DNA of 64,000 nt, from the NCBI RefSeq assembly GCF_002205845.1, contig NZ_NISI01000001.1:992001-1056000 (forward strand), given 5' to 3'. The DNA comes from Roseateles puraquae. Lineage in GTDB: Bacteria; Pseudomonadota; Gammaproteobacteria; Burkholderiales; Burkholderiaceae_C. Below the pieces are notes generated by a model. The model saw only the letters and a list, made by a program, of their open reading frames with translations. It did no database searches and was not told the origin of the DNA. The position numbers and the translations under genes are program-made. This document shows, piece after piece, positions 1-64,000 of the stretch (its first letter is position 1; every line of letters starts with the position of its first letter).

Positions 1-402
1 TTCTTCCTGTCGCAGGCCGTGGCCAAGGTGTTCATGGCCCAGGGCAGCGGCGGCAAGATCATCAACATCGCCTCCATGCTGAGCTTCCAGGGCGGCATCC
101 GCGTGCCTTCCTACACCGCCAGCAAGAGCGGCGTCATGGGCATCACGCGCCTGATGGCCAACGAATGGGCTTCCCACGGCATCAACGTGAACGCCATCGC
201 CCCGGGCTACATGGCCACCAACAACACGGCGCAGCTGCGCGCCGACGAGCAGCGCAACAGCGCCATCCTGGAGCGCATCCCGGCCGGCCGCTGGGGCAAG
301 CCCGAGGACCTGGCCGGCCCGGTGGTGTTCCTGGCCTCGCCGGCGTCGGACTACGTCAACGGCTACACCATCGCCGTGGACGGTGGCTGGCTCGCCCGCT
401 GA
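1..402 (+). CDS. kduD: 2-dehydro-3-deoxy-D-gluconate 5-dehydrogenase (SDR family), 5' partial
   Basis: The gene enters from the left edge in frame 1 and 133 C-terminal residues are visible. It shows SDR landmarks: the catalytic Ser in IASMLSF, the YTASK (YxxxK) active-site motif, and the [13 protein letters not shown] and DGGWLAR segments typical of KduD. KduD is a cytoplasmic NAD(P)H enzyme that interconverts 2,5-diketo-3-deoxygluconate and 2-keto-3-deoxygluconate in pectin breakdown. The oligogalacturonate lyase gene starts 33 bp downstream on the same strand and supports this role over other SDRs. The Rossmann glycine motif lies outside the window. Confidence 0.85.
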
Positions 403-435
403 ACCTCGCGCCCAGCCGCTGCAGACAATCGAGCC

Positions 436-1611
436 ATGAAAGCCACCGAACGCAAGTTCCAGTTCCTCACCCGCGAGGACCCCGACACCGGCGCCCGCGT
501 CACGCGGCTCACGCCGCCCGACGTCACCTGCCACCGCAACTACTTCTATCAGAAGTGCTTCACCAACGACGGCACAAAGCTGATGTTCGGCGGCGAGTTC
601 GGCCCTGAGCCGAGCCCGAACTGGAACCTGCACCTGCTGGACCTGACCTCGCAGACCGCCCTGCAGCTCACCGAAGGCCCGGGCGAGAACACCTTCGGCG
701 CCTTCATGAGCCCGGATGACCGCTTCGTGTTCTTCGTGCGCGGCGACCGCAACCTGATCCGGCTCGAACTCGCCACGCTGCGCGAGGAGATCGTCTACAT
801 CGTGCCCGAGGGCTGGGTGGGCTACGGCACCTGGGTGGCCAACAGCGCCTGCACCAAGATGGTCGGCATCGAGATCGCCGCCGCCGACTGGTTCCCGCTG
901 ACCACCTGGCAGAAGTTCAACGAGATGTTCCACAAGAAGCCGCTGTGCCGGCTCTTCAGCGTGGACCTGCAGACGGGCAAACGCAGCGTCATCCTGGAGC
1001 AGCGCGGCTGGCTCGGACACCCGCAGTACCGGCCGTTTGACGACAACACCGTCGCTTATTGCCACGAGGGCCCGCACGACCTGATCGACGCGCGCATGTG
1101 GTTCATCAACGAGGACGGCACGAACCGCCGCTGCGGCAAGGAACATACCGACGGCGAGAGCTGCACGCACGAGTTCTGGGTGCCCGACGGCAGCGCCATG
1201 ATCTACGTGAGCTACAACGCCAAGTCACCGGAGCGCTGGATCTACAGCCTCGACCCGGTCACGCTGGAGAACAAGCTCCTCACCGCGATGCCGCAGTGCT
1301 CGCACCTGATGAGCAACTTCGACGGCACCCTCATCGTCGGCGACGGCTGCGGCACGGTCAGCCACGACAGCACGGCCAGCAATGCCATGCTGGTGGGCGA
1401 CCCCTATCTGCACCTGTTCGACCTGCGCGGCGGCCAGGCCGCCACCCGCAAGATCGCACGCCACGACAGCGGCTGGGACGTCTACAAGGACAACCGCCAA
1501 GTCACCCACCCCCACCCCAGCTTCACGCCGGACGAGAAGCAGGTGCTGTTCAGCTGCGACAAGGAGCGCGCGAACGGCGTCGAGCCAGCCCTGTACCTGG
1601 CCGATCTGTGA
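436..1611 (+). CDS. ogl: oligogalacturonate lyase (PL22 family)
   Basis: This 391-residue protein resembles enterobacterial Ogl over its full length. The N-terminus has the family pattern FLTREDPDTGARVTRLTPP and HRNYFYQKCF. Repeated segments such as the C-terminal HPSFTPDEKQVLFSCD fit a seven-bladed beta-propeller. His-rich motifs (CTHEFW, CSHLMSN) match the metal-binding surface of PL22 enzymes. There is no signal peptide, so it should act in the cytoplasm, splitting unsaturated digalacturonate to 5-keto-4-deoxyuronate, which feeds KduI and KduD. It sits between kduD and the pectinesterase gene, and its stop codon overlaps the next start by 4 nt. Confidence 0.92.
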   Translation: MKATERKFQFLTREDPDTGARVTRLTPPDVTCHRNYFYQKCFTNDGTKLMFGGEFGPEPSPNWNLHLLDLTSQTALQLTEGPGENTFGAFMSPDDRFVFFVRGDRNLIRLELATLREEIVYIVPEGWVGYGTWVANSACTKMVGIEIAAADWFPLTTWQKFNEMFHKKPLCRLFSVDLQTGKRSVILEQRGWLGHPQYRPFDDNTVAYCHEGPHDLIDARMWFINEDGTNRRCGKEHTDGESCTHEFWVPDGSAMIYVSYNAKSPERWIYSLDPVTLENKLLTAMPQCSHLMSNFDGTLIVGDGCGTVSHDSTASNAMLVGDPYLHLFDLRGGQAATRKIARHDSGWDVYKDNRQVTHPHPSFTPDEKQVLFSCDKERANGVEPALYLADL

Positions 1612-2705
1612 AGCGCGCGCTCGCCCTGCTCGCTGGCCTGGCGTGTGTGCTGACCACCGCCCACGGTCAGCCGCGCCCGCAGCTGAGCGCCGAGCAGGCC
1701 GCGCGCCACACCGCGGCCGCCTACCTCGGCGACTGGCAACCCGGCCCGCTGGCCGACCTGGCCGCGACAACCCCCGACTTCATCGTGAAGCCGGGTGAGT
1801 CGCTGCAGGCCGCCATCGACCGCGTGCCCGCCCGGGACAGCCGGCGCTGGGTCATCCAGCTGCTGCCCGGCACCTACCGCGGCCCGGTCTGCATCAAGGA
1901 CAAGGCGCCGCTGGCCTTGGTCGGCTCGCCCCTGGATGCGGCCGCCGTGGTGCTGGTGGACGGCCGCTATGCCGGCAAGCCCAAGGGCGAGCAGGAGGCG
2001 GCCCACCCCTGCTGGCCCGAACTGGGCAAGACCACCATCGGCACCAGCGGCAGCACCACCGCGCTGGTGCAAAGCAACGATGTGCAGTTGCTGCACCTCA
2101 CCGTCGCCAATGACGCCATGGACGGCATCCGCCGCGGCGAGACCTACCCACCCGGCGTGGGCGAGAGCGGCGGCGCCCAGGCCGTGGCCCTCACGCTGGC
2201 CGGCGACCGCATCCAGCTGGAGAACGTGCGCCTGCTCGGTCACCAGGACACCCTGTATGCCAAGCGCCCCGCCCCTGAGGCGCCGGCCCGCCAGCTCATC
2301 CGTCACAGCCTGATCGCGGGCGACGTGGACTTCATCTTCGGCAATGCCGTGCTCGTCATCGAGGACTGCACGGTGCTGACCCGCGCGAACCGTCGCACCC
2401 CCGGCCACGGCGGCATCGTGCTGGCGCCCAGCACGGCCGCTGACGTCGCCCAGGGCTTCCTGGTCACGCGCAGCCGCCTGGTCGGCGAAGCCGGCCTCGC
2501 CCCCGGCAGCACCGCCATCGGGCGCGCCTGGGACGCGGGCGTGAAGGCCGGCACCTGGGTGGCCGGCGTCAGCCCCAACGGCGTTGCGGTCGTGCGCGAC
2601 AGCGAGATCGGCGCCCACATCGGCCCCTGGCAGGCAAGCACCTCACGCCGCCCCTTCGACGCGGCCGTCAACCGCCTGGGCGAGTTCAACAACCGGCAGC
2701 CATGA
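1608..2705 (+). CDS. pectin methylesterase (CE8 family), secreted
   Basis: The start is GTG at 1608, inside a GTGA overlap with the ogl stop. This start gives an N-terminal signal peptide (KRALALLAGLACVLTTAHGQ) and a 365-residue protein. CE8 motifs appear in order: GAQAVAL (oxyanion Gln), HQDTLYA (acid/base Asp), DVDFIFGN (nucleophile Asp) and IGRAWD (binding Arg). The enzyme removes methyl esters from pectin outside the cytoplasm or in the periplasm, making it cleavable by pectate lyases. Coupling to ogl and kduD indicates a pectin-utilisation operon. No pectate lyase gene is seen in the window. Confidence 0.9.
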   Translation: MKRALALLAGLACVLTTAHGQPRPQLSAEQAARHTAAAYLGDWQPGPLADLAATTPDFIVKPGESLQAAIDRVPARDSRRWVIQLLPGTYRGPVCIKDKAPLALVGSPLDAAAVVLVDGRYAGKPKGEQEAAHPCWPELGKTTIGTSGSTTALVQSNDVQLLHLTVANDAMDGIRRGETYPPGVGESGGAQAVALTLAGDRIQLENVRLLGHQDTLYAKRPAPEAPARQLIRHSLIAGDVDFIFGNAVLVIEDCTVLTRANRRTPGHGGIVLAPSTAADVAQGFLVTRSRLVGEAGLAPGSTAIGRAWDAGVKAGTWVAGVSPNGVAVVRDSEIGAHIGPWQASTSRRPFDAAVNRLGEFNNRQP

Positions 2706-2833
2706 AGGCCTCCTGGCGTCGCCGTCGCCGATCGTCTTGCTGATCGAATCGGCGCCCCTGCAGGTCCCTGTCACGGCTGAGGGAGAATCCAGCCAACCCC
2801 ATCCTGGAACAAGCGTCCGAAAGAATCAGAACG

Positions 2834-3640
2834 ATGGATGAAGACATTGGCGATTCGAAACAGCCGGAGTCGGTAGCCGCGGTACTCAAGGTGTTCGCCA
2901 TCCTGAACGCCCTGGGCGAGCGAAGCGACATCGGCATCACCGACCTCTCCGTGCGCCTGGCCATGCCCAAGGCGACGGTCTACCGCTTCCTGCAGACCAT
3001 GAAGACCCTGGGCTACGTGCGCCAGGAAGCCGACAGCGAACGCTACGGCCTGGCCATGCGCATGTTCGAGATCGGTGCCAAGGCCCTGCCCTCGCCCGAC
3101 CTCGTCGACCTGGCCCGCCACCCGATGCAGATGCTGGCCGATGCCACCGGCGAGACCGTCCACCTGGGCAGCCTCATCGACAGCGAGATCATCTACATCC
3201 ACAAGGTCGACTCGCGCCATATGCTGGGCATGTACTCGCGCGTGGGCCGCCGCGCGCCGCTGCACTGCACCGCCATCGGCAAGGTGCTCATGGCCTGGGA
3301 GCACCCCGAGCGCCGCGACCGCATCCTCGATGGCGCCGAGTTCAAGCGCTTCCGCGACAAGACCATCACCGACCGCGCGGCCTTCCTGGCCGAACTCGCC
3401 CAGGTCAAGCAGCAAGGCTTCGGCGAAGACCGCGAAGAGTTCGACGACCATATCCGCTGCCTGGGCGTGCCGATCTTCGACCGACTCGGCCAGCCGATCG
3501 CGGGCATGAGCGTGTCTTTCCCGACCTTCCGCTTCGACGAAGCCAAGGCGCCCGAAGTGGTGCGTCAGCTGCAGGCCGCCAGCCGCGACATCTCGGCCAA
3601 GCTCGGCTGCACCCGCTTCCCGCTGGACGCTGCGGCTTAA
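2834..3640 (+). CDS. kdgR: IclR-family transcriptional regulator, KdgR type
   Basis: This 268-residue protein has an N-terminal winged HTH (about residues 15-80, with AMPKATVYRFLQTMKTLGYV) and a C-terminal IclR effector domain. Similarity to enterobacterial KdgR is close in several blocks: VLKVFAILNALGE, MYSRVGRRAPLHCTAIGKVLMAW, GFGEDREEF, and VPIFDRLGQPIAGMSVSFPT. KdgR represses pectinolysis genes and is released by 2-keto-3-deoxygluconate. Its position right after the pectin operon, on the same strand with a 128-bp gap, supports the same role here. The effector and targets are inferred from the family. Confidence 0.88.
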   Translation: MDEDIGDSKQPESVAAVLKVFAILNALGERSDIGITDLSVRLAMPKATVYRFLQTMKTLGYVRQEADSERYGLAMRMFEIGAKALPSPDLVDLARHPMQMLADATGETVHLGSLIDSEIIYIHKVDSRHMLGMYSRVGRRAPLHCTAIGKVLMAWEHPERRDRILDGAEFKRFRDKTITDRAAFLAELAQVKQQGFGEDREEFDDHIRCLGVPIFDRLGQPIAGMSVSFPTFRFDEAKAPEVVRQLQAASRDISAKLGCTRFPLDAAA

Positions 3641-3728
3641 GGCGCGCCGCCGGGCTGTCACACCTGGGACGCCCGGCCGGGTCGCCGGGATGCTTCAATG
3701 CCGGCTGTCGTTTTCACAGGCAGCCGCC

Positions 3729-4748
3729 ATGAGCACCACCAATCACCAGATCGTCCTCGCCTCGCGCCCCACGGGCGAGGTCAAGCCCGACAACTTCCGC
3801 CTCGTCGAAGTGGCCCTGGCGCCGCTCGCCGAAGGCCAGGTCCGGGTGCGCAACCACTACCTGAGCCTGGACCCGTACATGCGGGGCCGCATGAACGACA
3901 GCAAGAGCTACGCGGCTTCGCAGGCGCTCGACGAGGTCATGATCGGCGGCACGGTCGGGGAGGTCATCGAATCGAAGAACACCAACTTCGCGGTGGGCGA
4001 CAAGGTCGTCGGCATGGGCGGCTGGCAGGAATACGTCACCGTAGACGCCACCCAACGCGGCGTGCTCAGCAAGGTCGACACCACCCACATCCCGCTGTCG
4101 GCCTACCTCGGTGCGGTCGGCATGCCGGGCGTGACCGCCTGGTACGGCCTGGTCAAGATCATCAACCCCAAGGCGGGCGAGACGGTGGTCGTCAGTGCCG
4201 CCAGTGGCGCGGTGGGCTCGGCCGTCGGCCAGTTGGCCAAGGCACGCGGCGCCCGCGCCGTGGGCATTGCCGGCGGCGCTGACAAGTGCCGTTATGTGGT
4301 CGAAGAACTGGGCTTCGACGCCTGCATCGACTACAAGCAGCATGCCGACGTGAAGTCCCTCTCCGCGGCGCTCAAGGCCGCCTGCCCGAACGGCATCGAC
4401 GGCTACTTCGAAAACGTCGGCGGCATGATCCTGGACGCGGTGCTGCTGCGCGCCAACGCGTTCAGCCGCGTGGCCATGTGCGGCATGATCTCCGGCTACG
4501 ACGGTCAGCCCATCCCGATGGCGGCGCCCCAGCTCATCCTGGTGAACCGGATGAAGGTGGAAGGCTTCATCGTGTCGGAGCACATGGAGGTCTGGCCTGA
4601 GGCGCTGAAGGAACTCGGCACGCTGGTCGCCACCGGCAAGCTCAAGTACCGCGAGACCGTGGCGCAAGGCCTGGCCAGCGCGCCCGAGGCCTTCATGGGC
4701 CTGCTCAAGGGCAAGAACTTCGGCAAGCAACTCGTCAAGCTCGTCTGA
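3729..4748 (+). CDS. NADP-dependent zinc-less medium-chain reductase (CurA-like)
   Basis: This 339-residue MDR-superfamily protein is of the CurA / leukotriene B4 dehydrogenase-like branch. Characteristic motifs are LDPYMRGRMND near the N-terminus, the dinucleotide-binding VVSAASGAVGSAVGQLAK, and FENVGGMILD. No structural or catalytic zinc cysteines are present. Members reduce alpha,beta-unsaturated carbonyls with NADPH, and the physiological substrate here is unknown. ATG 3729 is chosen over an upstream in-frame ATG at 3690 because family alignments begin near MSTTNHQ. The next gene starts immediately after its stop. Confidence 0.85.
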   Translation: MSTTNHQIVLASRPTGEVKPDNFRLVEVALAPLAEGQVRVRNHYLSLDPYMRGRMNDSKSYAASQALDEVMIGGTVGEVIESKNTNFAVGDKVVGMGGWQEYVTVDATQRGVLSKVDTTHIPLSAYLGAVGMPGVTAWYGLVKIINPKAGETVVVSAASGAVGSAVGQLAKARGARAVGIAGGADKCRYVVEELGFDACIDYKQHADVKSLSAALKAACPNGIDGYFENVGGMILDAVLLRANAFSRVAMCGMISGYDGQPIPMAAPQLILVNRMKVEGFIVSEHMEVWPEALKELGTLVATGKLKYRETVAQGLASAPEAFMGLLKGKNFGKQLVKLV

Positions 4749-4751
4749 GTG

Positions 4752-5210
4752 ATGCACTGGCACTGCCTGCCCTTCGCCGAACTGGGCGTGCAGCGTCTGT
4801 ATGACCTGCTGGCCCTGCGCTCGGAGGTATTCGTGGTCGAGCAGCAATGCGTCTTCCTCGACATCGACGGCCTGGACCGGCACACCTGGCACCTGCTGGG
4901 TGAGGCCGACGACGGCCAGCTGCAGGCCTATGCCCGGCTGATCCCGCCGGGCCTCAAAGGCGACGATGCCCTGATCGGCCGCGTGGTCACCGCGCCGGCC
5001 GCGCGCGGCAGCGGTGCCGGCCGCGACTTGATGACCGAGGCACTGGCCCACTGCCTGCAGCTCTGGCCACAGCACGGCATCACCCTGCACGCACAGGCCC
5101 ACCTGGAACGCTTCTATGCCGGCTTCGGCTTCCAGCCGGTCGGCCCGACCTACATCGAAGACGACATTCCGCACATCGAGATGCGGCGCCCCCAAGGAGA
5201 CAAGACATGA
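4752..5210 (+). CDS. elaA: GNAT N-acetyltransferase, ElaA family
   Basis: This 152-residue protein follows E. coli ElaA closely. It has LYDLLALRSEVFVVEQQC near the start, DIDGLD, the acetyl-CoA-binding loop GRVVTAPAARGSGAGRDLM, and the C-terminal HLERFYAGFGFQPVG and DDIPHIEM. ElaA proteins belong to the GNAT fold and no acceptor is established. ATG 4752 is preferred, with the GTG at 4749 as an in-frame alternative. The gene abuts the upstream reductase and overlaps the downstream SDR by 4 nt (ATGA), which indicates one transcript. Confidence 0.88.
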   Translation: MHWHCLPFAELGVQRLYDLLALRSEVFVVEQQCVFLDIDGLDRHTWHLLGEADDGQLQAYARLIPPGLKGDDALIGRVVTAPAARGSGAGRDLMTEALAHCLQLWPQHGITLHAQAHLERFYAGFGFQPVGPTYIEDDIPHIEMRRPQGDKT

Positions 5211-6094
5211 CCCCCAAGACCGCCGTCATCACCGGCGCCGGCTCCGGCTTCGGCCTGGAAACCGCCCGCATTGCCGCCCGTCGCGGCATGAACCTCGTGC
5301 TCGTCGACGTGCAGGCCGATGCGCTGGAGAAGGCCGCTGCCGAGTTCACCCACGTGCAGGTGCTGGCCCGCGTCGTCGACGTGGCCAAGGCCGAGCCCAT
5401 GGAGGCCCTGGCGCGCGACGTGCAGGCTCGCTTTGGCGCACCGCACTTCGTCTTCAACAACGCAGGCGTCGGCTCCGGCGGCCTCATCTGGGAGAACAGC
5501 GTCAGCGACTGGGAATGGGTGCTGGGCGTCAACCTGATGGGGGTGGTGCACGGTGTGCGGCTGTTCACGCCCATGATGCTGGCGGCCGCCAAGGCGGACC
5601 CGGCCTACCACGGCCACATCGTCAACACCGCGTCCATGGCCGGCATGCTGAACCCGCCCAACATGGGCGTGTACAACGTGTCCAAGCACGCGGTGGTGTC
5701 GCTGTCGGAGACGCTCTACCAGGACCTGTCGCTCGTCACCGACCAGGTCCACGCCTCCGTGCTCTGCCCCTTCTTCGTGCCCACCGGCATCAGCCAGAGC
5801 CACCGCAACCGCCCGAGCGAGTTCGCCGCGGCCAAGCCCACCAAGAGCCAGCTGATCTCGCAGGCGCAGACCGACAAGGCCGTGTCATCCGGCAAGCTCA
5901 CCGCGGCCGACGTGGCTGCGATGGTGTTCGACGCCATCGACCACAACAAGTTCTACATCTTCAGCCACCCGCAAGCCCTGGCGGGCGTGCAGACCCGCCT
6001 GGAAGACGTGATGCTGCTGCGCAACCCCACCGACGCGTTCGCCGACAAGCCCGAGATCGGCGCAGCCCTGCGCGCCAAGCTGCGGGCCGACTGA
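5207..6094 (+). CDS. SDR family NAD(P)-dependent oxidoreductase
   Basis: This is a 295-residue classical SDR with the cofactor motif TGAGSGFG, the FNNAGVGSGG (NNAG) strand, catalytic Ser in VNTASMAG and YNVSKHAV (YxxxK). The C-terminal extension (about residues 215-295) resembles the group of SDRs often annotated as 1-deoxy-11-beta-hydroxysteroid dehydrogenase-like. The substrate cannot be deduced. It overlaps elaA by 4 nt and is followed by an intrinsic terminator at 6112-6135, so it ends the transcript. Confidence 0.85.
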   Translation: MTPKTAVITGAGSGFGLETARIAARRGMNLVLVDVQADALEKAAAEFTHVQVLARVVDVAKAEPMEALARDVQARFGAPHFVFNNAGVGSGGLIWENSVSDWEWVLGVNLMGVVHGVRLFTPMMLAAAKADPAYHGHIVNTASMAGMLNPPNMGVYNVSKHAVVSLSETLYQDLSLVTDQVHASVLCPFFVPTGISQSHRNRPSEFAAAKPTKSQLISQAQTDKAVSSGKLTAADVAAMVFDAIDHNKFYIFSHPQALAGVQTRLEDVMLLRNPTDAFADKPEIGAALRAKLRAD

Positions 6095-6111
6095 GCCGCC
6101 TCCACCCTGAC

Positions 6112-6135
6112 AAAGCGCCTCCCAGGAGGCGCTTT
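6112..6135 (+). terminator. intrinsic terminator after the SDR gene
   Basis: A perfect 10-bp inverted repeat AAAGCGCCTC / GAGGCGCTTT is separated by the 4-nt loop CCAG, 17 bp after the SDR stop codon. The T-rich end of the right arm is followed by a TTTG stretch. It insulates the NAD-salvage operon from upstream transcription. Confidence 0.8.
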
Positions 6136-6173
6136 CCATTTGTTGCATGAACAGGACTTGTGCACGCCCGCAC

Positions 6174-6194
6174 TTTGTCTCACAATGAGACAAA
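6174..6194. promoter_or_regulatory. perfect palindrome upstream of the NAD-salvage operon, probable NrtR operator
   Basis: Nine-base arms TTTGTCTCA and TGAGACAAA flank the spacer CAA without mismatch. The palindrome ends 12 bp before the ATG of the PRPP synthetase gene, overlapping where a repressor would block initiation. The third gene of the operon encodes an NrtR-like repressor, so autoregulation through this site is the natural inference. The binding itself is not proven. Confidence 0.65.
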
Positions 6195-6206
6195 TAAGGA
6201 CGCCAC

Positions 6207-7064
6207 ATGATTTCCCGTTTCAGCCTCCAGTCACGGCCCGCCGCCGACGTCGGCGACGTGCGCCGCCACGACGACCTGCAGTTCCTCAGCTTTCCCGGCG
6301 GTGAGCGCCATGTGCGCCTGCCCGCCAGCGCACTCGGCTGCAGCGACCGCTGCTGGACCCTCACCGCCCACCTCTACTCGGCCGAGGGCGTGATGGACTT
6401 GCTGTTGCTGACCGACGCCCTTCGCCGCGCCGCACCCGCAGGCGCCGAGCTGCACCTGGTCATGCCCTACGTGCCCTATGCCCGCCAGGATCGCGTCGCC
6501 CTGGCTGGCGAGCCGCTCTCGGCGGCCGTGTTCTGCCGCCTCGTCAACAGCCTCGACTTCGTGTCGGTGACGATTGCCGACCCGCACAGCGACGTGGTCC
6601 CCGCGCTGCTCGAACGGGTGCGCGTGCAACCCGCCGCCGACGCCGTGCGTCAACTGCGGGCGCAGGCCCTGGGGCATCTGCCCGGCCTGGCGCTGGTCGC
6701 TCCTGATGCCGGCGCGCGCAAGCGGGTCGAGCAGGTGGGCAAGGCCCTCGGCCTGCCGGTGGCCTATGCCGGCAAGACGCGCGACCCGGCCACCGGCCGC
6801 CTCTCCGGTGCCGAGGTGCAGGGCGAACTGCCCGACCTGCCGCTGCTCATCGTCGACGACATCTGCGATGGCGGCGGCACCTTCGTCGCCCTGGCCCAGG
6901 TGCTGCGCGAACGCACCCGCCAGCCGCTGTACCTCTACGTCACCCACGGCCTGTTCACCAAGGGGCTGGCGCCGCTGCAGGCCCACTTCGACGGCGTCTT
7001 CGCCGCCCACTGCGCCAACCCCGACCTCGCCGCTGCCACCGCCCTCACCGGCCGCAGCGCCTGA
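6207..7064 (+). CDS. ribose-phosphate pyrophosphokinase-like protein of the NAD-salvage operon
   Basis: This is a 285-residue Prs-like protein, shorter than housekeeping Prs (about 315). It keeps the ATP/ribose-5-P loop MPYVPYARQDRV, a DPHSDVV motif in place of the usual DLHSDQ, and the PRPP-binding signature LLIVDDICDGGGTF. It should make PRPP, the co-substrate of the NadV enzyme encoded 24 bp downstream. It lies behind the 21-bp palindrome, and the operon order prs-nadV-nrtR is a known NAD-salvage arrangement. The divergence suggests a dedicated paralogue, not the main Prs. Confidence 0.85.
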   Translation: MISRFSLQSRPAADVGDVRRHDDLQFLSFPGGERHVRLPASALGCSDRCWTLTAHLYSAEGVMDLLLLTDALRRAAPAGAELHLVMPYVPYARQDRVALAGEPLSAAVFCRLVNSLDFVSVTIADPHSDVVPALLERVRVQPAADAVRQLRAQALGHLPGLALVAPDAGARKRVEQVGKALGLPVAYAGKTRDPATGRLSGAEVQGELPDLPLLIVDDICDGGGTFVALAQVLRERTRQPLYLYVTHGLFTKGLAPLQAHFDGVFAAHCANPDLAAATALTGRSA

Positions 7065-7088
7065 ACACCCGACAAGCAAGGAGCCTCC

Positions 7089-8675
7089 ATGAAGCTGAAC
7101 CCGCTCAACCTGATCGACTTCTACAAGTCGGGCCACGTCTTCCAGTACCCCGCCGGCACCGAGAAGGTCTACAGCAACTTCACGCCCCGCTCGGACCGCC
7201 TCGCGCCGGTGCTGCGCACCGGACCGGCCACCTTCGACGGCAAGGTGGTGTTCTTCGGCCTGCAGGGCTTCGTCCTCGACATCCTGATCGACGCCTTCAA
7301 CACCGAGTTCTTCCGCCTTCCCAAGGCCCAGGCGGTGGGGCGCTACCGCCGCCGCATGGACAACGCCCTCGGCCCGGGTGCGGTGCCGGTCGACCACATC
7401 GAGGCCCTGCACGACCTGGGCTACCTCCCCCTGCACATCAAGGCCCTGCCGGAGGGTTCGCTGGTGGACATCAAGGTGCCGCCGTTCACGGTCACCGAGA
7501 CCCTGCCGCAGTTCTTCTGGCTGACCAACTACATCGAGACCGTGCTGAGCAACGCCAACTGGAAGCCGATGACGGTGGCCACGCTGGCCTACCAGTACCG
7601 CCGCCTGCTCGAGGCCTATGGCGAGATGACCGGCGGCGACCCGCTGTTCATCGACTGGCAGGCGCACGACTTCTCCGCCCGCGGCATGGCCGGCCCCGAG
7701 GACGCGGCCCGCAGCGGCGCCGGCCACCTGCTGAGCTTCACCGGCACCGACACGGTCAACGCCATCGACTACCTCGAAGACTTCTACGGCGCCAACAGCG
7801 ACACCGAGATGATCGGCGGCTCCATCCCGGCCACCGAGCACAGCGTGATGAGCATGGGTGGCCAGCTCGATGAACTCGGCACCTTCCGCCGCCTGATCAC
7901 CGAGGTCTACCCGGCGGGCCTGGTGAGCATCGTCAGCGACACCTGGGACTTCTGGCAGGTCATCAGCAACTACGCGGTGCAACTCAAGGCCGAGATCCTG
8001 GCCCGCCAGCCCAACGCCCTGGGCCAGGCCAAGGTGGTGTTCCGCCCCGACTCGGGCGACCCAGTGCTGATCCTCACCGGCTACCTCGACGACGAACTGG
8101 TGAGCGACGCCCAAGGCCAGCCCCGGCGCGACGCACAGGGCCTCTACGAAGTGCGCGAGGGCGGCCGCCGCATCACCGACGCCGAGCGGCGTGGCGCGGT
8201 GCAATGCCTGTGGGACGTGTTCGGCGGCACCACCACGAGCAAGGGCTTCAAGGTGCTGCATGAGCGCGTCGGCCTCATCTACGGCGACTCCATCACCCTG
8301 CAGCGCGCTGACGCCATCCTGCGGCGCCTGATGACCAAGGGCTTTGCGTCGACCAACGTGGTGCTGGGCGTGGGGAGCTTCAGCTACCAGTTCATCACCC
8401 GCGACAGCTTCGGCATGGCGATGAAGGCCACGGCCGGCGTGGTGAACGGTGAACTGCGCGAGCTGTCCAAGGACCCCAAGACCGATGGCGGCACGAAGAA
8501 GTCGGCCGTGGGTCTGCTGCGGGTCGAACGCGAGGACGGCCGCTATGTGCTCTACGACCGCCAGACGCCCGAGCAAGAAGCAGGCGGCCTGCTGCAGACG
8601 GTGTTCAAGGACGGCGAACTGCTGCGCCGCCAGACGCTGGCCGAGATCCGTGCCCGGCTGCGCAGCGGCGGCTGA
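7089..8675 (+). CDS. nadV: nicotinamide phosphoribosyltransferase (NAMPT/NadV)
   Basis: This 528-residue protein shows NAMPT-family features: NLIDFYKSGHVFQYP at the start, SNFTPRSDR, PATEHSVMSMGG, VSIVSDTWDFW and the FRPDSGDPV phosphate-binding motif. The length is in the family range (460-530). It converts nicotinamide and PRPP to NMN in the cytoplasm, the first step of deamidation-independent NAD salvage. It has an upstream GGAG (caaggagcctcc) and sits between the PRPP synthetase gene and nrtR in one operon. Confidence 0.93.
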   Translation: MKLNPLNLIDFYKSGHVFQYPAGTEKVYSNFTPRSDRLAPVLRTGPATFDGKVVFFGLQGFVLDILIDAFNTEFFRLPKAQAVGRYRRRMDNALGPGAVPVDHIEALHDLGYLPLHIKALPEGSLVDIKVPPFTVTETLPQFFWLTNYIETVLSNANWKPMTVATLAYQYRRLLEAYGEMTGGDPLFIDWQAHDFSARGMAGPEDAARSGAGHLLSFTGTDTVNAIDYLEDFYGANSDTEMIGGSIPATEHSVMSMGGQLDELGTFRRLITEVYPAGLVSIVSDTWDFWQVISNYAVQLKAEILARQPNALGQAKVVFRPDSGDPVLILTGYLDDELVSDAQGQPRRDAQGLYEVREGGRRITDAERRGAVQCLWDVFGGTTTSKGFKVLHERVGLIYGDSITLQRADAILRRLMTKGFASTNVVLGVGSFSYQFITRDSFGMAMKATAGVVNGELRELSKDPKTDGGTKKSAVGLLRVEREDGRYVLYDRQTPEQEAGGLLQTVFKDGELLRRQTLAEIRARLRSGG

Positions 8676-8695
8676 CCCTCGGCACGGAGGCCCGC

Positions 8696-9385
8696 ATGAC
8701 CTTCCAGAACCCCATCCTCACCGTGGACGTCGTCATCCTGACGCTGGCCGAAGGCCAACTCCAGGTGGCGCTCATGCCCCGCACCGAGGCGCCCTTCGCG
8801 GGCCGCGCCATGCTGCCGGGCGGCTTCGTGCACGGCGACCCGGCCACCGGCAAGGTCGACAAGTCCACCACGCAGGCGGCGCTGCGCATCCTCAAGCACA
8901 AGCTCGCCTTCACCCCGCGGCATCTGGAGCAGGTGTACACGGAATCCGGCCCCACGCGCGACCCACGCGGCTGGTCGGCCAGCGTCATCCACCTCGCATT
9001 GCATGAATACGCGGTGGTCGAGACGCTGGTGGCGGCTGGTCGGGTCAGCCTGCATCCGGTGCATCCGACGCCGCGGCTGCCACCGCTGGCCTTCGATCAC
9101 CGCCACCTGATCGACATCGCGCTGGGCCGCCTCAAGGCCAAGGCGACCTATTCCACGCTGCTGGCTCACCTGCTGCCGCCGGTGTTCCGCCTGTCGGACC
9201 TGCGCCAGGCCTACGAGCTGGTCTGCGGCACGACCGAGAACAAAGCCAACTTCCGCCGCAAGATGCTGGCCGCCGACGCCCTGGAGCCGGCTGACCTGTT
9301 GATCGGCTCCGGCGGCCGTCCGGCCGAGGGTTACCGGCTGCGGGAGGACATCACCTTGATCGAGGGACTGATCAGCGGCGCCTGA
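8696..9385 (+). CDS. nrtR: NUDIX-domain transcriptional repressor, NrtR family
   Basis: This 229-residue protein has an N-terminal Nudix fold and a C-terminal winged helix (about residues 145-229, FRLSDLRQAYELVCG and NKANFRRKML). The Nudix box is degenerate: after MLPGGFVHGDP the expected REUxEE glutamates are replaced within TTQAALRILKHK. It should therefore sense, not hydrolyse, ADP-ribose-type ligands, as in NrtR. It is the last gene of the NAD-salvage operon and is the probable ligand of the palindrome at 6174-6194. That it represses this operon is inferred. Confidence 0.85.
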   Translation: MTFQNPILTVDVVILTLAEGQLQVALMPRTEAPFAGRAMLPGGFVHGDPATGKVDKSTTQAALRILKHKLAFTPRHLEQVYTESGPTRDPRGWSASVIHLALHEYAVVETLVAAGRVSLHPVHPTPRLPPLAFDHRHLIDIALGRLKAKATYSTLLAHLLPPVFRLSDLRQAYELVCGTTENKANFRRKMLAADALEPADLLIGSGGRPAEGYRLREDITLIEGLISGA

Positions 9386-9483
9386 GCCCTGCACTGCCTT
9401 GCCCGCCCAGGGTTCACGGCAGGTGCCCAAAAGTCCGGAAATGGGATACTCGCCCCACTTCACGGAACGACAGGCCACAAAAA

Positions 9484-11031
9484 ATGAAACTGTCTTCCAA
9501 TAACAAGAGACAGTCCATCATGAGCAGAACGATCTCGATGCGGCACACGCTGAGCTACGGCAGTGCCAACCTGCTGGGCAGCGGCGCCCTGGCGATTGCG
9601 GCGGCGTGGCTGCTGTATTTCTACACGACGTTCTGCGGGCTGACGGTGGTGGAGGCCGCCGCCATCTTCTCGCTGGCCAGCATCCTGGACGCGATCAGCA
9701 ACCCCATCATGGGGTACATCAGCGACAACTTCTACAACACCCGGCTGGGCAGGAAGTTCGGGCGGCGACGCTTCTTCATCCTGATCGGCATCCCGCTGGT
9801 GCTGCTGTACCCGCTGATGTGGATCGAGGGCTTCGGCTTCTGGTACTACCTGACCATGTACGCGCTGTTCGAGCTCGTCTACACGTCGATCATGGTGCCG
9901 TACGAGACCCTGGCCACCGAGATGACCGACGACTTCGCGGTGCGCTCCAAGCTCACGGGCTCGAAAGCCATGTTCGGCAAGGTGGCGAATTTCCTGGCCG
10001 CGTTCATCCCGGCGCAGTTGTTCCTGATCTACAGCAAGGAGTCGCCCACGCCCTTCCTGCTGACCGGCATCATCTATGCGCTGATCATGTGCGCGGCGAT
10101 GGCGGCGCTGTACTTCTCGTCGTGGGAGCGGCCCGCGCATGAAGTGGTGCAGGAGCGTGCGGGCAGTCTCTGGCAGGCGCTCAAGAAGCTCGCGGCCGAC
10201 ATGATCTCGACCTTCCATCTCAAGATCTTCCGCAAGCACCTCGGCATGTATCTGCTGGGCTTCGGGGCGGAATGGCTGTTCGCCTCGATCTTCACCTACC
10301 TGATCGTGTTCTGCCTCGGCCAGGACAAGGCAGTCGTGGGCTACCTCAACAGCTTCAGCTCCGTGATGCAGCTGATCTCGACCATGGCCTTCATCGGCCT
10401 GTGCATCAAGTTCGGCTTCGCCCGGCCCTACCGCATCGCGCTGCTGATCGTCTGCGGCAGCGTGCTGGCCTATACGGCGCTGTACTACCTGGGCTGGGAC
10501 AAGCAGACCACCGTCATTGCGCTGTTCGCCATCACGGCCGTGTTCGGCCTGGGCACGGGTGGCGTGTACTACATCCCCTGGACGGTCTACACCTTCCTGG
10601 CCGATGTCGATGAGGTGCTGACCGGGCGACGCCGCGAGGGCATTTATGCCGGCGCCATGACCTTCGCCGGCAAGATCACCCGCTCGGCGGTCGTCTTCGC
10701 CATGGGCTGGGTGCTGGGCCAGTACGGCTTCGTGTCTGGCCAGGCGACCCAGCCGGAGAGCGCGCTCAACGCCATCATCGGCATCTTCACGCTGGGCGTC
10801 ATCGGCCTGGGCCTGGGCGGCATCTACTACACGTACCAGATGAAGCTGGACCGCAAGAACCACGCCATCCTGCTGAAGGAAATCGCCCGCATCAAGGCCG
10901 GGGGCCGCATCGCCGATGCTCCCGCGGAGGCGCGCGCCGTCGCTGAGGAGCTGACCGGCTGGAAGTACGAGCAATGCTGGGGCAACAACCACCTCGCCCC
11001 CGCCGGCTCGGAGGCCCCGGCCCGGGCCTGA
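9484..11031 (+). CDS. MFS sugar:cation symporter, GPH (MelB) family
   Basis: This 515-residue inner-membrane protein has about 12 hydrophobic segments and the GPH-family loop GRKFGRRRFFILIGIP between TM2 and TM3. It also has ISNPIMGYISDNF and VYTSIMVPYETLATEM, typical of glycoside-pentoside-hexuronide:cation symporters. The pectin genes 7 kb upstream make a uronide or oligogalacturonide substrate possible, but the NAD-salvage operon lies between them. ATG 9484 gives the longest form. ATG 9520 (MSRTISM) is equally plausible, and neither start has a strong ribosome-binding site. Confidence 0.82.
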   Translation: MKLSSNNKRQSIMSRTISMRHTLSYGSANLLGSGALAIAAAWLLYFYTTFCGLTVVEAAAIFSLASILDAISNPIMGYISDNFYNTRLGRKFGRRRFFILIGIPLVLLYPLMWIEGFGFWYYLTMYALFELVYTSIMVPYETLATEMTDDFAVRSKLTGSKAMFGKVANFLAAFIPAQLFLIYSKESPTPFLLTGIIYALIMCAAMAALYFSSWERPAHEVVQERAGSLWQALKKLAADMISTFHLKIFRKHLGMYLLGFGAEWLFASIFTYLIVFCLGQDKAVVGYLNSFSSVMQLISTMAFIGLCIKFGFARPYRIALLIVCGSVLAYTALYYLGWDKQTTVIALFAITAVFGLGTGGVYYIPWTVYTFLADVDEVLTGRRREGIYAGAMTFAGKITRSAVVFAMGWVLGQYGFVSGQATQPESALNAIIGIFTLGVIGLGLGGIYYTYQMKLDRKNHAILLKEIARIKAGGRIADAPAEARAVAEELTGWKYEQCWGNNHLAPAGSEAPARA

Positions 11032-11108
11032 CGCGGCAGAACCGACGCCTCGCCGGCGCCGCGGCAAGGTGTTGACGGGCAGGCACCGGGGCCTTCCTAG
11101 AATCGGGC

Positions 11109-12371
11109 ATGTCTCTCCCTGAAGTTCTCACGCCCGGCGTCGCCATCATCGGCGGCGGCCCGGCCGGCCTGATGGCGGCGGAGGTGCTCGCCGCCGCCGG
11201 CCATCCCGTCACCGTCTTCGACGCCAAACCCAGCGTCGGACGCAAGTTCCTGCTGGCCGGCAAAGGCGGCCTCAACCTCACGCATTCCGAAGACTTCGCC
11301 CCCTTCGTGGGCCGCTTCGGTGACCGAGCCGCCCAGATCGAGCCCCTGCTGCGCGGCTTCGACGCCGAACAACTGCGCGCGTGGGCCGAAGGCCTGGGTG
11401 TGAGCACCTTCGTCGGCACCTCGGGCCGCGTGTTCCCTACCGACCTCAAGGCCGCGCCGCTGCTGCGCGCCTGGCTGCACCGACTGCGCGCCGCCGGCGT
11501 TCGATTCTCGATGCGCCATCGCTGGACGGGCTGGAGCGCCGACGGCCACCTCCGCTTCGACACGCCCGAGGGCGAACGGCTCGCCGCGCCGCGCGCCACG
11601 CTGCTGGCACTGGGCGGCGCCTCCTGGCCCCAGCTCGGGTCGGATGGCGCCTGGGAGCCCTGGCTCACTCAACGTGGTGTGGATGTAGCCCCGCTGCAGC
11701 CCGCCAACTGCGGCTTCGACGTCGGCCCGACCGCCGCGCACCCAGGTGCACCGGGTTGGAGCGAGCGATTCGCCACCGAGTTCGCCGGCCAGCCGGTCAA
11801 GCCCGTGGCCCTGGCAACCGAGGGCTTCGAGCGCCGCGCGGGCGAGTTCGTCATCACCGCCAGCGGCATCGAGGGCTCGCTCGTCTACGCCGCCAGCCGC
11901 GCGCTGCGCGAGCAGATCAACCGCCACGGCCAGGCCACGCTGCATCTGGACCTGCTGCCCCAGCTCAGCGCCGAGCGCGTCCTCGCCGAGGTGAAGCATC
12001 CCCGGGGCAGCCGTTCGCTGTCCTCACACCTGAAGAGCCGGCTGCACCTGAGCCCGCTCAAGCTCGGCCTGCTGCACGAACAGCTGACCCGCGAGCAGAT
12101 GCTGGATGCCACCGCGCTCGCTACCGCCCTCAAGCAACTCCCACTGACCCTCCACGCGCCCCGCCCTGTGGCCGAGGCCATCAGCACCGCCGGCGGCGTG
12201 CGCTTCGAGGCGCTGACCGACGCCCTGATGCTGCGCGCGCTGCCCGGCGTGTTCGTCGCGGGCGAGATGCTCGACTGGGAGGCGCCCACCGGGGGGTATC
12301 TGCTGACGGCGAGCATGGCATGCGGCAAGGCAGCCGCTCTGGGTGTCTGCCGTTGGCTTGAGCTCGGATAA
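11109..12371 (+). CDS. NAD(P)/FAD-dependent oxidoreductase, HI0933/YhiN-like flavoprotein
   Basis: This 420-residue protein has an N-terminal FAD-binding GGGPAGLMAAEVLA motif, then GRKFLLAGKGGLNLTH, LGGASWPQLGSDG and the C-terminal FAD signature AGEMLDWEAPTGGYLL. These match the HI0933-like family, specifically the TIGR03862-type branch, whose biochemical reaction is not established. It is monocistronic by layout, with 77 bp upstream and 200 bp downstream free of genes. Confidence 0.85.
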   Translation: MSLPEVLTPGVAIIGGGPAGLMAAEVLAAAGHPVTVFDAKPSVGRKFLLAGKGGLNLTHSEDFAPFVGRFGDRAAQIEPLLRGFDAEQLRAWAEGLGVSTFVGTSGRVFPTDLKAAPLLRAWLHRLRAAGVRFSMRHRWTGWSADGHLRFDTPEGERLAAPRATLLALGGASWPQLGSDGAWEPWLTQRGVDVAPLQPANCGFDVGPTAAHPGAPGWSERFATEFAGQPVKPVALATEGFERRAGEFVITASGIEGSLVYAASRALREQINRHGQATLHLDLLPQLSAERVLAEVKHPRGSRSLSSHLKSRLHLSPLKLGLLHEQLTREQMLDATALATALKQLPLTLHAPRPVAEAISTAGGVRFEALTDALMLRALPGVFVAGEMLDWEAPTGGYLLTASMACGKAAALGVCRWLELG

Positions 12372-12571
12372 GGCTGTCAACCCTTCCACCGGCCCGGGCA
12401 GGCTTGGCAGCATCATCCATGGACGCGGGCAAGAACATTCCGATGTAAAAGCGAGGCTGGCAACGGCCGGCCCGCCGATCAAGCATTCAACCCTGCGTTG
12501 AGCCGGGCTTTCCCCGGCGCGGCAACGGTTGGACTGCGCGGAAATCCACCTGCGAGACAAGGACGAACGCC

Positions 12572-14410
12572 ATGGAAGTCATCGAAGTCGTTCGGCTCGC
12601 CGCAGCCTTGTCATCGGGGATGATCGGCGCGCTCTACCTGCTCGTCTGGCGCCACCTGCGGCTGTCATGGGCCGCGTTCTATGCGGCAGCGTTCCTGCTC
12701 ATGACGATCAGCGTGTCCTTCGACACGTACATCCAACCCAGCGGGGACCGTCCCAACCCCATCTCCACAGGGCTGGCGCAATTCACGGCGTGGTTCATGG
12801 TGCTGGCAATGAACCGATTCGGCTCGATCCCGCCGCGGGTGGGCCGTGTGATCTCCATCGCGGTCGGACTGATGGCGGTCGTGATCACCGGGCTTGCAAT
12901 CCTGGAGCGCATCCCACGGATTGCCGCCTTCGGCGCCATCGCCGCCGTGTCCATCCTGATGACGATCCAGGCGCTCTTCGCCTTTCGGCACGAGCACGCC
13001 AAGGGATTCGGGCTCGTGGTGATCGCGATGCTCATCTATCCATTGGCCATGGCCGCGGCCGCGTCGGGCGTCATGCCGCTGCCATCGCTGCGGTACGCGG
13101 GCATCGTGCCAGCGGTACTGACCGGCATGAGCGTCCTGACGACCGGCCTGTTGCGTGCGCAGCACCGCAGCGAGAGCGCCGAGCGCGAACTGCGCGCCCT
13201 CAATGAGTCACTGGAGCATCGGGTCGCGCAGCGCACGGATGAGCTGCGGGAGGCGATCAAGCGGCTTGATGCCGCCAACCAGGAACTGACGACGCTCAAC
13301 GCGTCGCGTACGCGCTTGATGGCGAGTGCGTGCCACGACTTGCGCCAGCCCGCGCATGCGCTGGGTATGTTGGCCGAAGTGGCTCTGCAGAAGGTGCCGG
13401 AAACGGCCCGGCAACCGATCGAGGACATCCGTCAATGCAGCACCTCGCTCAGCAACATGCTGGACATGCTGCTGGACATGACCCAGCTGGAAGCGGACCG
13501 CTACAAGCCGTCCCGCCAAGCCGTGCGGCTGGAGGACCTGCTCAATGAATTGCATCTGCAGTTCGCGCCGCAGGCTCAACGCAAGGGGCTGGCGTTCTCG
13601 GTCGATACAACCACGGCTGGCGTTGAATCTGATCCGCATCTGTTGCGTCGAATTCTGCTGAACCTCGTCTCCAACGGCATCAAGTACACCTCCGTCGGGT
13701 TCGTCCACGTGTCTGTGCAAGATGAGGGTCACCAACTGAAAGTACAGGTCAGCGATTCGGGGCCGGGCATCCCGGACGACAAGGTGGACAGCGTGTTTGC
13801 CGACTTTGTCCGGCTGGACACGGCGCAAGGCATCCATGGGCTGGGCATCGGCCTGCCCATCGTGAAGCGCGCCGCCGCGTTGCTCGGGCATGAGCTGCAG
13901 CTGCATTCGCAGGTCGGCCAGGGCACCACCTTCACTCTGATCTTGCCCAGCGCTATCGTTCCAACGCAGGCGCCAGAAGCCGCACCGACGACAGCCGGTC
14001 AAGGGCAGTTGATCGGCATCGTGGAGAACGACGAAATGATCCTGACCGCGGTTTCCCAGTTGCTGGAAGGGCGGGGCTTCCAGGTCGCGTCCGCCCGAAA
14101 TGCGCTCGAACTACAAGAATCGCTTGCACGCCGGGGCAGTCCGTCGCCGGATCTGCTGATCTCAGACCTGCATCTGGGACGCGATCAAAACGGCATGGAT
14201 TTGATTGGCGGCCTGAAGCAAAGCGCGCACTGGCAGCGAACAGCGTTTGTCCTCGTCACTGGCGACCTGGATGCCGAAGTCGCCACACAGGCATCGACGC
14301 TGGGCGTAGCCGTGGCCTACAAGCCTGTGCAGCCTCGCAAGCTGCTGGCACTGATGGACGCCCTGCTGAAGCGTTCGATCGGGTCAGGGGCAATGCCGGC
14401 GAGCGCTTGA
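12572..14410 (+). CDS. membrane hybrid sensor histidine kinase / response regulator
   Basis: This is a 612-residue protein. Residues 8-195 contain six or seven hydrophobic segments with no large periplasmic domain, resembling 7TM-type input modules. A coiled coil follows (about 197-245), then a HisKA domain with the phospho-acceptor His255 in CHDLRQPAHALGM. The HATPase domain has LLNLVSNGIKYT (N box) and VSDSGPGIPDDK (G1), and GLGIGLPIVKR (G2). A C-terminal receiver starts near residue 482 with the acidic pocket ENDE and the phospho-acceptor Asp in LISDLHLG near 532. The signal is unknown. No cognate regulator gene adjoins it. Confidence 0.9.
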   Translation: MEVIEVVRLAAALSSGMIGALYLLVWRHLRLSWAAFYAAAFLLMTISVSFDTYIQPSGDRPNPISTGLAQFTAWFMVLAMNRFGSIPPRVGRVISIAVGLMAVVITGLAILERIPRIAAFGAIAAVSILMTIQALFAFRHEHAKGFGLVVIAMLIYPLAMAAAASGVMPLPSLRYAGIVPAVLTGMSVLTTGLLRAQHRSESAERELRALNESLEHRVAQRTDELREAIKRLDAANQELTTLNASRTRLMASACHDLRQPAHALGMLAEVALQKVPETARQPIEDIRQCSTSLSNMLDMLLDMTQLEADRYKPSRQAVRLEDLLNELHLQFAPQAQRKGLAFSVDTTTAGVESDPHLLRRILLNLVSNGIKYTSVGFVHVSVQDEGHQLKVQVSDSGPGIPDDKVDSVFADFVRLDTAQGIHGLGIGLPIVKRAAALLGHELQLHSQVGQGTTFTLILPSAIVPTQAPEAAPTTAGQGQLIGIVENDEMILTAVSQLLEGRGFQVASARNALELQESLARRGSPSPDLLISDLHLGRDQNGMDLIGGLKQSAHWQRTAFVLVTGDLDAEVATQASTLGVAVAYKPVQPRKLLALMDALLKRSIGSGAMPASA

Positions 14411-14718
14411 CGCGCGGCTCGACAAACGACCGAGTCGGCAACGTGCATGGCGACACAGCGCAGGCGCAGGCGCAGGCGCATTGGATCGAGCTCAACAGCA
14501 CCGATGGCATGAGCTTGCCGGCGCCCACTGCCCGAGCAGCCAGCGGCCCCGCCGCGGCACAGGGCCTGTTGCCCTGGTGAAGCGCCTGACGGAGGCCACA
14601 GGCGTCACATCCGGTTGCAACTCGGGGTGGCGACGTCCCTTGCTCCAGCGTCGCGACGCGGCGAGTGCGCCACGGAGTGCTTCCTAGACTGACGCGTCTT
14701 GACCCACATGATCCGTTG
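14411..14718. other. 308-bp intergenic region without a supported gene
   Basis: The stretch between the sensor kinase and the PEP-CTERM gene has no open frame with family resemblance or a good ribosome-binding site. It contains a short direct repeat of AGGCGC units (GCGCAGGCGC... at 14458-14480), about four copies, too short to be more than replication slippage. Promoter elements for the downstream gene were not recognisable. Confidence 0.5.
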
Positions 14719-15729
14719 ATGCGCCTGCCTCATGCTTCCGCCCTGGCCCTGAGCCTGCTTGCCCTGACCCTGCCCGCCGCTGCGCAGACCACGCTGCCCG
14801 GGCTGACGCTGGGCACGCCCGATCCATCGTCCTTCTACGGTGCATTGCTCAACCAGTGGTATGCGTCGGCGGCCCAGGTCAGCGCCGGCACCATGATCGA
14901 CGGCCTGCCGACGCAGGCAGGCAGCTTCACGATGTTCCCGGCACCCAGCGCGCTTGCGGCCCGTGTCGAGTCCAGCCAGACGCAAGACGGCAAGTCGGCG
15001 GCCGCACTCGGCAAGCTGACGGCCACCACGCTCGGTGCCTCCGCCACGGCCATCGCCCCGCTGGACCCGAAGGCCACCGGCATGGCGTCTGTCGGCTATT
15101 CGATGATGTCCTACTGGGCCGTGCTGGACCAGGATGCCACCGTGCACTTCAGCCTGCCGCTCGAGGGTCGCCTGACCACCACCGGCAGCCTCGCCACCGG
15201 CTCCGATGCCAGCCTCGCCGGCGTCGTCGCCTGGGCCTATGGCTCCGAGGTCAACCCCACCAGCGCCAGCCAGGCGGCGCTGTTCGCCAACGCCGGCATC
15301 GACGTGAATGCCGAAGGTGAGACCCTGCTGCGGCAACTCGCCACGGTGCAGCCCAGCAGCCAGACCCATCTCGCCGTATTCGGCGCGCAGGCGGACACCT
15401 CTCGCACCTGGGTGGACGTGAACAGCACGCTGGACGTCACGGCCCAAGGCACCCGCATCGACTGCACCACGCCGGTCCCGGCACCGCTCACGCCGATCTG
15501 CGGCCGCTACTTCTACTTCATGAACGTGGCTCTGTTCACCGGCGCCCAGAACGGCGCTTCGGCTGACTTCTCGCACACCTTGAATGTGGCCACCTACAGC
15601 ATCAACGGCGGCCCTGCCCAGGCCTTCAACGCCGTGTCCGCGGTGCCTGAGCCCACCTCGGACCTGTTGTTCGCCCTGGGGCTGGCCGGCCTGTCGGCAT
15701 GGCGCTGGGCGCGTCGCACGCGGCGCTGA
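14719..15729 (+). CDS. PEP-CTERM sorting domain-containing secreted protein
   Basis: The protein has 336 residues. The start ATG 14719 is chosen because it gives a clean signal peptide (RLPHASALALSLLALTLPAAAQ). The C-terminus has the exosortase-type tripartite signal: VPEPTS, a hydrophobic helix (DLLFALGLAGLSAW) and a basic tail (RWARRTRR). The body is Ala/Thr/Ser-rich without a recognised enzyme motif, so the function is unknown. Such proteins are transferred to the envelope by EpsH/exosortase, and no exosortase gene is in this window. Confidence 0.85.
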   Translation: MRLPHASALALSLLALTLPAAAQTTLPGLTLGTPDPSSFYGALLNQWYASAAQVSAGTMIDGLPTQAGSFTMFPAPSALAARVESSQTQDGKSAAALGKLTATTLGASATAIAPLDPKATGMASVGYSMMSYWAVLDQDATVHFSLPLEGRLTTTGSLATGSDASLAGVVAWAYGSEVNPTSASQAALFANAGIDVNAEGETLLRQLATVQPSSQTHLAVFGAQADTSRTWVDVNSTLDVTAQGTRIDCTTPVPAPLTPICGRYFYFMNVALFTGAQNGASADFSHTLNVATYSINGGPAQAFNAVSAVPEPTSDLLFALGLAGLSAWRWARRTRR

Positions 15730-15879
15730 TCGTCACTCGCGTCGCCGCGCCGGGCCGCTGACCCGGGGCCACGCCATGTGCGCGGACGGTGGGGAATCGA
15801 GTCAGACCCTGCCCCGCCACACCCACCGAGGGCCCTAGACTCCGCCACCGCACTCTTCCTGCAAGGCGAACCACCCCCG

Positions 15880-16641
15880 ATGCGACGGCGTGACCTGCTG
15901 CTCTCGATGCTGGCCCTGCCAGCAGCCGCAGGCATGGCAAAGACCCGCACCGTGGTCATCGGCGCCGAGGACGACTGGTACCCCTACTCCGCCGAGGTGA
16001 ACGGCCGGCCCGAAGGCATCACCGTCGAACTGGTGACAGCGGCCTTCCGCGCGATCGGCGTGGAGGTGCGGCTGGAGTCGGTGCCTTATGTGCGCTGCAT
16101 GGCCCAGACGCGCACCGGCAGCCTGGTCGCCTGCTTCAACACCACACGCACCGTTCAGATCGAGAACGACTACGCCTGGCCGGCGCGGCCGATGTTCGAG
16201 GAGCGATTCCTGATCTGGGCCCTGGCCGACGCACCGACCCCGCGCGCCGGTGGCTTGCAGGTGCGCGACCTCGAAGGCCAGCCGGTCGCCGTGACCCGCG
16301 GCTACGAGTACGGCAGCGAGTTCGACGGCAATACGCGCATCCAGCGCGTGGTCACCAGCCACGACGAGAACAACTTCCGCCTGCTGCTGCGTGGCCGGGC
16401 GGCGTATACGTTGGCCCCGGACATCAACGCCCGGCTGCTGTTCAAGCGGCAGCCCGACCTCGCCGGCAAGTTCAAGGTGGTGGGCCAGCTCAGCGCTTTC
16501 GGCATCTACACCGCCTTCTCGCGGCGGCACCCGCAGTCCGCCGAGATGCTCGCAGCCTTCGACGAAGGCATGAAAATCATCCAGGCCAACGGCACGGCCC
16601 GGGCCATCCATGAGCGCTGGCGCCAGCGCGCCGCGCCCTGA
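15880..16641 (+). CDS. periplasmic substrate-binding protein, ABC type (SBP family 3)
   Basis: This 253-residue protein starts at ATG 15880 with a signal peptide MRRRDLLLSMLALPAAAGMA, whose RRRDLL could be a Tat motif. The body follows family-3 solute-binding proteins: DDWYPYSAEVNGRPEGITVELVTAAFRAIGVEV at the start and the C-terminal EGMKIIQANGTARAIHERW. No ABC permease or ATPase gene lies nearby, so it is an orphan binding protein, and its ligand (amino acid-like by family) is unknown. Confidence 0.8.
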   Translation: MRRRDLLLSMLALPAAAGMAKTRTVVIGAEDDWYPYSAEVNGRPEGITVELVTAAFRAIGVEVRLESVPYVRCMAQTRTGSLVACFNTTRTVQIENDYAWPARPMFEERFLIWALADAPTPRAGGLQVRDLEGQPVAVTRGYEYGSEFDGNTRIQRVVTSHDENNFRLLLRGRAAYTLAPDINARLLFKRQPDLAGKFKVVGQLSAFGIYTAFSRRHPQSAEMLAAFDEGMKIIQANGTARAIHERWRQRAAP

Positions 16642-16696
16642 GGCGGCCTTCCGGCCACGTCTGCTTTGGCAGAATGCGGGCCTCGCGTAACAACCA

Positions 16697-16720
16697 GGGC
16701 GCCGTCAGGAGGCGCCCTTT
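16697..16720 (+). promoter_or_regulatory. hairpin enclosing the tex ribosome-binding site
   Basis: GGGCGCC (16697-16703) and GGCGCCC (16711-16717) form a perfect 7-bp stem with loop GTCAGGA, followed by TTTGTGTTTG. The Shine-Dalgarno AGGAGG (16707-16712) lies half in the loop and half in the right arm, 8 nt before the GTG start. The structure could be read as a terminator of the upstream gene or as a hairpin that limits tex translation. Confidence 0.6.
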
Positions 16721-19042
16721 GTGTTTGTGGACCCCATCGTTTCCCAGATTGCCGCCGAACTGAAGGTTCGGCCCGCCCAGGTGCAAGCCGCCGTCGACCT
16801 GCTGGACGGCGGGGCCACCGTGCCCTTCATCGCCCGCTACCGCAAAGAGGCCACTGACGGCCTGGACGACACCCAGCTGCGCGAACTCGACGCCCGCCTG
16901 GCCTACCTGCGCGAGCTGGCCGAGCGCCGCGAGGCGGTGCTCAAGAGCATTGCCGAGCAGGGCAAGCTCACGCCCGAGCTGGAGGCTGCCATCCGCACCG
17001 CGCCCACCAAGCAGGAGCTGGAAGACCTCTACCTGCCCTACAAGCCCAAGCGCCGCACCAAGGGCATGATCGCCCGCGAGGCCGGGCTGGAGCCGCTCGC
17101 GGACCAGCTCTTCGCGGACCCGAGCCTCGTGCCCATGGACGAGGCGGCCAAGTTCATCAATGCCGAAGGCGGCTTTGCCGATGCCTTCGCCGTGCTCGAC
17201 GGCGTGCGCGACCTGCTCTCCGAGCGCTGGGCCGAAGACGCCGTGCTGGTGGGCAAACTGCGCGAGTGGCTGTGGGACGTCGGCCTGTTCCAGAGCAAGT
17301 TGATGGACGGCAAGAGCCCCGACACACCCGACAACGCCAAGTTCCGCGACTACTTCGACTACGCCGAGCCGATCAAGACCGTGCCCTCGCACCGCGCGCT
17401 GGCGGTGTTCCGCGGCCGCACGCTGGAGTTGCTGGACGCCAAGCTGGTGCTGGACGAAGAGCCCGTCGCCGGCAAGCCGGGCCTGGCCGAAGGCCGCATC
17501 GCCGCCCACCTCGGCTGGCGTCATGCCAATCGCCCCGCTGACGAGCTCATCCGCAAGGCCATCGGCTGGACCTGGAAGGTCAAGCTCTCGCTCAGCCTGG
17601 AGCGCGATCTCTTTGCGCGGCTGCGTGAGTCCGCCGAGGCCACCGCGATCAAGGTGTTCGCCGAAAATCTGCGCGACCTGCTGCTGGCCGCGCCGGCAGG
17701 CAAGCGCGTCGTCATGGGGCTGGACCCGGGCATCCGCACCGGCGTGAAGGTGGCCGTCGTGTCCGATACCGGCCGCGTGCTGGACACCGCCACCGTCTAC
17801 CCACATGAACCGCGGCGCGACTGGGACGGCGCGCTGCACACGCTCGCCAAACTCTGCGCCACGCACGGCGTGAACCTGATCGCCATCGGCAACGGCACCG
17901 CCAGCCGCGAGACCGACAAGCTCGCCGGTGAACTCATCAAGAAGCTGCAGCAGCTCGATGCGAACGTGAAGATCGAGCGCGTCGTCGTCAGCGAAGCCGG
18001 CGCGTCGGTCTACTCGGCCTCGGAGTTTGCGTCCAAGGAGCTGCCGGACCTGGATGTGAGCCTGCGCGGCGCGGTGTCCATCGCCCGCCGCCTGCAGGAC
18101 CCGCTGGCCGAGCTCGTCAAGATCGACCCCAAGAGCATCGGTGTGGGTCAGTACCAGCACGACGTCAACCAGAGCGAGATGGCGCGCGCGCTGGACGCCG
18201 TCGTCGAGGACTGCGTGAACAAGGTGGGCGTGGACCTCAACACCGCCTCCAGCGCGCTGCTGGCCCGGGTCTCGGGCCTGTCGGCCTCGGTCGCGGCCAG
18301 CATCGTGCGCTGGCGCGATGCCCATGGCGCGTTCAAGAACCGCCAGCAGCTGCTGGACGTGACCGGCCTGGGCCCCAAGACCTTCGAGCAGGCAGCCGGC
18401 TTCCTGCGCATCCGCGGCGGCGAGAACCCGCTGGACTTCTCCGGCGTGCACCCCGAGACCTACCCGCTGGTGGAGAAGGCGCTGGCCTTGCTCAAGCGTC
18501 CGGCGGAAGAGGTCATCGGCCGCAGCGAAGTGCTGCGCACGCTCAAGCCCGAGCTGCTCGCCGACGAGACGTTCGGCCTCATCACGGTCAAGGACGTGCT
18601 TGCCGAGCTGGAGAAGCCCGGCCGCGACCCGCGCCCGGACTTCAAGGTGGCCCGTTTCAACGAAGGCGTGGAAGACGTCAAGGACCTGCAGCCTGGCATG
18701 GTGCTGGAAGGCACAGTCAGCAACGTGGCGCAGTTCGGCGCCTTCGTCGACCTGGGCGTGCACCAGGACGGCCTCATCCACGTGAGCCAGCTGTCCAACA
18801 AGTTCGTCAACGACGCCCGCGAGGTGGTCAAGACCGGCGACATCGTGAAGGTCAAGGTGCTGGAGGTTGACCTGGCTCGCCAGCGCATTTCGCTGACGAT
18901 GAAGCTCGACGCCCAGGCCCCGCGCGGCCCCAAGGCCGACAACGCCTTCCGCCCGGCCGGCCGCCAGGAACGTGGCCCACGCGATGCCCAGCCCACCGGC
19001 GGCAGTGCGATGGCCGCCGCCTTCGCCAAGCTCAAGCGCTGA
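16721..19042 (+). CDS. tex: Tex family transcription accessory / RNA-binding protein
   Basis: This 773-residue protein matches Tex. It has an N-terminal helical domain (TVPFIARYRKEATDGLDD), a YqgF-like RNase H fold (GLDPGIRTGVKVAVV near residue 330), tandem helix-hairpin-helix motifs (NTASSALLARVSGL and LLDVTGLGPKTFEQ) and a C-terminal S1 domain (GMVLEGTVSNVAQFGAFVDLG near residue 655). Tex binds nucleic acid and influences transcription and stress tolerance. GTG 16721 is chosen for the AGGAGG 8 nt upstream, and an in-frame GTG at 16727 is an alternative. Confidence 0.95.
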   Translation: MFVDPIVSQIAAELKVRPAQVQAAVDLLDGGATVPFIARYRKEATDGLDDTQLRELDARLAYLRELAERREAVLKSIAEQGKLTPELEAAIRTAPTKQELEDLYLPYKPKRRTKGMIAREAGLEPLADQLFADPSLVPMDEAAKFINAEGGFADAFAVLDGVRDLLSERWAEDAVLVGKLREWLWDVGLFQSKLMDGKSPDTPDNAKFRDYFDYAEPIKTVPSHRALAVFRGRTLELLDAKLVLDEEPVAGKPGLAEGRIAAHLGWRHANRPADELIRKAIGWTWKVKLSLSLERDLFARLRESAEATAIKVFAENLRDLLLAAPAGKRVVMGLDPGIRTGVKVAVVSDTGRVLDTATVYPHEPRRDWDGALHTLAKLCATHGVNLIAIGNGTASRETDKLAGELIKKLQQLDANVKIERVVVSEAGASVYSASEFASKELPDLDVSLRGAVSIARRLQDPLAELVKIDPKSIGVGQYQHDVNQSEMARALDAVVEDCVNKVGVDLNTASSALLARVSGLSASVAASIVRWRDAHGAFKNRQQLLDVTGLGPKTFEQAAGFLRIRGGENPLDFSGVHPETYPLVEKALALLKRPAEEVIGRSEVLRTLKPELLADETFGLITVKDVLAELEKPGRDPRPDFKVARFNEGVEDVKDLQPGMVLEGTVSNVAQFGAFVDLGVHQDGLIHVSQLSNKFVNDAREVVKTGDIVKVKVLEVDLARQRISLTMKLDAQAPRGPKADNAFRPAGRQERGPRDAQPTGGSAMAAAFAKLKR

Positions 19043-19221
19043 GGCGGCGGAGGGTCTCCGGGGCTGACCTTCGTCATTGCAACAAATCTTTGCCAACATC
19101 GCACCCCGTGCCCGCGGGGCGTCGATTGACACCCCGATTCTTGCCAGCGGTCGCAGCGATGCTGCCGCCCGACAACGCTGCCGCTACCGTGCGCGCCGCC
19201 TCGACACCCTCGGAGACCTGC

Positions 19222-21444
19222 TTGAAAACGCCCGCCCTCGCTTCGCTCCTCTTGCTCTGCCCGGCACTTGCGCTGGCCCAGCAGGAGGTCGACCGCGCCA
19301 CGACGACCGCCACGCCCACCCCGAACGCCAACCAGCTGGAGCGCGTGTCGGTCACGCGCCAGCAGACCGACACCGACCTGCGCCGTCGCGAACCCGTGGC
19401 CAAGCAACTCTATGGCCGCGAGGAGCTCGACAAGTACGGTGACACCCAGCTCAGCGACGTGCTCAAGCGCCTGCCCGGCATCAACGTCTCTGGCGGCCAG
19501 CTGCGCATGCGAGGCCTGGGTGGCGCCTACACGCAGATCCTGGTCAACGGCGAACCGGCGCCCCCGGGATTCAGCCTGGACAACCTGAACCCGGCCCAGG
19601 TCGAACGCCTGGAAGTGAGCAAGGCCCCGACGGCCGACCAGACGGCCCAGGCCATCGCCGGCACGCTCAACATCATCCTGAAGGACGCGCCGCGCATCGT
19701 GCAGAAGGACCTGCGCATCGGCGTGGCCTATGCCAACGAAAAGCCCATCGTGAACGGCGGCTTCACCTACGGCAACCGCACGGTCGGCGGCCTGGGCTTC
19801 GTGCTGCCGATCAATGTCTTCCAGTGGGACAATCGCAACGAGACCGACGGCGAGCGCCTGCGCGACACCGGCGCCACGCGACTGAGCAGTTCGGGTGCCG
19901 ACCGCTCGCACGGCCGCGGCGTGAACGTCTCGCCGCGCCTGAACTGGAAGCTGGGCGATGACGAGACCCTGTCGCTGCAGGGCTTCTTCATCACCAACCG
20001 CTTCTTCAACGACGGCAACAACACCACCGAGGTGCTAGCCTCCAACGCCAGCAGTGTGCTGCCGCAAAGCGTGCTCGACGAGACCCACAACCGCGGCACC
20101 TTCTCGGCCCAGCGCGTTAACCTGCAATACAACAACCGCTTCGGCGAAGACCGCCGCGTCGAGCTGCGCGCCGGCGCGGGCCGTGGCGGCGCCGATTTCA
20201 AGTTCGACTTCCTGGGCCGCGACAAGAACGGTGTGCAGACGGTGACCCGCACCACCACGGGCGACAACAGCAACCGCAACGCCACGCTGTCGGGCAAATA
20301 CAGCCAGTACGCCGGCGAAGCGCACACGGTGACCACCGGCGCCGAGATCGAGCGCCGCGCGCGCGACGAAACCCGCCGCACGGTCGAGAACGGCGTGGAC
20401 CTGCTGCCCGGCATCGAAGGCCAGCCCTTCGATGCCACCATCACGCGCACCGCGGCCTATGCCCAGGACGAATGGGAGATCAACAAGCAGTGGTCGGCTT
20501 ACTTCGGTGTGCGGCATGAGCAGATCAAGACGGTCAGCAACGGCATCGGCAGCGAGTTCAACAGCACCAGCAAGGTCACCACGCCGCTGCTGCACCTGAA
20601 CTTCAAGCCCGACCCGAAGGCCCGCGACCTGATCCGCGCCAGCCTCACGCGCAGCTACAAGGCGGCTGACGTGCAACAGCTGATCGCGCGCCCGACGATC
20701 AACACCGACTACCCGGCCACCGGCGCCAACGCCCGCACCAACACGCAGACGGCGCCCGACCGCATCGGCAACCCCGACCTCAAGCCAGAGCTGGCCACCG
20801 GCCTGGACATCGCCTGGGAGAACTACCTGCCCGCTGGCGGCTTGATCTCCGTGGGCGTGTTCCACCGCCGCATCACCGGCCTGGTGCGCAACTCGCTGGT
20901 GCTGGAGCAAAACGTCAGCTGGGCCAGTGTGCCGCGCTGGGTGGCCAAGCCCATCAACCTGAGCAAGGCCACGACCGAAGGCCTGGAGTTCGAGATCAAG
21001 GGCCGTGCGTCGGAACTCTTCCCGAGCCTGTTCGAGCCAGCGACGGCGCTGAGCATGCGCGCCTCGCTGAACCTGTATCGCTCCCGGGTCGCCGACATCC
21101 CCGGACCCGACAACCGCCTGGAGGGCCAGCAGCCCTGGCAGTTCAACTTTGGTGCCGACTACCGCCTGAAGAGCCTGCCGGTGAACATGGGCTTCAGCGC
21201 CCAGATTGCGCCCAAGTTCAATGTGCAGCAGACCGCGCTGCAGAGCCAGGAAACCCTGCCGGCGCGCTCGCTCGACGCCTTCGTCGCGGCGCAGCTCAGC
21301 AAGCAAGACGGCGTGCGCTTCTCGGTGAACGGCCTGTTCCAGCCCAAGCAGGGCACACGCGTCGCCATCATCAATGGTGACTACAACCTGAGCGAGCGCA
21401 AGCCGGTGGCTTGGTGGTCGGTCAATTGGGAGCACAAGTTCTGA
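19222..21444 (+). CDS. TonB-dependent outer-membrane receptor
   Basis: The start is TTG 19222, preceded by GGAGA at a suitable distance. It yields a signal peptide (KTPALASLLLLCPALALAQQ) that longer starts would bury, and the mature form is part of a 740-residue protein. The plug domain has the pattern LSDVLKRLPGINVSG, RMRGLGGAYTQILVNG and VERLEVSKAP. The rest has alternating beta-barrel strands and ends in WWSVNWEHKF with the terminal aromatic Phe. TonB-dependent receptors import siderophores, heme, vitamins or sugars, and nothing nearby fixes the ligand. The patatin gene starts within its stop codon. Confidence 0.9.
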   Translation: MKTPALASLLLLCPALALAQQEVDRATTTATPTPNANQLERVSVTRQQTDTDLRRREPVAKQLYGREELDKYGDTQLSDVLKRLPGINVSGGQLRMRGLGGAYTQILVNGEPAPPGFSLDNLNPAQVERLEVSKAPTADQTAQAIAGTLNIILKDAPRIVQKDLRIGVAYANEKPIVNGGFTYGNRTVGGLGFVLPINVFQWDNRNETDGERLRDTGATRLSSSGADRSHGRGVNVSPRLNWKLGDDETLSLQGFFITNRFFNDGNNTTEVLASNASSVLPQSVLDETHNRGTFSAQRVNLQYNNRFGEDRRVELRAGAGRGGADFKFDFLGRDKNGVQTVTRTTTGDNSNRNATLSGKYSQYAGEAHTVTTGAEIERRARDETRRTVENGVDLLPGIEGQPFDATITRTAAYAQDEWEINKQWSAYFGVRHEQIKTVSNGIGSEFNSTSKVTTPLLHLNFKPDPKARDLIRASLTRSYKAADVQQLIARPTINTDYPATGANARTNTQTAPDRIGNPDLKPELATGLDIAWENYLPAGGLISVGVFHRRITGLVRNSLVLEQNVSWASVPRWVAKPINLSKATTEGLEFEIKGRASELFPSLFEPATALSMRASLNLYRSRVADIPGPDNRLEGQQPWQFNFGADYRLKSLPVNMGFSAQIAPKFNVQQTALQSQETLPARSLDAFVAAQLSKQDGVRFSVNGLFQPKQGTRVAIINGDYNLSERKPVAWWSVNWEHKF

Positions 21445-22538
21445 TGACGGGGGCGTTGCAGGTCTACGCCGGCCCGGCCGCCCGCGCGCGCCTGGCTGAG
21501 CGCGGCCTGCGCGCCGAGGACATCGGGCTCATTCCGGCCGCGGCGGGCGGGCCGAAAGGTCTGGCGCTCAATGGGCTGGACCGCCATCTGTTCGGTGACT
21601 GGCTGGCGCGCAGTTCGCACAAGATCCATCTGGTGGGCGCCAGCATCGGCGCCTGGCGGATGGCGACCGCCGCGCTCGCGCATCGCGGCGTGGCGCATGC
21701 CTTCGAGGTGATGGCCGAGGCCTACGTCACCCAGGAATACGACGTGCTGCCGGGCGAAAAGCGCCCGCGGCCCGAGGGCGTGAGCCGGCGCTTCGGCGAG
21801 ATCCTGGCGGAGATCTTCGAGGGCCGCGAGGCCGAGGTGCTGGCGCACCCACGCTGGCGGCTGCACATCGTCACCTCGCGGGGCCAGCACAAGGGCCTGG
21901 GGCTGCTCGCGCGCGAGGGCCGGCTGCGCACGCCGCTGGGCTACCTGGGCGCGTTCGCGGCGAATGCGGTGTCGCGTCCGCTGCTCGGGCGCTTCCTGGA
22001 GCGGGTGATCTTCTCGGACCCGCGCGACCGCCTGCCGCTGACGCTGAACGATTTCACCAGCCGCGAGGTGCACCTCTCGCGTGCCAACCTGCGCGGCGCC
22101 CTGCTGGCAAGCTGCTCCATCCCGTTCTGGCTGCAGGCCCAGCACGACCTGCCCGGTGCGCCGCGCGGCGCTTACTGGGACGGCGGCATCACCGATTACC
22201 ACCTGCACCTGGACTACCGCGCGCTGCAGGCCAGCGGCGCACCGCTGGTGCTGTACCCGCATTTCCAGCGCCAGGTCGTCCCTGGCTGGCTCGACAAGGC
22301 GCTCAAGCACCGCCACCGCGCGACCGCCTTCCTCGACAACGTCGTGCTGCTGTGCCCGTCGCCCGAATGGATCGCGGCCCTGCCCGGAGCCAAACTGCCC
22401 GACCGCAACGATTTCATCCACCTCGACGCCGAGGAACGCCGCCGCCGCTGGCGCATCGCGGTGGCCGAGAGCCAGCGCCTGGCCGACGATTTCGCCACGT
22501 TGACCGCGCGCGACAGCCTGCAGGCGCTGAGCCTTTAG
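21444..22538 (+). CDS. patatin-like phospholipase family protein
   Basis: This 364-residue protein starts in a TGATG overlap with the receptor gene. It has the patatin oxyanion-type loop AAAGGPKGLAL, the nucleophile elbow GASIGAW (GxSxG) and the DGG catalytic-Asp motif in YWDGGITDYH, so the Ser-Asp dyad appears intact. Patatin-type enzymes hydrolyse acyl esters of phospholipids. No signal peptide is seen, so it is probably cytoplasmic or membrane-associated. Coupling with a TonB receptor is unexplained. A possible promoter for thrS (TAGAAT at 22536-22541) overlaps its end. Confidence 0.85.
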   Translation: MTGALQVYAGPAARARLAERGLRAEDIGLIPAAAGGPKGLALNGLDRHLFGDWLARSSHKIHLVGASIGAWRMATAALAHRGVAHAFEVMAEAYVTQEYDVLPGEKRPRPEGVSRRFGEILAEIFEGREAEVLAHPRWRLHIVTSRGQHKGLGLLAREGRLRTPLGYLGAFAANAVSRPLLGRFLERVIFSDPRDRLPLTLNDFTSREVHLSRANLRGALLASCSIPFWLQAQHDLPGAPRGAYWDGGITDYHLHLDYRALQASGAPLVLYPHFQRQVVPGWLDKALKHRHRATAFLDNVVLLCPSPEWIAALPGAKLPDRNDFIHLDAEERRRRWRIAVAESQRLADDFATLTARDSLQALSL

Positions 22539-22584
22539 AATCTCGGCTCCCTCCCCTCACAAGAGCGAGAAAGGCACCCTGGTT

Positions 22585-22623
22585 ATGACACCGCGAACTA
22601 CGACCACCTTCACCGGTACCTAG
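22585..22623 (+). CDS. threonine-rich leader peptide of thrS
   Basis: This 12-codon frame (ATG ... TAG) reads [12 protein letters not shown], with seven threonines in twelve residues, four of them consecutive (22597-22608). AAAGG about 10 nt upstream can serve as the ribosome-binding site. It is followed by alternative RNA hairpins ending in an intrinsic terminator just before thrS, the layout of ribosome-mediated transcription attenuation. Stalling on Thr codons when charged tRNA-Thr is scarce would favour read-through into thrS. The frame is seen directly, and its translation is inferred. Confidence 0.8.
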
Positions 22624-22626
22624 TCG

Positions 22627-22688
22627 GCCGCGGCTCGTCACGCCTGCCTTCGGGCAAGAACAAAGCGCGGCAAGTGGCCGCGCTTTTT
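22627..22688 (+). promoter_or_regulatory. thrS transcription attenuator (antiterminator and terminator)
   Basis: The terminator is a perfect 10-bp stem AAAGCGCGGC (22662-22671) / GCCGCGCTTT (22677-22686), loop AAGTG, ending in five T. The alternative pairing is GCCGCG (22627-22632) with CGCGGC (22666-22671), which would take the left arm of the terminator, with a small TGCC-TTCG-GGCA hairpin (22645-22656) enclosed. The 5' antiterminator strand starts 4 nt after the leader stop codon. A ribosome at the stop would cover it, while one stalled on the Thr run would leave it free. Confidence 0.78.
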
Positions 22689-22715
22689 GTTTTCTGCCCC
22701 ACGAACGGAGCACCC

Positions 22716-24623
22716 ATGATCTCGATTCAACTCCCCGACGGCTCGCGCCGTGAGTACCCCGCCCCGCTGACGGTCGGCGACGTGGCCGCCAGCATCGGCG
22801 CCGGCCTGGCCAAGGCCGCGCTGGGCGGCAAGGTGGACGGCAAGCTCGTCGACCTGAGCCATGTCATCGACAAGGACGCCAGCCTGGCCATCGTCACCGA
22901 CAAGGACGCCGACGGCCTGGACATGATCCGCCACTCGACGGCTCACTTGCTGGCCTATGCCGTCAAGGAGCTCTACCCCGACGCCCAGGTCACGATCGGC
23001 CCGGTCATCGACAACGGCTTCTATTACGACTTCTCCTACAAGCGCCCCTTCACGCCCGAAGACCTGGCCGCCATCGAGTCCAAGATGACCGAGCTCGCCA
23101 AGAAGGACGAGAAGGTCGTGCGCCGCGTGCTGCCGCGTGACGAAGCCGTGGCCCACTTCAAGGCCCTGGGCGAGCATTACAAGGCCGAGATCATCGGCAG
23201 CATCCCCGCGGGGGAAGACGTCTCGCTGTATGCCGAAGGCAAGTTCGAAGACCTCTGCCGCGGCCCGCACGTGCCGTCCACCGGCAAGCTCAAGCACTTC
23301 AAGCTGATGAAGGTGGCCGGCGCCTACTGGCGCGGCGACCATCGCAACGAGATGCTGCAGCGCGTCTACGGCACGGCCTGGGCCAGCAAGGACGACCTGC
23401 AGAAGTACCTGACGCTGCTGGAAGAAGCCGAGAAACGCGACCACCGCAAGCTCGGCAAGGAACTCGACCTCTTCCACATCGACGAACATGCCCCGGGCGT
23501 GGTCTTCTGGCACCCCAAGGGCTGGACGGTGTGGCAGGAAGTGGAGCAGTACATGCGCCGCGTGTACCGCGACAACGGCTACCTGGAGGTCAAGGGCCCG
23601 CAGATCCTGGACAAGGGCCTGTGGGAAAAGACCGGCCACTGGGACAAGTACCGCGAGAACATGTTCGTGACCGAGTCGGAGAAGCGCGACTACGCGCTCA
23701 AGCCGATGAACTGCCCCGGCCACATCCTGATCTTCAAGCAGGGCGTGAAGAGCTACCGCGACCTGCCGCTGCGCTACGGCGAGTTCGGCCAGTGCCACCG
23801 CAACGAGCCCTCGGGCGGCCTGCACGGCATCATGCGCGTGCGCGGCTTCACGCAGGACGATGGCCACATCTTCTGCACGGAAGACCAGATCCAGGGTGAA
23901 GTCACCGCGTTCACGACGCTGCTGCAGAAGGTCTACAAGGACTTCGGCTTCACCGACATCATCTACAAGCTCTCCACGCGCCCCGAAAAGCGCATCGGCA
24001 CCGAAGAGAGCTGGGACAAGGCCGAAGCCGCGCTGGCCGAAGGCCTGAAGGCCTCGGGCTGCGACTTCACCTACCTGCCCGGCGAAGGTGCCTTCTACGG
24101 CCCTAAGATCGAGTACACGCTCAAGGACGCCCTCGGCCGTGAATGGCAGTGCGGCACCATCCAGGTCGACCCCAATCTGCCGGAGCGCCTGGACGCCGAC
24201 TTCGTCGACGAGAACGGTGAGCACAAGCGCCCGCTGATGCTGCACCGCGCCATCGTCGGCAGCCTGGAGCGTTTCATCGGCATCCTGATCGAGCAGCACG
24301 CCGGCGCCCTGCCCACCTGGCTGGCGCCGACGCAGGTCGTGGTGGCCAATATCACGGACGCGCAGGCCGATTACGTGGCGGAAATTGTGAAATCGCTGCA
24401 AAAACAAGGGCTTAGGGCCTCGGCTGATTTGCGCAACGAGAAGATCACCTATAAAATCCGTCAGCATTCCATGCAAAAGCTGCCGTACATCCTCGTCGTG
24501 GGTGACAAGGAAAAGGCGAATGGCAGCGTTGCGGTCCGCGCCCGTGGCAACCAGGATCTCGGCGTGATGCCTCTGCAGGACTTCCTCGACAGGATCTCCG
24601 CAGACATCACCAACAAGGTCTGA
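22716..24623 (+). CDS. thrS: threonyl-tRNA synthetase
   Basis: This 635-residue class II synthetase has all its parts: an N-terminal TGS domain, the editing domain with [12 protein letters not shown], and the catalytic core with [11 protein letters not shown] (Zn ligand Cys) and [27 protein letters not shown]. The anticodon-binding domain is near the end ([24 protein letters not shown]). It charges tRNA-Thr. ATG 22716 is chosen because an upstream in-frame start at 22674 lies inside the terminator hairpin. Regulation by the leader peptide at 22585-22623 is indicated. Confidence 0.97.
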
Positions 24624-24653
24624 CGAGCTCTCCGGGCGCGATTTGTTTTGTCT

Positions 24654-24674
24654 GGGCTCCTCGCCTTGGAGCCC
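24654..24674 (+). promoter_or_regulatory. hairpin between thrS and infC
   Basis: A perfect 7-bp stem GGGCTCC / GGAGCCC encloses the loop TCGCCTT, just upstream of the infC ribosome-binding site (AAAGG near 24680). There is no T-run after it, so it is more likely an mRNA processing or translational control element than a terminator. Confidence 0.45.
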
Positions 24675-24691
24675 GTTGAAAGGTCTACACC

Positions 24692-25237
24692 ATCGCTACG
24701 TTTGCCGACCGTCGTGCGATTCCGGAGCGCAAGCACCGGTTGAACCGCGAAATCATGGCTCCCGAAGTCCGTCTGAACGGCCCCGAGAACGAACCCATCG
24801 GGATCGTCAGCATCCAGGAAGCCCTGCGCATGGCGGGCGATCTGGATGTGGACCTGGTTGAGATCTCCGCCACCGCCAATCCGCCGGTCTGCCGGCTGAT
24901 GGACTACGGCAAGTTCAAGTACCAGGAGCAAAAGCGCGCTGCCGAAGCCAAGGCCAAGCAGAAGATCATCGAAATCAAGGAAGTCAAGTTCCGCCCGGGC
25001 ACGGACGAAGGCGACTACCAGATCAAGATGCGCAATCTGCGCCGCTTCATCGCCGAAGACGGCGACAAGGGCAAGGTGACGCTGCGCTACCGGGGCCGTG
25101 AGATCACCCACCAGGAAATCGGCATGCGCCTCCTGGAGCGGATCCGCGATGAACTGGCCGATGTGGCGGTGGTCGAGAACATGCCGAAGCTAGAAGGTCG
25201 GCAGATGATCATGGTCCTGGCGCCCAAGAAGCGCTGA
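24692..25237 (+). CDS. infC: translation initiation factor IF-3, starting at ATC
   Basis: The 181-residue product has the IF-3 N-domain ([25 protein letters not shown]), the linker ([14 protein letters not shown]) and the C-domain ([24 protein letters not shown]). The first ATG-like frame starts inside the conserved N-domain, so the true start must lie upstream. ATC 24692, with AAAGG upstream, is the best candidate and follows the rule that infC uses a rare start codon. IF-3 rejects non-canonical starts, so this start gives autoregulation. The in-frame ATT at 24719 is the alternative. Confidence 0.93.
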
Positions 25238-25252
25238 GACCTTTGCAGGTTC

Positions 25253-25325
25253 AACTGGTCGGTTTGGTCGCCGGCCAGTTCACAAGTCTCCTGAGGCCAA
25301 CAAGCGTGACGGGCTCTTTCGTCAC
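25253..25325 (+). promoter_or_regulatory. structured leader of rpmI-rplT
   Basis: The infC-rpmI gap contains two stems: AACTGGTCGG / CCGGCCAGTT (25253-25280, one G-U pair, 8-nt loop) and GTGACG / CGTCAC (25306-25325). In E. coli the same gap folds into the operator through which L20 represses rpmI translation. A similar role here is an inference from position and structure. Confidence 0.45.
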
Positions 25326-25358
25326 CGCCCCAGGGACACACTTAAAAGGAGCATTCAC

Positions 25359-25562
25359 ATGCCCAAGATGAAGACCAAGAGCAGCGCGAAAAAGCGTTTT
25401 CGCGTTCGTCCGGGTGGCACCGTCAAGCGCGGTCAGGCGTTCAAGCGCCACATCCTGACCAAGAAGACCACGAAGAACAAGCGTCAGCTTCGCGGCGCTG
25501 TGAACGTGCACGAAACCAACATGGGCCACATGGCTCAAATGTTGCCTTTCGCCGGTCTGTAA
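25359..25562 (+). CDS. rpmI: 50S ribosomal protein L35
   Basis: This 67-residue basic protein starts [20 protein letters not shown], the L35 signature, and has [17 protein letters not shown] good AAAAGGAG precedes the ATG. It is part of the large ribosomal subunit. It lies between infC and rplT with 121 bp and 27 bp gaps, the conserved infC-rpmI-rplT order. Confidence 0.97.
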
Positions 25563-25589
25563 TCCCACCAACGACTAAAGGAGAAACAC

Positions 25590-25946
25590 ATGCCTCGCGT
25601 CAAACGTGGTGTTACCGCTCGCGCCCGTCACAAGAAGGTCCTGGCTCTGGCCAAGGGCTTCCGCGGTCGTCGTAAGAACGTCTTCCGCATCGCCAAGCAG
25701 GCGGTGATGAAGGCGGGCCAATACGCCTACCGTGACCGCCGCACCAAGAAGCGCGTCTTCCGTCAGCTCTGGATTGCCCGTATCAACGCCGCCTCGCGTG
25801 GCCTGGGCCTGTCCTACAGCAAGTTCGTGGCGGGTCTGAAGAAGGCCCAGATCGAGATCGACCGCAAGGTCCTCGCCGATCTGGCCGTCAACGATCCGGC
25901 TGGTTTCGCCAGCATCTTCGCCAAGGTGAAGGCCGCGCTCGCCTGA
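25590..25946 (+). CDS. rplT: 50S ribosomal protein L20
   Basis: This 118-residue protein begins [23 protein letters not shown] and contains [24 protein letters not shown], both diagnostic for L20. It binds 23S rRNA early in 50S assembly and in E. coli represses its own operon. AAAGGAG lies upstream. Confidence 0.98.
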
Positions 25947-25987
25947 TTGCGAACCGTCCCGACTCGTCGGGATACGCAAACTTTTGA

Positions 25988-26010
25988 GGGCCGGCCCACT
26001 GGGTCGGCCC
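25988..26010 (+). terminator. probable terminator or attenuating hairpin between rplT and pheS
   Basis: GGGCCG (25988-25993) pairs with CGGCCC (26005-26010), extended by CCC/GGG inside, followed by TTCTTCATTT. It may end the rplT transcript partly. I found no Phe-rich leader peptide ahead of it, so a pheM-type attenuator is not supported. Confidence 0.55.
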
Positions 26011-26032
26011 TTCTTCATTTCCGAATTCCCGA

Positions 26033-27076
26033 ATGTCTGATCTCGACGCTTTGCTGCAGGCGGCCCAAGCCGACTTTGCCGCCGCCCCGACGCCCGCCGA
26101 ACTCGAAAACGCCAAGGCCAAGTACATCGGCAAGACGGGCCGCGTGACCGAGCTGATGAAGGGCCTCGGCGCCTTGAGCATCGAGGAAAAGAAGACCCGC
26201 GGCGCCGAGATCAACCAATGCAAGGTGGCCATCGAGGCTGCCCTCAATGCCCGCCGCGAGGCGCTGGCTGCTGCCGAGCTGGAGAAGCAGCTCAAGGCCG
26301 AGGCGCTCGACGTCACCCTGCCCGGCCGCCAGCGCGGCACCGGTGCCCTGCACCCCATCACGCGCGCCATGGAGCGCATCGAGGCCATCTTCTCGTCGAT
26401 GGGCTTCGACGTCGCCGACGGCCCGGAGATCGAGACCGATTGGTACAGCTTCTCGGCCCTGAACAACCCCGAGAATCATCCGGCCCGCTCGATGCAGGAC
26501 ACGTTCTACGTCGACATGAAGGACGAGAACGGCGCCTGGCTCAACCTGCGCCCGCACACCAGCCCGATGCAGATCCGCTACGCGCAGGCCCACGCCAAGC
26601 GCTACGCCGGTCAGGACACGATGCCGGAGATCCGCGTCATCGCCCCAGGTCGCACCTACCGTGTGGACAGTGACGCCACGCACTCCCCCATGTTCCACCA
26701 GGTCGAAGGCCTGTGGGTCGGCGAGAACATCTCGTTCAAGGACCTGAAGGCGGTCTACCTGAACTTCATCACGGCCTTCTTCGAGACTGACCAACTGCAG
26801 CTGCGCTTCCGCCCCAGCTACTTCCCGTTCACCGAGCCCAGCGCCGAGATCGACATCATGTTCGAGAGCGGGCCGCTCAAGGGCCGCTGGCTGGAAGTCT
26901 CGGGCTCGGGTCAGGTGCATCCGCAAGTGATCCGCAACATGGGCCTCGACCCCGAGCGCTACATCGGCTTCGCCTTCGGCTCCGGCATCGACCGCCTGGC
27001 CATGCTGCGCTACGGCGTCAATGACCTGCGTGCCTTCTTCGACGGCGACCTGCGTTTCCTGGCGCAGTTCCGCTGA
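26033..27076 (+). CDS. pheS: phenylalanyl-tRNA synthetase alpha subunit
   Basis: This is a 347-residue class II synthetase subunit. An N-terminal coiled-coil tRNA-binding arm (about 1-85) precedes the catalytic core with [34 protein letters not shown]-like [10 protein letters not shown], and the C-terminal motif 3 [17 protein letters not shown]. It forms an alpha2-beta2 tetramer with PheT, encoded 45 bp downstream. Confidence 0.97.
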
Positions 27077-27121
27077 GCCTCCCAGGTTCTCCAGTTCAAG
27101 TCTTTCCAGAAGAACAAGACC

Positions 27122-29563
27122 ATGCAATTCCCCGAGTCCTGGCTGCGCGAGTTCTGCAATCCGCCGCTGTCTACCGCCCAACTGGCCGAGCTGCTGACCA
27201 TGTCCGGCATGGAGGTGGAAGAGCTGCGCCCCGTCGCGCCGCCCTTCCACGGCATCGTCGTGGCCGAGATCCTCGAGGCCACCCAGCACCCCAACGCCGA
27301 CAAGCTGCGCGTCTGCAAGGTCAACGCCGGCGCCGCGTTCAACAACGGCGAACCGCTGCAGATCGTCTGCGGTGCGCCCAACGCCCGCGCCGGCATCAAG
27401 GTGCCGCTGGCCACGGTTGGCGCCGAGTTGCCGCCGGGTGAGGATGGCAAGCCCTTCAAGATCGGCGTCGGCAAGCTGCGCGGCGTCGAGAGCTTCGGCA
27501 TGCTGTGCTCGGCCCGCGAACTCAAGCTCTCCGAAGACCATGGCGGCTTGCTTGAGCTGACCGCGGACGCCGCCGTGGGCGAAGACATCCGCAAGCATCT
27601 CGCGCTGGACGACACCCTCTTCACGCTCAAGCTCACGCCCAATCTCGGCCATTGCCTGTCGGTCTACGGCATCGCCCGTGAAGTGGCCGCGCTGACCGGC
27701 GCACCGCTATTCAAGCCAGAGTTCCCGGCCGCGACGCCCACGACTGATGCCAAGCTGAACGCCCGCATCGAGGCCACGGATCTCTGCGGTCGCTTCTCCG
27801 GCCGCGTCATCAAAGGCATCGACACGAAGGCCGCGACGCCGGTTTGGATGGTCCAGCGCCTGGAACGCTGTGGCCAACGCTCCGTCACCGCCCTCGTCGA
27901 CATCTCGAACTACGTGATGTTCGAGTTCGGCCGCCCGTCGCACATCTTCGATCTGGACAAGATCAGCGGTGAACTCGTGGTTCGCTGGGGCCGCAACGGT
28001 GAGCAACTCAAGCTGCTGAACGGCAACACGATCACGGTCGACGAGAAGGTTGGCGTGATCGCCGATGCCCGTGAAGTCGAGTCCCTGGCCGGCATCATGG
28101 GTGGCGACCACACCGCCGTGTCCGACGAGACGAAGAACGTCTATGTCGAGGCCGCCTTCTGGTGGCCCGAGGCTGTCATGGGTCGTGGCCGGCGCTACAA
28201 CTTCTCGACGGATGCCGGCCACCGCTTCGAACGTGGCGTGGACCCGGCCCAGACCGTCGAGCACATCGAGCGCATCACGCAGCTCATCCTCGACATCTGC
28301 GGCACCGCCGACACCCAGGTCGGCCCGATGGACGACCAGTCCCCCAACCTGCCCGTGCGCCAGCCGGTGGCCCTGCGCGTGGCGCGCGCTGCCAAAGTCA
28401 TCGGCATGCCGGTCACGCAGGCCGACTGCGAACGTGTGTTCACGCGTCTGGGGCTGCCGTTTGCCGCCACCGACGGCGTGCTGACGGTCACACCGCCGAG
28501 CTGGCGCTTTGATCTGCAGATCGAGGAAGACTTGATCGAGGAAGTCATCCGCGTGATGGGCTACCCGACCCTGCCGTCGACCCCGCCGCTGGCCCCCATC
28601 GTGGGCCGCACGCGCACCGAGAGCCGATCGAGCCAGCATGCGCTGCGGCGCGCTGTCGCCGCGCGCGACTACTTCGAGACCATCAATTTCAGCTTCGTCG
28701 AAGAGCGCTGGGAACGCGACCTGGCCGGCGAGACCAATCCCATCAAGCTGCTCAACCCCATCGCCGCGCCGCTGGCCGTGATGCGCACCAGCCTGATCGG
28801 CAGCCTCGTGCAGGTGCTGCGCCACAACCAGGCTCGCCGCGCGACGCGCGTGCGTGTGTTCGAACTGGGCCGCGTGTTCAAGCGCGATGCCGGCGTGGTG
28901 AAGGGCCCGCTGGCCGTGGCAGGCATCGCGCAGCCGCTGCGCCTGGGCGGCCTCGCTTGGGGCCCGGCCGACCAGCAGCAATGGAGCCAACGGGATCGCG
29001 CTGTCGACTTCTTCGACGTCAAAGGCGATCTGGAAGCCCTGTTCGCACCGCAGTCACTGAGCTTCGAAGCCGCCGAGCACCCGGCGCTTCATCCCGGCCG
29101 CAGCGCGCGCGTCGTGTTGAATGGCGCACCCATTGGCGTCATCGGTGAACTGCATCCGCGCTGGCGCCAGGCCTACGAGATCAGTGGCGGTGCGCCCGTG
29201 GTGTTCGAACTCGACCTGGAAGCCTCGCTGGGCCGCACCCTGCCCCATGGCCAGCCGCTGCCCCGCCAGCAAGCGGTGCAGCGCGACCTGGCGCTCGTCG
29301 TGAAGGACGGCGTCAGCCATGACGCGTTGATGAATGCCGTCACGGCGGCCGGCGGCCCACTGCTGCGTTCGGCCCGCCTGTTCGACGTTTTCAAGCCGGC
29401 CGCGGGAACCGCCACCGACCTGCAGGCGGATGAGCGCAGCCTGGCCGTGCGACTGGAACTGCTCGATGACGAGGCCACGCTGACGGATGAGCGCATCGAT
29501 GCGGTCGTCACCGCCATCGTCGCGGCCACCGCTCAACAACTGGGCGCCCGCCTGCGCGGCTGA
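27122..29563 (+). CDS. pheT: phenylalanyl-tRNA synthetase beta subunit
   Basis: The protein has 813 residues, full length for the family. It shows an N-terminal tRNA-binding domain ([21 protein letters not shown]), the B3/4 editing domain ([18 protein letters not shown]), B5 domain and the C-terminal ferredoxin-like anticodon-binding domain (FDVFKPA near the end). It works with PheS and edits mischarged Tyr-tRNA-Phe. ihfA follows after 11 bp with its own GGAGG. Confidence 0.97.
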
Positions 29564-29574
29564 ACGGAGGATTC

Positions 29575-29943
29575 ATGGACGCCAACGACACCAAGAAGGA
29601 CGCCGCCGCCGTCGTCATCGGCAGCCTCGAGACGCCCACGCTCACGAAGGCCGAACTCGCCGAGTTGCTGTTCGACAAGCTCGGGCTCAACAAGCGCGAA
29701 TCCAAGGACATGGTCGAAGCCTTCTTCGACATCCTTCACGACAGCCTGGTCAAAGGTCAGGACGTGAAGCTCTCCGGCTTCGGCAACTTCAACATCCGCC
29801 GCAAGGCGCCGCGCCCGGGGCGCAATCCGCGCACCGGCGAGTCGATCCCCATCAAGGCGCGCAACGTCGTTACCTTTCACGCGAGCCACAAACTCAAGGG
29901 GCAGGTGCAAGGCGATGCGCCCAGCGGGGAAGACTTCGAGTAG
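29575..29943 (+). CDS. ihfA: integration host factor subunit alpha
   Basis: This is a 122-residue HU/IHF-fold protein, with [59 protein letters not shown] and FHASHKLKG. The proline that intercalates DNA lies in the RNPRTGE arm. It is about 20 residues longer than E. coli IhfA at the N-terminus, as is usual in Burkholderiales. It bends DNA in replication, transcription and site-specific recombination, and may assist the island integrase. The pheST-ihfA order is conserved. Confidence 0.95.
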
Positions 29944-29991
29944 AGTCTGCTTTCCCCCCGCGAACTTGTTGATTCGCAATGAGAATTTGCC

Positions 29992-30531
29992 ATGGATAAG
30001 GCGCTTCCCGCCATCCCCGCCAAACGCTACTTCACCATCGGTGAGGTCAGCGAGCTTTGCGGCGTGAAGCCCTATGTGCTGCGTTACTGGGAACAGGAGT
30101 TCACGCAGCTCAAGCCCATGAAGCGCCGCGGCAACCGCCGCTATTACCAGCATCACGAAGTGCTGCTGATCCGCCGCATCCGAGACCTGCTCTACGACCA
30201 GGGGTTCACCATCAGCGGCGCGCGCAACCAGCTCAACGAGACGCCGTCGTCGGCGGCGTCCCTGGCCCAAAGCTTCCGAGAGGAAGCGGGCCAGGCGGCT
30301 GATGAAGTGGCCGAATTGGAGGAACTCGACGACGACGGCGAAGACATCGCCCTCCTCCCCGGCGCCCACGTCGCCACGCAAGCTGCAGCCAGGGTGCCCG
30401 TGTCGCATGCCCAGCCCCTCAAGGCCGCCGAAGCATCACTGACCCTGCCCCTGATCGCACTGGACCCGGTGACGTCCCTCGAGCAGGTGCGTGCCGAGCT
30501 GCTGGCCATCCGCGCCAGCCTGATCAACTGA
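29992..30531 (+). CDS. MerR-family transcriptional regulator
   Basis: This 179-residue protein has an N-terminal MerR winged helix (about 12-80: YFTIGEVSELCGVKPYVLRYWEQEF and RRGNRRYYQHHEVLLIRRIRDLL) and an acidic C-terminal half without effector-binding cysteines. It follows ihfA after 48 bp, the standard betaproteobacterial ihfA-merR-tRNA-Pro order. Its targets are unknown. Confidence 0.9.
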   Translation: MDKALPAIPAKRYFTIGEVSELCGVKPYVLRYWEQEFTQLKPMKRRGNRRYYQHHEVLLIRRIRDLLYDQGFTISGARNQLNETPSSAASLAQSFREEAGQAADEVAELEELDDDGEDIALLPGAHVATQAAARVPVSHAQPLKAAEASLTLPLIALDPVTSLEQVRAELLAIRASLIN

Positions 30532-30598
30532 GTTTTCCTGGCAAAAATTCGGCGAACGACCGGAACGGCCAAATTCTGGGTTATACTGCTTGGCTCAG

Positions 30599-30679
<81 letters not shown>

Positions 30680-30695
30680 TTATTGAAGTAGATCA

Positions 30696-30727
30696 ACGGG
30701 TTACGTCACACGACGTAGCCCGTTTTT
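30696..30727 (+). terminator. terminator behind tRNA-Pro, inside the island
   Basis: The 12-bp stem ACGGGTTACGTC / GACGTAGCCCGT (one G-T pair) with loop ACAC ends in TTTTT. It is a diverged copy of the hairpin at 47300-47331. The stem changes are compensatory, so the island carries its own tRNA terminator. Confidence 0.85.
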
Positions 30728-31384
30728 CCTTTCCGGGCACCAAAACTCTCCTTGGGGGTGCTTTCTGGGGTGGTTTGTCGAAGTGCTACCCCCTCGGCCG
30801 TAGTCCTGGGACAACAGCTCGTCCCACCTGTCCCACGCTCCCTGCCCGGCTCACGCCGGGACCTCAACGTCCGACCAGGGCCCGAGGCGGGACACCACAC
30901 CCAAGCACTGCACCCTCGCCTCCGGCGCCGCCTTCAGCGGCTTCCACCATCCAGGCCCGAATATGGATTAGCCGTGCTCCGCCGGCCCACTGGGGTGCTT
31001 TTGCCGCGCCTGTGGGGTGCTTTCGAGAGCGCAACGAAGCGGGGCCTGCCGTCGGGGATTAGTGTCTTCAACGCCGAGGGGTCCGGCGGAAAAGGCCGAT
31101 GCGCAGGGGGTGGCACCGACCCCAACCAGTCGGCATGAATCCACGAGGGGGCCAGGCCCGCGCGCCCCTGCCGGTGAAAGAGCTTCACCTCCAGTGAACA
31201 ACGTCCACTGTGACGGTGGAACATCTTCACCGATAGGAAATTCCTAAACTTCACCGCGAGTGAAAATAGTTGGTCGAGCTCTCCGACGTTAAGAGAGTCA
31301 TGCAGCCTGGGCAAGCGCTCCGACCTCTGCGGGCGGGGTGTGGCGGCCATGAAGTCGGAGACCGCCAGGGGGCTACAGTGTTAG
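30728..31384. other. gene-poor left end of the island
   Basis: No open frame here has family resemblance and a plausible start. It holds three copies of GGGGTGCTTT (30755, 30992, 31014), the phased TTCAC/GTGAA array described separately, and a 13-bp palindrome TAGGAA-A-TTCCTA (31234-31246). It looks like a regulatory, partition or recombination region or decayed sequence. Confidence 0.6.
31173..31264. repeat. helically phased array of TTCAC / GTGAA half-sites
   Basis: Half-sites GGTGAA (31173), TTCACC (31184), GTGAA (31194), TCCAC (31204, one mismatch), GGTGGA (31215, one mismatch), TTCACC (31226), TTCACC (31250) and GTGAA (31260) occur at steps of 10-11 bp or multiples. Neighbouring pairs make inverted repeats with 5-bp spacers. 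This is the pattern of cooperative protein binding on one face of DNA, such as an operator array, centromere or recombinase arm sites. The binding protein is unknown. Confidence 0.6.
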
Positions 31385-31503
31385 AGCGCTGGTTGGCTCT
31401 GGGACGCTAACGGATGCAGCAAGCTGGCCGATGTTGGTGACGTCAAGGAACTCACGCAGAGGATCAACGGCGGGCTCACCGGCCTGGCAGACTGGCAGCT
31501 CTA
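31385..31503 (+). pseudogene. remnant of a phage endolysin C-terminus
   Basis: One frame, with stops on both sides, reads SAGWLWDANG, then KLADVGDVKELTQRINGG and LTGLADWQL. This is the C-terminal end of phage GH19-type (chitinase-like) endolysins, with the family pattern W..NGLN.LAD.GD...T..INGG..GL. About 38 residues remain of a protein that normally has 180-250, and no start codon is available. It shows that the island or its predecessor contained phage lysis genes. Confidence 0.65.
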
Positions 31504-31542
31504 GACCAAGCGCGTCCTGGCAGCTCTGGCGTGACGAGAAAA

Positions 31543-31564
31543 GGCCCCGCGCAATGGCGGGGCC
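31543..31564 (+). terminator. GC-rich hairpin after the endolysin remnant
   Basis: A perfect 8-bp stem GGCCCCGC / GCGGGGCC with loop GCAATG is preceded by AAAA. It is followed by AAG, with no T-run, so termination is only possible. Confidence 0.35.
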
Positions 31565-31622
31565 AAGTGATCCGCCGCATGCTCAGGGAGGAAAAGCAGC
31601 GTTGTCGCAGACCTGTCGCGGA

Positions 31623-31680
31623 GTATCGCCGCCTTGGTGGCAGGCGAGGCGGCGATACCGGGTGTTTGGCGGTATACCGC
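31623..31680. promoter_or_regulatory. inverted repeats directly upstream of the gene at 31685
   Basis: There are two elements. GTATCGCCGCC (31623-31633) and GGCGGCGATAC (31648-31658) form a perfect 11-bp inverted repeat with a 14-nt loop. GCGGTATACCGC (31669-31680) is a perfect 12-bp palindrome ending 4 bp before the ATG. The second would overlap the ribosome-binding region or a repressor site. Confidence 0.5.
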
Positions 31681-31684
31681 GGGC

Positions 31685-32122
31685 ATGTCCGCATCCTGGC
31701 CAACGACCGACTACCCGCTGCAGCAGCTTTTTGCACCTGGCTCGTTAACACCGACCAGGATGTTGAGCCGGCTCAAGTTGCCTCCCGAACAGGAGATGCA
31801 GTTGCGATTGCTGTGCATCCGCATCCGCTCCGGCGAGAAGGTGCTGTCGTCAGGCATTTGTGGTGCCTTCGGCCGGAGCGCTTGGCAGGTGCTGTACGGG
31901 ATGCAAGGCATGGCACTGCGGGTGGTCGACTTGCCGGTCGACGTCGGCGCAGTTCGCGATGACGCGAGGCTTGATTTGATGGATGCGGCTCGAGAGGAGC
32001 TGGAGCTGTCGTTGCCACTGGCGCTTCTCGGGCTGCTCACCGCGCTCGTGCGCAACGCTGACGCAGCTGATCGGGCTGACGTTGAAGAGTACGCCCGAGC
32101 GCACGGCTACTACAGACCCTGA
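31685..32122 (+). CDS. hypothetical protein, first gene of the small-gene cassette
   Basis: A 145-residue protein with no recognised family. The start ATG 31685 (MSASWPTTDYPLQQLF) follows a palindrome, and a longer frame opens at 31634. The C-terminal two thirds look helical, with a middle stretch ICGAFGRSAWQVLYGMQGMALRVVDLP and a Leu-rich segment ELSLPLALLGLLTALV. The ribosome-binding site is weak. It is followed after 47 bp by two further small genes on the same strand. Confidence 0.55.
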   Translation: MSASWPTTDYPLQQLFAPGSLTPTRMLSRLKLPPEQEMQLRLLCIRIRSGEKVLSSGICGAFGRSAWQVLYGMQGMALRVVDLPVDVGAVRDDARLDLMDAAREELELSLPLALLGLLTALVRNADAADRADVEEYARAHGYYRP

Positions 32123-32169
32123 GCGTCCTATACCGAGTGCAGCGACGTTGCTGCTATTCGGAGGACATA

Positions 32170-32385
32170 TTGACTCAGACACGGACAACAACCTACTTGT
32201 CGGTCGTGACGGCCGCAGGCGTCGGGCTGACGCTCGAACGCGCCTTGAATGGCGACCTCGGCGACACGATTGGCATGCTCTTGGCGACTGCGCTCGTCAT
32301 CGTGCTCCCGTTGGCGTTCGGCAAGCCGACAGCGGCGCCCACGGCGACTGCCGCCGCACGCGAGGGGGGCGACGATGCCCGCTGA
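32170..32385 (+). CDS. small membrane protein, TTG start
   Basis: This is a 71-residue protein. TTG 32170 is preceded by GGAGGA with 5-nt spacing, far better than other starts. Residues 10-50 are hydrophobic (YLSVVTAAGVGLTLERAL and TIGMLLATALVIVLPLAF), giving one or two membrane segments and a charged tail, an architecture that resembles holins or other small phage membrane proteins without proof. Its end overlaps the next gene by 11 nt. Confidence 0.55.
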   Translation: MTQTRTTTYLSVVTAAGVGLTLERALNGDLGDTIGMLLATALVIVLPLAFGKPTAAPTATAAAREGGDDAR

Positions 32386-32665
32386 ACCGTTGCACGTTCA
32401 CGACTCCCGCCGCCCCGTCATCCAACTCAACGCAGCCCCTGACCTGCGGGGAGGCTGGTCCCTGGAACTCCAAGCCGTCTTCTTGGACGGCCGCAAAGTG
32501 ACGAGGAAGGGCATCGGCACCGGCACCACGGCCGCCGGCATCGTCGCCGGGCTGCTGGAGCTGCTGCAAGAAGCGCACGACGCCGGCACGCGCGGCTTGC
32601 CAACTGCCAGCTGCACTCTCTGGACGGTAGCCACTTCGGAGGCCGAAGCCGACCAATCGAGGTAG
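32375..32665 (+). CDS. hypothetical small protein
   Basis: This is a 96-residue protein with ATG 32375 inside the end of the preceding gene and GAGGGG upstream. It contains a predicted beta-rich start (HVHDSRRPVIQLNAAPDLRGGWSLELQAVFLDG) and a helix (AAGIVAGLLELLQEAHDAG). No family is recognised. The overlap suggests translational coupling to the membrane protein gene. Confidence 0.55.
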   Translation: MPAEPLHVHDSRRPVIQLNAAPDLRGGWSLELQAVFLDGRKVTRKGIGTGTTAAGIVAGLLELLQEAHDAGTRGLPTASCTLWTVATSEAEADQSR

Positions 32666-32704
32666 CTCACCGATCTCTCTCAGGCCTGCATCTCGCGGGC
32701 CTTT

Positions 32705-33085
32705 TCATACTGCAGGTATGAAGGCCGGGTCGAGAAGGTTTCGGACACCAGGCTGCGATTGATCGTGAGCGGCCTTCGCGGCCTGTCTGACGACGGGCTT
32801 GCTAACGTCCCACAGCTGCTCGACGTGATAGTGGAAGGTGCCGTTCAGCCACAGTGGATGACCGGTACGGCCCTGCGTCGAGATTGCGACGCGCCCGTGG
32901 CCCGGTTCAGAGTACAACGGCGCCAGGCGACAGCGCTTGGCGCCTACGTCGAGGACCAGGAAGAAGTGGAAGCCCTGGACCATGAATTGCGGCGCGCAGG
33001 TCACCTTGGCGCCTTTGCCGAGCATCGTCCTGGGGCATAGGTGCATCACCAACCCTGGAGCGAGTTCCTTTTCCGCGTAGCTCAT
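32705..33085 (-). CDS. hypothetical protein
   Basis: This is a 126-residue protein on the minus strand with a good GGGAGGAAC before its ATG. It starts MSYAEKELAPGLVMHLCPRTMLGKG and contains a predicted beta segment GFHFFLVLDVGAKRCRLAPLYSEPG, reminiscent of small PemK-like or phage cargo proteins but not assignable. The gene upstream (33110-33532) is on the same strand after 24 bp, so they are probably cotranscribed. Confidence 0.6.
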   Translation of the reverse strand: MSYAEKELAPGLVMHLCPRTMLGKGAKVTCAPQFMVQGFHFFLVLDVGAKRCRLAPLYSEPGHGRVAISTQGRTGHPLWLNGTFHYHVEQLWDVSKPVVRQAAKAAHDQSQPGVRNLLDPAFIPAV

Positions 33086-33109
33086 GTTCCTCCCTCAATA
33101 GCGCGAGCG

Positions 33110-33532
33110 TTATTCCGCCTCGCGACAGTCATCTGCCAGGCGCCACTCCGCGTCGGCCGGCCGCTTGATCCAGAGGTCGCGCCAGGCGTTACGGCTCGTC
33201 TGTGTGATGGTGTTGGCCAGGCGCCCCGGCGTGATGGGTTCGCCCTCGTACATCAGCTTATCGCCCTCGACCTTTGCGTAGTGCCAGTCGCCCTTGTATT
33301 GCATGCGCACCTCGGTGCCGTCGGGCAGGAAGAGGCTCTTCCACTGGTAGCCCGAGTTGGAAGTTGGAGCAGGACGCAGCAGCTCCGGCTTCCAGCTCGC
33401 GTTGTCCATCCAGTAGTCGACAGCGTCGCTTACGGCGACGACTGGATCGCGCGAGTCCCCCTGTGACTTGAGGAAAGCGGCGAGGCCCAAGAACAGCTCC
33501 GTGGGCATCGGGATAGAGATTTGCGTTTCCAT
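33110..33532 (-). CDS. hypothetical protein with a RAMA/DUF4357-like C-terminal segment
   Basis: This 140-residue protein starts at ATG 33532, preceded by AAAGGAG at 8 nt. The N-terminal helix-rich part (PMPTELFLGLAAFLKSQGDSRDP) is followed by a segment LPDGTEVRMQYKGDWHYAKVEGDKL and TSRNAWRDLWIKRP. The latter resembles the small restriction/methylase-associated domains found at the C-termini of methyltransferases and nucleases. Function is unknown. It is transcribed divergently from the gene at 33678 across an AT-rich gap. Confidence 0.6.
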   Translation of the reverse strand: METQISIPMPTELFLGLAAFLKSQGDSRDPVVAVSDAVDYWMDNASWKPELLRPAPTSNSGYQWKSLFLPDGTEVRMQYKGDWHYAKVEGDKLMYEGEPITPGRLANTITQTSRNAWRDLWIKRPADAEWRLADDCREAE

Positions 33533-33677
33533 GCTCAAAGCTCCTTTTTTGAACGCAAATAAACTTTACGAGTGCCAAAACGGAAAATCAAGCTAATTCA
33601 AGGCAGTTTTAGTCGGATCACGATCTCGTGCGATCACCCTATACGGAGTGACAGCCTCACCACGAAAGGATTACCCC
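33533..33677. promoter_or_regulatory. AT-rich divergent promoter region
   Basis: 145 bp separate divergent gene pairs. A short palindrome CACGA-TC-TCGTG (33619-33630) lies in the middle, flanked by GATC sequences, and TATACG at 33641 could be a -10 element for the plus-strand genes. Confidence 0.45.
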
Positions 33678-33995
33678 GTGACTGCCACCCACAACCTGCT
33701 CGCCGCGCTGGCGCAGGCCACCAAAACCGGCTGCATCGCCATCTGGCCGTCGAGCGATAACTACTCCTTCGGCCGCATTGGCCAGTTCGAGCTCTTCACC
33801 GACCACTATGGCGACTACCTGCTCGTCTCCTGCGACGGCGCGGAGCAGATGGAAGTTCTGCATGTCCGTGACTTCAGCCTGCACGGCTACAACCTCGCCG
33901 ACCAGGCCGGCCGCGCCGCAGTGCGCGAGTACCTGCGCCGCAAACTCAAGGCCGCCGCAGCGAAGGCCGAAGCTCAAGACCTGGAGGCCGCGTGA
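33678..33995 (+). CDS. hypothetical protein
   Basis: This is a 105-residue protein starting at GTG 33678 with AAAGGA upstream (an earlier in-frame GTG exists at 33648). It has CIAIWPSSDNYSFGRIGQFELFTDHYGDYLLVSCDG, likely beta-rich, and an Ala/Lys-rich helical tail. No family is recognised. Its stop overlaps the GTG start of the next gene by 4 nt. Confidence 0.6.
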   Translation: MTATHNLLAALAQATKTGCIAIWPSSDNYSFGRIGQFELFTDHYGDYLLVSCDGAEQMEVLHVRDFSLHGYNLADQAGRAAVREYLRRKLKAAAAKAEAQDLEAA

Positions 33996-34456
33996 ACAGC
34001 GACGAGCTGAAGCGCACGGCAATCGACCTGGTCGTGACGCAGGGGCGCTCTGTCGCCTCGGTGAGCGAGGAGCTGAACGTTCGCTCGACGTCCGTCATCA
34101 GCTGGCTGCGCTATGCCGGCGTGTCTCTGAAGGGGCGCCCACGGCCGAACGTCAAGGTCAGCCATGAGCTGCGTGCGCGTGCCGTCGCGCAGATCGCTGG
34201 TGGCAGCAACGTCACCGACATCGCGGAATCGCTGGGCGTCACCGCGGCAGCGGTCTATCGCTGGATGCGCATGGCGGGCGTGCAGAAACCGAAGCACAGC
34301 CACCGGTCCAAGTCCGTCCGGTACAGCGATGAGTTCAAGCGCGATGCCGTGCGCCAGGTCAAGTGTCGCGGGACCATCCAAACGGTCAGCGTGGAGACGA
34401 GAGTCAGCCACCAGACCCTCCGCAATTGGGTGATTGCCCACGGAGGCCAGGCATGA
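33992..34456 (+). CDS. protein of three tandem transposase-type HTH repeats
   Basis: The 154-residue protein consists almost wholly of three repeats of about 45-50 residues: 3-48 (SDELKRTAIDLV ... ISWLRYAGV), 57-101 (SHELRARAVAQI ... VYRWMRMAGV) and 112-154 (SDEFKRDAVRQV ... LRNWVIAHG). Each resembles the helix-turn-helix of IS3/IS630-type transposase N-termini. No catalytic domain is present. It could be a DNA-binding regulator or an adaptor derived from a transposase. GTG 33992 overlaps the upstream stop (GTGA). Confidence 0.7.
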   Translation: MNSDELKRTAIDLVVTQGRSVASVSEELNVRSTSVISWLRYAGVSLKGRPRPNVKVSHELRARAVAQIAGGSNVTDIAESLGVTAAAVYRWMRMAGVQKPKHSHRSKSVRYSDEFKRDAVRQVKCRGTIQTVSVETRVSHQTLRNWVIAHGGQA

Positions 34457-34510
34457 CGGCTCCGCGCTCGGGGCACGCACCGCCCCACCTCCACCGCTAG
34501 GGATTACTTG

Positions 34511-34807
34511 ATGACCTGCTCCATCTACAACAACGCCGTGGTCGTAGCCTTCGACGAAACCAGTCAGCTTCAACGCCGCAGCGTCGCTGCGCGGGAGCTG
34601 GACCTCGTCGAAGATCGTCTGACCCATACCCGCCAAGACCTCGAGGCCCTCAGTGCGCTGCGCGACAGCATCCGCGTCGACCTCGAGCACCTTCGCATCG
34701 AGCATGCTCGCATGGCAGATTGCGTACGAGACATGCGCGCCGAGCGGGCTGTGCTCGAGCGAGCTGTTGCCCTCTTTGTCCGCCGTGTTGGGCTCAAGTT
34801 AGCATGA
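34511..34807 (+). CDS. small coiled-coil protein
   Basis: This is a 98-residue protein. From about residue 25 on it is one long heptad-patterned helix (VAARELDLVEDRLTHTRQDL and SALRDSIRVDLEHLRIEHAR), ending in a short basic segment VRRVGLKLA. It starts at ATG 34511, 54 bp after the three-HTH gene. The function is unknown. It may partner one of the neighbouring proteins. Confidence 0.5.
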   Translation: MTCSIYNNAVVVAFDETSQLQRRSVAARELDLVEDRLTHTRQDLEALSALRDSIRVDLEHLRIEHARMADCVRDMRAERAVLERAVALFVRRVGLKLA

Positions 34808-34832
34808 CCACGCCTGCGCCCTCCTCACGCCT

Positions 34833-34851
34833 GCCACCAGACCCTCCGCAA
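34833..34851 (+). repeat. 19-bp direct repeat of a segment of the HTH gene
   Basis: GCCACCAGACCCTCCGCAA at 34833-34851 is identical to 34407-34425 inside the third HTH repeat, where it encodes the recognition-helix part HQTLRN. The downstream copy reads CHQTLRNLLCADR and then stops, so it may be a decayed duplicate. Confidence 0.6.
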
Positions 34852-34948
34852 CTTGCTGTGCGCCGATAGAGGTGAGGGATGACCGCTTAGAGCTGCACCC
34901 GCAAGAGCTGCCCCTAGGACTACGCGAGGCCTACGGGACGTTCCCCGT

Positions 34949-36529
34949 TCAAGTCGCGCCGCTGCGTCGATGGGCCGGCATGGAAACCACCATGACCATC
35001 TGGCTGGCCTCGTCCCAGTAGTAGTAGATGCGCAAGCAGCGGTGAGGGTCTCGCGTGTTGCCACCGTTCTTGATGTGCCACTCCACAGTTACACGCCCAT
35101 TGCTGCCCGTATAGTCGAAGCTGTCAGCGCCACAGCGGTCATTGTGAACCCCGTCGTCTATGGCCTTGCGCAGGTCGCCGTTGCCGCCGTTGATGCGCGA
35201 GTCGCGGTACTCGCCGGCCAGCCACAAAAGGCATCGCGCTGCCGTTTGAGGGTCTTCGAACTGGGCGGATCGAACTTCTCGCCGCGCGGACGCTTCGAGC
35301 GCGACGCGGCCGCTTAGCACTTGGTCACACCAATCGGCGAACTCCGCCCAGGTGGTCGGAAGCTGCTCATCCAAATCAGGCTCGTCACCGCGCGTTCTAA
35401 TCAAGTCGGTCAGATGCTGAATGCGATAGTGCGCACCATGCAGTTGCTGCTCAATGGTCTGGGCGCGCTCCTCAGCGGCTTTGTGCTCGTCAGAAAGCCA
35501 TTGCTGAGTGTCAGCGGCGCGGCGTAGGTCGTCCTTGAGTGCGGCGATTTGCGCCTGGGCAGCTGCAAGTTGGTCCTTGTCAGCACCGCCGGTCTGGCGC
35601 AGGCGCTCACGTTCATGGTCCAAGCTAGCCTGCCGCACGTCCGAGAACGCGAGCACGTCCGAGCCCAATTCAAGGCGGCGGATGCTTTCGTTCGCAGCCA
35701 TCCAGCGCAACGCCGTTGAGGCGGCGCGAGCGCGATCCTCGCCCGGCTTCCAGTTGACGAGGTAGAGCCGGTGGGCCATCGGGTTGGCGTCTAGCGAGAA
35801 GCCAGGAAGGTAGGCGCGTACGGCACCGTTATAGACGGAAAGTGACTTGCCCAACTCGCGAGTCAAAAGCCAGGTGTACGCGGCAGGAACGATGACGACC
35901 CTTGCGAGCCCTAGCATGACCTTGGCGAGCAATGGCGCGTTGATGAGCGGGGCAGTCTCACCTTCGGGGACCGTACACACCAGGTAGGTGATGTTGCGAC
36001 TGGGAGCCAGCAATTGGTCAACTAGGGCCTCTGCGTCCTGCTCCGAGACTACCGTCCAAGGCGCACTGGCCATCGGAGCGCCGCTTTGAAGCAAACCACA
36101 TGCAGCAGCGAGCTGTCGCACTACGGCAGGCACAGCGGGCTCGATAAGCAACTCGTCTTCCGGTGAACCTACGAGCAGACGCAGGCTGAAGAGCGCACGA
36201 CCGTTTCCTGCCGCATACCCCAGCGTGACTTCGGTGGTCCAAGTACGCGCCGCAACGTTGGCGTCGGGGCGGTCTACGCGCAGCGCCCACAGGGTTCGCT
36301 GCTCGTCAACGAGGCCTGCGGCGATGCAGGTGCGCCCGCCACGAAACAATTCGAAGGCCTCAAGTTGCGAAGCATCAGCGGTCAGCGCCGTGCCGATCTG
36401 CGTAGCAGCCCACTTCAGCACTTCATGACGCGCAGCCGTGGCGGCTAGGGCGGCATCAGAACCCCCCAGCTCACCGGCAACGCGCAGGATTTCTCGTTCG
36501 CGGATGCGTGGAAAGCCCTTGGCTAGCAT
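34949..36529 (-). CDS. large protein of unknown function with a central coiled coil
   Basis: This is a 526-residue protein, the largest unassigned gene of the island. Residues 1-290 look like a mixed alpha/beta domain (KGFPRIREREILRVAGELGG, RTWTTEVTLGYAAGNGRALF, ITYLVCTVPEGETAPLI). Residues 300-375 form a coiled coil (DHERERLRQTGG to EERAQTIEQQLHG). The C-terminal 120 residues hold a compact domain ending RCLRIYYYWDEASQMVMVVSMPAH, which recalls small toxin or nuclease modules without a firm match. No ATPase motif or membrane segment is visible. Island position suggests a defence or competition role, but this is a guess. Confidence 0.6.
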   Translation of the reverse strand: MLAKGFPRIREREILRVAGELGGSDAALAATAARHEVLKWAATQIGTALTADASQLEAFELFRGGRTCIAAGLVDEQRTLWALRVDRPDANVAARTWTTEVTLGYAAGNGRALFSLRLLVGSPEDELLIEPAVPAVVRQLAAACGLLQSGAPMASAPWTVVSEQDAEALVDQLLAPSRNITYLVCTVPEGETAPLINAPLLAKVMLGLARVVIVPAAYTWLLTRELGKSLSVYNGAVRAYLPGFSLDANPMAHRLYLVNWKPGEDRARAASTALRWMAANESIRRLELGSDVLAFSDVRQASLDHERERLRQTGGADKDQLAAAQAQIAALKDDLRRAADTQQWLSDEHKAAEERAQTIEQQLHGAHYRIQHLTDLIRTRGDEPDLDEQLPTTWAEFADWCDQVLSGRVALEASARREVRSAQFEDPQTAARCLLWLAGEYRDSRINGGNGDLRKAIDDGVHNDRCGADSFDYTGSNGRVTVEWHIKNGGNTRDPHRCLRIYYYWDEASQMVMVVSMPAHRRSGAT

Positions 36530-36680
36530 CGGTCTGCCTCCTCAGCTTTGAAGCAGACCGCCCCCTGGTATGAGGTAGCTCAGTTGCTACCTAAACGGGC
36601 GTTTGCGGGCACCGTCTGCGTGGATTTGTACGGCAAATGTAACGCGACTCCGAAGCGGCGTAAGTCGTAGAGACACCCCG

Positions 36681-37088
36681 CTATAGCTGCCTGAATCTGC
36701 CGCTGACCTTCCATGGCACTTCCATCGCGATGCCCTCAACAGCCACCGCTTGCTCAACGATGCGCGGCCACCAGCGCAGCAGCTGCGAGGTCTTCTCCCA
36801 ATAGGGGTAGTTCGCCCACGAGTTCTGCAGCACGAAGACGGACAGGCCGTTGTCCCGGATCGCCTTGCGCTCAGCGCCGTTGCGCTTCCTGAAGCCATCG
36901 CATGAGATGACGCACCAGTCGCGCTCCCGGGCGAGAGCGTGAAGCCACTCGGTGTCGGGCGTCGACGGGGCGAACCTCTCGCGCAGGTGGACGACCCGCC
37001 CGACTTCTGTGGGGTACTGAGAACCGCTGCAAGCCGACAGACAACCCGCCCAGCATGGCGGCAGGTTGGCGTCGAGAAAGAAGTTCAA
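36681..37088 (-). CDS. PIN-like ribonuclease toxin, VapC45 / DUF5615 type
   Basis: The 135-residue protein begins MNFFLDANLPP, the acidic start motif of PIN-like DUF5615 proteins. It carries a second acidic site in RDWCVISCDGFRKRN and a DTEWLHAL segment, compatible with a metal-dependent ribonuclease. Its ATG overlaps the stop of the upstream antitoxin gene by 4 nt. The sizes and order (239 then 135 residues) resemble the M. tuberculosis VapB45/VapC45 pair. RNase activity is inferred. Confidence 0.7.
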   Translation of the reverse strand: MNFFLDANLPPCWAGCLSACSGSQYPTEVGRVVHLRERFAPSTPDTEWLHALARERDWCVISCDGFRKRNGAERKAIRDNGLSVFVLQNSWANYPYWEKTSQLLRWWPRIVEQAVAVEGIAMEVPWKVSGRFRQL

Positions 37089-37804
37089 TGGGGCGCGCGC
37101 TGCAGGCTCTCTTCGAACCTGACCGCTGCGTCGACAACTCTCACCGGCACGTCATATACCCTGGCTGTCCGGCTGGCCGCTTGGGCATTGGCGCCTTCAG
37201 CCTTGTACGACGCGAACAGGATGCTGGTTGGCACTCCGGAAGCGTCGATGATGGGGCTTCCAAACTGGCGGGCCGGGTCCAGCACGACAGGGCTGCGGGC
37301 TCCCTGCGGGAACCACTTCACAGCCTTCTTGCCGGCGTACTCGATGCCAGCGTAAAGGGACGGGCTTATGATGTCTCGGAACGCGAACTGGCGGCTCTTC
37401 AGGTCCAAAAGCGTTCCGTCGCTCCGGCTGCGCTCGACAGCCTCGGCGAAGATCGTCCTGCCATCGGTTTTGAACGCGCCTGAACTCATCGGGTAGTCCA
37501 CGTCGAGCAGCTCGCGGGCGGTCTCTAGGCACCTGCGGATGATGAGCAACGGCACACCATGATCCACGAAGGCCGCAACAAACCGGACTTCAAGCAAGTC
37601 GCGGAAACCAATCACCTCTGCGTCGAAGTCGTCCTTCGACAACTGCGGTGTCCACAGCGGTTCTGAGTAGCCACGGGACGTTTCACCCTTGGCCTTCTTT
37701 GAAAACGAGTAGCCATAGAGCCAGCGATGCATCTTCTGGGCCGGCACGCGAATCAAGCGTGCGGCCTCAGGCAAGGTGTAGATGCCGGTCCCCTGGTACA
37801 TCAT
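37085..37804 (-). CDS. antitoxin of VapB45 / DUF433 type
   Basis: This 239-residue protein has an N-terminal helix-turn-helix (YTLPEAARLIRVPAQKMHRWLYGYSF-like, residues 8-35) that should bind the operon promoter. The middle domain has VIGFRDLLEVRFVAAFVDHGVPLLIIRRCLETA and then GRTIFAEAVE. The arrangement fits DUF433-type antitoxins paired with PIN-like toxins. The start is ATG 37804 or the adjacent ATG 37801. Cotranscribed and overlapping with the toxin gene. Confidence 0.7.
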   Translation of the reverse strand: MMYQGTGIYTLPEAARLIRVPAQKMHRWLYGYSFSKKAKGETSRGYSEPLWTPQLSKDDFDAEVIGFRDLLEVRFVAAFVDHGVPLLIIRRCLETARELLDVDYPMSSGAFKTDGRTIFAEAVERSRSDGTLLDLKSRQFAFRDIISPSLYAGIEYAGKKAVKWFPQGARSPVVLDPARQFGSPIIDASGVPTSILFASYKAEGANAQAASRTARVYDVPVRVVDAAVRFEESLQRAPH

Positions 37805-37818
37805 TTGAGTCTACCGCC

Positions 37819-38130
37819 TCAGTCCGCACGCCCAACCGGCTCAGTCGGGCAGCCCTCTACAACTTGCACGACCGGTTCCGCGTGCCTGCAGCTCCAAGCC
37901 GCGGCCGAGCGCATGCCCTTCGGACGGGTGTAGCGGTACTTCCTGAAGGTAAGCCGCACGCGACCGAGCCAGCCGGCGTCCACTTCGATGCGAATCTCGT
38001 CGTGTGGCACGAGTTCGGCCTCGGGCAGCGAGCCCTGTGCCTGGCCAACGAACTGGCTTGGAACGCGGGCCAAGATGCCGTCGTCAGGCAAGCTGGTCGG
38101 AGTGGTTTGGTTGGCGAGCTGGTCCATCAC
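37819..38130 (-). CDS. hypothetical small protein
   Basis: This is a 103-residue protein on the same strand as the toxin-antitoxin pair, 14 bp ahead of it. The region LVPHDEIRIEVDAGWLGRVRLTFRKYRYTRPKG looks like a real beta-rich fold, and the rest has low complexity. No family is recognised. It might belong to the same transcript. Confidence 0.45.
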   Translation of the reverse strand: MMDQLANQTTPTSLPDDGILARVPSQFVGQAQGSLPEAELVPHDEIRIEVDAGWLGRVRLTFRKYRYTRPKGMRSAAAWSCRHAEPVVQVVEGCPTEPVGRAD

Positions 38131-38342
38131 CCGATGGTGACCGACGGTTGGCTCATGGCGCGAGCCAGGAGGCGAGCGGACCCACCTCGGTTTGCGGCGC
38201 TGACGATGGGCACGGTGCCATCGTCAGCCTGGAATGCTTGCTGCGCATGCGGGCACACCTCAAGAAATCAGCCCCGCTGAGGGAAGGTTCTGCGATTTCT
38301 GCGCTGGCCCGCATGGCGCCTAGGCCGCGCTATACAAGGTGT

Positions 38343-38439
38343 AGACGTTGTCATGAGCGTGCTACTTTCCTCTGGGGTACTTCAACTGGTAGTAGTTGCC
38401 CCTTTGGCGGCGTCTTTCACTCGAGACGCCGCCTTTTTT
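38343..38439 (+). ncRNA. candidate small RNA of about 97 nt
   Basis: The candidate is bounded by a -10-like TATACA 7 nt before the proposed start and by the terminator. It would fold into one imperfect hairpin plus the terminator stem. No -35 box is clear, and no known RNA family is recognised. Confidence 0.35.
38406..38439 (+). terminator. strong intrinsic terminator without a coding gene upstream
   Basis: A perfect 10-bp stem GGCGGCGTCT / AGACGCCGCC with loop TTCACTCG is followed by six T. Confidence 0.8.
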
Positions 38440-38694
38440 GCGCCCGCACCGTCAACGCCTTGGGGACAGCCGCCGCTACCTTGATAGACAGTCTGTGTCC
38501 GCGGGGCGGCAGTCTTGGCCCGGGCGCCGCCTATCGGCAGGCGCGCGGGTAGTGGAACTGGGCAATCGCAGGAAATCCGAACGGCTGGCCGCCTCATAAG
38601 TCGTATCCGTCCGGCCAAGTCATCTTGAGTGGCTGCTGTCGACAGTCACAACGACACCTGGCAGGTCAGTAAAGCGGACGTCTTGTACTGCGCT

Positions 38695-39075
38695 TCAGTC
38701 CCATCGGTGGCTCACAAAGCACCCGCTGGCGGATGCGCCCGACGGAAACCTCCAGCTCTTCATCATGGCGATGGCTTGTTCGTCGAAGAGCTTCTTCGGG
38801 CTTGAATTTACGATTTCGACTTTCACGACAGCGCCGTGTTCGACGTCAATCCGGGCGTGCGTCCAACCATAAGGATTGCCTTCAAACTTCCCCTTCGCAA
38901 AGGAATCCAGGTCGATATTGCCGAGTTCCGAGCATTCGGCCGTGTCGAGCACCCGATCTGTAGGCTCAGCAATCACGGGAGCCTTAGGGGAGGCGGCCAC
39001 AGGAGCATTCACCGGCGCCGTGGAGCAGCCGACGCAGAGCATCAGTACAAGAGGAAGAAGAGGTAGATTGCGCAT
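38695..39075 (-). CDS. lipoprotein with a TonB-C-like domain, IS66 passenger
   Basis: This is a 126-residue protein. The signal peptide RNLPLLPLVLMLCVGC ends in a plausible lipobox (CVGC), so it should be lipid-anchored. After a Pro/Ala linker (17-45), the rest resembles the TonB C-terminal fold (YGWTHARIDVEHGAVVKVEIVNSSPKKLFDEQAIAMMKSWRFP). It is inside the IS66 inverted repeats, 126 bp after tnpC on the same strand, so it moves with the element. Function is unknown; no TonB transmembrane helix or exbBD is present. Confidence 0.75.
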   Translation of the reverse strand: MRNLPLLPLVLMLCVGCSTAPVNAPVAASPKAPVIAEPTDRVLDTAECSELGNIDLDSFAKGKFEGNPYGWTHARIDVEHGAVVKVEIVNSSPKKLFDEQAIAMMKSWRFPSGASASGCFVSHRWD

Positions 39076-39200
39076 CGCATTCCTGTGATTTGCGACCCAG
39101 GTTGGGCAACGAAGCGCTGGAGTCTGCCCGCCAGCGGTGCTAGAGGCAATGGTGGCAATTCACTCGCCATCTCGTGCGCACCAGCCCGCCCCTGCCTATC

Positions 39201-40724
39201 TCAGGCGCCATAGCGGGGTAACAACTCGGCGACCCGACTTGCCGGCAGGGTCGGCAGCCGCTCCAGCGCGTCCCGGAGGTAGGCATAGGGATCAAGCCCG
39301 TTGAGCTTGGCCGAATGGATGAGACTCATCACGGCCGCGGCCCGCTTGCCCGCGCGCAAGCTGCCGGCGAACAGCCAGTTCTGCCGTCCCAGCGCGATGG
39401 GACGGATGCGGTTCTCCACCCAGTTGTTATCAATCGGCAAGTCGCCGTCGTCGAGGTAGCGCGTCAGTGCCGCCCAGCGCTTGAGGCTGTAGTCGATGGC
39501 CCGAGCGGTGGCTGAGCCGTCCGGCACGCGCTGGCGTTGCTGTCGCAGCCACTGGTGGAGCGCGTCAGCCAGCGGTCGTGCTGTCTTGCGCGCCTCCAGC
39601 CGGATCGTGCTGTCGGCATTGGCCGCGGTTCGCTCCACCTCGTAGAGCTGGCCAAAGAACTTCAGCGCCTGCTCGCCGACTTGGCTGCCGTGGTTGGCCC
39701 AGAGTTCATGGAACTTGCGCCGCGCGTGCGCCATGCAGCCTGCTTCGATCACGCCCAGTTCGAAGCAGGCCTTGTAGCCGGCGAAGTCGTCGCACACGAG
39801 CTTGCCCTGCCAAGCTGGCTTGCCCGGCGTTCCCGGCAACCCGAGGAAGTCACGGGCGTGCTGGCCGCCACGGCTGTCGGCGAAGTCGAAGACGACGGCC
39901 CGCAGCGAGCTGAACTGCGTGCTGCAGTAACTCCACAAGTAGGCGCGGTGGGTCTTGCCATCACGCTGCCCGGTGGGCTTGAGCATGGCCACCGGCGTCT
40001 CGTCAGCGTGCAGCACCGGCTGACGCAGCAGCTCAGCCGTCAGCGCGTCCACGAGCGGCTGCAGTTGTGCGCCGCACTCTCCAACCCACTGCGCCAGCGT
40101 GGAACGCGAAATGGCGTGACCCGTACGCTCGAAGATGGCCTCTTGTCGGTACAGCGGCAGGTGGTCCAGGTACTTGGCCACCAGGACCTGGGCCAGTAGG
40201 CCCGTCGTCGGCAGACCCTTGTCGATGATGTGTGGCGCGACCGGCGCCTGCACGATGCGTTCGCAGCACTTGCAGACCCACTTGCCGCGGATGTGGCGCT
40301 CGACGGTGAAGACGCCAGGCTGGTAGTCCAGCTTCTCGGCCACGTCCTCGCCGATGCGCTGCATGGCTTGGCCGCAGCCGCAGGTGGTGTTCTCGGGTTC
40401 ATGGCACACGTCGCGGCGCGGCAGGTGCGCCGGCAGCTTCTCGCGCCGGGGCTGGTGCCGCTCGCCAGCGGCGCGGCCTGGTTGCAGTGCTTCAATCTCG
40501 GCGGCCACCGCCGCCAGGTCGCTGTCCAGCGTCTCGTCCAGCAGGCTCTTCTGCTCAGCGCTGAAGCGCTCGCTCTGGGCGGCGAACTTCAGCCGCTTGA
40601 GGATGGCGTTCTCGTGCGTGAGCTTGTCGATGACGGCCTGCTTGAACGCGGCGTCGGCGCGTGCGGCCCGAAGGGCGTCGCGCAGTTGCTGGGCATCAAG
40701 CGTGTCGAGGTCATCGGCAATCAC
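39201..40724 (-). CDS. tnpC: IS66 transposase TnpC
   Basis: This DDE transposase of about 507 residues has an N-terminal coiled coil (LRDALRAARADAAFKQAVIDKL), zinc-finger cysteines (TTCGCGQAM and CKCCERI), and the catalytic residues in HADETPVAM, VCDDFAGYK and NNWVENRIRP. GTG 40724 is chosen because VIADDLDTLDAQQL matches typical TnpC starts. A longer frame opens at 40823 and would overlap tnpB. The gene is apparently intact. Confidence 0.92.
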   Translation of the reverse strand: MIADDLDTLDAQQLRDALRAARADAAFKQAVIDKLTHENAILKRLKFAAQSERFSAEQKSLLDETLDSDLAAVAAEIEALQPGRAAGERHQPRREKLPAHLPRRDVCHEPENTTCGCGQAMQRIGEDVAEKLDYQPGVFTVERHIRGKWVCKCCERIVQAPVAPHIIDKGLPTTGLLAQVLVAKYLDHLPLYRQEAIFERTGHAISRSTLAQWVGECGAQLQPLVDALTAELLRQPVLHADETPVAMLKPTGQRDGKTHRAYLWSYCSTQFSSLRAVVFDFADSRGGQHARDFLGLPGTPGKPAWQGKLVCDDFAGYKACFELGVIEAGCMAHARRKFHELWANHGSQVGEQALKFFGQLYEVERTAANADSTIRLEARKTARPLADALHQWLRQQRQRVPDGSATARAIDYSLKRWAALTRYLDDGDLPIDNNWVENRIRPIALGRQNWLFAGSLRAGKRAAAVMSLIHSAKLNGLDPYAYLRDALERLPTLPASRVAELLPRYGA

Positions 40725-40788
40725 GAGACGTGATGCTGCCCGGCGCAGACCGAGCTGCCCATCGGCAGATGCCGCAATGGACGCCGAG

Positions 40789-41121
40789 CTACAGCAGCGT
40801 GATGACGCCAGCTTCGCCGACATGCTGCCAGGGCAGGCCCAGCACCAGGGCGTCGAACTGGGCGCGGTTCAGGTTCAACGTGCCGGTCACGTCGCGTGGC
40901 CACACGAAGCGGCCGGCGTTCAAGCGGCGGGCCGCCAGCCACACGCCGATACCGTCATGCACGAGCACCTTCATCCGGTTGGCGCGGCGGTTGGCGAAGA
41001 GGTAGGCGTGGTGAGGCCGTGCGGCACCGAACACGGCCACCACGCGTCGCAGGGCGGCCTCGGTGCCGGCGCGCATGTCAAGCGGCTCGACCGCCAACCA
41101 CACGGCGTCGACGCGGATCAC
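40789..41121 (-). CDS. tnpB: IS66 accessory protein TnpB
   Basis: This 110-residue protein is typical IS66 Orf2: AVEPLDMRAGTEAALRRVVAVFG, HHAYLFANRRANRMKVLVHDG and GVWLAARRLNAGRFVWP. It is required with TnpA and TnpC for IS66 transposition. Its GTG start overlaps the tnpA stop by 4 nt. Confidence 0.93.
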   Translation of the reverse strand: MIRVDAVWLAVEPLDMRAGTEAALRRVVAVFGAARPHHAYLFANRRANRMKVLVHDGIGVWLAARRLNAGRFVWPRDVTGTLNLNRAQFDALVLGLPWQHVGEAGVITLL

Positions 41122-41465
41122 CGCAACAACTCGCGGGTCCAGGCGGCAAGCTCTGCCGCCGCGCTGACCGGCCAGGCAACCGTGATCGAGACTGGCCCGC
41201 GCCGGAGTTCGACTCGGACATCAGGCGCCACCGCGGCGGGCTCCGTCGGCGCAGGAAGCGGGAGCGCGATGAACTCGCTTGTCCTGGCGAGTCCGGTAGG
41301 AGCCTGGCCAAGAGACAGTTGCCTCCAGCGGTGAACGACGTTGGCATTGATGCCGTGAGCCATCGCCACCTTGGCCACCGACGCGCCGGGCTCGCTGCAT
41401 TCGGCCAGCACCTGCGCCTTCTTCAACTCGCTGTATCGCCGCCGTGTCTTCTTGTCGCTTGTCAT
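41118..41465 (-). CDS. tnpA: IS66 accessory protein TnpA
   Basis: This is a 115-residue protein with an N-terminal HTH (RRRYSELKKAQVLAECSEPGASVAKVAMAHGINANVVHRW), matching IS66 Orf1. It starts 52 bp inside the right inverted repeat and leads the three transposition genes. Confidence 0.93.
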   Translation of the reverse strand: MTSDKKTRRRYSELKKAQVLAECSEPGASVAKVAMAHGINANVVHRWRQLSLGQAPTGLARTSEFIALPLPAPTEPAAVAPDVRVELRRGPVSITVAWPVSAAAELAAWTRELLR

Positions 41466-41615
41466 GCGTCCACCTACGTTACGTGGACAGCATCCTTGTC
41501 GCAGGCGACCGCCGGTTCAAGATGACTTTGCCGGACGGATACCATAAGTCGGCATAACGCCCCGTACATAATCCATCCGCAGCTAATCGCGCGCTGTGCG
41601 CGAAGCCTTCGTCTG

Positions 41616-41846
41616 ATGCGCTTTGCGTCGGCCCGGTTGACCGGGCACTTCAGCACCGACTCCACACCCGACCAGGCCGCCATGCGGCGGGTGGCACTGC
41701 TCGAACATGAGCGCCTGGAGGGGGAGGCTGCCCGCTTGCGGGCCCTGGCAGGCAAGGAGACCCAGATCGCCAGACGTGTGGAACAGAACCTGGCTCTGCA
41801 ACGACTGCAGGCTGAGCTGACCGCGGTGCGCGCGCGGCTCCAATGA
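41616..41846 (+). pseudogene. truncated DUF4391-like gene of a type III restriction locus
   Basis: The 76-residue frame resembles only the C-terminal helical part of DUF4391 proteins (MRRVALLEHERLEGEAARL and ARRVEQNLALQRLQAELTAV), which are often encoded just before type III mod genes. The N-terminal two thirds are missing. The stop overlaps the mod start by 4 nt (ATGA), which keeps the original gene order. The loss happened between here and the IS66 insertion 66 bp upstream. Confidence 0.6.
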
Positions 41847-43294
41847 AACGACAAGAACAGACAGTCATGACCAACGAGACCATGCAGAAGATTGACGCGG
41901 CAACGCCCGAGGCCCAGTCCGCCGACCTGGTGGCCGACAACATCGCCCAGCTCAAGGCGCTCTTTCCGGAACTCCTGACCGAGGGACCAAACGGGGCCGC
42001 CGTCAACCTGGATGTATTGAAAGCCCTGGTGGGGGACGCCACGGTCGCCGATGCGGATGAGAAGTACGGCCTGAACTGGCATGGCAAGCGCCGGGCGCGG
42101 CAACTGGCCCTGACGCCGAGCACCGGCACGCTGCGTCCCTGCCCCGAGGAGAGCGTGGACTGGGACGGCACCCAGAACCTGATGATCGAGGGCGACAACC
42201 TCGAAGTGCTTAAGCTGCTGCAGAAGAGCTATGCCGGCAAGGTCAAGCTCATCTACATCGACCCGCCGTACAACACGGGCAACGACTTCGTTTACCCAGA
42301 TTCCTTCCAAAACAGTATCCAGACCTACCTCGAGCTGACTGGCCAAAAGGAGGAAGGCCAGAAGACCAGTAGCAACACGGAGGCCAGCGGTCGATTCCAT
42401 ACCGATTGGCTGAACATGCTCTACCCACGCCTCAAGTTGGCACGGAACCTATTGCAGGACGATGGCGTGCTATGCGTTTCGATTGACGATGTGGAGCAAG
42501 CCAACCTACGCAAGGTGTGCGACGACCTCTTCGGTGAGGAGACCCTAGAGCTGAAGGAGTTGTTCAACGGCGATGCGCCGTTCGATACCCCGAAGCCCGT
42601 ACGCCTCATGCGCAGATTGATCGAGTTGTTCTGCGGGCGCGATGACCTCATCCTCGACTTCTTTTGCGGATCGGCATCCTTCGGTCACGCTGCGATGGAG
42701 TGCAATGCGGCCGGCGAGGACTCCGCTCTCCGATTCATCTTGGTTCAGCTGCCGGAGCCTGTGACTCGCGTCGGCTACCGAACCATCGCTGACATTTCCA
42801 AAGAACGCCTGCGGCGTGCAGGATCGAAGGTGAAGGCAGACCACCCGGAAGCGCAGGTCGATGTCGGTTTTCGCGTTTTTAAGCTCGATGAGTCAAACAT
42901 TCGTGCATGGATACCGAAGGCGGCAGAGTTGGGACAGTCCTTACTCGAGCATCAAGAGCATCTGCTTCCAGGTCGCACTGAGCAAGACCTCCTGTCCGAA
43001 CTGCTGCTCAAGCTCGGCCTCGACCTCTGTGTCCCCATGCAACAGCAGGGGATCGCCGGTAAGTCCGTCCACGCGGTCGGCGCCGGTGTGCTGCTGGCCT
43101 GCTTGGCCGAAAGCATCACCACGGCTGAGGTGGAGCAACTGGCCGACGGCATCGTGCAATGGCACCATCAGCTCGCGCCAGCCGGCGAGACGACTTGCGT
43201 GTTTCGCGACAGCGCCTTTGCCGATGACGTGGCCAAGACCAATATGGCCGCCATCCTGCAGCAGCACGGCATCAAGAACGTGCGGAGCCTGTGA
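41843..43294 (+). CDS. type III DNA methyltransferase Mod, internally deleted
   Basis: This 483-residue protein is shorter than usual Mod (600-680). It has motif IV DPPYNTGNDFVY (residues 140-151), SGRFHTDWLNMLYPRLKLAR, and then DDLFGEE at 227-233 joins directly to LELKELFNGDAPFDTPKPV. The AdoMet motif is at 272-279 (DFFCGSAS) and the C-terminus is normal (FADDVAKTNMAAILQQHG). In known Mods the central target-recognition domain lies between DDLFGEE and LKELF, so about 130-180 residues have been lost in frame. It should not recognise the original target. ATG 41867 is an alternative start. Confidence 0.85.
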   Translation: MKRQEQTVMTNETMQKIDAATPEAQSADLVADNIAQLKALFPELLTEGPNGAAVNLDVLKALVGDATVADADEKYGLNWHGKRRARQLALTPSTGTLRPCPEESVDWDGTQNLMIEGDNLEVLKLLQKSYAGKVKLIYIDPPYNTGNDFVYPDSFQNSIQTYLELTGQKEEGQKTSSNTEASGRFHTDWLNMLYPRLKLARNLLQDDGVLCVSIDDVEQANLRKVCDDLFGEETLELKELFNGDAPFDTPKPVRLMRRLIELFCGRDDLILDFFCGSASFGHAAMECNAAGEDSALRFILVQLPEPVTRVGYRTIADISKERLRRAGSKVKADHPEAQVDVGFRVFKLDESNIRAWIPKAAELGQSLLEHQEHLLPGRTEQDLLSELLLKLGLDLCVPMQQQGIAGKSVHAVGAGVLLACLAESITTAEVEQLADGIVQWHHQLAPAGETTCVFRDSAFADDVAKTNMAAILQQHGIKNVRSL

Positions 43295-43306
43295 GGAGGG
43301 CTGACG

Positions 43307-44422
43307 ATGCAACCTTACACCCCTGACGTCCTGCCGCTGCAGGCACTCGACCATGCCCTGCTGCTCCCGCTCGTGGGGCGGGCGAACGCGGCGCTGGCGC
43401 GGTATGACGGGCTGCTGGCCGGTATCCCCAACCCGGCGGTCATGCTCTCGCCGCTGACGACGCAGGAAGCGGTGTTGTCGTCCAAGATCGAGGGCACCCA
43501 GGCCACGGTGGACGAGGTGCTGGAGCAGGAAGCCGGTCTGCTGAAGGAAGGCGAGAAGTACAAGGACATCCAGGAGATTTCCAACTACCGCCTCGCGCTG
43601 TTCCAGGCGCGCAAGTACCTTGAGGCCTACCCCATCCGGCTGGGCTTTATCCGCGAGCTGCACCGCACGTTGATGGACAGCGTGCGCGGGCAGGACAAGA
43701 CGCCCGGCGAGTTCCGCCTCGACCAGAACTGGATCGGCAAGATCGGCTGCACCATCGAGCAGGCGACCTTTGTGCCCCCCAATCCGCTGCAGTTGCCGGA
43801 CTACCTCCGCGCATGGGAGCAGTACATGGACTCGGACGATCTGGACTTCCTCATCCAGACGGCCGTCGTACATGCGCAGTTCGAGCTGCTGCACCCGTTC
43901 AAGGACGGCAACGGCCGGATCGGGCGCATCCTGATCCCTCTGTTCCTGTACCAGAAGAAGGTGCTGTCGCAGCCGATGTTCTACCTGTCAGAGTACCTGG
44001 AGAACCACCGCGACGAGTATTACGAGCGGCTCAAGGGCATCTCGGCCGCCGGCGACTGGAACGGCTGGATCGCGTACTTCCTGCGCGCGATCACCGAACA
44101 GGCCGGGCAGAACGGTACGCGGGTCGTGGCCATCAAGGCGCTCTACGAGGAGATGAAGGGCGTCATCCACGAGACCACCCGGTCGCAGTACACCGTGCAT
44201 CTGCTCGATGCCATCTTCTCCAAGCCCATCTTCAAGACCTCAGACTTGGCGCAGAAGCTGTCCGAGGACCATGGCATCCACGAGAAGACGGCTCCAGCAC
44301 TGTTACGCCAGCTCCGCGATGCGGGCGTGCTGAAGGAACTGCAGGCGGGTAGCGGCCGCAGGTCAGCAACGCTGTGCTTCCCCAGGCTCATCAACTTGGC
44401 CGAGGGGCGCCAGGTGCTGTGA
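43307..44422 (+). CDS. Fic-family protein (predicted AMP/NMP transferase)
   Basis: This 371-residue protein has an intact Fic motif HPFKDGNGRIGR (196-207) and an N-terminal inhibitory helix motif SSKIEGT (58-64) that marks class II autoinhibited Fic proteins. An N-terminal DUF4172-like/Fic_N helix bundle precedes it, and a C-terminal winged helix follows (about 295-360, IFKTSDLAQKLSEDHGIHEKTAPALLRQLRDAGVL). Such proteins transfer AMP to protein hydroxyls. A GGAGGG precedes the ATG. It sits between mod and res, a frequent place for extra genes in type III loci, and is apparently complete. Confidence 0.9.
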   Translation: MQPYTPDVLPLQALDHALLLPLVGRANAALARYDGLLAGIPNPAVMLSPLTTQEAVLSSKIEGTQATVDEVLEQEAGLLKEGEKYKDIQEISNYRLALFQARKYLEAYPIRLGFIRELHRTLMDSVRGQDKTPGEFRLDQNWIGKIGCTIEQATFVPPNPLQLPDYLRAWEQYMDSDDLDFLIQTAVVHAQFELLHPFKDGNGRIGRILIPLFLYQKKVLSQPMFYLSEYLENHRDEYYERLKGISAAGDWNGWIAYFLRAITEQAGQNGTRVVAIKALYEEMKGVIHETTRSQYTVHLLDAIFSKPIFKTSDLAQKLSEDHGIHEKTAPALLRQLRDAGVLKELQAGSGRRSATLCFPRLINLAEGRQVL

Positions 44423-44426
44423 GCTA

Positions 44427-44518
44427 GTGGAGTCCCCATCCGCCTCTGGCGAGCTTGTGGAGTTCAAAAGACTTTTCGTACTCCACAAATTGTTTAGAGG
44501 CATCCGTAGGCTCCACAA
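44427..44518. repeat. four CTCCAC(AA) sites between fic and res
   Basis: GTGGAGT (44427-44433), TTGTGGAGT (44455-44463), ACTCCACAA (44480-44488) and CTCCACAA (44511-44518) lie in the gap. The second and third form a 9-bp inverted repeat with a 16-bp spacer. They could be operators for the winged helix of the Fic protein or for another regulator. The rest of the gap (to 44613) is AT-rich. Confidence 0.5.
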
Positions 44519-44613
44519 AACCTCTGCAGCCGGCGAAATACAAATTTTAATTCGCAAGTCATTGATTTATATGGGATTTGTCTCATTGATGCAAGCCTAC
44601 AAGTGATCGAGCC

Positions 44614-45168
44614 ATGAAGCTTCATTTCGAGCCAGACCTGGACTACCAGCAGCAGGCCATCGAGTCCGTCTGCGACCTGTTCCGGGGCCAAGAGGTATGC
44701 CGGACGGAGTTCACCGTCACCATGCGCCTGCCCGATCAGCAGCTCACCTTAGGCGTGGCGGAAACCGACCTGGGCGTGGGCAACCGCCTCACGCTTCTCG
44801 ACGATCAACTGCTGAAGAACCTGCAGGACGTTCAGCTGCGCAACGGCCTCGCGCCGGCCGGCACGCTGGCGTCCGGTGACTTCACGGTAGAGATGGAGAC
44901 CGGGACCGGGAAGACCTATGTCTACCTGCGCACGATCTTCGAGCTGAACAAGCGCTACGGCTTCACCAAGTTCGTGATCGTCGTGCCTTCGGTGGCCATC
45001 AAGGAAGGGGTCTACAAGTCGTTGCAGATCACCGAGGAACACTTCAAGGCCTTGTACGCCGGCGTGCCGGTGGACTTCTTCCTGTACGACTCGGCCAAGC
45101 TGGGCCAGGTGCGCAACTTCGCCACCAGCTCTGCCATCCAGGTGATGGTGGTTAACGAGTCACATTGA
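44614..45168 (+). pseudogene. type III restriction endonuclease Res, truncated
   Basis: 184 residues of a protein that normally has 900-1000. They contain the Q-motif region (FEPDLDYQQQAIESVCDLF), Walker A METGTGKTYVYLRT (94-107) and FVIVVPSVAIKEGV. The family sequence stops at VMVVN, followed by ESH and a stop. The DEAD box, other helicase motifs and the PD-ExK nuclease domain are missing, so restriction activity is lost. With the damaged mod it shows a decayed R-M system. Confidence 0.88.
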
Positions 45169-45571
45169 GTGCTTGCCGGCCTTCAGGCAGAACCTCGTAA
45201 TCCCACTTCTCGCCGCCTTCTTCGAACACCTCTCTCAGCATTTCAACTCGGGTTAGGTAAGCGCCATGCGAAACAGCAGCCAAGGCATTGGAAAGGTGGG
45301 CAGAGAAGTGAAAGAACTCGTCGTGTTCGAACCGACCAAGAGTTTCGCGAGCAAAGCTGCCTTCTTCAGAATCCGCCAATTCAGGATTTGTCACCAGCTC
45401 TGAAAACCTCAGAGCAAGCTCTCCAGTTTTAGGATCAATGCAGCGGACAAGTCGCAGATTCCGGCGGTAGAAACGCCATCGCCGGTGCATTTCATTCAAA
45501 TGAAAAACAAACGGCCACGCTTCATCTGAAACCTCCGCTCCGGAGACGGTCAAGTACGGCATCACGTCCAT
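45152..45571 (-). CDS. hypothetical protein, possibly 3'-truncated
   Basis: This minus-strand frame reaches the res fragment and its last few codons and stop come from res DNA read backwards (the junction is near 45155-45170). The likely start is the ATG at 45571 (MDVMPYLTVSGAEV), with 45562 and 45604 as alternatives. The sequence FHLNEMHRRWRFYRRNLRLVRC and FEHDEFFHFSAHLSNALAAVSHGAYL looks like a true folded helical protein but matches no family I recognise. Confidence 0.5.
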   Translation of the reverse strand: MDVMPYLTVSGAEVSDEAWPFVFHLNEMHRRWRFYRRNLRLVRCIDPKTGELALRFSELVTNPELADSEEGSFARETLGRFEHDEFFHFSAHLSNALAAVSHGAYLTRVEMLREVFEEGGEKWDYEVLPEGRQALNVTR

Positions 45572-45663
45572 GCGCCCCTCGCGCACCCCCGAAAGAACCG
45601 CCACGCCAGCCCGTCAGGGAAACGGGTTTTCGGGAGCTAACCTAGGCGCGACGAAAGCTAACT

Positions 45664-47064
45664 CTACGCTGCGCGTGAAGCTCCCAACGTGATGACGTTG
45701 GACGCGGGCGCCTCACCGCTTACCAGCGCCTGCAACCGCTCGCCCAGTGCTTCAAAGGCGCGGGCCTGTTCCACCGGCCGGCGGTCGCGGATATAGGTAC
45801 GGCGCACGCGGTTCTCGATGACGTGGTTCAGGCACTCGTCAATCACATCGCCGCTGATGCCCATGCCCGCCATGAGCGTGGCCGCGGTCCGGCGCAGGTC
45901 GTGAGCGGTCCACCGTCCACCCGGCAAGCTGAGGCTATCGGTGCGCTTGCTTCGGCCGCTCATGCGCTTCTCGGGCGGGCGCTGGCGGTCGGACAACTGC
46001 TTGCCGAAGCTCTTGACGCACACCGGGCCGTCGCCGGCCGTGTTGGGAAACACCCAGGGCAGCGGCTTGCCGTCCTTGTCGTTCTCACGGAGTGCAGCGA
46101 GGGCCTGAAAGTGCTTCAAGGCGAAGGCGGATAGGTGGATGGTGTGATCCCGGCCATTCTTGGTGGTGGGCAGATACCAGCGGGCCGCGTCTAGATCGAC
46201 GTGCTTCCATTCGGCCGCCGTCAGCTCGCCCACGCGCACGCCGGTCGCGAGGATGACCCATACAGCCGCCACGCTGCGCGGGCTCATGCGGGCCAGCGGC
46301 AGGGCGGCTGCAAGGGCCTGGACTTCCTCAGCGGACAAGGTGCGCTCCCGCTCGGTTTCCTGGCCGCCCACATCGCGTTTGCTCAACACGTCCAGCGGGT
46401 TGCGCTCCACCAGATCGCGCTTGAGAGCGAACTGAAACATCTGCTTGAGTGACGCCAGCAGCACGTTGGCAGTGCGCAGCTTGCCGGCCGCCGTCACCTC
46501 GTCCAGCACGGCCAGCACGTCGGCCTTGCGCACGTCAGCGACAGCCACGTCACCCAGCGGACCAAACACCCGCCGTTCGAACTGCTCGCGAATGTATGTG
46601 CCGCCGTCCTTGCGGCCTCGCGCCTTGCCATCCGCGCCCACATGGGGAGCCAGCTCGACCCGCTGCCAGTGATCGAACAGGCCCCGCACCGTGAGGCGCC
46701 GCCGGGCCTCTTCCTCGGCCTGCTGCTTGCGGGCCGCATCGGCCTGGATCTTGAGTTGACGCAGGGCGCGAGGGTCATTGCCTTCGGAGCGCTGGCGCCA
46801 CAGCTTCTCGGCTTCCTGGCGGGCATCTGCCAAGCTCTTGCGCGGGTAGTGTCCGGCGGGGTCGTCCGGGAACATGCGATGCCACTGCTGCGCGCCCGTA
46901 GCCGGGTCGGTGAGGCGCAAGTACCAGTAAGCCACGTCCTCACGGTCGCGCTTGCGCAGGTATAGGCCGCCACCATCGTGCAGCGGCTTACCCGCGTCGC
47001 CGGTCTTGACGTAGGCCGCCACCGCCTTCTCGGTGAGCGTCCTCAGCTTCGCAGTCCGCGCCAT
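45664..47064 (-). CDS. int: tyrosine-type site-specific integrase of the island (P4-like)
   Basis: This 466-residue protein has an N-terminal DUF4102-like arm-binding domain (KPLHDGGGLYLRKR), a core-binding domain (LFDHWQRVELAPHVG) and the catalytic domain with Arg in ATGVRVGELTAAEW, HDLRRTAATLMAGMG, a His in DECLNHVIENRV and the nucleophile Tyr in RRTYIRD. All catalytic residues appear intact. It reads away from attR, its start being 172 bp from the right repeat. It should catalyse insertion at the tRNA-Pro 3' end. Confidence 0.93.
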   Translation of the reverse strand: MARTAKLRTLTEKAVAAYVKTGDAGKPLHDGGGLYLRKRDREDVAYWYLRLTDPATGAQQWHRMFPDDPAGHYPRKSLADARQEAEKLWRQRSEGNDPRALRQLKIQADAARKQQAEEEARRRLTVRGLFDHWQRVELAPHVGADGKARGRKDGGTYIREQFERRVFGPLGDVAVADVRKADVLAVLDEVTAAGKLRTANVLLASLKQMFQFALKRDLVERNPLDVLSKRDVGGQETERERTLSAEEVQALAAALPLARMSPRSVAAVWVILATGVRVGELTAAEWKHVDLDAARWYLPTTKNGRDHTIHLSAFALKHFQALAALRENDKDGKPLPWVFPNTAGDGPVCVKSFGKQLSDRQRPPEKRMSGRSKRTDSLSLPGGRWTAHDLRRTAATLMAGMGISGDVIDECLNHVIENRVRRTYIRDRRPVEQARAFEALGERLQALVSGEAPASNVITLGASRAA

Positions 47065-47235
47065 CGCTACCCCTTTGCATTCAGTTCGGCAACAGAACCG
47101 GCAACAGAATTCTGGCGGCTAGTGGCGGTTCCTGGCAACCGTCAGCGAACAACGCACGGAGCTAAAGCGTTGTCTCGCAATGGGTTTTACTTGTTGACCT
47201 GGACACTGGCGAACGTCCAAAAACGTCGCCTCGAC

Positions 47236-47286
47236 TGCATGGGGTGCAAGGGGTAGCGAGTTCGAATCCCGCCGTCCCGACCATTT
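47236..47286. repeat. attR: right attachment repeat
   Basis: This copy of the 3' part of tRNA-Pro matches 30629-30679 with one change (A at 47255). The tRNA 5' half is missing, so it cannot make a tRNA. It is followed by the probable original tRNA terminator. Confidence 0.92.
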
Positions 47287-47299
47287 ATTGAGTAGATCA

Positions 47300-47331
47300 A
47301 CGGGTCACGTCGAAAGGCGTGACCCGTTTTT
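47300..47331 (+). terminator. original chromosomal terminator of tRNA-Pro, displaced by the island
   Basis: The stem ACGGGTCACGTC / GGCGTGACCCGT (one G-T pair) with tetraloop GAAA ends in TTTTT. It corresponds to 30696-30727 with compensatory stem changes. Confidence 0.8.
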
Positions 47332-47452
47332 CGCTGGGGAATCGCCATTCGATGTGGTAGCAGCAACCCACCAGGGTTTCATCTCACTCAACAGATGGAA
47401 CATCGACACCGCCCGGCACGCTCCCAGCAAACAATGCTGCCGCGCAGGCATG

Positions 47453-47487
47453 AAAAAAGCACTTAGGCCGCTTGGCGCTAAGTGCTT
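47453..47487 (-). terminator. terminator of the tRNA-Lys transcript
   Basis: On the minus strand, AAGCACTTAG / CTAAGTGCTT (10 bp, 11-nt loop) is followed by TTTT. It lies 18 bp after the end of tRNA-Lys(CTT). Confidence 0.8.
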
Positions 47488-47504
47488 CATTCATCAAGGA
47501 AATT

Positions 47505-47580
47505 TGGTGGGCCCTGTAGGATTCGAACCTACGACCAACGGATTAAGAGTCCGCTGCTCTACCAACTGAGCTAAGAGCCC
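47505..47580 (-). tRNA. tRNA-Lys (anticodon CTT)
   Basis: This 76-nt cloverleaf has CCA encoded and acceptor arms GGGCTCT / AGGGCCC with one T-G pair. The anticodon loop ACTCTTAA gives CTT. The T loop is TTCGAAT. It is followed by a minus-strand terminator. Confidence 0.95.
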
Positions 47581-47668
47581 TTGATTCAGCGAGGCAACCT
47601 TGCTGAGCCAACGATTATAGCGCCTTTTCAGACGCTGGATCAAGTTTCGAGAAACAAGATCCAAATTC

Positions 47669-47744
47669 TGGTGGGATGTGCAGGATTCGAACCTGCGACC
47701 AACGGATTAAAAGTCCGCTGCTCTACCGACTGAGCTAACATCCC
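47669..47744 (-). tRNA. tRNA-Lys (anticodon TTT)
   Basis: This 76-nt tRNA has CCA encoded, with the anticodon loop ACTTTTAA giving TTT. The D arm and T arm are canonical. It lies 88 bp upstream of tRNA-Lys(CTT) on the same strand, and the two are probably cotranscribed. Confidence 0.96.
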
Positions 47745-47819
47745 GCGTCAAGCAGAGCCTGCCATTATAGGCAGTTTTTTTTGAGCCGCGCAAGCTTTCT
47801 TCAGAATTTGTTGGCCTGT

Positions 47820-48605
47820 TCAGCGCCCCACCGAGCGGGCCAGGTGAAGACGCTGCCATTCGGCGGCGGCACAGAAGCCAAACGTCGCCGTCACGGCCAC
47901 GCTCGACCCATAGCCGTGGCAGTTCAGGCTGCCATCCACCTCACAGGCCTCGCCCTCCTCTTGCGGCGGCAAATGAACCGGCTCACGCGAGTACACGCAG
48001 GCAACGCCCATGCGGCCTGACCGCGGAGCGGCATGCTGCTTGCGCAGCCGCTGGCGCAGGGCCGCCAGCAATGGATCGTGCGTGGTTTCGCTCAGGTCGT
48101 CGATCTGCACACGATGCGGCTCGCGCTTGCCTCCCGCAGCACCGACGGTCACGAAAGGAAGACCCTGCTCCCGCGACCAAGCCGCCAGGACGGCCTTGGC
48201 TCGCACCTGGTCGCAGCAGTCGATCAGGCCATCGACACGCTCGTCGCCAAGCAGCGCGGGCCAGTTGTCCGGCTCCACGAATTCTTCGATGACCCGCACG
48301 GCGCATCCCGGGTGGATGTCGGCAATGCGCAGGCGGAGCGCTTCGGCCTTGGCCATGCCCACGGTCGACCCCAGGGCCTGGATCTGGCGGTTGATGTTGG
48401 ATTCGGAGACCTGATCGAGGTCGATCAGCGTCAGGGCCGCCACGCCGCTTCGGGCCAGCGCCTCGACGGCCCAGGAGCCGACACCCCCCAGGCCCACCAC
48501 CACCACATGCGCACGGCGGAGTTGTCGGTAGGCCGCGTCGCCATGCAGGCGACGCAGACCTCCGAAGCGCCGCTCCAGATCAGCGTCTTGCTGATCCAGC
48601 ATCAC
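47820..48605 (-). CDS. tcdA: tRNA threonylcarbamoyladenosine dehydratase
   Basis: This 261-residue ThiF/E1-like protein has the ATP-binding loop VVGLGGVGSWAVEALARSG, then LIDLDQVSESNINRQ, and DCCDQVRAKA. The C-terminal part with SLNCHGYGSSVAVTATFG is typical of TcdA (CsdL). It cyclises t6A37 to ct6A in ANN-decoding tRNAs. Its start overlaps the cpoB stop by 4 nt, so it is the last gene of the tolB-pal-cpoB transcript. Confidence 0.93.
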   Translation of the reverse strand: MMLDQQDADLERRFGGLRRLHGDAAYRQLRRAHVVVVGLGGVGSWAVEALARSGVAALTLIDLDQVSESNINRQIQALGSTVGMAKAEALRLRIADIHPGCAVRVIEEFVEPDNWPALLGDERVDGLIDCCDQVRAKAVLAAWSREQGLPFVTVGAAGGKREPHRVQIDDLSETTHDPLLAALRQRLRKQHAAPRSGRMGVACVYSREPVHLPPQEEGEACEVDGSLNCHGYGSSVAVTATFGFCAAAEWQRLHLARSVGR

Positions 48606-49381
48606 TTGATCGCGCGCAGGCGCTCCTTGGCGGCTTGCGCGGCCTCGGTCGAGGGGTAGGCCTTGATCAAGTCTTCCAGGCTGCGCCGGGCCGACTTGTT
48701 GTCCTTCAGCTCGATCTGGCAGTTGGCCAGCGCCAGCAGGGCTTCAGCGGCTCGCGGGTGATCGGGGTTGCCGGCGATGAAGCCCTTGAAGGTCGCGATC
48801 GCGTCCTTGTAGTCGCGCTTGCCGTACTGGGCGTTGCCCAGCCAGAAGCGCACCGAGTCGGTATAGCCGCTGGCCGAGTAGCGCTTCAGGAAGGCATTGA
48901 GGGCTGCCACCGCGTCCGCGAACTCGCCACGGCGCACAAGCCCGATGGCGGCCTCGTACTGGTTGCGCTCGTCCGGGCTGACCTGGAACTCACGCCCATC
49001 GAGGCTGACCTTCTGCGGCTCCAGCGGCTTCAGGCGGGCTTCGACAGACTGCGACTGATCCGTCAGCTTGCGCTGCGTGTCGGCCAGGTCACGGGCCAGT
49101 TGCTCGTTCTGGCCACGCAGCTTGGCAATCTCGGCGCGCAGGGCGTCGATCTGGCCGTTCAGATCAAGCAGGCTGCGGCGCAGGGGCTGCAGTTGTTCCT
49201 GGATGACCGCGTTGAGCTGATCACTGCGCTGCTTGGCAGCGTCCTCGTTGGCCTGGACCTTGTTGCGCAGCTCAAGAATCGCCTTGCGGGCCTCATCGTC
49301 TTCGAAGAGGCCCGCACGCGCGGGCTGCATGAAGGCCGCACCCACGGCCAGGGCCGCGAGCGTCAGTCGCAGAACGCGCAT
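48602..49381 (-). CDS. cpoB: Tol-Pal system periplasmic protein CpoB (YbgF)
   Basis: This protein has about 259 residues, with a signal peptide RVLRLTLAALAVGAAFMQPARA. A coiled-coil trimerisation region follows (LRNKVQANEDAAKQRSDQLN to ARDLADTQRKL), then three TPR-like repeats (YEAAIGLVRRGEFADAVAALNAFLKRY, YTDSVRFWLGNAQYGKRDYKDAI, PRAAEALLALANCQIEL). CpoB links outer-membrane constriction with septal peptidoglycan synthesis. ATG 49381 is used, and the GTG at 49390 overlapping the pal stop is possible. Confidence 0.92.
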   Translation of the reverse strand: MRVLRLTLAALAVGAAFMQPARAGLFEDDEARKAILELRNKVQANEDAAKQRSDQLNAVIQEQLQPLRRSLLDLNGQIDALRAEIAKLRGQNEQLARDLADTQRKLTDQSQSVEARLKPLEPQKVSLDGREFQVSPDERNQYEAAIGLVRRGEFADAVAALNAFLKRYSASGYTDSVRFWLGNAQYGKRDYKDAIATFKGFIAGNPDHPRAAEALLALANCQIELKDNKSARRSLEDLIKAYPSTEAAQAAKERLRAIK

Positions 49382-49386
49382 GTCGA

Positions 49387-49917
49387 TCACTTGTCCTTGA
49401 GCTCGACGCGGCGGTTCTTGGCCCAGACTTCTTCACCCGTGCCCTGGACGGCCGGGCGCTCCTTGCCGAAGCTCACCGCCTCGACCTGGTTGGCGGCCAC
49501 GCCCAGCAGCGTCAGCGACTTGGCCACGGCTTCGGCACGACGCTGGCCCAGGGCCAAGTTGTACTCGCGGCCGCCGCGCTCGTCGGTGTGGCCTTCCAGG
49601 TTCAGGGCAGCCTTCTTGTTGGCGTTCAGGCGCTTGGCGTGCAGGTCGATCAGGGGGCGGTACTCCTCCTTGACCACGTCGCTGTCGAAATCGAAGTAGA
49701 CGACGCGCTTGTCCTGCACTTGCTGGGTGTACTGCGCGAACAGGTCCACCGTGGGCACGGCGGTCTGGGCAGGTTGTGCGGGCTGGGCCGGGGCCGTGAC
49801 GGCAGGCTTGGACTCGGCGGTCTTGACCGGCGCGGGATCATCCAGCTTGACGTTGGAGGCGCAGCCGGCGAGCACGGCGGCAGCAGTCAGGGTGAGCGCA
49901 TAGCGGGTCAGGTTCAT
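49387..49917 (-). CDS. pal: peptidoglycan-associated lipoprotein Pal
   Basis: This 176-residue protein has the lipobox LAGC after NLTRYALTLTAAAV, a Pro/Ala-rich linker, and an OmpA-like domain (VVYFDFDSDVV, GHTDERGGREYNLALGQRRAEAV, WAKNRRVEL). It anchors the outer membrane to peptidoglycan and binds TolB. ATG 49917 is chosen over an upstream GTG because it begins the signal peptide. Confidence 0.96.
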   Translation of the reverse strand: MNLTRYALTLTAAAVLAGCASNVKLDDPAPVKTAESKPAVTAPAQPAQPAQTAVPTVDLFAQYTQQVQDKRVVYFDFDSDVVKEEYRPLIDLHAKRLNANKKAALNLEGHTDERGGREYNLALGQRRAEAVAKSLTLLGVAANQVEAVSFGKERPAVQGTGEEVWAKNRRVELKDK

Positions 49918-50021
49918 TCGAATGTTCTCCACAACGGACGGGGCAGGAAAGAGGTTGGACTCACGTCACCATCGGCGGCGCGGGCGTTGCATTGTCCAAC
50001 AACGTCCGCGCTGTCAAGTTA

Positions 50022-51335
50022 CTAGCGTGTAAAAGGGCCCCAGGTCGGTTCGCGAACCTCAACCAGGGTTACCAGCAGCGGCGTCTTGAACTTGCCGTCG
50101 AGCGTGGTGGTCATCAGCACCTCCTTGCCGCCGGCGCGCGTCGCGTAGACGATCAGCCGGCCATTGGGCGAGAAGGCCGGGCTCTCGTCGTCGCTCGTCT
50201 CGCTGATCTGCTGGGACTGGCCGGTGCCCAGGTCCATGACCGACAGGCGGAAGGCACCGCCCATGCGCGTGATGTAGGCCATCGTGCGGCCGTCCGGGCT
50301 GATGGCCGGGCTGATGTTGTAGTTGCCGCTGAAGGTCACGCGCTCGGCCGCGCCGCCGCCAGCCGGCATGCGGTAGATCTGGGGGCCGCCGCCCCGGTCG
50401 CTGACGAAGTAGATCTTGCTGCCGTCAGGCGCGTAGCAGGCCTCGGTATCGATGGCGCCGCTTTGCGTCAGCCGGCGCAGGCCCGAGCCGTCACGGTTGA
50501 TGACGAACAGCTGCGTGCCGCCCTCGCGCGACAGGCTCAGCGCCAGCTGGCTGCCGTCCGGCGACCATGCGGGCGCGCTGTTGGTGCCTTTGAAATCGGC
50601 CAGCACACGGCGCTGGCCGGTCTGCACGTCCTGGATGCGTACCGTGGCCTTGCGGCTTTCAAAGCTCACATAGGCCAGCTCGCGGCCGTTGGGCGCCCAG
50701 GCCGGCGAGATGATGGGCTCGGGGCTGGTCAGGGCCACCTTGGCACCTTCGCCGTCGGCATCGGCGACCACCAGGCTGTAGCGCGGGCCGGCCTTGGTGA
50801 CGTAGGCCATGCGGGTGGCGAAGACGCCCTTCTCGCCCGTCAGCTTTTCGTAGATGGTGTCGGCGATGCGGTGAGCCGCCAGGCGGGCGTCGTCCGGGTG
50901 CACGGCCTGGGCCTGGCCCACCAGTTCGCTACCCTTGACGACATCCCAGAGCTTGAAGCGGATATCCAGCCGGCCATCGGCCAGTCGCGTGACAGAGCCC
51001 GCCGCCAGCGCGTCGGCCTGCCGCGCACGCCAGTCGGCCCAGACGGGGGTGCTGGTTTCGCTCAGCCCGGCCGGCGTGTCCACGCTGCGGAACAAGCCGC
51101 TGCGCTCCAGGTCGGCTCGCACGATGGCGGCGATGGGCTGCGTCGAGGCCTTGGCGTCGTCGCGGAAGTCGACGATGCCGACCGGGATGCGCGAGCCGCC
51201 CACGCCGGAGATGTCGATGCGCACCTGGGCCCAGGCCGGCGCAGCGCCCCAGGCCATCACGCCGGACAGGGCAGACAAGGTAACCAGGCGGCGACGTGAG
51301 ACCGTCGCCAGGGGGAACGCAGTGGGTTCGAGCAT
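50022..51335 (-). CDS. tolB: Tol-Pal system beta-propeller protein TolB
   Basis: This 437-residue protein starts at ATG 51335. The signal segment (SRRRLVTLSALSGVMAWGAAPAWA) carries an RRRL sequence that could act as a Tat signal. The N-domain has VGIVDFRDDAKA. Six propeller repeats follow with the typical SPDG / AWSPDGSQLALS and ISPDGRTMAYI pattern. It is periplasmic and mediates TolA-Pal signalling. tolQRA are not adjacent; the gene upstream is rng. Confidence 0.95.
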   Translation of the reverse strand: MLEPTAFPLATVSRRRLVTLSALSGVMAWGAAPAWAQVRIDISGVGGSRIPVGIVDFRDDAKASTQPIAAIVRADLERSGLFRSVDTPAGLSETSTPVWADWRARQADALAAGSVTRLADGRLDIRFKLWDVVKGSELVGQAQAVHPDDARLAAHRIADTIYEKLTGEKGVFATRMAYVTKAGPRYSLVVADADGEGAKVALTSPEPIISPAWAPNGRELAYVSFESRKATVRIQDVQTGQRRVLADFKGTNSAPAWSPDGSQLALSLSREGGTQLFVINRDGSGLRRLTQSGAIDTEACYAPDGSKIYFVSDRGGGPQIYRMPAGGGAAERVTFSGNYNISPAISPDGRTMAYITRMGGAFRLSVMDLGTGQSQQISETSDDESPAFSPNGRLIVYATRAGGKEVLMTTTLDGKFKTPLLVTLVEVREPTWGPFTR

Positions 51336-51407
51336 GGCGCGGCATTTTGCCGCACGCAGCCGGTTTGTAACGTCAGACAAGGCCGCGTCGGCCGGGGCGC
51401 AGGCCCG

Positions 51408-52892
51408 TCAGAGCAGCACGATGTCGTAGTGCTCGGTCTGGTTGGTGGGCTCGGCCGTCAGTGAGATGGGCTTACCGATGAAGTCAGACAGCCCTGCGAG
51501 ATGCGCGCTTTCCTCGTCGAGCAGCATCTCGACCACATTGGCCGCCGCGACCACGCGGAATTCTCGCGGCGAGAACTGACGTGCCTCACGCAGGATCTCG
51601 CGCAGGATGTCGTAGCAGACCGACCGCGCGGTCTTGACCTGCCCGCGGCCCTCGCAGGTCGGGCAGGGCTCGCAGAGCATGCGCGAAAGCGATTCGCGCG
51701 TGCGCTTGCGCGTCATCTCCACGAGGCCCAGTTGCGTGAAGCCGCCCACGGTCACCTTGGTGCGGTCCCGGCTCAACTGCTTCTTGAACTCGCTCAGCAC
51801 GGCGGCCTTGTGCTCTTCCTTCGTCATGTCGATGAAGTCGACGATGATGATGCCGCCCAGGTTGCGCAGGCGCAGCTGACGGGCAATCGCGCCGGCCGCT
51901 TCGAGGTTGGTCTTGAAGATGGTCTCGTCGAAGTTCTTGGCGCCCACGAAGCCGCCGGTGTTGACGTCGATGGTCGTCATCGCCTCGGTCTGGTCGAACA
52001 CCAGCGAGCCGCCCGACTTCAGTTCCACCTTGCGCGCCAGCGCGCGGGCGATCTCGGCATCGACATTGCAAAGATCGAAAATGGGCCGCTCGCCCCGGTA
52101 GTGCTCCAGCTTGGTGGTGGCAGCCGGCATGAAGGTCTCGCCGAACTGCCGAAGCACGTCGTACTGCATCCTGGAGTCGATGCGGATGGAGCCGGTGCGC
52201 TCGCTGGTCAGGTCGCGCAGCACGCGCTCCACCAGGCTCAGGTCCTGGTGCAGCAGGTTGGCGGGCGGGGTGGTGAGGGCCTTCTCGCGGATCTGGTGCC
52301 AGGTCTTGCGCAGGTAGGCGATGTCAGCGGCCAGTTCGTCGTCGGTCGCGTCTTCGGCATTGGTGCGCAGGATGAAGCCCCCGCCGCCGCCTTGTTCCTT
52401 GGTGCCGACCAGCGCCTGCATCCGCGCCCGCAGAGACTCGCGCGTCTCGGGCGAGCCGATCTTCTGGCTGATGCCGATGTGCTCATCCTGAGGCAAATAG
52501 ACCAGCATGCGGCCCGCGATGCTGATCTGGCTCGACAGCCGCGCACCCTTGGTGCCGATCGGATCCTTGATGACCTGCACCGTCAGCGGCTGGCCTTCGA
52601 ACACCAGGCGCTCGATGGGTGTGGGCGGCGTGTCGTGGCCGTGGTTGCGCCCGTGGCCAAACTGCGCAGCGGTGTGCAGGTCGGCCACGTGCAGAAAGGC
52701 GGCGCGCTCCAGACCGATGTCGATGAAGGCACTCTGCATGCCGGGCAGCACGCGCACCACCTTGCCGAGATAGACGTTGCCCACCAGGCCCCGCTCCAAC
52801 GTGCGCTCGATGTGCAATTCCTGCACGGCGCCGTTCTCGACCACGGCCACTCGCGTCTCCTGCGGTGACCAGTTGATCAGGATGTCTTCCAT
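51408..52892 (-). CDS. rng: ribonuclease G
   Basis: This 494-residue protein starts MEDILINWSPQETRVAVVENG and has an S1 domain (NVYLGKVVRVLPGMQSAFIDIGLERAAFLH), then the RNase H-like catalytic part with FDQTEAMTTIDVNTGGFVG and GGIIIVDFIDM. The zinc-link CxxC is in CEPCPTCEGRG. RNase G matures the 5' end of 16S rRNA and cuts mRNAs. The size (489 in E. coli) and lack of the long RNase E tail support RNase G. Confidence 0.95.
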   Translation of the reverse strand: MEDILINWSPQETRVAVVENGAVQELHIERTLERGLVGNVYLGKVVRVLPGMQSAFIDIGLERAAFLHVADLHTAAQFGHGRNHGHDTPPTPIERLVFEGQPLTVQVIKDPIGTKGARLSSQISIAGRMLVYLPQDEHIGISQKIGSPETRESLRARMQALVGTKEQGGGGGFILRTNAEDATDDELAADIAYLRKTWHQIREKALTTPPANLLHQDLSLVERVLRDLTSERTGSIRIDSRMQYDVLRQFGETFMPAATTKLEHYRGERPIFDLCNVDAEIARALARKVELKSGGSLVFDQTEAMTTIDVNTGGFVGAKNFDETIFKTNLEAAGAIARQLRLRNLGGIIIVDFIDMTKEEHKAAVLSEFKKQLSRDRTKVTVGGFTQLGLVEMTRKRTRESLSRMLCEPCPTCEGRGQVKTARSVCYDILREILREARQFSPREFRVVAAANVVEMLLDEESAHLAGLSDFIGKPISLTAEPTNQTEHYDIVLL

Positions 52893-52977
52893 CGCGAACC
52901 TTTGAATGCTGACGGTTGCGCACGGGCATGCGCGCAGGCGTCAGGACTCGAACCGGCGGGAGCGGCCCGCCCGCCAC

Positions 52978-53580
52978 TCAGACGTTGACGCCAAATTTGG
53001 CCAACAGCGTCGCCGTCTCAAAGAGGGGCAACCCCATGATGCCCGAGTAGCTGCCTGAAATGTTCACGATCCAGGCAGCCGCCTGGCTCTGGATGGCATA
53101 AGCCCCTGCCTTTCCGAAGGGTTCACGGCTGGCGACGTAGCGGGCGATCTGCGCGGGCGACAGGGGCGCGAACTCCACCGTGGACACCTGCAACGCCTGC
53201 TCGTACCGCACGCCATCGGACACCGCGATCGCCGTGATCACGCGATGCTGCCGGCCCGACATCAACGTCAGCATGCGGGCTGCGTCGGCATCGTCGACCG
53301 GTTTACCGAGGATGAGTTGATCGACGGCCACGGTCGTGTCGGCACACAGGATGACGCCGGGCGCCACGCCACGCGCCGCGCGCCGGGCCACGGCAGCATC
53401 GAGCTTGGCCCGTGTGACGCGCGCGCAATAGACCTCCGGCACCTCACCCGGCTGCACGGCTTCCAGCGCCTCCGCGTCCTCGTCGTCGCCAGGCAGCAGC
53501 AGTTCAGGGTGCAGACCCAACTGCCCGAGCAACTGCAGGCGGCGCGGGCTCTGGGAGGCGAGGTAGAGCAAGGGCGTCAT
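52978..53580 (-). CDS. maf: Maf-family nucleotide pyrophosphatase
   Basis: This 200-residue protein has the Maf N-terminal motif [19 protein letters not shown], the catalytic Asp in [11 protein letters not shown], and the C-terminal [26 protein letters not shown]. The family hydrolyses dTTP, UTP and modified nucleotides. ATG 53580 is chosen by the motif position and overlaps the rlmH stop by 4 nt. Confidence 0.93.
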
Positions 53581-54044
53581 TCGCGGTGGTAGGGATGGCC
53601 GGTGGTGACGGTCCACGCCCGGTACAGGCCCTCGGCCAGCAGCACCCGGGCGAAGGCATGCGGCAGCGTCAGGTCAGACAGGCGCAGGGTCTCGTCAGCC
53701 GTGGCCTTGAGATCGGGATGCAGGCCGTCAGGCCCGCCGATGATGAGGGCGGCGTCGCGGCCTTCCCCCATCCAGAGCCTGAGCCGCTCGGCTAGCTGTA
53801 CGGTCGTGCGACGTTCGCCGCGCTCGTCCAGGATGATGCGGCGCACCCCCTTCGGCAGGGCCGCCTCGATGCGCGCGGCCTCGGCCGCCATCAGCTGCTC
53901 GGCGGTCTTGCTGCCGCGCGTCTCCGCCTTGACCGCTTTCAGCTCCAGCCGGAGCTCGGGCGGAAAGCGCTTGGCAAAGTCGTCGTAAGCCGTGTCGGCC
54001 CAGGCCGGCTGGCGCTGGCCCACGGCAACGAGGAACAGCCGCAT
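53577..54044 (-). CDS. rlmH: 23S rRNA (pseudouridine(1915)-N(3))-methyltransferase RlmH
   Basis: This 155-residue SPOUT methyltransferase begins [15 protein letters not shown]. It has LDERG, the AdoMet-knot [12 protein letters not shown] and the C-terminal [18 protein letters not shown], all diagnostic for RlmH. It starts in a TGATG overlap with rsfS. The rsfS-rlmH-maf-rng order is conserved in betaproteobacteria. Confidence 0.97.
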
Positions 54045-54766
54045 CAGCCCTTCTTGGCCGCGGTCTTCTTGGCAGCAGCCTTGGCCGGCGCAGCCTTGGC
54101 AGCGACCTTCTTGGCCGCCGTCTTCACCGGCGCGGACTTCTTTGCGGCCGGCTTGCCCGCAGGCTTGGCGGTCGTCTTCTTCGCAGCGGGCTTCGCAGCA
54201 CCCACCTTGATCGTCTTGGCCACCGGCGTCTTGGCGCCCACCACGCGGCTCACGCCCTTCTTGGCGGGCGTGGCCTTCTTGGCGGCGGGGGCCGCCTTCT
54301 TGGCGGGTGCCTTGGCCGCAGGCTTGGTAGCGGTCTTGGCGACCGGCTTGGCGGGGGCCTTGCTCGTCGACTTCTTCGCCGGCGCCTCGTCTTCCGAGGC
54401 CTTGACCAGCTTCACCTCGCCGCTGCCGACCTTCAGCTTGACCGGCTTGCCGCCCCAGATTTCTTCGAGGCGGTAGTAGTCGCGGATGGCGGGCTGCATC
54501 ACGTGCACGACGGCAGCGCCGCAGTCCACGATGATCCATTCACCGTTGTCCTCGCCCTCGGTCCGCATGACCTGCATGCCGCGACCCTTGACGGTCTCGC
54601 GCACGCTGGAGGCCAGGGCCTTGGTCTGCCGGTTGCTCGTGCCCGACGCCACGATGACGCGCTCGAACAGCGGCGACAGATGCTCCGTGTTGAACACGAC
54701 GATGTTCTGGGCCTTCACGTCTTCAAGACCATCGACGATGGCGCGTTGCAGCTTGCGGATGTCCAT
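54044..54766 (-). CDS. rsfS: ribosome silencing factor RsfS with a long Lys/Ala tail
   Basis: This is a 240-residue protein, twice the usual length. Residues 1-115 are canonical RsfS ([69 protein letters not shown]). From about 118 to the end is a low-complexity tail of repeated PAKK, AAKK and KPAAK units, like histone H1-type bacterial proteins. RsfS binds L14 on the 50S subunit and blocks subunit joining in starvation. The tail probably binds RNA or DNA, by composition only. Confidence 0.92.
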
Positions 54767-54769
54767 GCT

Positions 54770-55360
54770 TTACTTTTTCTCGTAGAGGCGGTGCGAAGCA
54801 ATATAGCTCGCGACCTCGGCGCCCACCATGGGGCTGATGTCCTGGCCCTGCGCAACGGCGTCGCGCACGGCGGTGGACGAAATCGGGAGTTCGGGCAGCG
54901 CCAGCACACGCAAGCGGTGCGGTGGCAGGCCCGGCGGGGTGACAACGGCTTCACCGCCGCGTGGCACGACGACCAGCGTGGCGAGCGAGACGACGGTCTC
55001 GACCTGGTACCAGGTCGGCAGCCGGGCATATTGATCCTGGCCGATGAGGAACATCAGTTCCGCCCCGGGATTCTCGCCGCTGAACTCGCGCAGCGTGTCA
55101 GCGGTGAAGCTGGGCCCACGGCGCTGCAATTCGCGCTCATCGAGCCGGAACTGCGGCTCCGAGGCAATCAGCCGCGCGACCATGGCCGCCCGGTGCGAAC
55201 CGGCCGCCATGACCTGGTCGGGCTTCTGCCACTGGCGACCTGCGGGCAGCCAGACCAGTTGATCCGGGCCCAACGCCTGCTGCACGAATCGCGCGAAGGC
55301 CAGGTGACCCAGGTGCGGCGGATCGAAGCTGCCGCCAAACAGCGCCAGTCTCAAAGCCAC
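54770..55360 (-). CDS. nadD: nicotinate-nucleotide adenylyltransferase
   Basis: This 196-residue protein has the nucleotidyltransferase motif [16 protein letters not shown] and the C-terminal [13 protein letters not shown]. It makes NaAD from nicotinate mononucleotide in de novo NAD synthesis. GTG 55360 overlaps the hemF stop by 10 nt. It is followed 3 bp on by rsfS, a common pairing. Confidence 0.95.
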
Positions 55361-56286
55361 AACCCCGTCGGCGTCTCGTTCACCCAGTCACGTGGCCGCA
55401 GGAAGTCGGTGTAGAGGCGCGCCTCAGGCGTGCCAGGTTCGGGCGCCCAGTCGTAGCGCCAGCTCACCTGGGGCGGCATGGACATCAGGATGGACTCCGT
55501 GCGCCCACCTGACTGCAAGCCAAACAAGGTGCCGCGGTCCCACACCAGGTTGAACTCGACGTAACGGCCGCGCCGGTAGGCCTGGAAGTCCCGCTCGCGC
55601 TCGCCATAGGCATAGCCCTGGCGACGCTCAACGATCGGCAGGTAGGCCGACAGGAAGGCATCGCCCACCGAACGGATCAGGCCGAAGCCTCGGTCAAAGC
55701 CGCCCTCGGCATAGTCGTCGAAGAAGATGCCGCCGACGCCACGCGGCTCGTTGCGATGCTTCAGGAAGAAGTACTCATCGCACCAGGCCTTGAACTTCGG
55801 GTGCAGGTCAGGCCCGTGCGGCGCCAGCGCGTCGCGGCAGACACGGTGGAAGTGCTGGGCGTCGCGCTCGTAGCCGTAATACGGCGTCAGGTCCATGCCT
55901 CCGCCGAACCACGTCACGGCCGGCGCATGCTCCGGCAGGGCGGCAAACATGCGCACGTTCATGTGCACCGTCGGCACGAAGGGGTTGTGCGGGTGGATGA
56001 CCAGCGACACGCCCATGGCCTCGAAAGGCGCGCCGGCCAGCTCCGGGCGGTGCTGCGTGGCCGAAGGCGGCAGCACACGACCTTTCACGTGCGAGAAATT
56101 GACACCGCCGCGCTCGAACACCGCGCCGCCCTCGATGAGGCGAGACAGGCCGTCACCCTCCAGCCGGCCACCCGGCTCGCGGCTCCAGCCGTCACGCAGG
56201 AACGGGTTGCCATCGGCCGCTTCCAGCGCGGTCACGATGCGCTGTTGCAAGTCGAGCAGATAGTCGCGAACGGCTTGTGAATTCAT
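55351..56286 (-). CDS. hemF: oxygen-dependent coproporphyrinogen III oxidase
   Basis: This 311-residue protein has [50 protein letters not shown] and [35 protein letters not shown], the conserved HemF blocks. It converts coproporphyrinogen III to protoporphyrinogen IX in heme synthesis and needs oxygen, so the organism is aerobic or facultative. It overlaps the neighbouring acyltransferase by 4 nt. Confidence 0.97.
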
Positions 56287-56924
56287 GGGCGCGGACCTGG
56301 TGAAGTGGCACGGGGCTGGATGGGACTGGCCAGCGCGGGGCGCTTGCCAACCCGAGGGCCGAGGTAGGTGGCAAAGGCGGCGAAATCAGCCGAGATGTCA
56401 CCGGTCAACTGCACGAAGCGGGTCAGCGACACGACCCGCTCACGGAAATCAAAGTAGCACAGGCCCACCGGCACACCCGCTTGCACCGCCACCTGGTAGG
56501 CCCCGGTGCGCCAGCCGGTGGTCAGCGACCGCGTGCCCTCGGGCGCCACGGCCAGCCAGAAGCGCTCGCCGCGTGCGGCGGCCGCCTGCATCTGCTGCAC
56601 GGTGTCGCCCACCATGCCGTGCCGGCTGCTGCGATCCACCGCAACGCCGCCCAGATACCGCACCCAGCGGCCCAGCACCGGCACGCTGAACAGGCTGTCC
56701 TTGGCCCAGAAGCGCAACTGCAGGCCCAGCGCCCACTTGGCCAGCAGCCCGACGACGAAATCCCAGTTGGACGTGTGCGGGTACACCAGGATGACGCCCT
56801 GCTCTGCCGGCAATCCGGGCGAGTCCACCCGCCAACCAAACAGGCGCAACACCGCACGGGCCAGGCGGCTTTCACGGCCGTGGGGGTGCAGCGGCCCGGG
56901 CAGAACGGTGGGCGTGTGGCTCAA
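56283..56924 (-). CDS. lysophospholipid acyltransferase family protein
   Basis: This 213-residue PlsC-type protein has the catalytic HTSNWD motif (HX4D), the phosphate-binding region VAPEGTRS and [27 protein letters not shown]. It probably acylates a glycerolipid at the inner membrane. It overlaps hemF and purD by 4 nt each, so all three are in one transcript. Confidence 0.88.
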
Positions 56925-58207
56925 CGCTTGATGGCCCGGTGGCCGATGTCGGAACGGTACTGGCGCCCGGCAAACTGGATGCCGGCCACCACGTCGTAGG
57001 CCCGCTGCGCCGCCGTGCGCACCGACTCACCGAGCGCCGTCACGCACAGCACGCGGCCGCCACTGGTCACCAGCTGGCCATCCGCCATGGCCGTGCCCGC
57101 GTGGAAGACCATGGCCTCGTCTTCATCATCCGGCAGGCCCGTGATCACATCGCCCTTGCGCGGCTGCAGCGGATAGCCCTCCGCCGCCAGCACCACGCCC
57201 AGCGCGACGCGCCTGTCCCACTGCAGCTCGACCTGGTCGAGCGTGCCGTCGGTGGCGTGCATCAGCAACTCGAACAGGTCACTCTTGAGCCGCATCATGA
57301 TCGGCTGGGTCTCGGGGTCGCCCATGCGCGTGTTGAACTCGACGGTGCGCGGCTGGCCGTGCTCGTCGATCATCAGGCCGGCGTAGAGGAAGCCCGTGAA
57401 GGGATGACCATCCTTGGCCATGCCGGCGATGGTGGGCTGGATGATCTCGTGCATGACCTTGGCATGCACGTTCGGCGTCACGACCGGCGCGGGCGAGTAG
57501 GCGCCCATGCCGCCCGTGTTGGGGCCGGCATCGCCGTCCTGCAGGCGCTTGTGGTCCTGGCTGGTGGCCAGGGACACGACGTGCTTGCCGTCACACACGA
57601 CGATGAAGCTCGCCTCCTCGCCGGCCAGGAAGTCCTCGATGACGACGCGCGCACCGCCGGCGTTGTGGGTCACGCCCAGCTTGTTGTCTTCCAGGATCCA
57701 GCGGATGGCTTCATGCGCTTCTTCCAGCGTCATGGCCACGACCACGCCCTTGCCGGCCGCCAGCCCGTCGGCCTTGATGACGATCGGCGCGCCGCGGCCG
57801 TCGACATAGGCGTGCGCGGCGGCCGCGTCGGAGAAGGTTTCGTAGGCCGCTGTCGGGATTCCGTGGCGCTTCATGAAGTCCTTGGCAAAGGCCTTGGAGC
57901 TTTCAAGCTGCGCGGCAGCCTGGGTCGGGCCGAAGATGCGCAGACCGCGTGCACGGAACTCGTCCACCACACCGGCCGCCAGGGCCGCCTCGGGGCCCAC
58001 CACGGTCAGCGTGATCTTCTGGGCGATGGCGAACTCGGCCAGGGCCTTCACGTCGGTCACGCCGATGGGCACGGTCTGCAGACGCTCATCGCGCGCCGTG
58101 CCGCCATTCCCGGGCGCGACGAACACCTGGCTCACGCGCTCGGCCTGGGCCAGCTTCCAGGCCAGGGCGTGCTCACGGCCGCCGTTGCCCATGACTAGGA
58201 CTCGCAT
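56921..58207 (-). CDS. purD: phosphoribosylamine-glycine ligase
   Basis: This 428-residue ATP-grasp enzyme begins [21 protein letters not shown] and has PIVIKADGLAAGKGVVVAMT, EDFLAGEEASFIVVCDG and FLYAGLMIDEHGQPRTVEFNTRMGDPETQP. It catalyses the second step of purine synthesis. Its start overlaps the yebC stop by 1 nt. Confidence 0.97.
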   Translation of the reverse strand: MRVLVMGNGGREHALAWKLAQAERVSQVFVAPGNGGTARDERLQTVPIGVTDVKALAEFAIAQKITLTVVGPEAALAAGVVDEFRARGLRIFGPTQAAAQLESSKAFAKDFMKRHGIPTAAYETFSDAAAAHAYVDGRGAPIVIKADGLAAGKGVVVAMTLEEAHEAIRWILEDNKLGVTHNAGGARVVIEDFLAGEEASFIVVCDGKHVVSLATSQDHKRLQDGDAGPNTGGMGAYSPAPVVTPNVHAKVMHEIIQPTIAGMAKDGHPFTGFLYAGLMIDEHGQPRTVEFNTRMGDPETQPIMMRLKSDLFELLMHATDGTLDQVELQWDRRVALGVVLAAEGYPLQPRKGDVITGLPDDEDEAMVFHAGTAMADGQLVTSGGRVLCVTALGESVRTAAQRAYDVVAGIQFAGRQYRSDIGHRAIKR

Positions 58208-58929
58208 CAGTTCAGCTCGGCGTTGTGGTAGACCGCCTGGACATCGTCCAGGTCTTCGATGACGTCCAGCAGCTTTTGCATGCGCTCGGCGTCTTCGCCG
58301 GTCAGCTCGATGGTGTTCTCGGCGCGCATGGTCACTTCCGCCAGTTCGGGCACGAGCCCCGCGGCCTCCAGGGCCGCCTTGACGACTTCATAGTCGGCCG
58401 GGGCGGTCAGCACCTCGATGGCCCCGTCGTCACCGGTGATGACGTCCTCAGCGCCCGCGTCCAGGGCCACTTCCATGACCTTGTCTTCGGAGGTGCCGGG
58501 CGCGAACAGGAACTGGCCGCAGTGCTTGAACTGGAATGCCACCGAGCCGTCGGTGCCCATGTTGCCGCCGTACTTGCTGAAGGCGTGGCGCACCTCGGCC
58601 ACCGTGCGGACGCGGTTGTCCGTCATGGTGTCCAGCATGATGGCCGCGCCACCGATGCCATAGCCTTCGTAGCGGATTTCCTCGTAGGTCAGGCCATCGA
58701 TGTTGCCGCTGGCCTTGTCGATGTTGTACTTGATACGGTCCGCCGGCATGTTGGCGGCCTTGGCCTTGTCCACCGCCAGGCGCAGGCGGGGGTTGTCCTT
58801 GATGTCAGGGCCGCCCTGGCGCGCGGCGACCGTGATCTCACGGATGATGCGAGTCCAGATCTTGCCGCGCTTCTCGTCCTGGCGACCTTTGCGATGCTGG
58901 ATGTTGGCCCATTTGGAATGACCGGCCAT
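58207..58929 (-). CDS. yebC: YebC/PmpR-family DNA-binding / translation regulatory protein
   Basis: This 240-residue protein begins [22 protein letters not shown], the YebC start, and contains [23 protein letters not shown] and [20 protein letters not shown]. Family members act as regulators, and some relieve ribosome stalling at prolines. ATG 58929 is chosen by that conserved start; the frame stays open upstream without support. Confidence 0.95.
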
Positions 58930-59013
58930 AGGTTGGCTCCTGGGGGGCTGCGCTTGCGGCAGACCGTTTATCGTTGAGTAGCCTTTGATTTTAGAGGACG
59001 CCCTCGCACTGCC

Positions 59014-60585
<1,572 letters not shown>

Positions 60586-60659
60586 ACCGTCGACGCGCCC
60601 CCGCCGTTCATGCAGACTCCGTGAGCCCGCTCGACAGGGCAACACACGGGGGACAAGGC

Positions 60660-62219
60660 ATGAATGCTCTGAAGCAATTGCGCATTGGTAGCCGTCTAGG
60701 GATCGCATTCACCGCAGTGCTGGCGCTGATGGTGATCGTCGCCGCGGTGGGGGTCGTCGGCATCTTCCGCGTCGCCGCCGGGCTGGAGACGGTCTACCGC
60801 GACCGCACCGTGCCCTTGGCGCAGCTGGGGGAGCTGAACAACCTGTCCACCCGCAATCGCCTCATCATCGTGGAGATGTTGCGCTCGCCCGGCTTTGATG
60901 AGATCAAGCGGCGCAGCGAGGAACTCTCGGGCAACATCAAGCGCGGCCAGACCGTGCTGGACGAGTACCTGAGCAGCAAGCTGACCGATACCGAGCGTGA
61001 CCTGGCACAGCGCTTCGTCGCGGCCCGCAAGGCCTACATCGAGGAAGGCCTGCTGCCCGTCAGCACGGCGTTGTCCACCGGCGGCATGAGCACGGCGCTG
61101 CAGATCTACGAGGAAAAGACCCTGCCCCTGGGCACCAAGGCGCGCGACCTGGCAGACCAGTTGGTCAAGCTGCAGATCGACGAAGCCGCCGCCGAGTTCA
61201 AGCGCGCGGAAGGCACCCGGTCCATGGCCGTGGGCACCACCGTGGCGCTCACCGTCGCTGCGCTGCTGCTCGGCGGCGGGCTCGCCTTGCTGATCACGCG
61301 CTCGATCACCGAGCCCGTGCGCCGCGCCGTCGGCTTCGCGCAGGCGGTGGCCGGCGGCGACTTGACCGTGACCATCAACGCCGAAGGCCGCGACGAGATC
61401 GCCGCCCTGCTCTCGGCCCTGGGCGAGATGAACGAAGGCCTGGTCCGGATCGTGCAGCAGGTGCGCCACGGCGCCGACTCCATCCTGACCGGCGCGGGCG
61501 AGATTGCCAGCGGCAATGCCGACCTGTCGCAGCGCACCGAAGAGCAGGCCGCCAACCTGGAAGAAACGGCCGCCTCGATGGAACAGATGAATGCCACCGT
61601 GCGCCAGAACGCCGACACGGCGCAGACGGCCACGCAGCTGGCGCAATCGGCCAGCACGGTCGCCGTGCGGGGTGGCGAGGTGGTGCAGAAGGTCATCAGC
61701 ACGATGGGCGACATCTCGGCCAGCTCGCGCAAGATCGCCGACATCATCGGCACCATCGACGGCATCGCCTTCCAGACCAACATCCTCGCGCTCAACGCTG
61801 CGGTGGAAGCCGCCCGTGCCGGTGAACAAGGCCGGGGCTTCGCGGTCGTGGCGGGCGAGGTGCGGGCCCTGGCCCAGCGCAGCGCACAGGCGGCCCGCGA
61901 GATCAAGGGCCTGATCGGCCAGAGCGTGGATGACGTCGAAGCCGGCTCGCGCCTCGTGGGCGAGGCCGGCAGCACCATGACCGAAATCGTCAGCCAGGTG
62001 AAGCGCGTGGCCGACCTCATCGGTGAGATGGGTTCCGCCACTCAGGAGCAGACCACCGGCATCGGCCAGGTCAGCGAGGCGGTGGCACAGCTGGACCGCG
62101 TCACCCAGCAGAACGCGGCGCTGGTCGAGGAAGCGGCAGCCGCCGCCGACAGCCTGCGCGGCCAGGCCCAGCGCATGAACGAAGTCGTGGGCGTATTCAA
62201 GCTCGGCCGCGAGCACTGA
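60660..62219 (+). CDS. methyl-accepting chemotaxis protein
   Basis: This is a 519-residue receptor. TM1 is about residues 13-35, followed by a periplasmic four-helix bundle domain (about 36-190), TM2 about 193-215, a HAMP domain ([21 protein letters not shown]) and the signalling domain with the conserved tip [36 protein letters not shown]-type hairpin. There is no C-terminal CheR/CheB pentapeptide. The ligand is unknown. ATG 60660 has GGGGGAC upstream. Confidence 0.95.
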
Positions 62220-62320
62220 CGAGCGCCGGCCCGGGTCCGCGAAATCAGACACCGCTGACGGACAACCGCGGCGCAAGCGCCGTACAAGCGCTTTCCAGCA
62301 ACGGTTTTCGGGAGGTTCGC

Positions 62321-63136
62321 ATGGAGGACGCAACCCTGTGGTGGCACGCGCTGTGCGCGATCGCCGGCGCCAACCTGGTCGCGTGGACGGTCTCCACCGC
62401 GTGCCTGCACCGCAACCGGCCTGACGGCACGACCTGGCCCCACCAGCGGCTGCAACTGCTGTTGTCGGCGCTGTACGTGCTGGGCTGCGGCTACCGGTCG
62501 TTCCTGCCGGTGTTCGACGTGCCGCGGGTGGTCATGGTCGACTCCTTTGCGTCCAGCGTGTTGGTGGGGCGTACCGTGGCCACGCTGGCCGAGCTCAGTT
62601 TTGCCGCGCAGTGGGCGCTCCTGCTGCGCGCCTGCGCCCTCACCCACCACCGCCGGCCGGTGCTGTGGCTGGCGCATGCGGTGCTGCCGCTCATCGTGAT
62701 CGCCGAGGTCAACTCCTGGTACGCGGTGCTGACCACGCGCAACATCGGCCACGTGGTGGAGGAGTCTCTCTGGGGGACCGTGGCCGTGATCAGCGTGCTG
62801 GGCATGGCGCTGCTGTGGCGCGACGTGTCGGCCCGCGCGCGGCGCTGGCTGGCGCTGGCCATCGTCGCCGGGAGCCTCTATGCCGCCTACATGTTCGCGG
62901 TGGATGTGCCGATGTACTGGGCCCGCTGGCAGGCCGACCAGGCGGCCGGGCGCCTGTACCCGACGCTTGCCGCCGGCCTGGCGGATGCCGGCAGCCGCTG
63001 GCAGGTGTCGCACGATTGGGCGCACTGGCACAGCGAGGTGGTGTGGATGACGCTGTACTTCAGCGTGGCGGTCTGGATCAGCATCGGCCTGGCCCATGTG
63101 CGGCTGCCGCTGCGGGGGCACCCGCCGGCTCCGTAA
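62321..63136 (+). CDS. multi-spanning membrane protein of unknown function
   Basis: This is a 271-residue protein with seven probable membrane segments, spread evenly (for instance LWWHALCAIAGANLVAW, LQLLLSALYVLGCGY, WLAHAVLPLIVIAEV, LWGTVAVISVLGMALLW, WLALAIVAGSLYAAY). Charged Arg/His loops suggest a specific fold, but no family is recognised. GGGAGG precedes the ATG. It stands alone between the chemotaxis receptor and glnS. Confidence 0.75.
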   Translation: MEDATLWWHALCAIAGANLVAWTVSTACLHRNRPDGTTWPHQRLQLLLSALYVLGCGYRSFLPVFDVPRVVMVDSFASSVLVGRTVATLAELSFAAQWALLLRACALTHHRRPVLWLAHAVLPLIVIAEVNSWYAVLTTRNIGHVVEESLWGTVAVISVLGMALLWRDVSARARRWLALAIVAGSLYAAYMFAVDVPMYWARWQADQAAGRLYPTLAAGLADAGSRWQVSHDWAHWHSEVVWMTLYFSVAVWISIGLAHVRLPLRGHPPAP

Positions 63137-63199
63137 AATCGCGCCACTCCTGCCGGGCCGGGTCTCCCCCGCCCGGTCCTCCGCTTCCAACAGCCCCCG

Positions 63200-64000
63200 A
63201 TGAGCCACAACTCCCCTGCCGCGGCGCCGGCCACCAATTTCCTGCGTCAGCGCATCGAGCACGACCTCGAGACCGGCGCCTTCGCCGGCCGCCACTTCGC
63301 CGGCACGCCGGGCGATGCGGCCCACCATGCTGCCGCACCGCTGGACGAGGCCCGCATCCGCACCCGCTTCCCGCCCGAGCCGAACGGTTATCTGCACATT
63401 GGCCACGCCAAGAGCATCTGCCTGAACTTTGGCCTGGCCCGCGACTACGGCGGCGCCTGCCACCTGCGCTTCGACGACACCAACCCCGAGAAGGAGGAGC
63501 TGGAATACGTCAACGCCATCAAGGAGATGGTGCAATGGCTGGGCTGGAGCTGGGGTGACAACCTCTACGAGGCCAGCAGTTACTTCGACTTCATGTACGC
63601 CGCGGCCGAAGCGCTTGTGAACGCGGGCCTGGCCTATGTGGACGAGCAGTCGGCCGAAGAGATGCGCGTGAACCGCGGCGACTTCGGCAAGCCGGGCGTG
63701 AACAGCCCCTTCCGCGACCGCAGCCCGGCCGAGAACTTGGCACGCCTGCGCGAGATGCGCGATGGCAAGCACGCCGACGGCGCCATGGTGCTGCGGGCCA
63801 AGATCGACATGGCCTCGCCCAACATCAACCTGCGCGACCCGACGCTCTACCGCATCAAGCATGCCGAGCATCACGCCACGGGCAACAAGTGGTGCATCTA
63901 CCCGATGTACACCTTCGCGCACCCGATCGAAGACGCGCTGGAACGCATCACCCACAGCATCTGCACGCTGGAGTTCGAAGACCAGCGCCCGTTCTACGAC
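63200..64000 (+). CDS. glnS: glutaminyl-tRNA synthetase, 3' partial
   Basis: 267 N-terminal residues are in the window and the gene runs off the right edge. Class I features are [18 protein letters not shown] (HIGH motif) and [12 protein letters not shown], followed by [34 protein letters not shown], all characteristic of GlnRS. It charges tRNA-Gln directly. ATG 63200 is chosen since MSHNSP is the only start ahead of the conserved core. Confidence 0.96.

Follow-up and report, generated by a model that had tools for sequence, protein, structure and literature searches.

A Thr-rich leader peptide, competing stems and an intrinsic terminator make up the attenuator of the thr operon, and thrS genes of Gram-positive bacteria are under textbook T-box control. 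Lopatovskaya et al. 2010 (Mol Biol 44:128) reportedly deal with attenuation in operons for amino acids and aminoacyl-tRNAs. Among the papers listed in our literature searches, we found no description of a peptide-leader attenuator before a betaproteobacterial thrS gene, and that article and Vitreschak et al. 2004 may already predict it; none is described in the portions of PMC4833913 and PMC10272879 used here. Other aminoacyl-tRNA synthetase genes are likewise under peptide-leader attenuation, namely pheST in gammaproteobacteria and trpS and leuS in Streptomyces (relevant passages of PMC1262725); these serve other amino acids and are likened to the present case by mechanism alone. In Streptomyces lividans TK24, a candidate leader termed thrL (MKRVRPFLETTPGFVPAR) precedes thrS, as here, yet it has two Thr of 18 residues, lies on a leaderless transcript and belongs to a distant phylum, and the passage that presents it terms its termination unclear (PMC8079986). 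In E. coli, ThrRS binds hairpins in thrS mRNA and blocks the ribosome (section on this operator in PMC3858243), and the portion of PMC2965389 on premature terminators that was drawn on mentions threonyl-tRNA synthetase a single time, with reference to E. coli. The mechanism considered below is already known; its interest lies in a wide but patchy distribution before thrS.

The window, the whole stretch of 64,000 nucleotides analysed from Roseateles puraquae, holds a predicted element of this kind. While the attenuator of the thr operon controls threonine biosynthesis genes, the element in the window precedes a tRNA synthetase gene. This gene, thrS, encodes a 635-residue protein that scored 734.2 bits with TIGR00418 (cut-off, 383.65). 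Direct reading of the sequence upstream gives a candidate leader frame, ATG ACA CCG CGA ACT ACG ACC ACC TTC ACC GGT ACC TAG, in which seven of 12 codons (ACA, ACT, ACG and four ACC, at positions 2, 5-8, 10 and 12) specify Thr and which ends at 22621-22623. Between leader and thrS lies an intrinsic terminator with a perfect 10-bp stem, a 5-nt loop and a T-rich tail (-17.4 kcal/mol), whose stem ends 29 nt before thrS. When folding started at the leader stop and ran as far as the terminator loop, with the 3′ arm of the terminator excluded, six pairs formed between 22627-22632 and 22666-22671, and the same fold added pairs between 22634-22635 and 22664-22665. This pairing of segments 2 and 3 overlaps the terminator arm and is mutually exclusive with the terminator; in the window alone, it is not significant. 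The initial annotation had proposed a Thr-rich 12-codon leader, a perfect terminator and a competing pairing, and all three were recovered, the pairing exactly as proposed. The probable ribosome-binding region of the leader may also pair with the stretch 3′ of the leader stop (Table 1).

Table 1. Features of the thrS leader region and the adjoining genes, in window coordinates
Feature	Coordinates	Strand	Basis
Putative -10 hexamer, TAGAAT, which shares bases with the stop codon of the frame upstream	22536..22541	+	Sequence only
Probable ribosome-binding region of the leader, GCGAGAAAGG	22565..22574	+	Block conserved between families
Leader peptide gene, core ATGACACCGCGAACTAC, segment 1 inside the core	22585..22623	+	Sequence, species comparison
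Segment 2, partner of segment 1 (protector) or segment 3 (antiterminator)	22627..22635	+	Fold; 2:3 co-evolution
Segment 3, part of the terminator 5′ arm, antiterminator partner of segment 2	22664..22671	+	Fold; 2:3 co-evolution
Intrinsic terminator (stem 22662-22686) and T-rich tail	22662..22692	+	Scan, fold, equivalent hairpins in relatives
thrS, threonine--tRNA ligase, the predicted controlled gene (ATG at 22716)	22716..24623	+	TIGR00418
infC (IF-3), next gene after thrS	24740..25237	+	TIGR00168

No Rfam family reached its gathering score at the thrS leader. The Thr_leader family (RF00506) scored 20.9 bits (E of 0.12 in a 401-base search), below its gathering score of 55; a likeness nevertheless exists, as its model aligned end to end (1-118 of 118) at 22576-22694. 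Membership in Thr_leader, a T-box and an operator of the E. coli type were each considered as candidate identities and were not supported by the Rfam scores and by the search for anticodon-arm mimics, which gave none above chance.

Judged from the sequence, the element very probably controls thrS as a ribosome-mediated (peptide-leader) transcription attenuator, with charged tRNA-Thr as the signal sensed. For this element, we infer leader translation, ribosome stalling, termination, antitermination and a response to threonine. With sufficient charged tRNA-Thr, the ribosome would reach the leader stop and cover segment 2, which starts 4 nt farther on; segments 3 and 4 would then form the terminator, and thrS would not be transcribed. 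With scarce charged tRNA-Thr, the ribosome would stall at the Thr codons and cover segment 1, leaving segment 2 free for segment 3; once these two were paired, no terminator would form and thrS would be made. If the leader were not translated, segment 1 and the ribosome-binding region would pair with segment 2, and the terminator would form.

The leader frame stands out in the window itself. Thr makes up half or more of the residues in only one of 392 ATG frames of 8 to 25 residues on both strands, the thrS leader. In 60 windows of 64 kb simulated with a second-order Markov model, no frame had at least seven Thr in 14 or fewer residues. The fold of the whole leader was moderately better than that of shuffled sequences (z of -1.89; 6 of 200 as good). 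The hairpin alone is not significant: a loose terminator scan of 2 kb gave one hit, and shuffled sequences gave 1.1 on average. Likewise, the antiterminator stretch folded no better than shuffles (z of 0.28; 114/200), and the 2:3 duplex was no better than with a shuffled segment 2 (z of -0.58). Since none of these three tests reached significance in the window, the case rests on species comparison.

Such a comparison across Burkholderiales, which the initial annotation had proposed, was carried out with 140 regions upstream of thrS. Eighty loci were taken from named genomes; one (L039) lacked upstream sequence, and the remaining 79 together with the window gave 80 upstream regions. Sixty further regions formed an order sample out of 250 Burkholderiales genomes and were chosen partly for having hits. 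Searching the 80 regions by motif gave PRT- or RTTT-type leaders in 52. Leader and perfect-stem terminator occurred together in 94 of 140 loci (52/80 for the named genomes with the window; 42/60 for the order sample), and they were present in 13 of the 20 families of the 60-locus sample; the other seven families, each represented by one genome, gave no such combination. Hosts with the leader include Acidovorax, Comamonas, Rhodoferax, Roseateles, Massilia, Janthinobacterium, Ralstonia, Cupriavidus, Burkholderia, Paraburkholderia, Achromobacter and Bordetella. Under the scan rule, 46 of the 140 loci gave no leader with terminator. The rule missed leaders recognizable by eye at L132 and L133 (ATGAGACCGCCGACTAC...), and at L023, L025 and L071 a leader is present where the terminator rule failed. 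At L027, the leader start codon is changed to ATA, and one frame counted as a leader (L060, MPQFRTCLQIP) is probably due to chance.

A scan blind to the core, which called for an ATG frame of 8 to 20 residues with at least four Thr and a terminator 10 to 70 nt farther on, found this arrangement before thrS in 36 of 80 loci and in 18 of 60 from the order sample. Sixteen amino acids were tested in this way; the next best after Thr was Arg, with 3/80 and 5/60. In other families of the class, no thrS locus of 40 (from the 84 found beyond the family of the window) passed, and one had a frame with at least three Thr. The 17-base leader core, GTTATGACACCGCGAAC, was found exactly in 28 of 250 Burkholderiales genomes, including that of the window, and in 8 of 50 families. 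All 28 exact matches precede thrS: at least 23 lie 100 to 196 bases before it by coordinates, and the other five were placed by tblastn. All eight genomes of the window's family carry the core with at most one mismatch. The genome of the window has one exact match, at thrS, and 15 matches with three mismatches compared with 19 for a reversed control pattern. Among 184 genomes of the class, an exact 15-mer of the core was found in one genome besides two of the window's own family, and not at thrS; of eight class genomes fetched for a one-mismatch core, none had the match at thrS by tblastn. No Thr leader was seen before the homoserine dehydrogenase gene of the same genome, which lies closely behind an upstream frame.

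The best reading of these comparisons is that the predicted attenuator has been kept in many families of Burkholderiales, where leader frame, Thr codons, terminator and co-evolving antiterminator recur. The initial annotation had called the element unusual for a proteobacterium. Set against the textbook cases of E. coli and Gram-positive bacteria this holds, but within Burkholderiales the element is common. Close relatives without the frame or the stems had been put forward as evidence against an attenuator; such losses are seen in only part of the relatives, for example at the Limnohabitans-like loci. By eye, four of these loci (L004, L007, L029 and L033) have TAAAAT and, about 30 nt on, a GC-rich terminator-like hairpin right before thrS, with no leader.

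The antiterminator also co-evolves. Segment 2 varies between families, and segment 3 varies in step with it, both by eye and by fold: the pair reads TCGAGG/CCTCGA in Burkholderia, GCTAGTCG/CGGCTAGT in Massilia and GCCGCG/CGCGGC in the window. In 91 of the 94 loci (duplicates removed), native 2:3 pairs averaged -13.79 kcal/mol compared with -12.16 kcal/mol for species-swapped pairs (z of -6.9), and none of 5,000 permutations was as good. The same held when segment 2 was cut to its first 25 to 28 nt in 82 loci, those with short flanks having also been left out (z of -7.5; 0/5000) and for 37 cluster representatives with segment 2 cut (z of -4.3; 0/5000). Per locus, the effect was modest: compared with dinucleotide-shuffled segment 2, the mean z was -1.32, and 30 of 91 loci were at 5/100 or better. 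Of five control pairings, four gave no such signal: with segment 3, the pre-leader region (z of +2.9), the variable part of the leader (+1.8) and the post-terminator region (+0.3), and with segment 2, the post-terminator region (+1.5). The pre-leader region with segment 2, intended as a control, was positive (z of -3.6, 3/5000; representatives, z of -2.2, 77/5000). After the fact, this signal would fit a protector helix over the ribosome-binding region of the leader.

The protector hairpin between segments 1 and 2 is weakly supported by the sequences. Native 1:2 helices were no better than swapped ones (z of -0.7, 1221/5000) in a test of low power, as segment 1 hardly varies. Compared with shuffled segment 2, the mean z was -0.72, with 7 of 37 representatives positive (control, 0.21 and 0/37). 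In an aligned subgroup picked for its segment 2 motif (18 of 22 rows), 157 of 179 cells were paired, against at most 76 when the alignment was slid, and few of the pairs vary. Of the protector and antiterminator scheme first put forward, the 2:3 stem is well supported and the 1:2 stem weakly.

What recurs in the leader is a short core, ACA CCG CGA AC[T/G]. Of the 94 loci, 74 have ACA, 82 CCG and 84 CGA at these positions; the last codon is ACT in 80 and ACG in 14. Among 87 distinct leaders, Thr occurred at core+2 in 50, at core+3 in 45 and at core+4 in 17, and at core+8 in 2 of 67; Thr at core+1 is present by selection of the leaders. The view of the leader as Thr-rich holds in that Thr codons recur, but in having so long a Thr run the window is at the rich end of the range, and some leaders have two Thr codons only (e.g., MTPRTFLLKR). 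The core codons are scarce in neighboring genes: thrS of the window has no ACA or ACT among 28 Thr codons and no CGA among 36 Arg codons, and infC, pheS and pheT together have one ACA, two ACT and two CGA. This scarcity fits a sensitive attenuator.

The GTT before the leader ATG, like the wobble bases of the core, is conserved between families: G occupies -3 in 78 of 94 loci, and T occupies -1 in 76 and -2 in 76. Both this GTT and the fixed wobble bases exceed what Thr codons need. Conceivably, the TTATGA at the leader start could pair with the initiator tRNA loop. The CGA-ACT pair is kept despite changed start codons and preceding residues (e.g., MFFPLARTTT and MQRTSTKT). We tentatively suggest, as a possibility with the odds against it, that the core GGTTATGACACCGCGAACTAC could be a composite stall site in which rare codons for Arg and then Thr follow each other, or else a second recognition site, and that leaders with two Thr codons would still sense charged tRNA-Thr. 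In seven loci (L110, L111, L112, L114 and L129-L131), MTPLT replaces MTPRT through a change of CGA to CTG, and the adjoining bases are unchanged.

Other explanations of the region were weighed against attenuation. The terminator might be constitutive or partial and the small frame unregulated, so that thrS would be expressed at a fixed level and the frame would merely couple translation to transcription. Terminator-like hairpins do occur before thrS without the leader: they lie within 170 nt of thrS in 33 of the 46 loci that gave no leader with terminator (0.8 in shuffles) and, without a Thr leader, in 15 of 40 loci from other families of the class (L163-L202; 1.1 in shuffles). Hairpins before thrS are therefore not special to Burkholderiales. 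Some of the leaderless hairpins may end an upstream transcript, and those of the other families may do so or serve another control. The enrichment of Thr, and of no other amino acid, speaks against an unregulated frame, however, and the co-evolving antiterminator speaks against a fixed terminator; we regard this explanation as improbable. The reversed logic, in which CCGCG of the core pairs with the terminator 5′ arm as the antiterminator and a stalled ribosome causes termination, is very unlikely. Such a pairing can form in the window (-9.8 kcal/mol), but native pairs were no better than swapped ones (z of -0.1, 2323/5000; a test of low power, as the core hardly varies), and thrS would be shut off when it is needed.

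Two further alternatives invoke direct recognition of thrS leader RNA. T-boxes, in which uncharged tRNA-Thr binds the leader RNA itself, are used by Gram-positive thrS genes, but no T-box reached the gathering score in the window and none was among the six matches up to an E value of 10 in 22400-22800, which makes this reading hardly credible. ThrRS might instead act on a tRNA-Thr-like operator in the thrS leader, with the small frame incidental. Repression by ThrRS on hairpins at the ribosome-binding site is described for E. coli thrS (passage in PMC3858243), feedback control of thrS would be common to both systems, and a core fixed beyond the needs of its codons could be a protein site. On the other hand, hairpins like the tRNA-Thr anticodon arm occurred in 1 of 92 leaders compared with 0.8 in shuffles, and the window had none (strict pattern, no positive control); a loose pattern matched 20 of 92 leaders compared with 17.1 in shuffles. 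The operator, moreover, leaves Thr in the frame unexplained, and we give it little chance, as little as the reversed logic.

A consensus scan of 21500-23500 found no promoter. The TAGAAT hexamer that overlaps the upstream stop codon is a possible -10 element, and relatives that lack a tRNA gene upstream show TAAAAT, TAGAAT or TACAAT, by eye, at about the same position. In other loci of the Ralstonia, Cupriavidus, Burkholderia and Massilia type (L021, L046, L056, L062 and others), a tRNA gene precedes the leader; its anticodon loop reads GAC by eye (valine). The tRNA, the leader and thrS may share one transcript at these loci. In Table 2 of PMC9045368, the mapped thrS start of Cupriavidus metallidurans CH34 has an RpoD motif and carries the tag Rmet_R0015; the format of this tag suggests an RNA gene. 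This start fits the tRNA gene before the leader in loci of the Cupriavidus, Burkholderia and Massilia type. In the same table, infC and rpmI have mapped starts of their own, so genes downstream of thrS need not be under the attenuator. In the window, read-through from thrS might possibly reach infC, and pheS follows farther downstream, at 26033. Just before pheS, at 25988-26019, there is a 10-bp inverted repeat, GGGCCGGCCC ACT GGGTCGGCCC, with one G-T pair and a T-rich tail; it stands after another inverted repeat, and no Phe-rich leader frame was seen by eye. Elsewhere in the window, a match to int-alpA RNA (45586-45652) and two nearby tRNA genes (47508-47580 and 47672-47744), all on the minus strand, suggest an integrated element.

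If the element is a peptide-leader attenuator as proposed, it would be a third solution for the control of thrS, besides translational autoregulation, of which E. coli thrS is the textbook case, and T-boxes in Gram-positive bacteria. The spread of the attenuator, present in many families within one large order and absent from others, would offer a natural series for studying how such a switch arises and decays. Annotation of regions upstream of thrS would gain an RNA family, and the attenuator would predict how these bacteria respond to threonine starvation and to ThrRS inhibitors. Should the tentative reading of the core also be true, Burkholderiales would have an attenuator family of their own, in which a fixed RNA core is combined with a fast-changing antiterminator.
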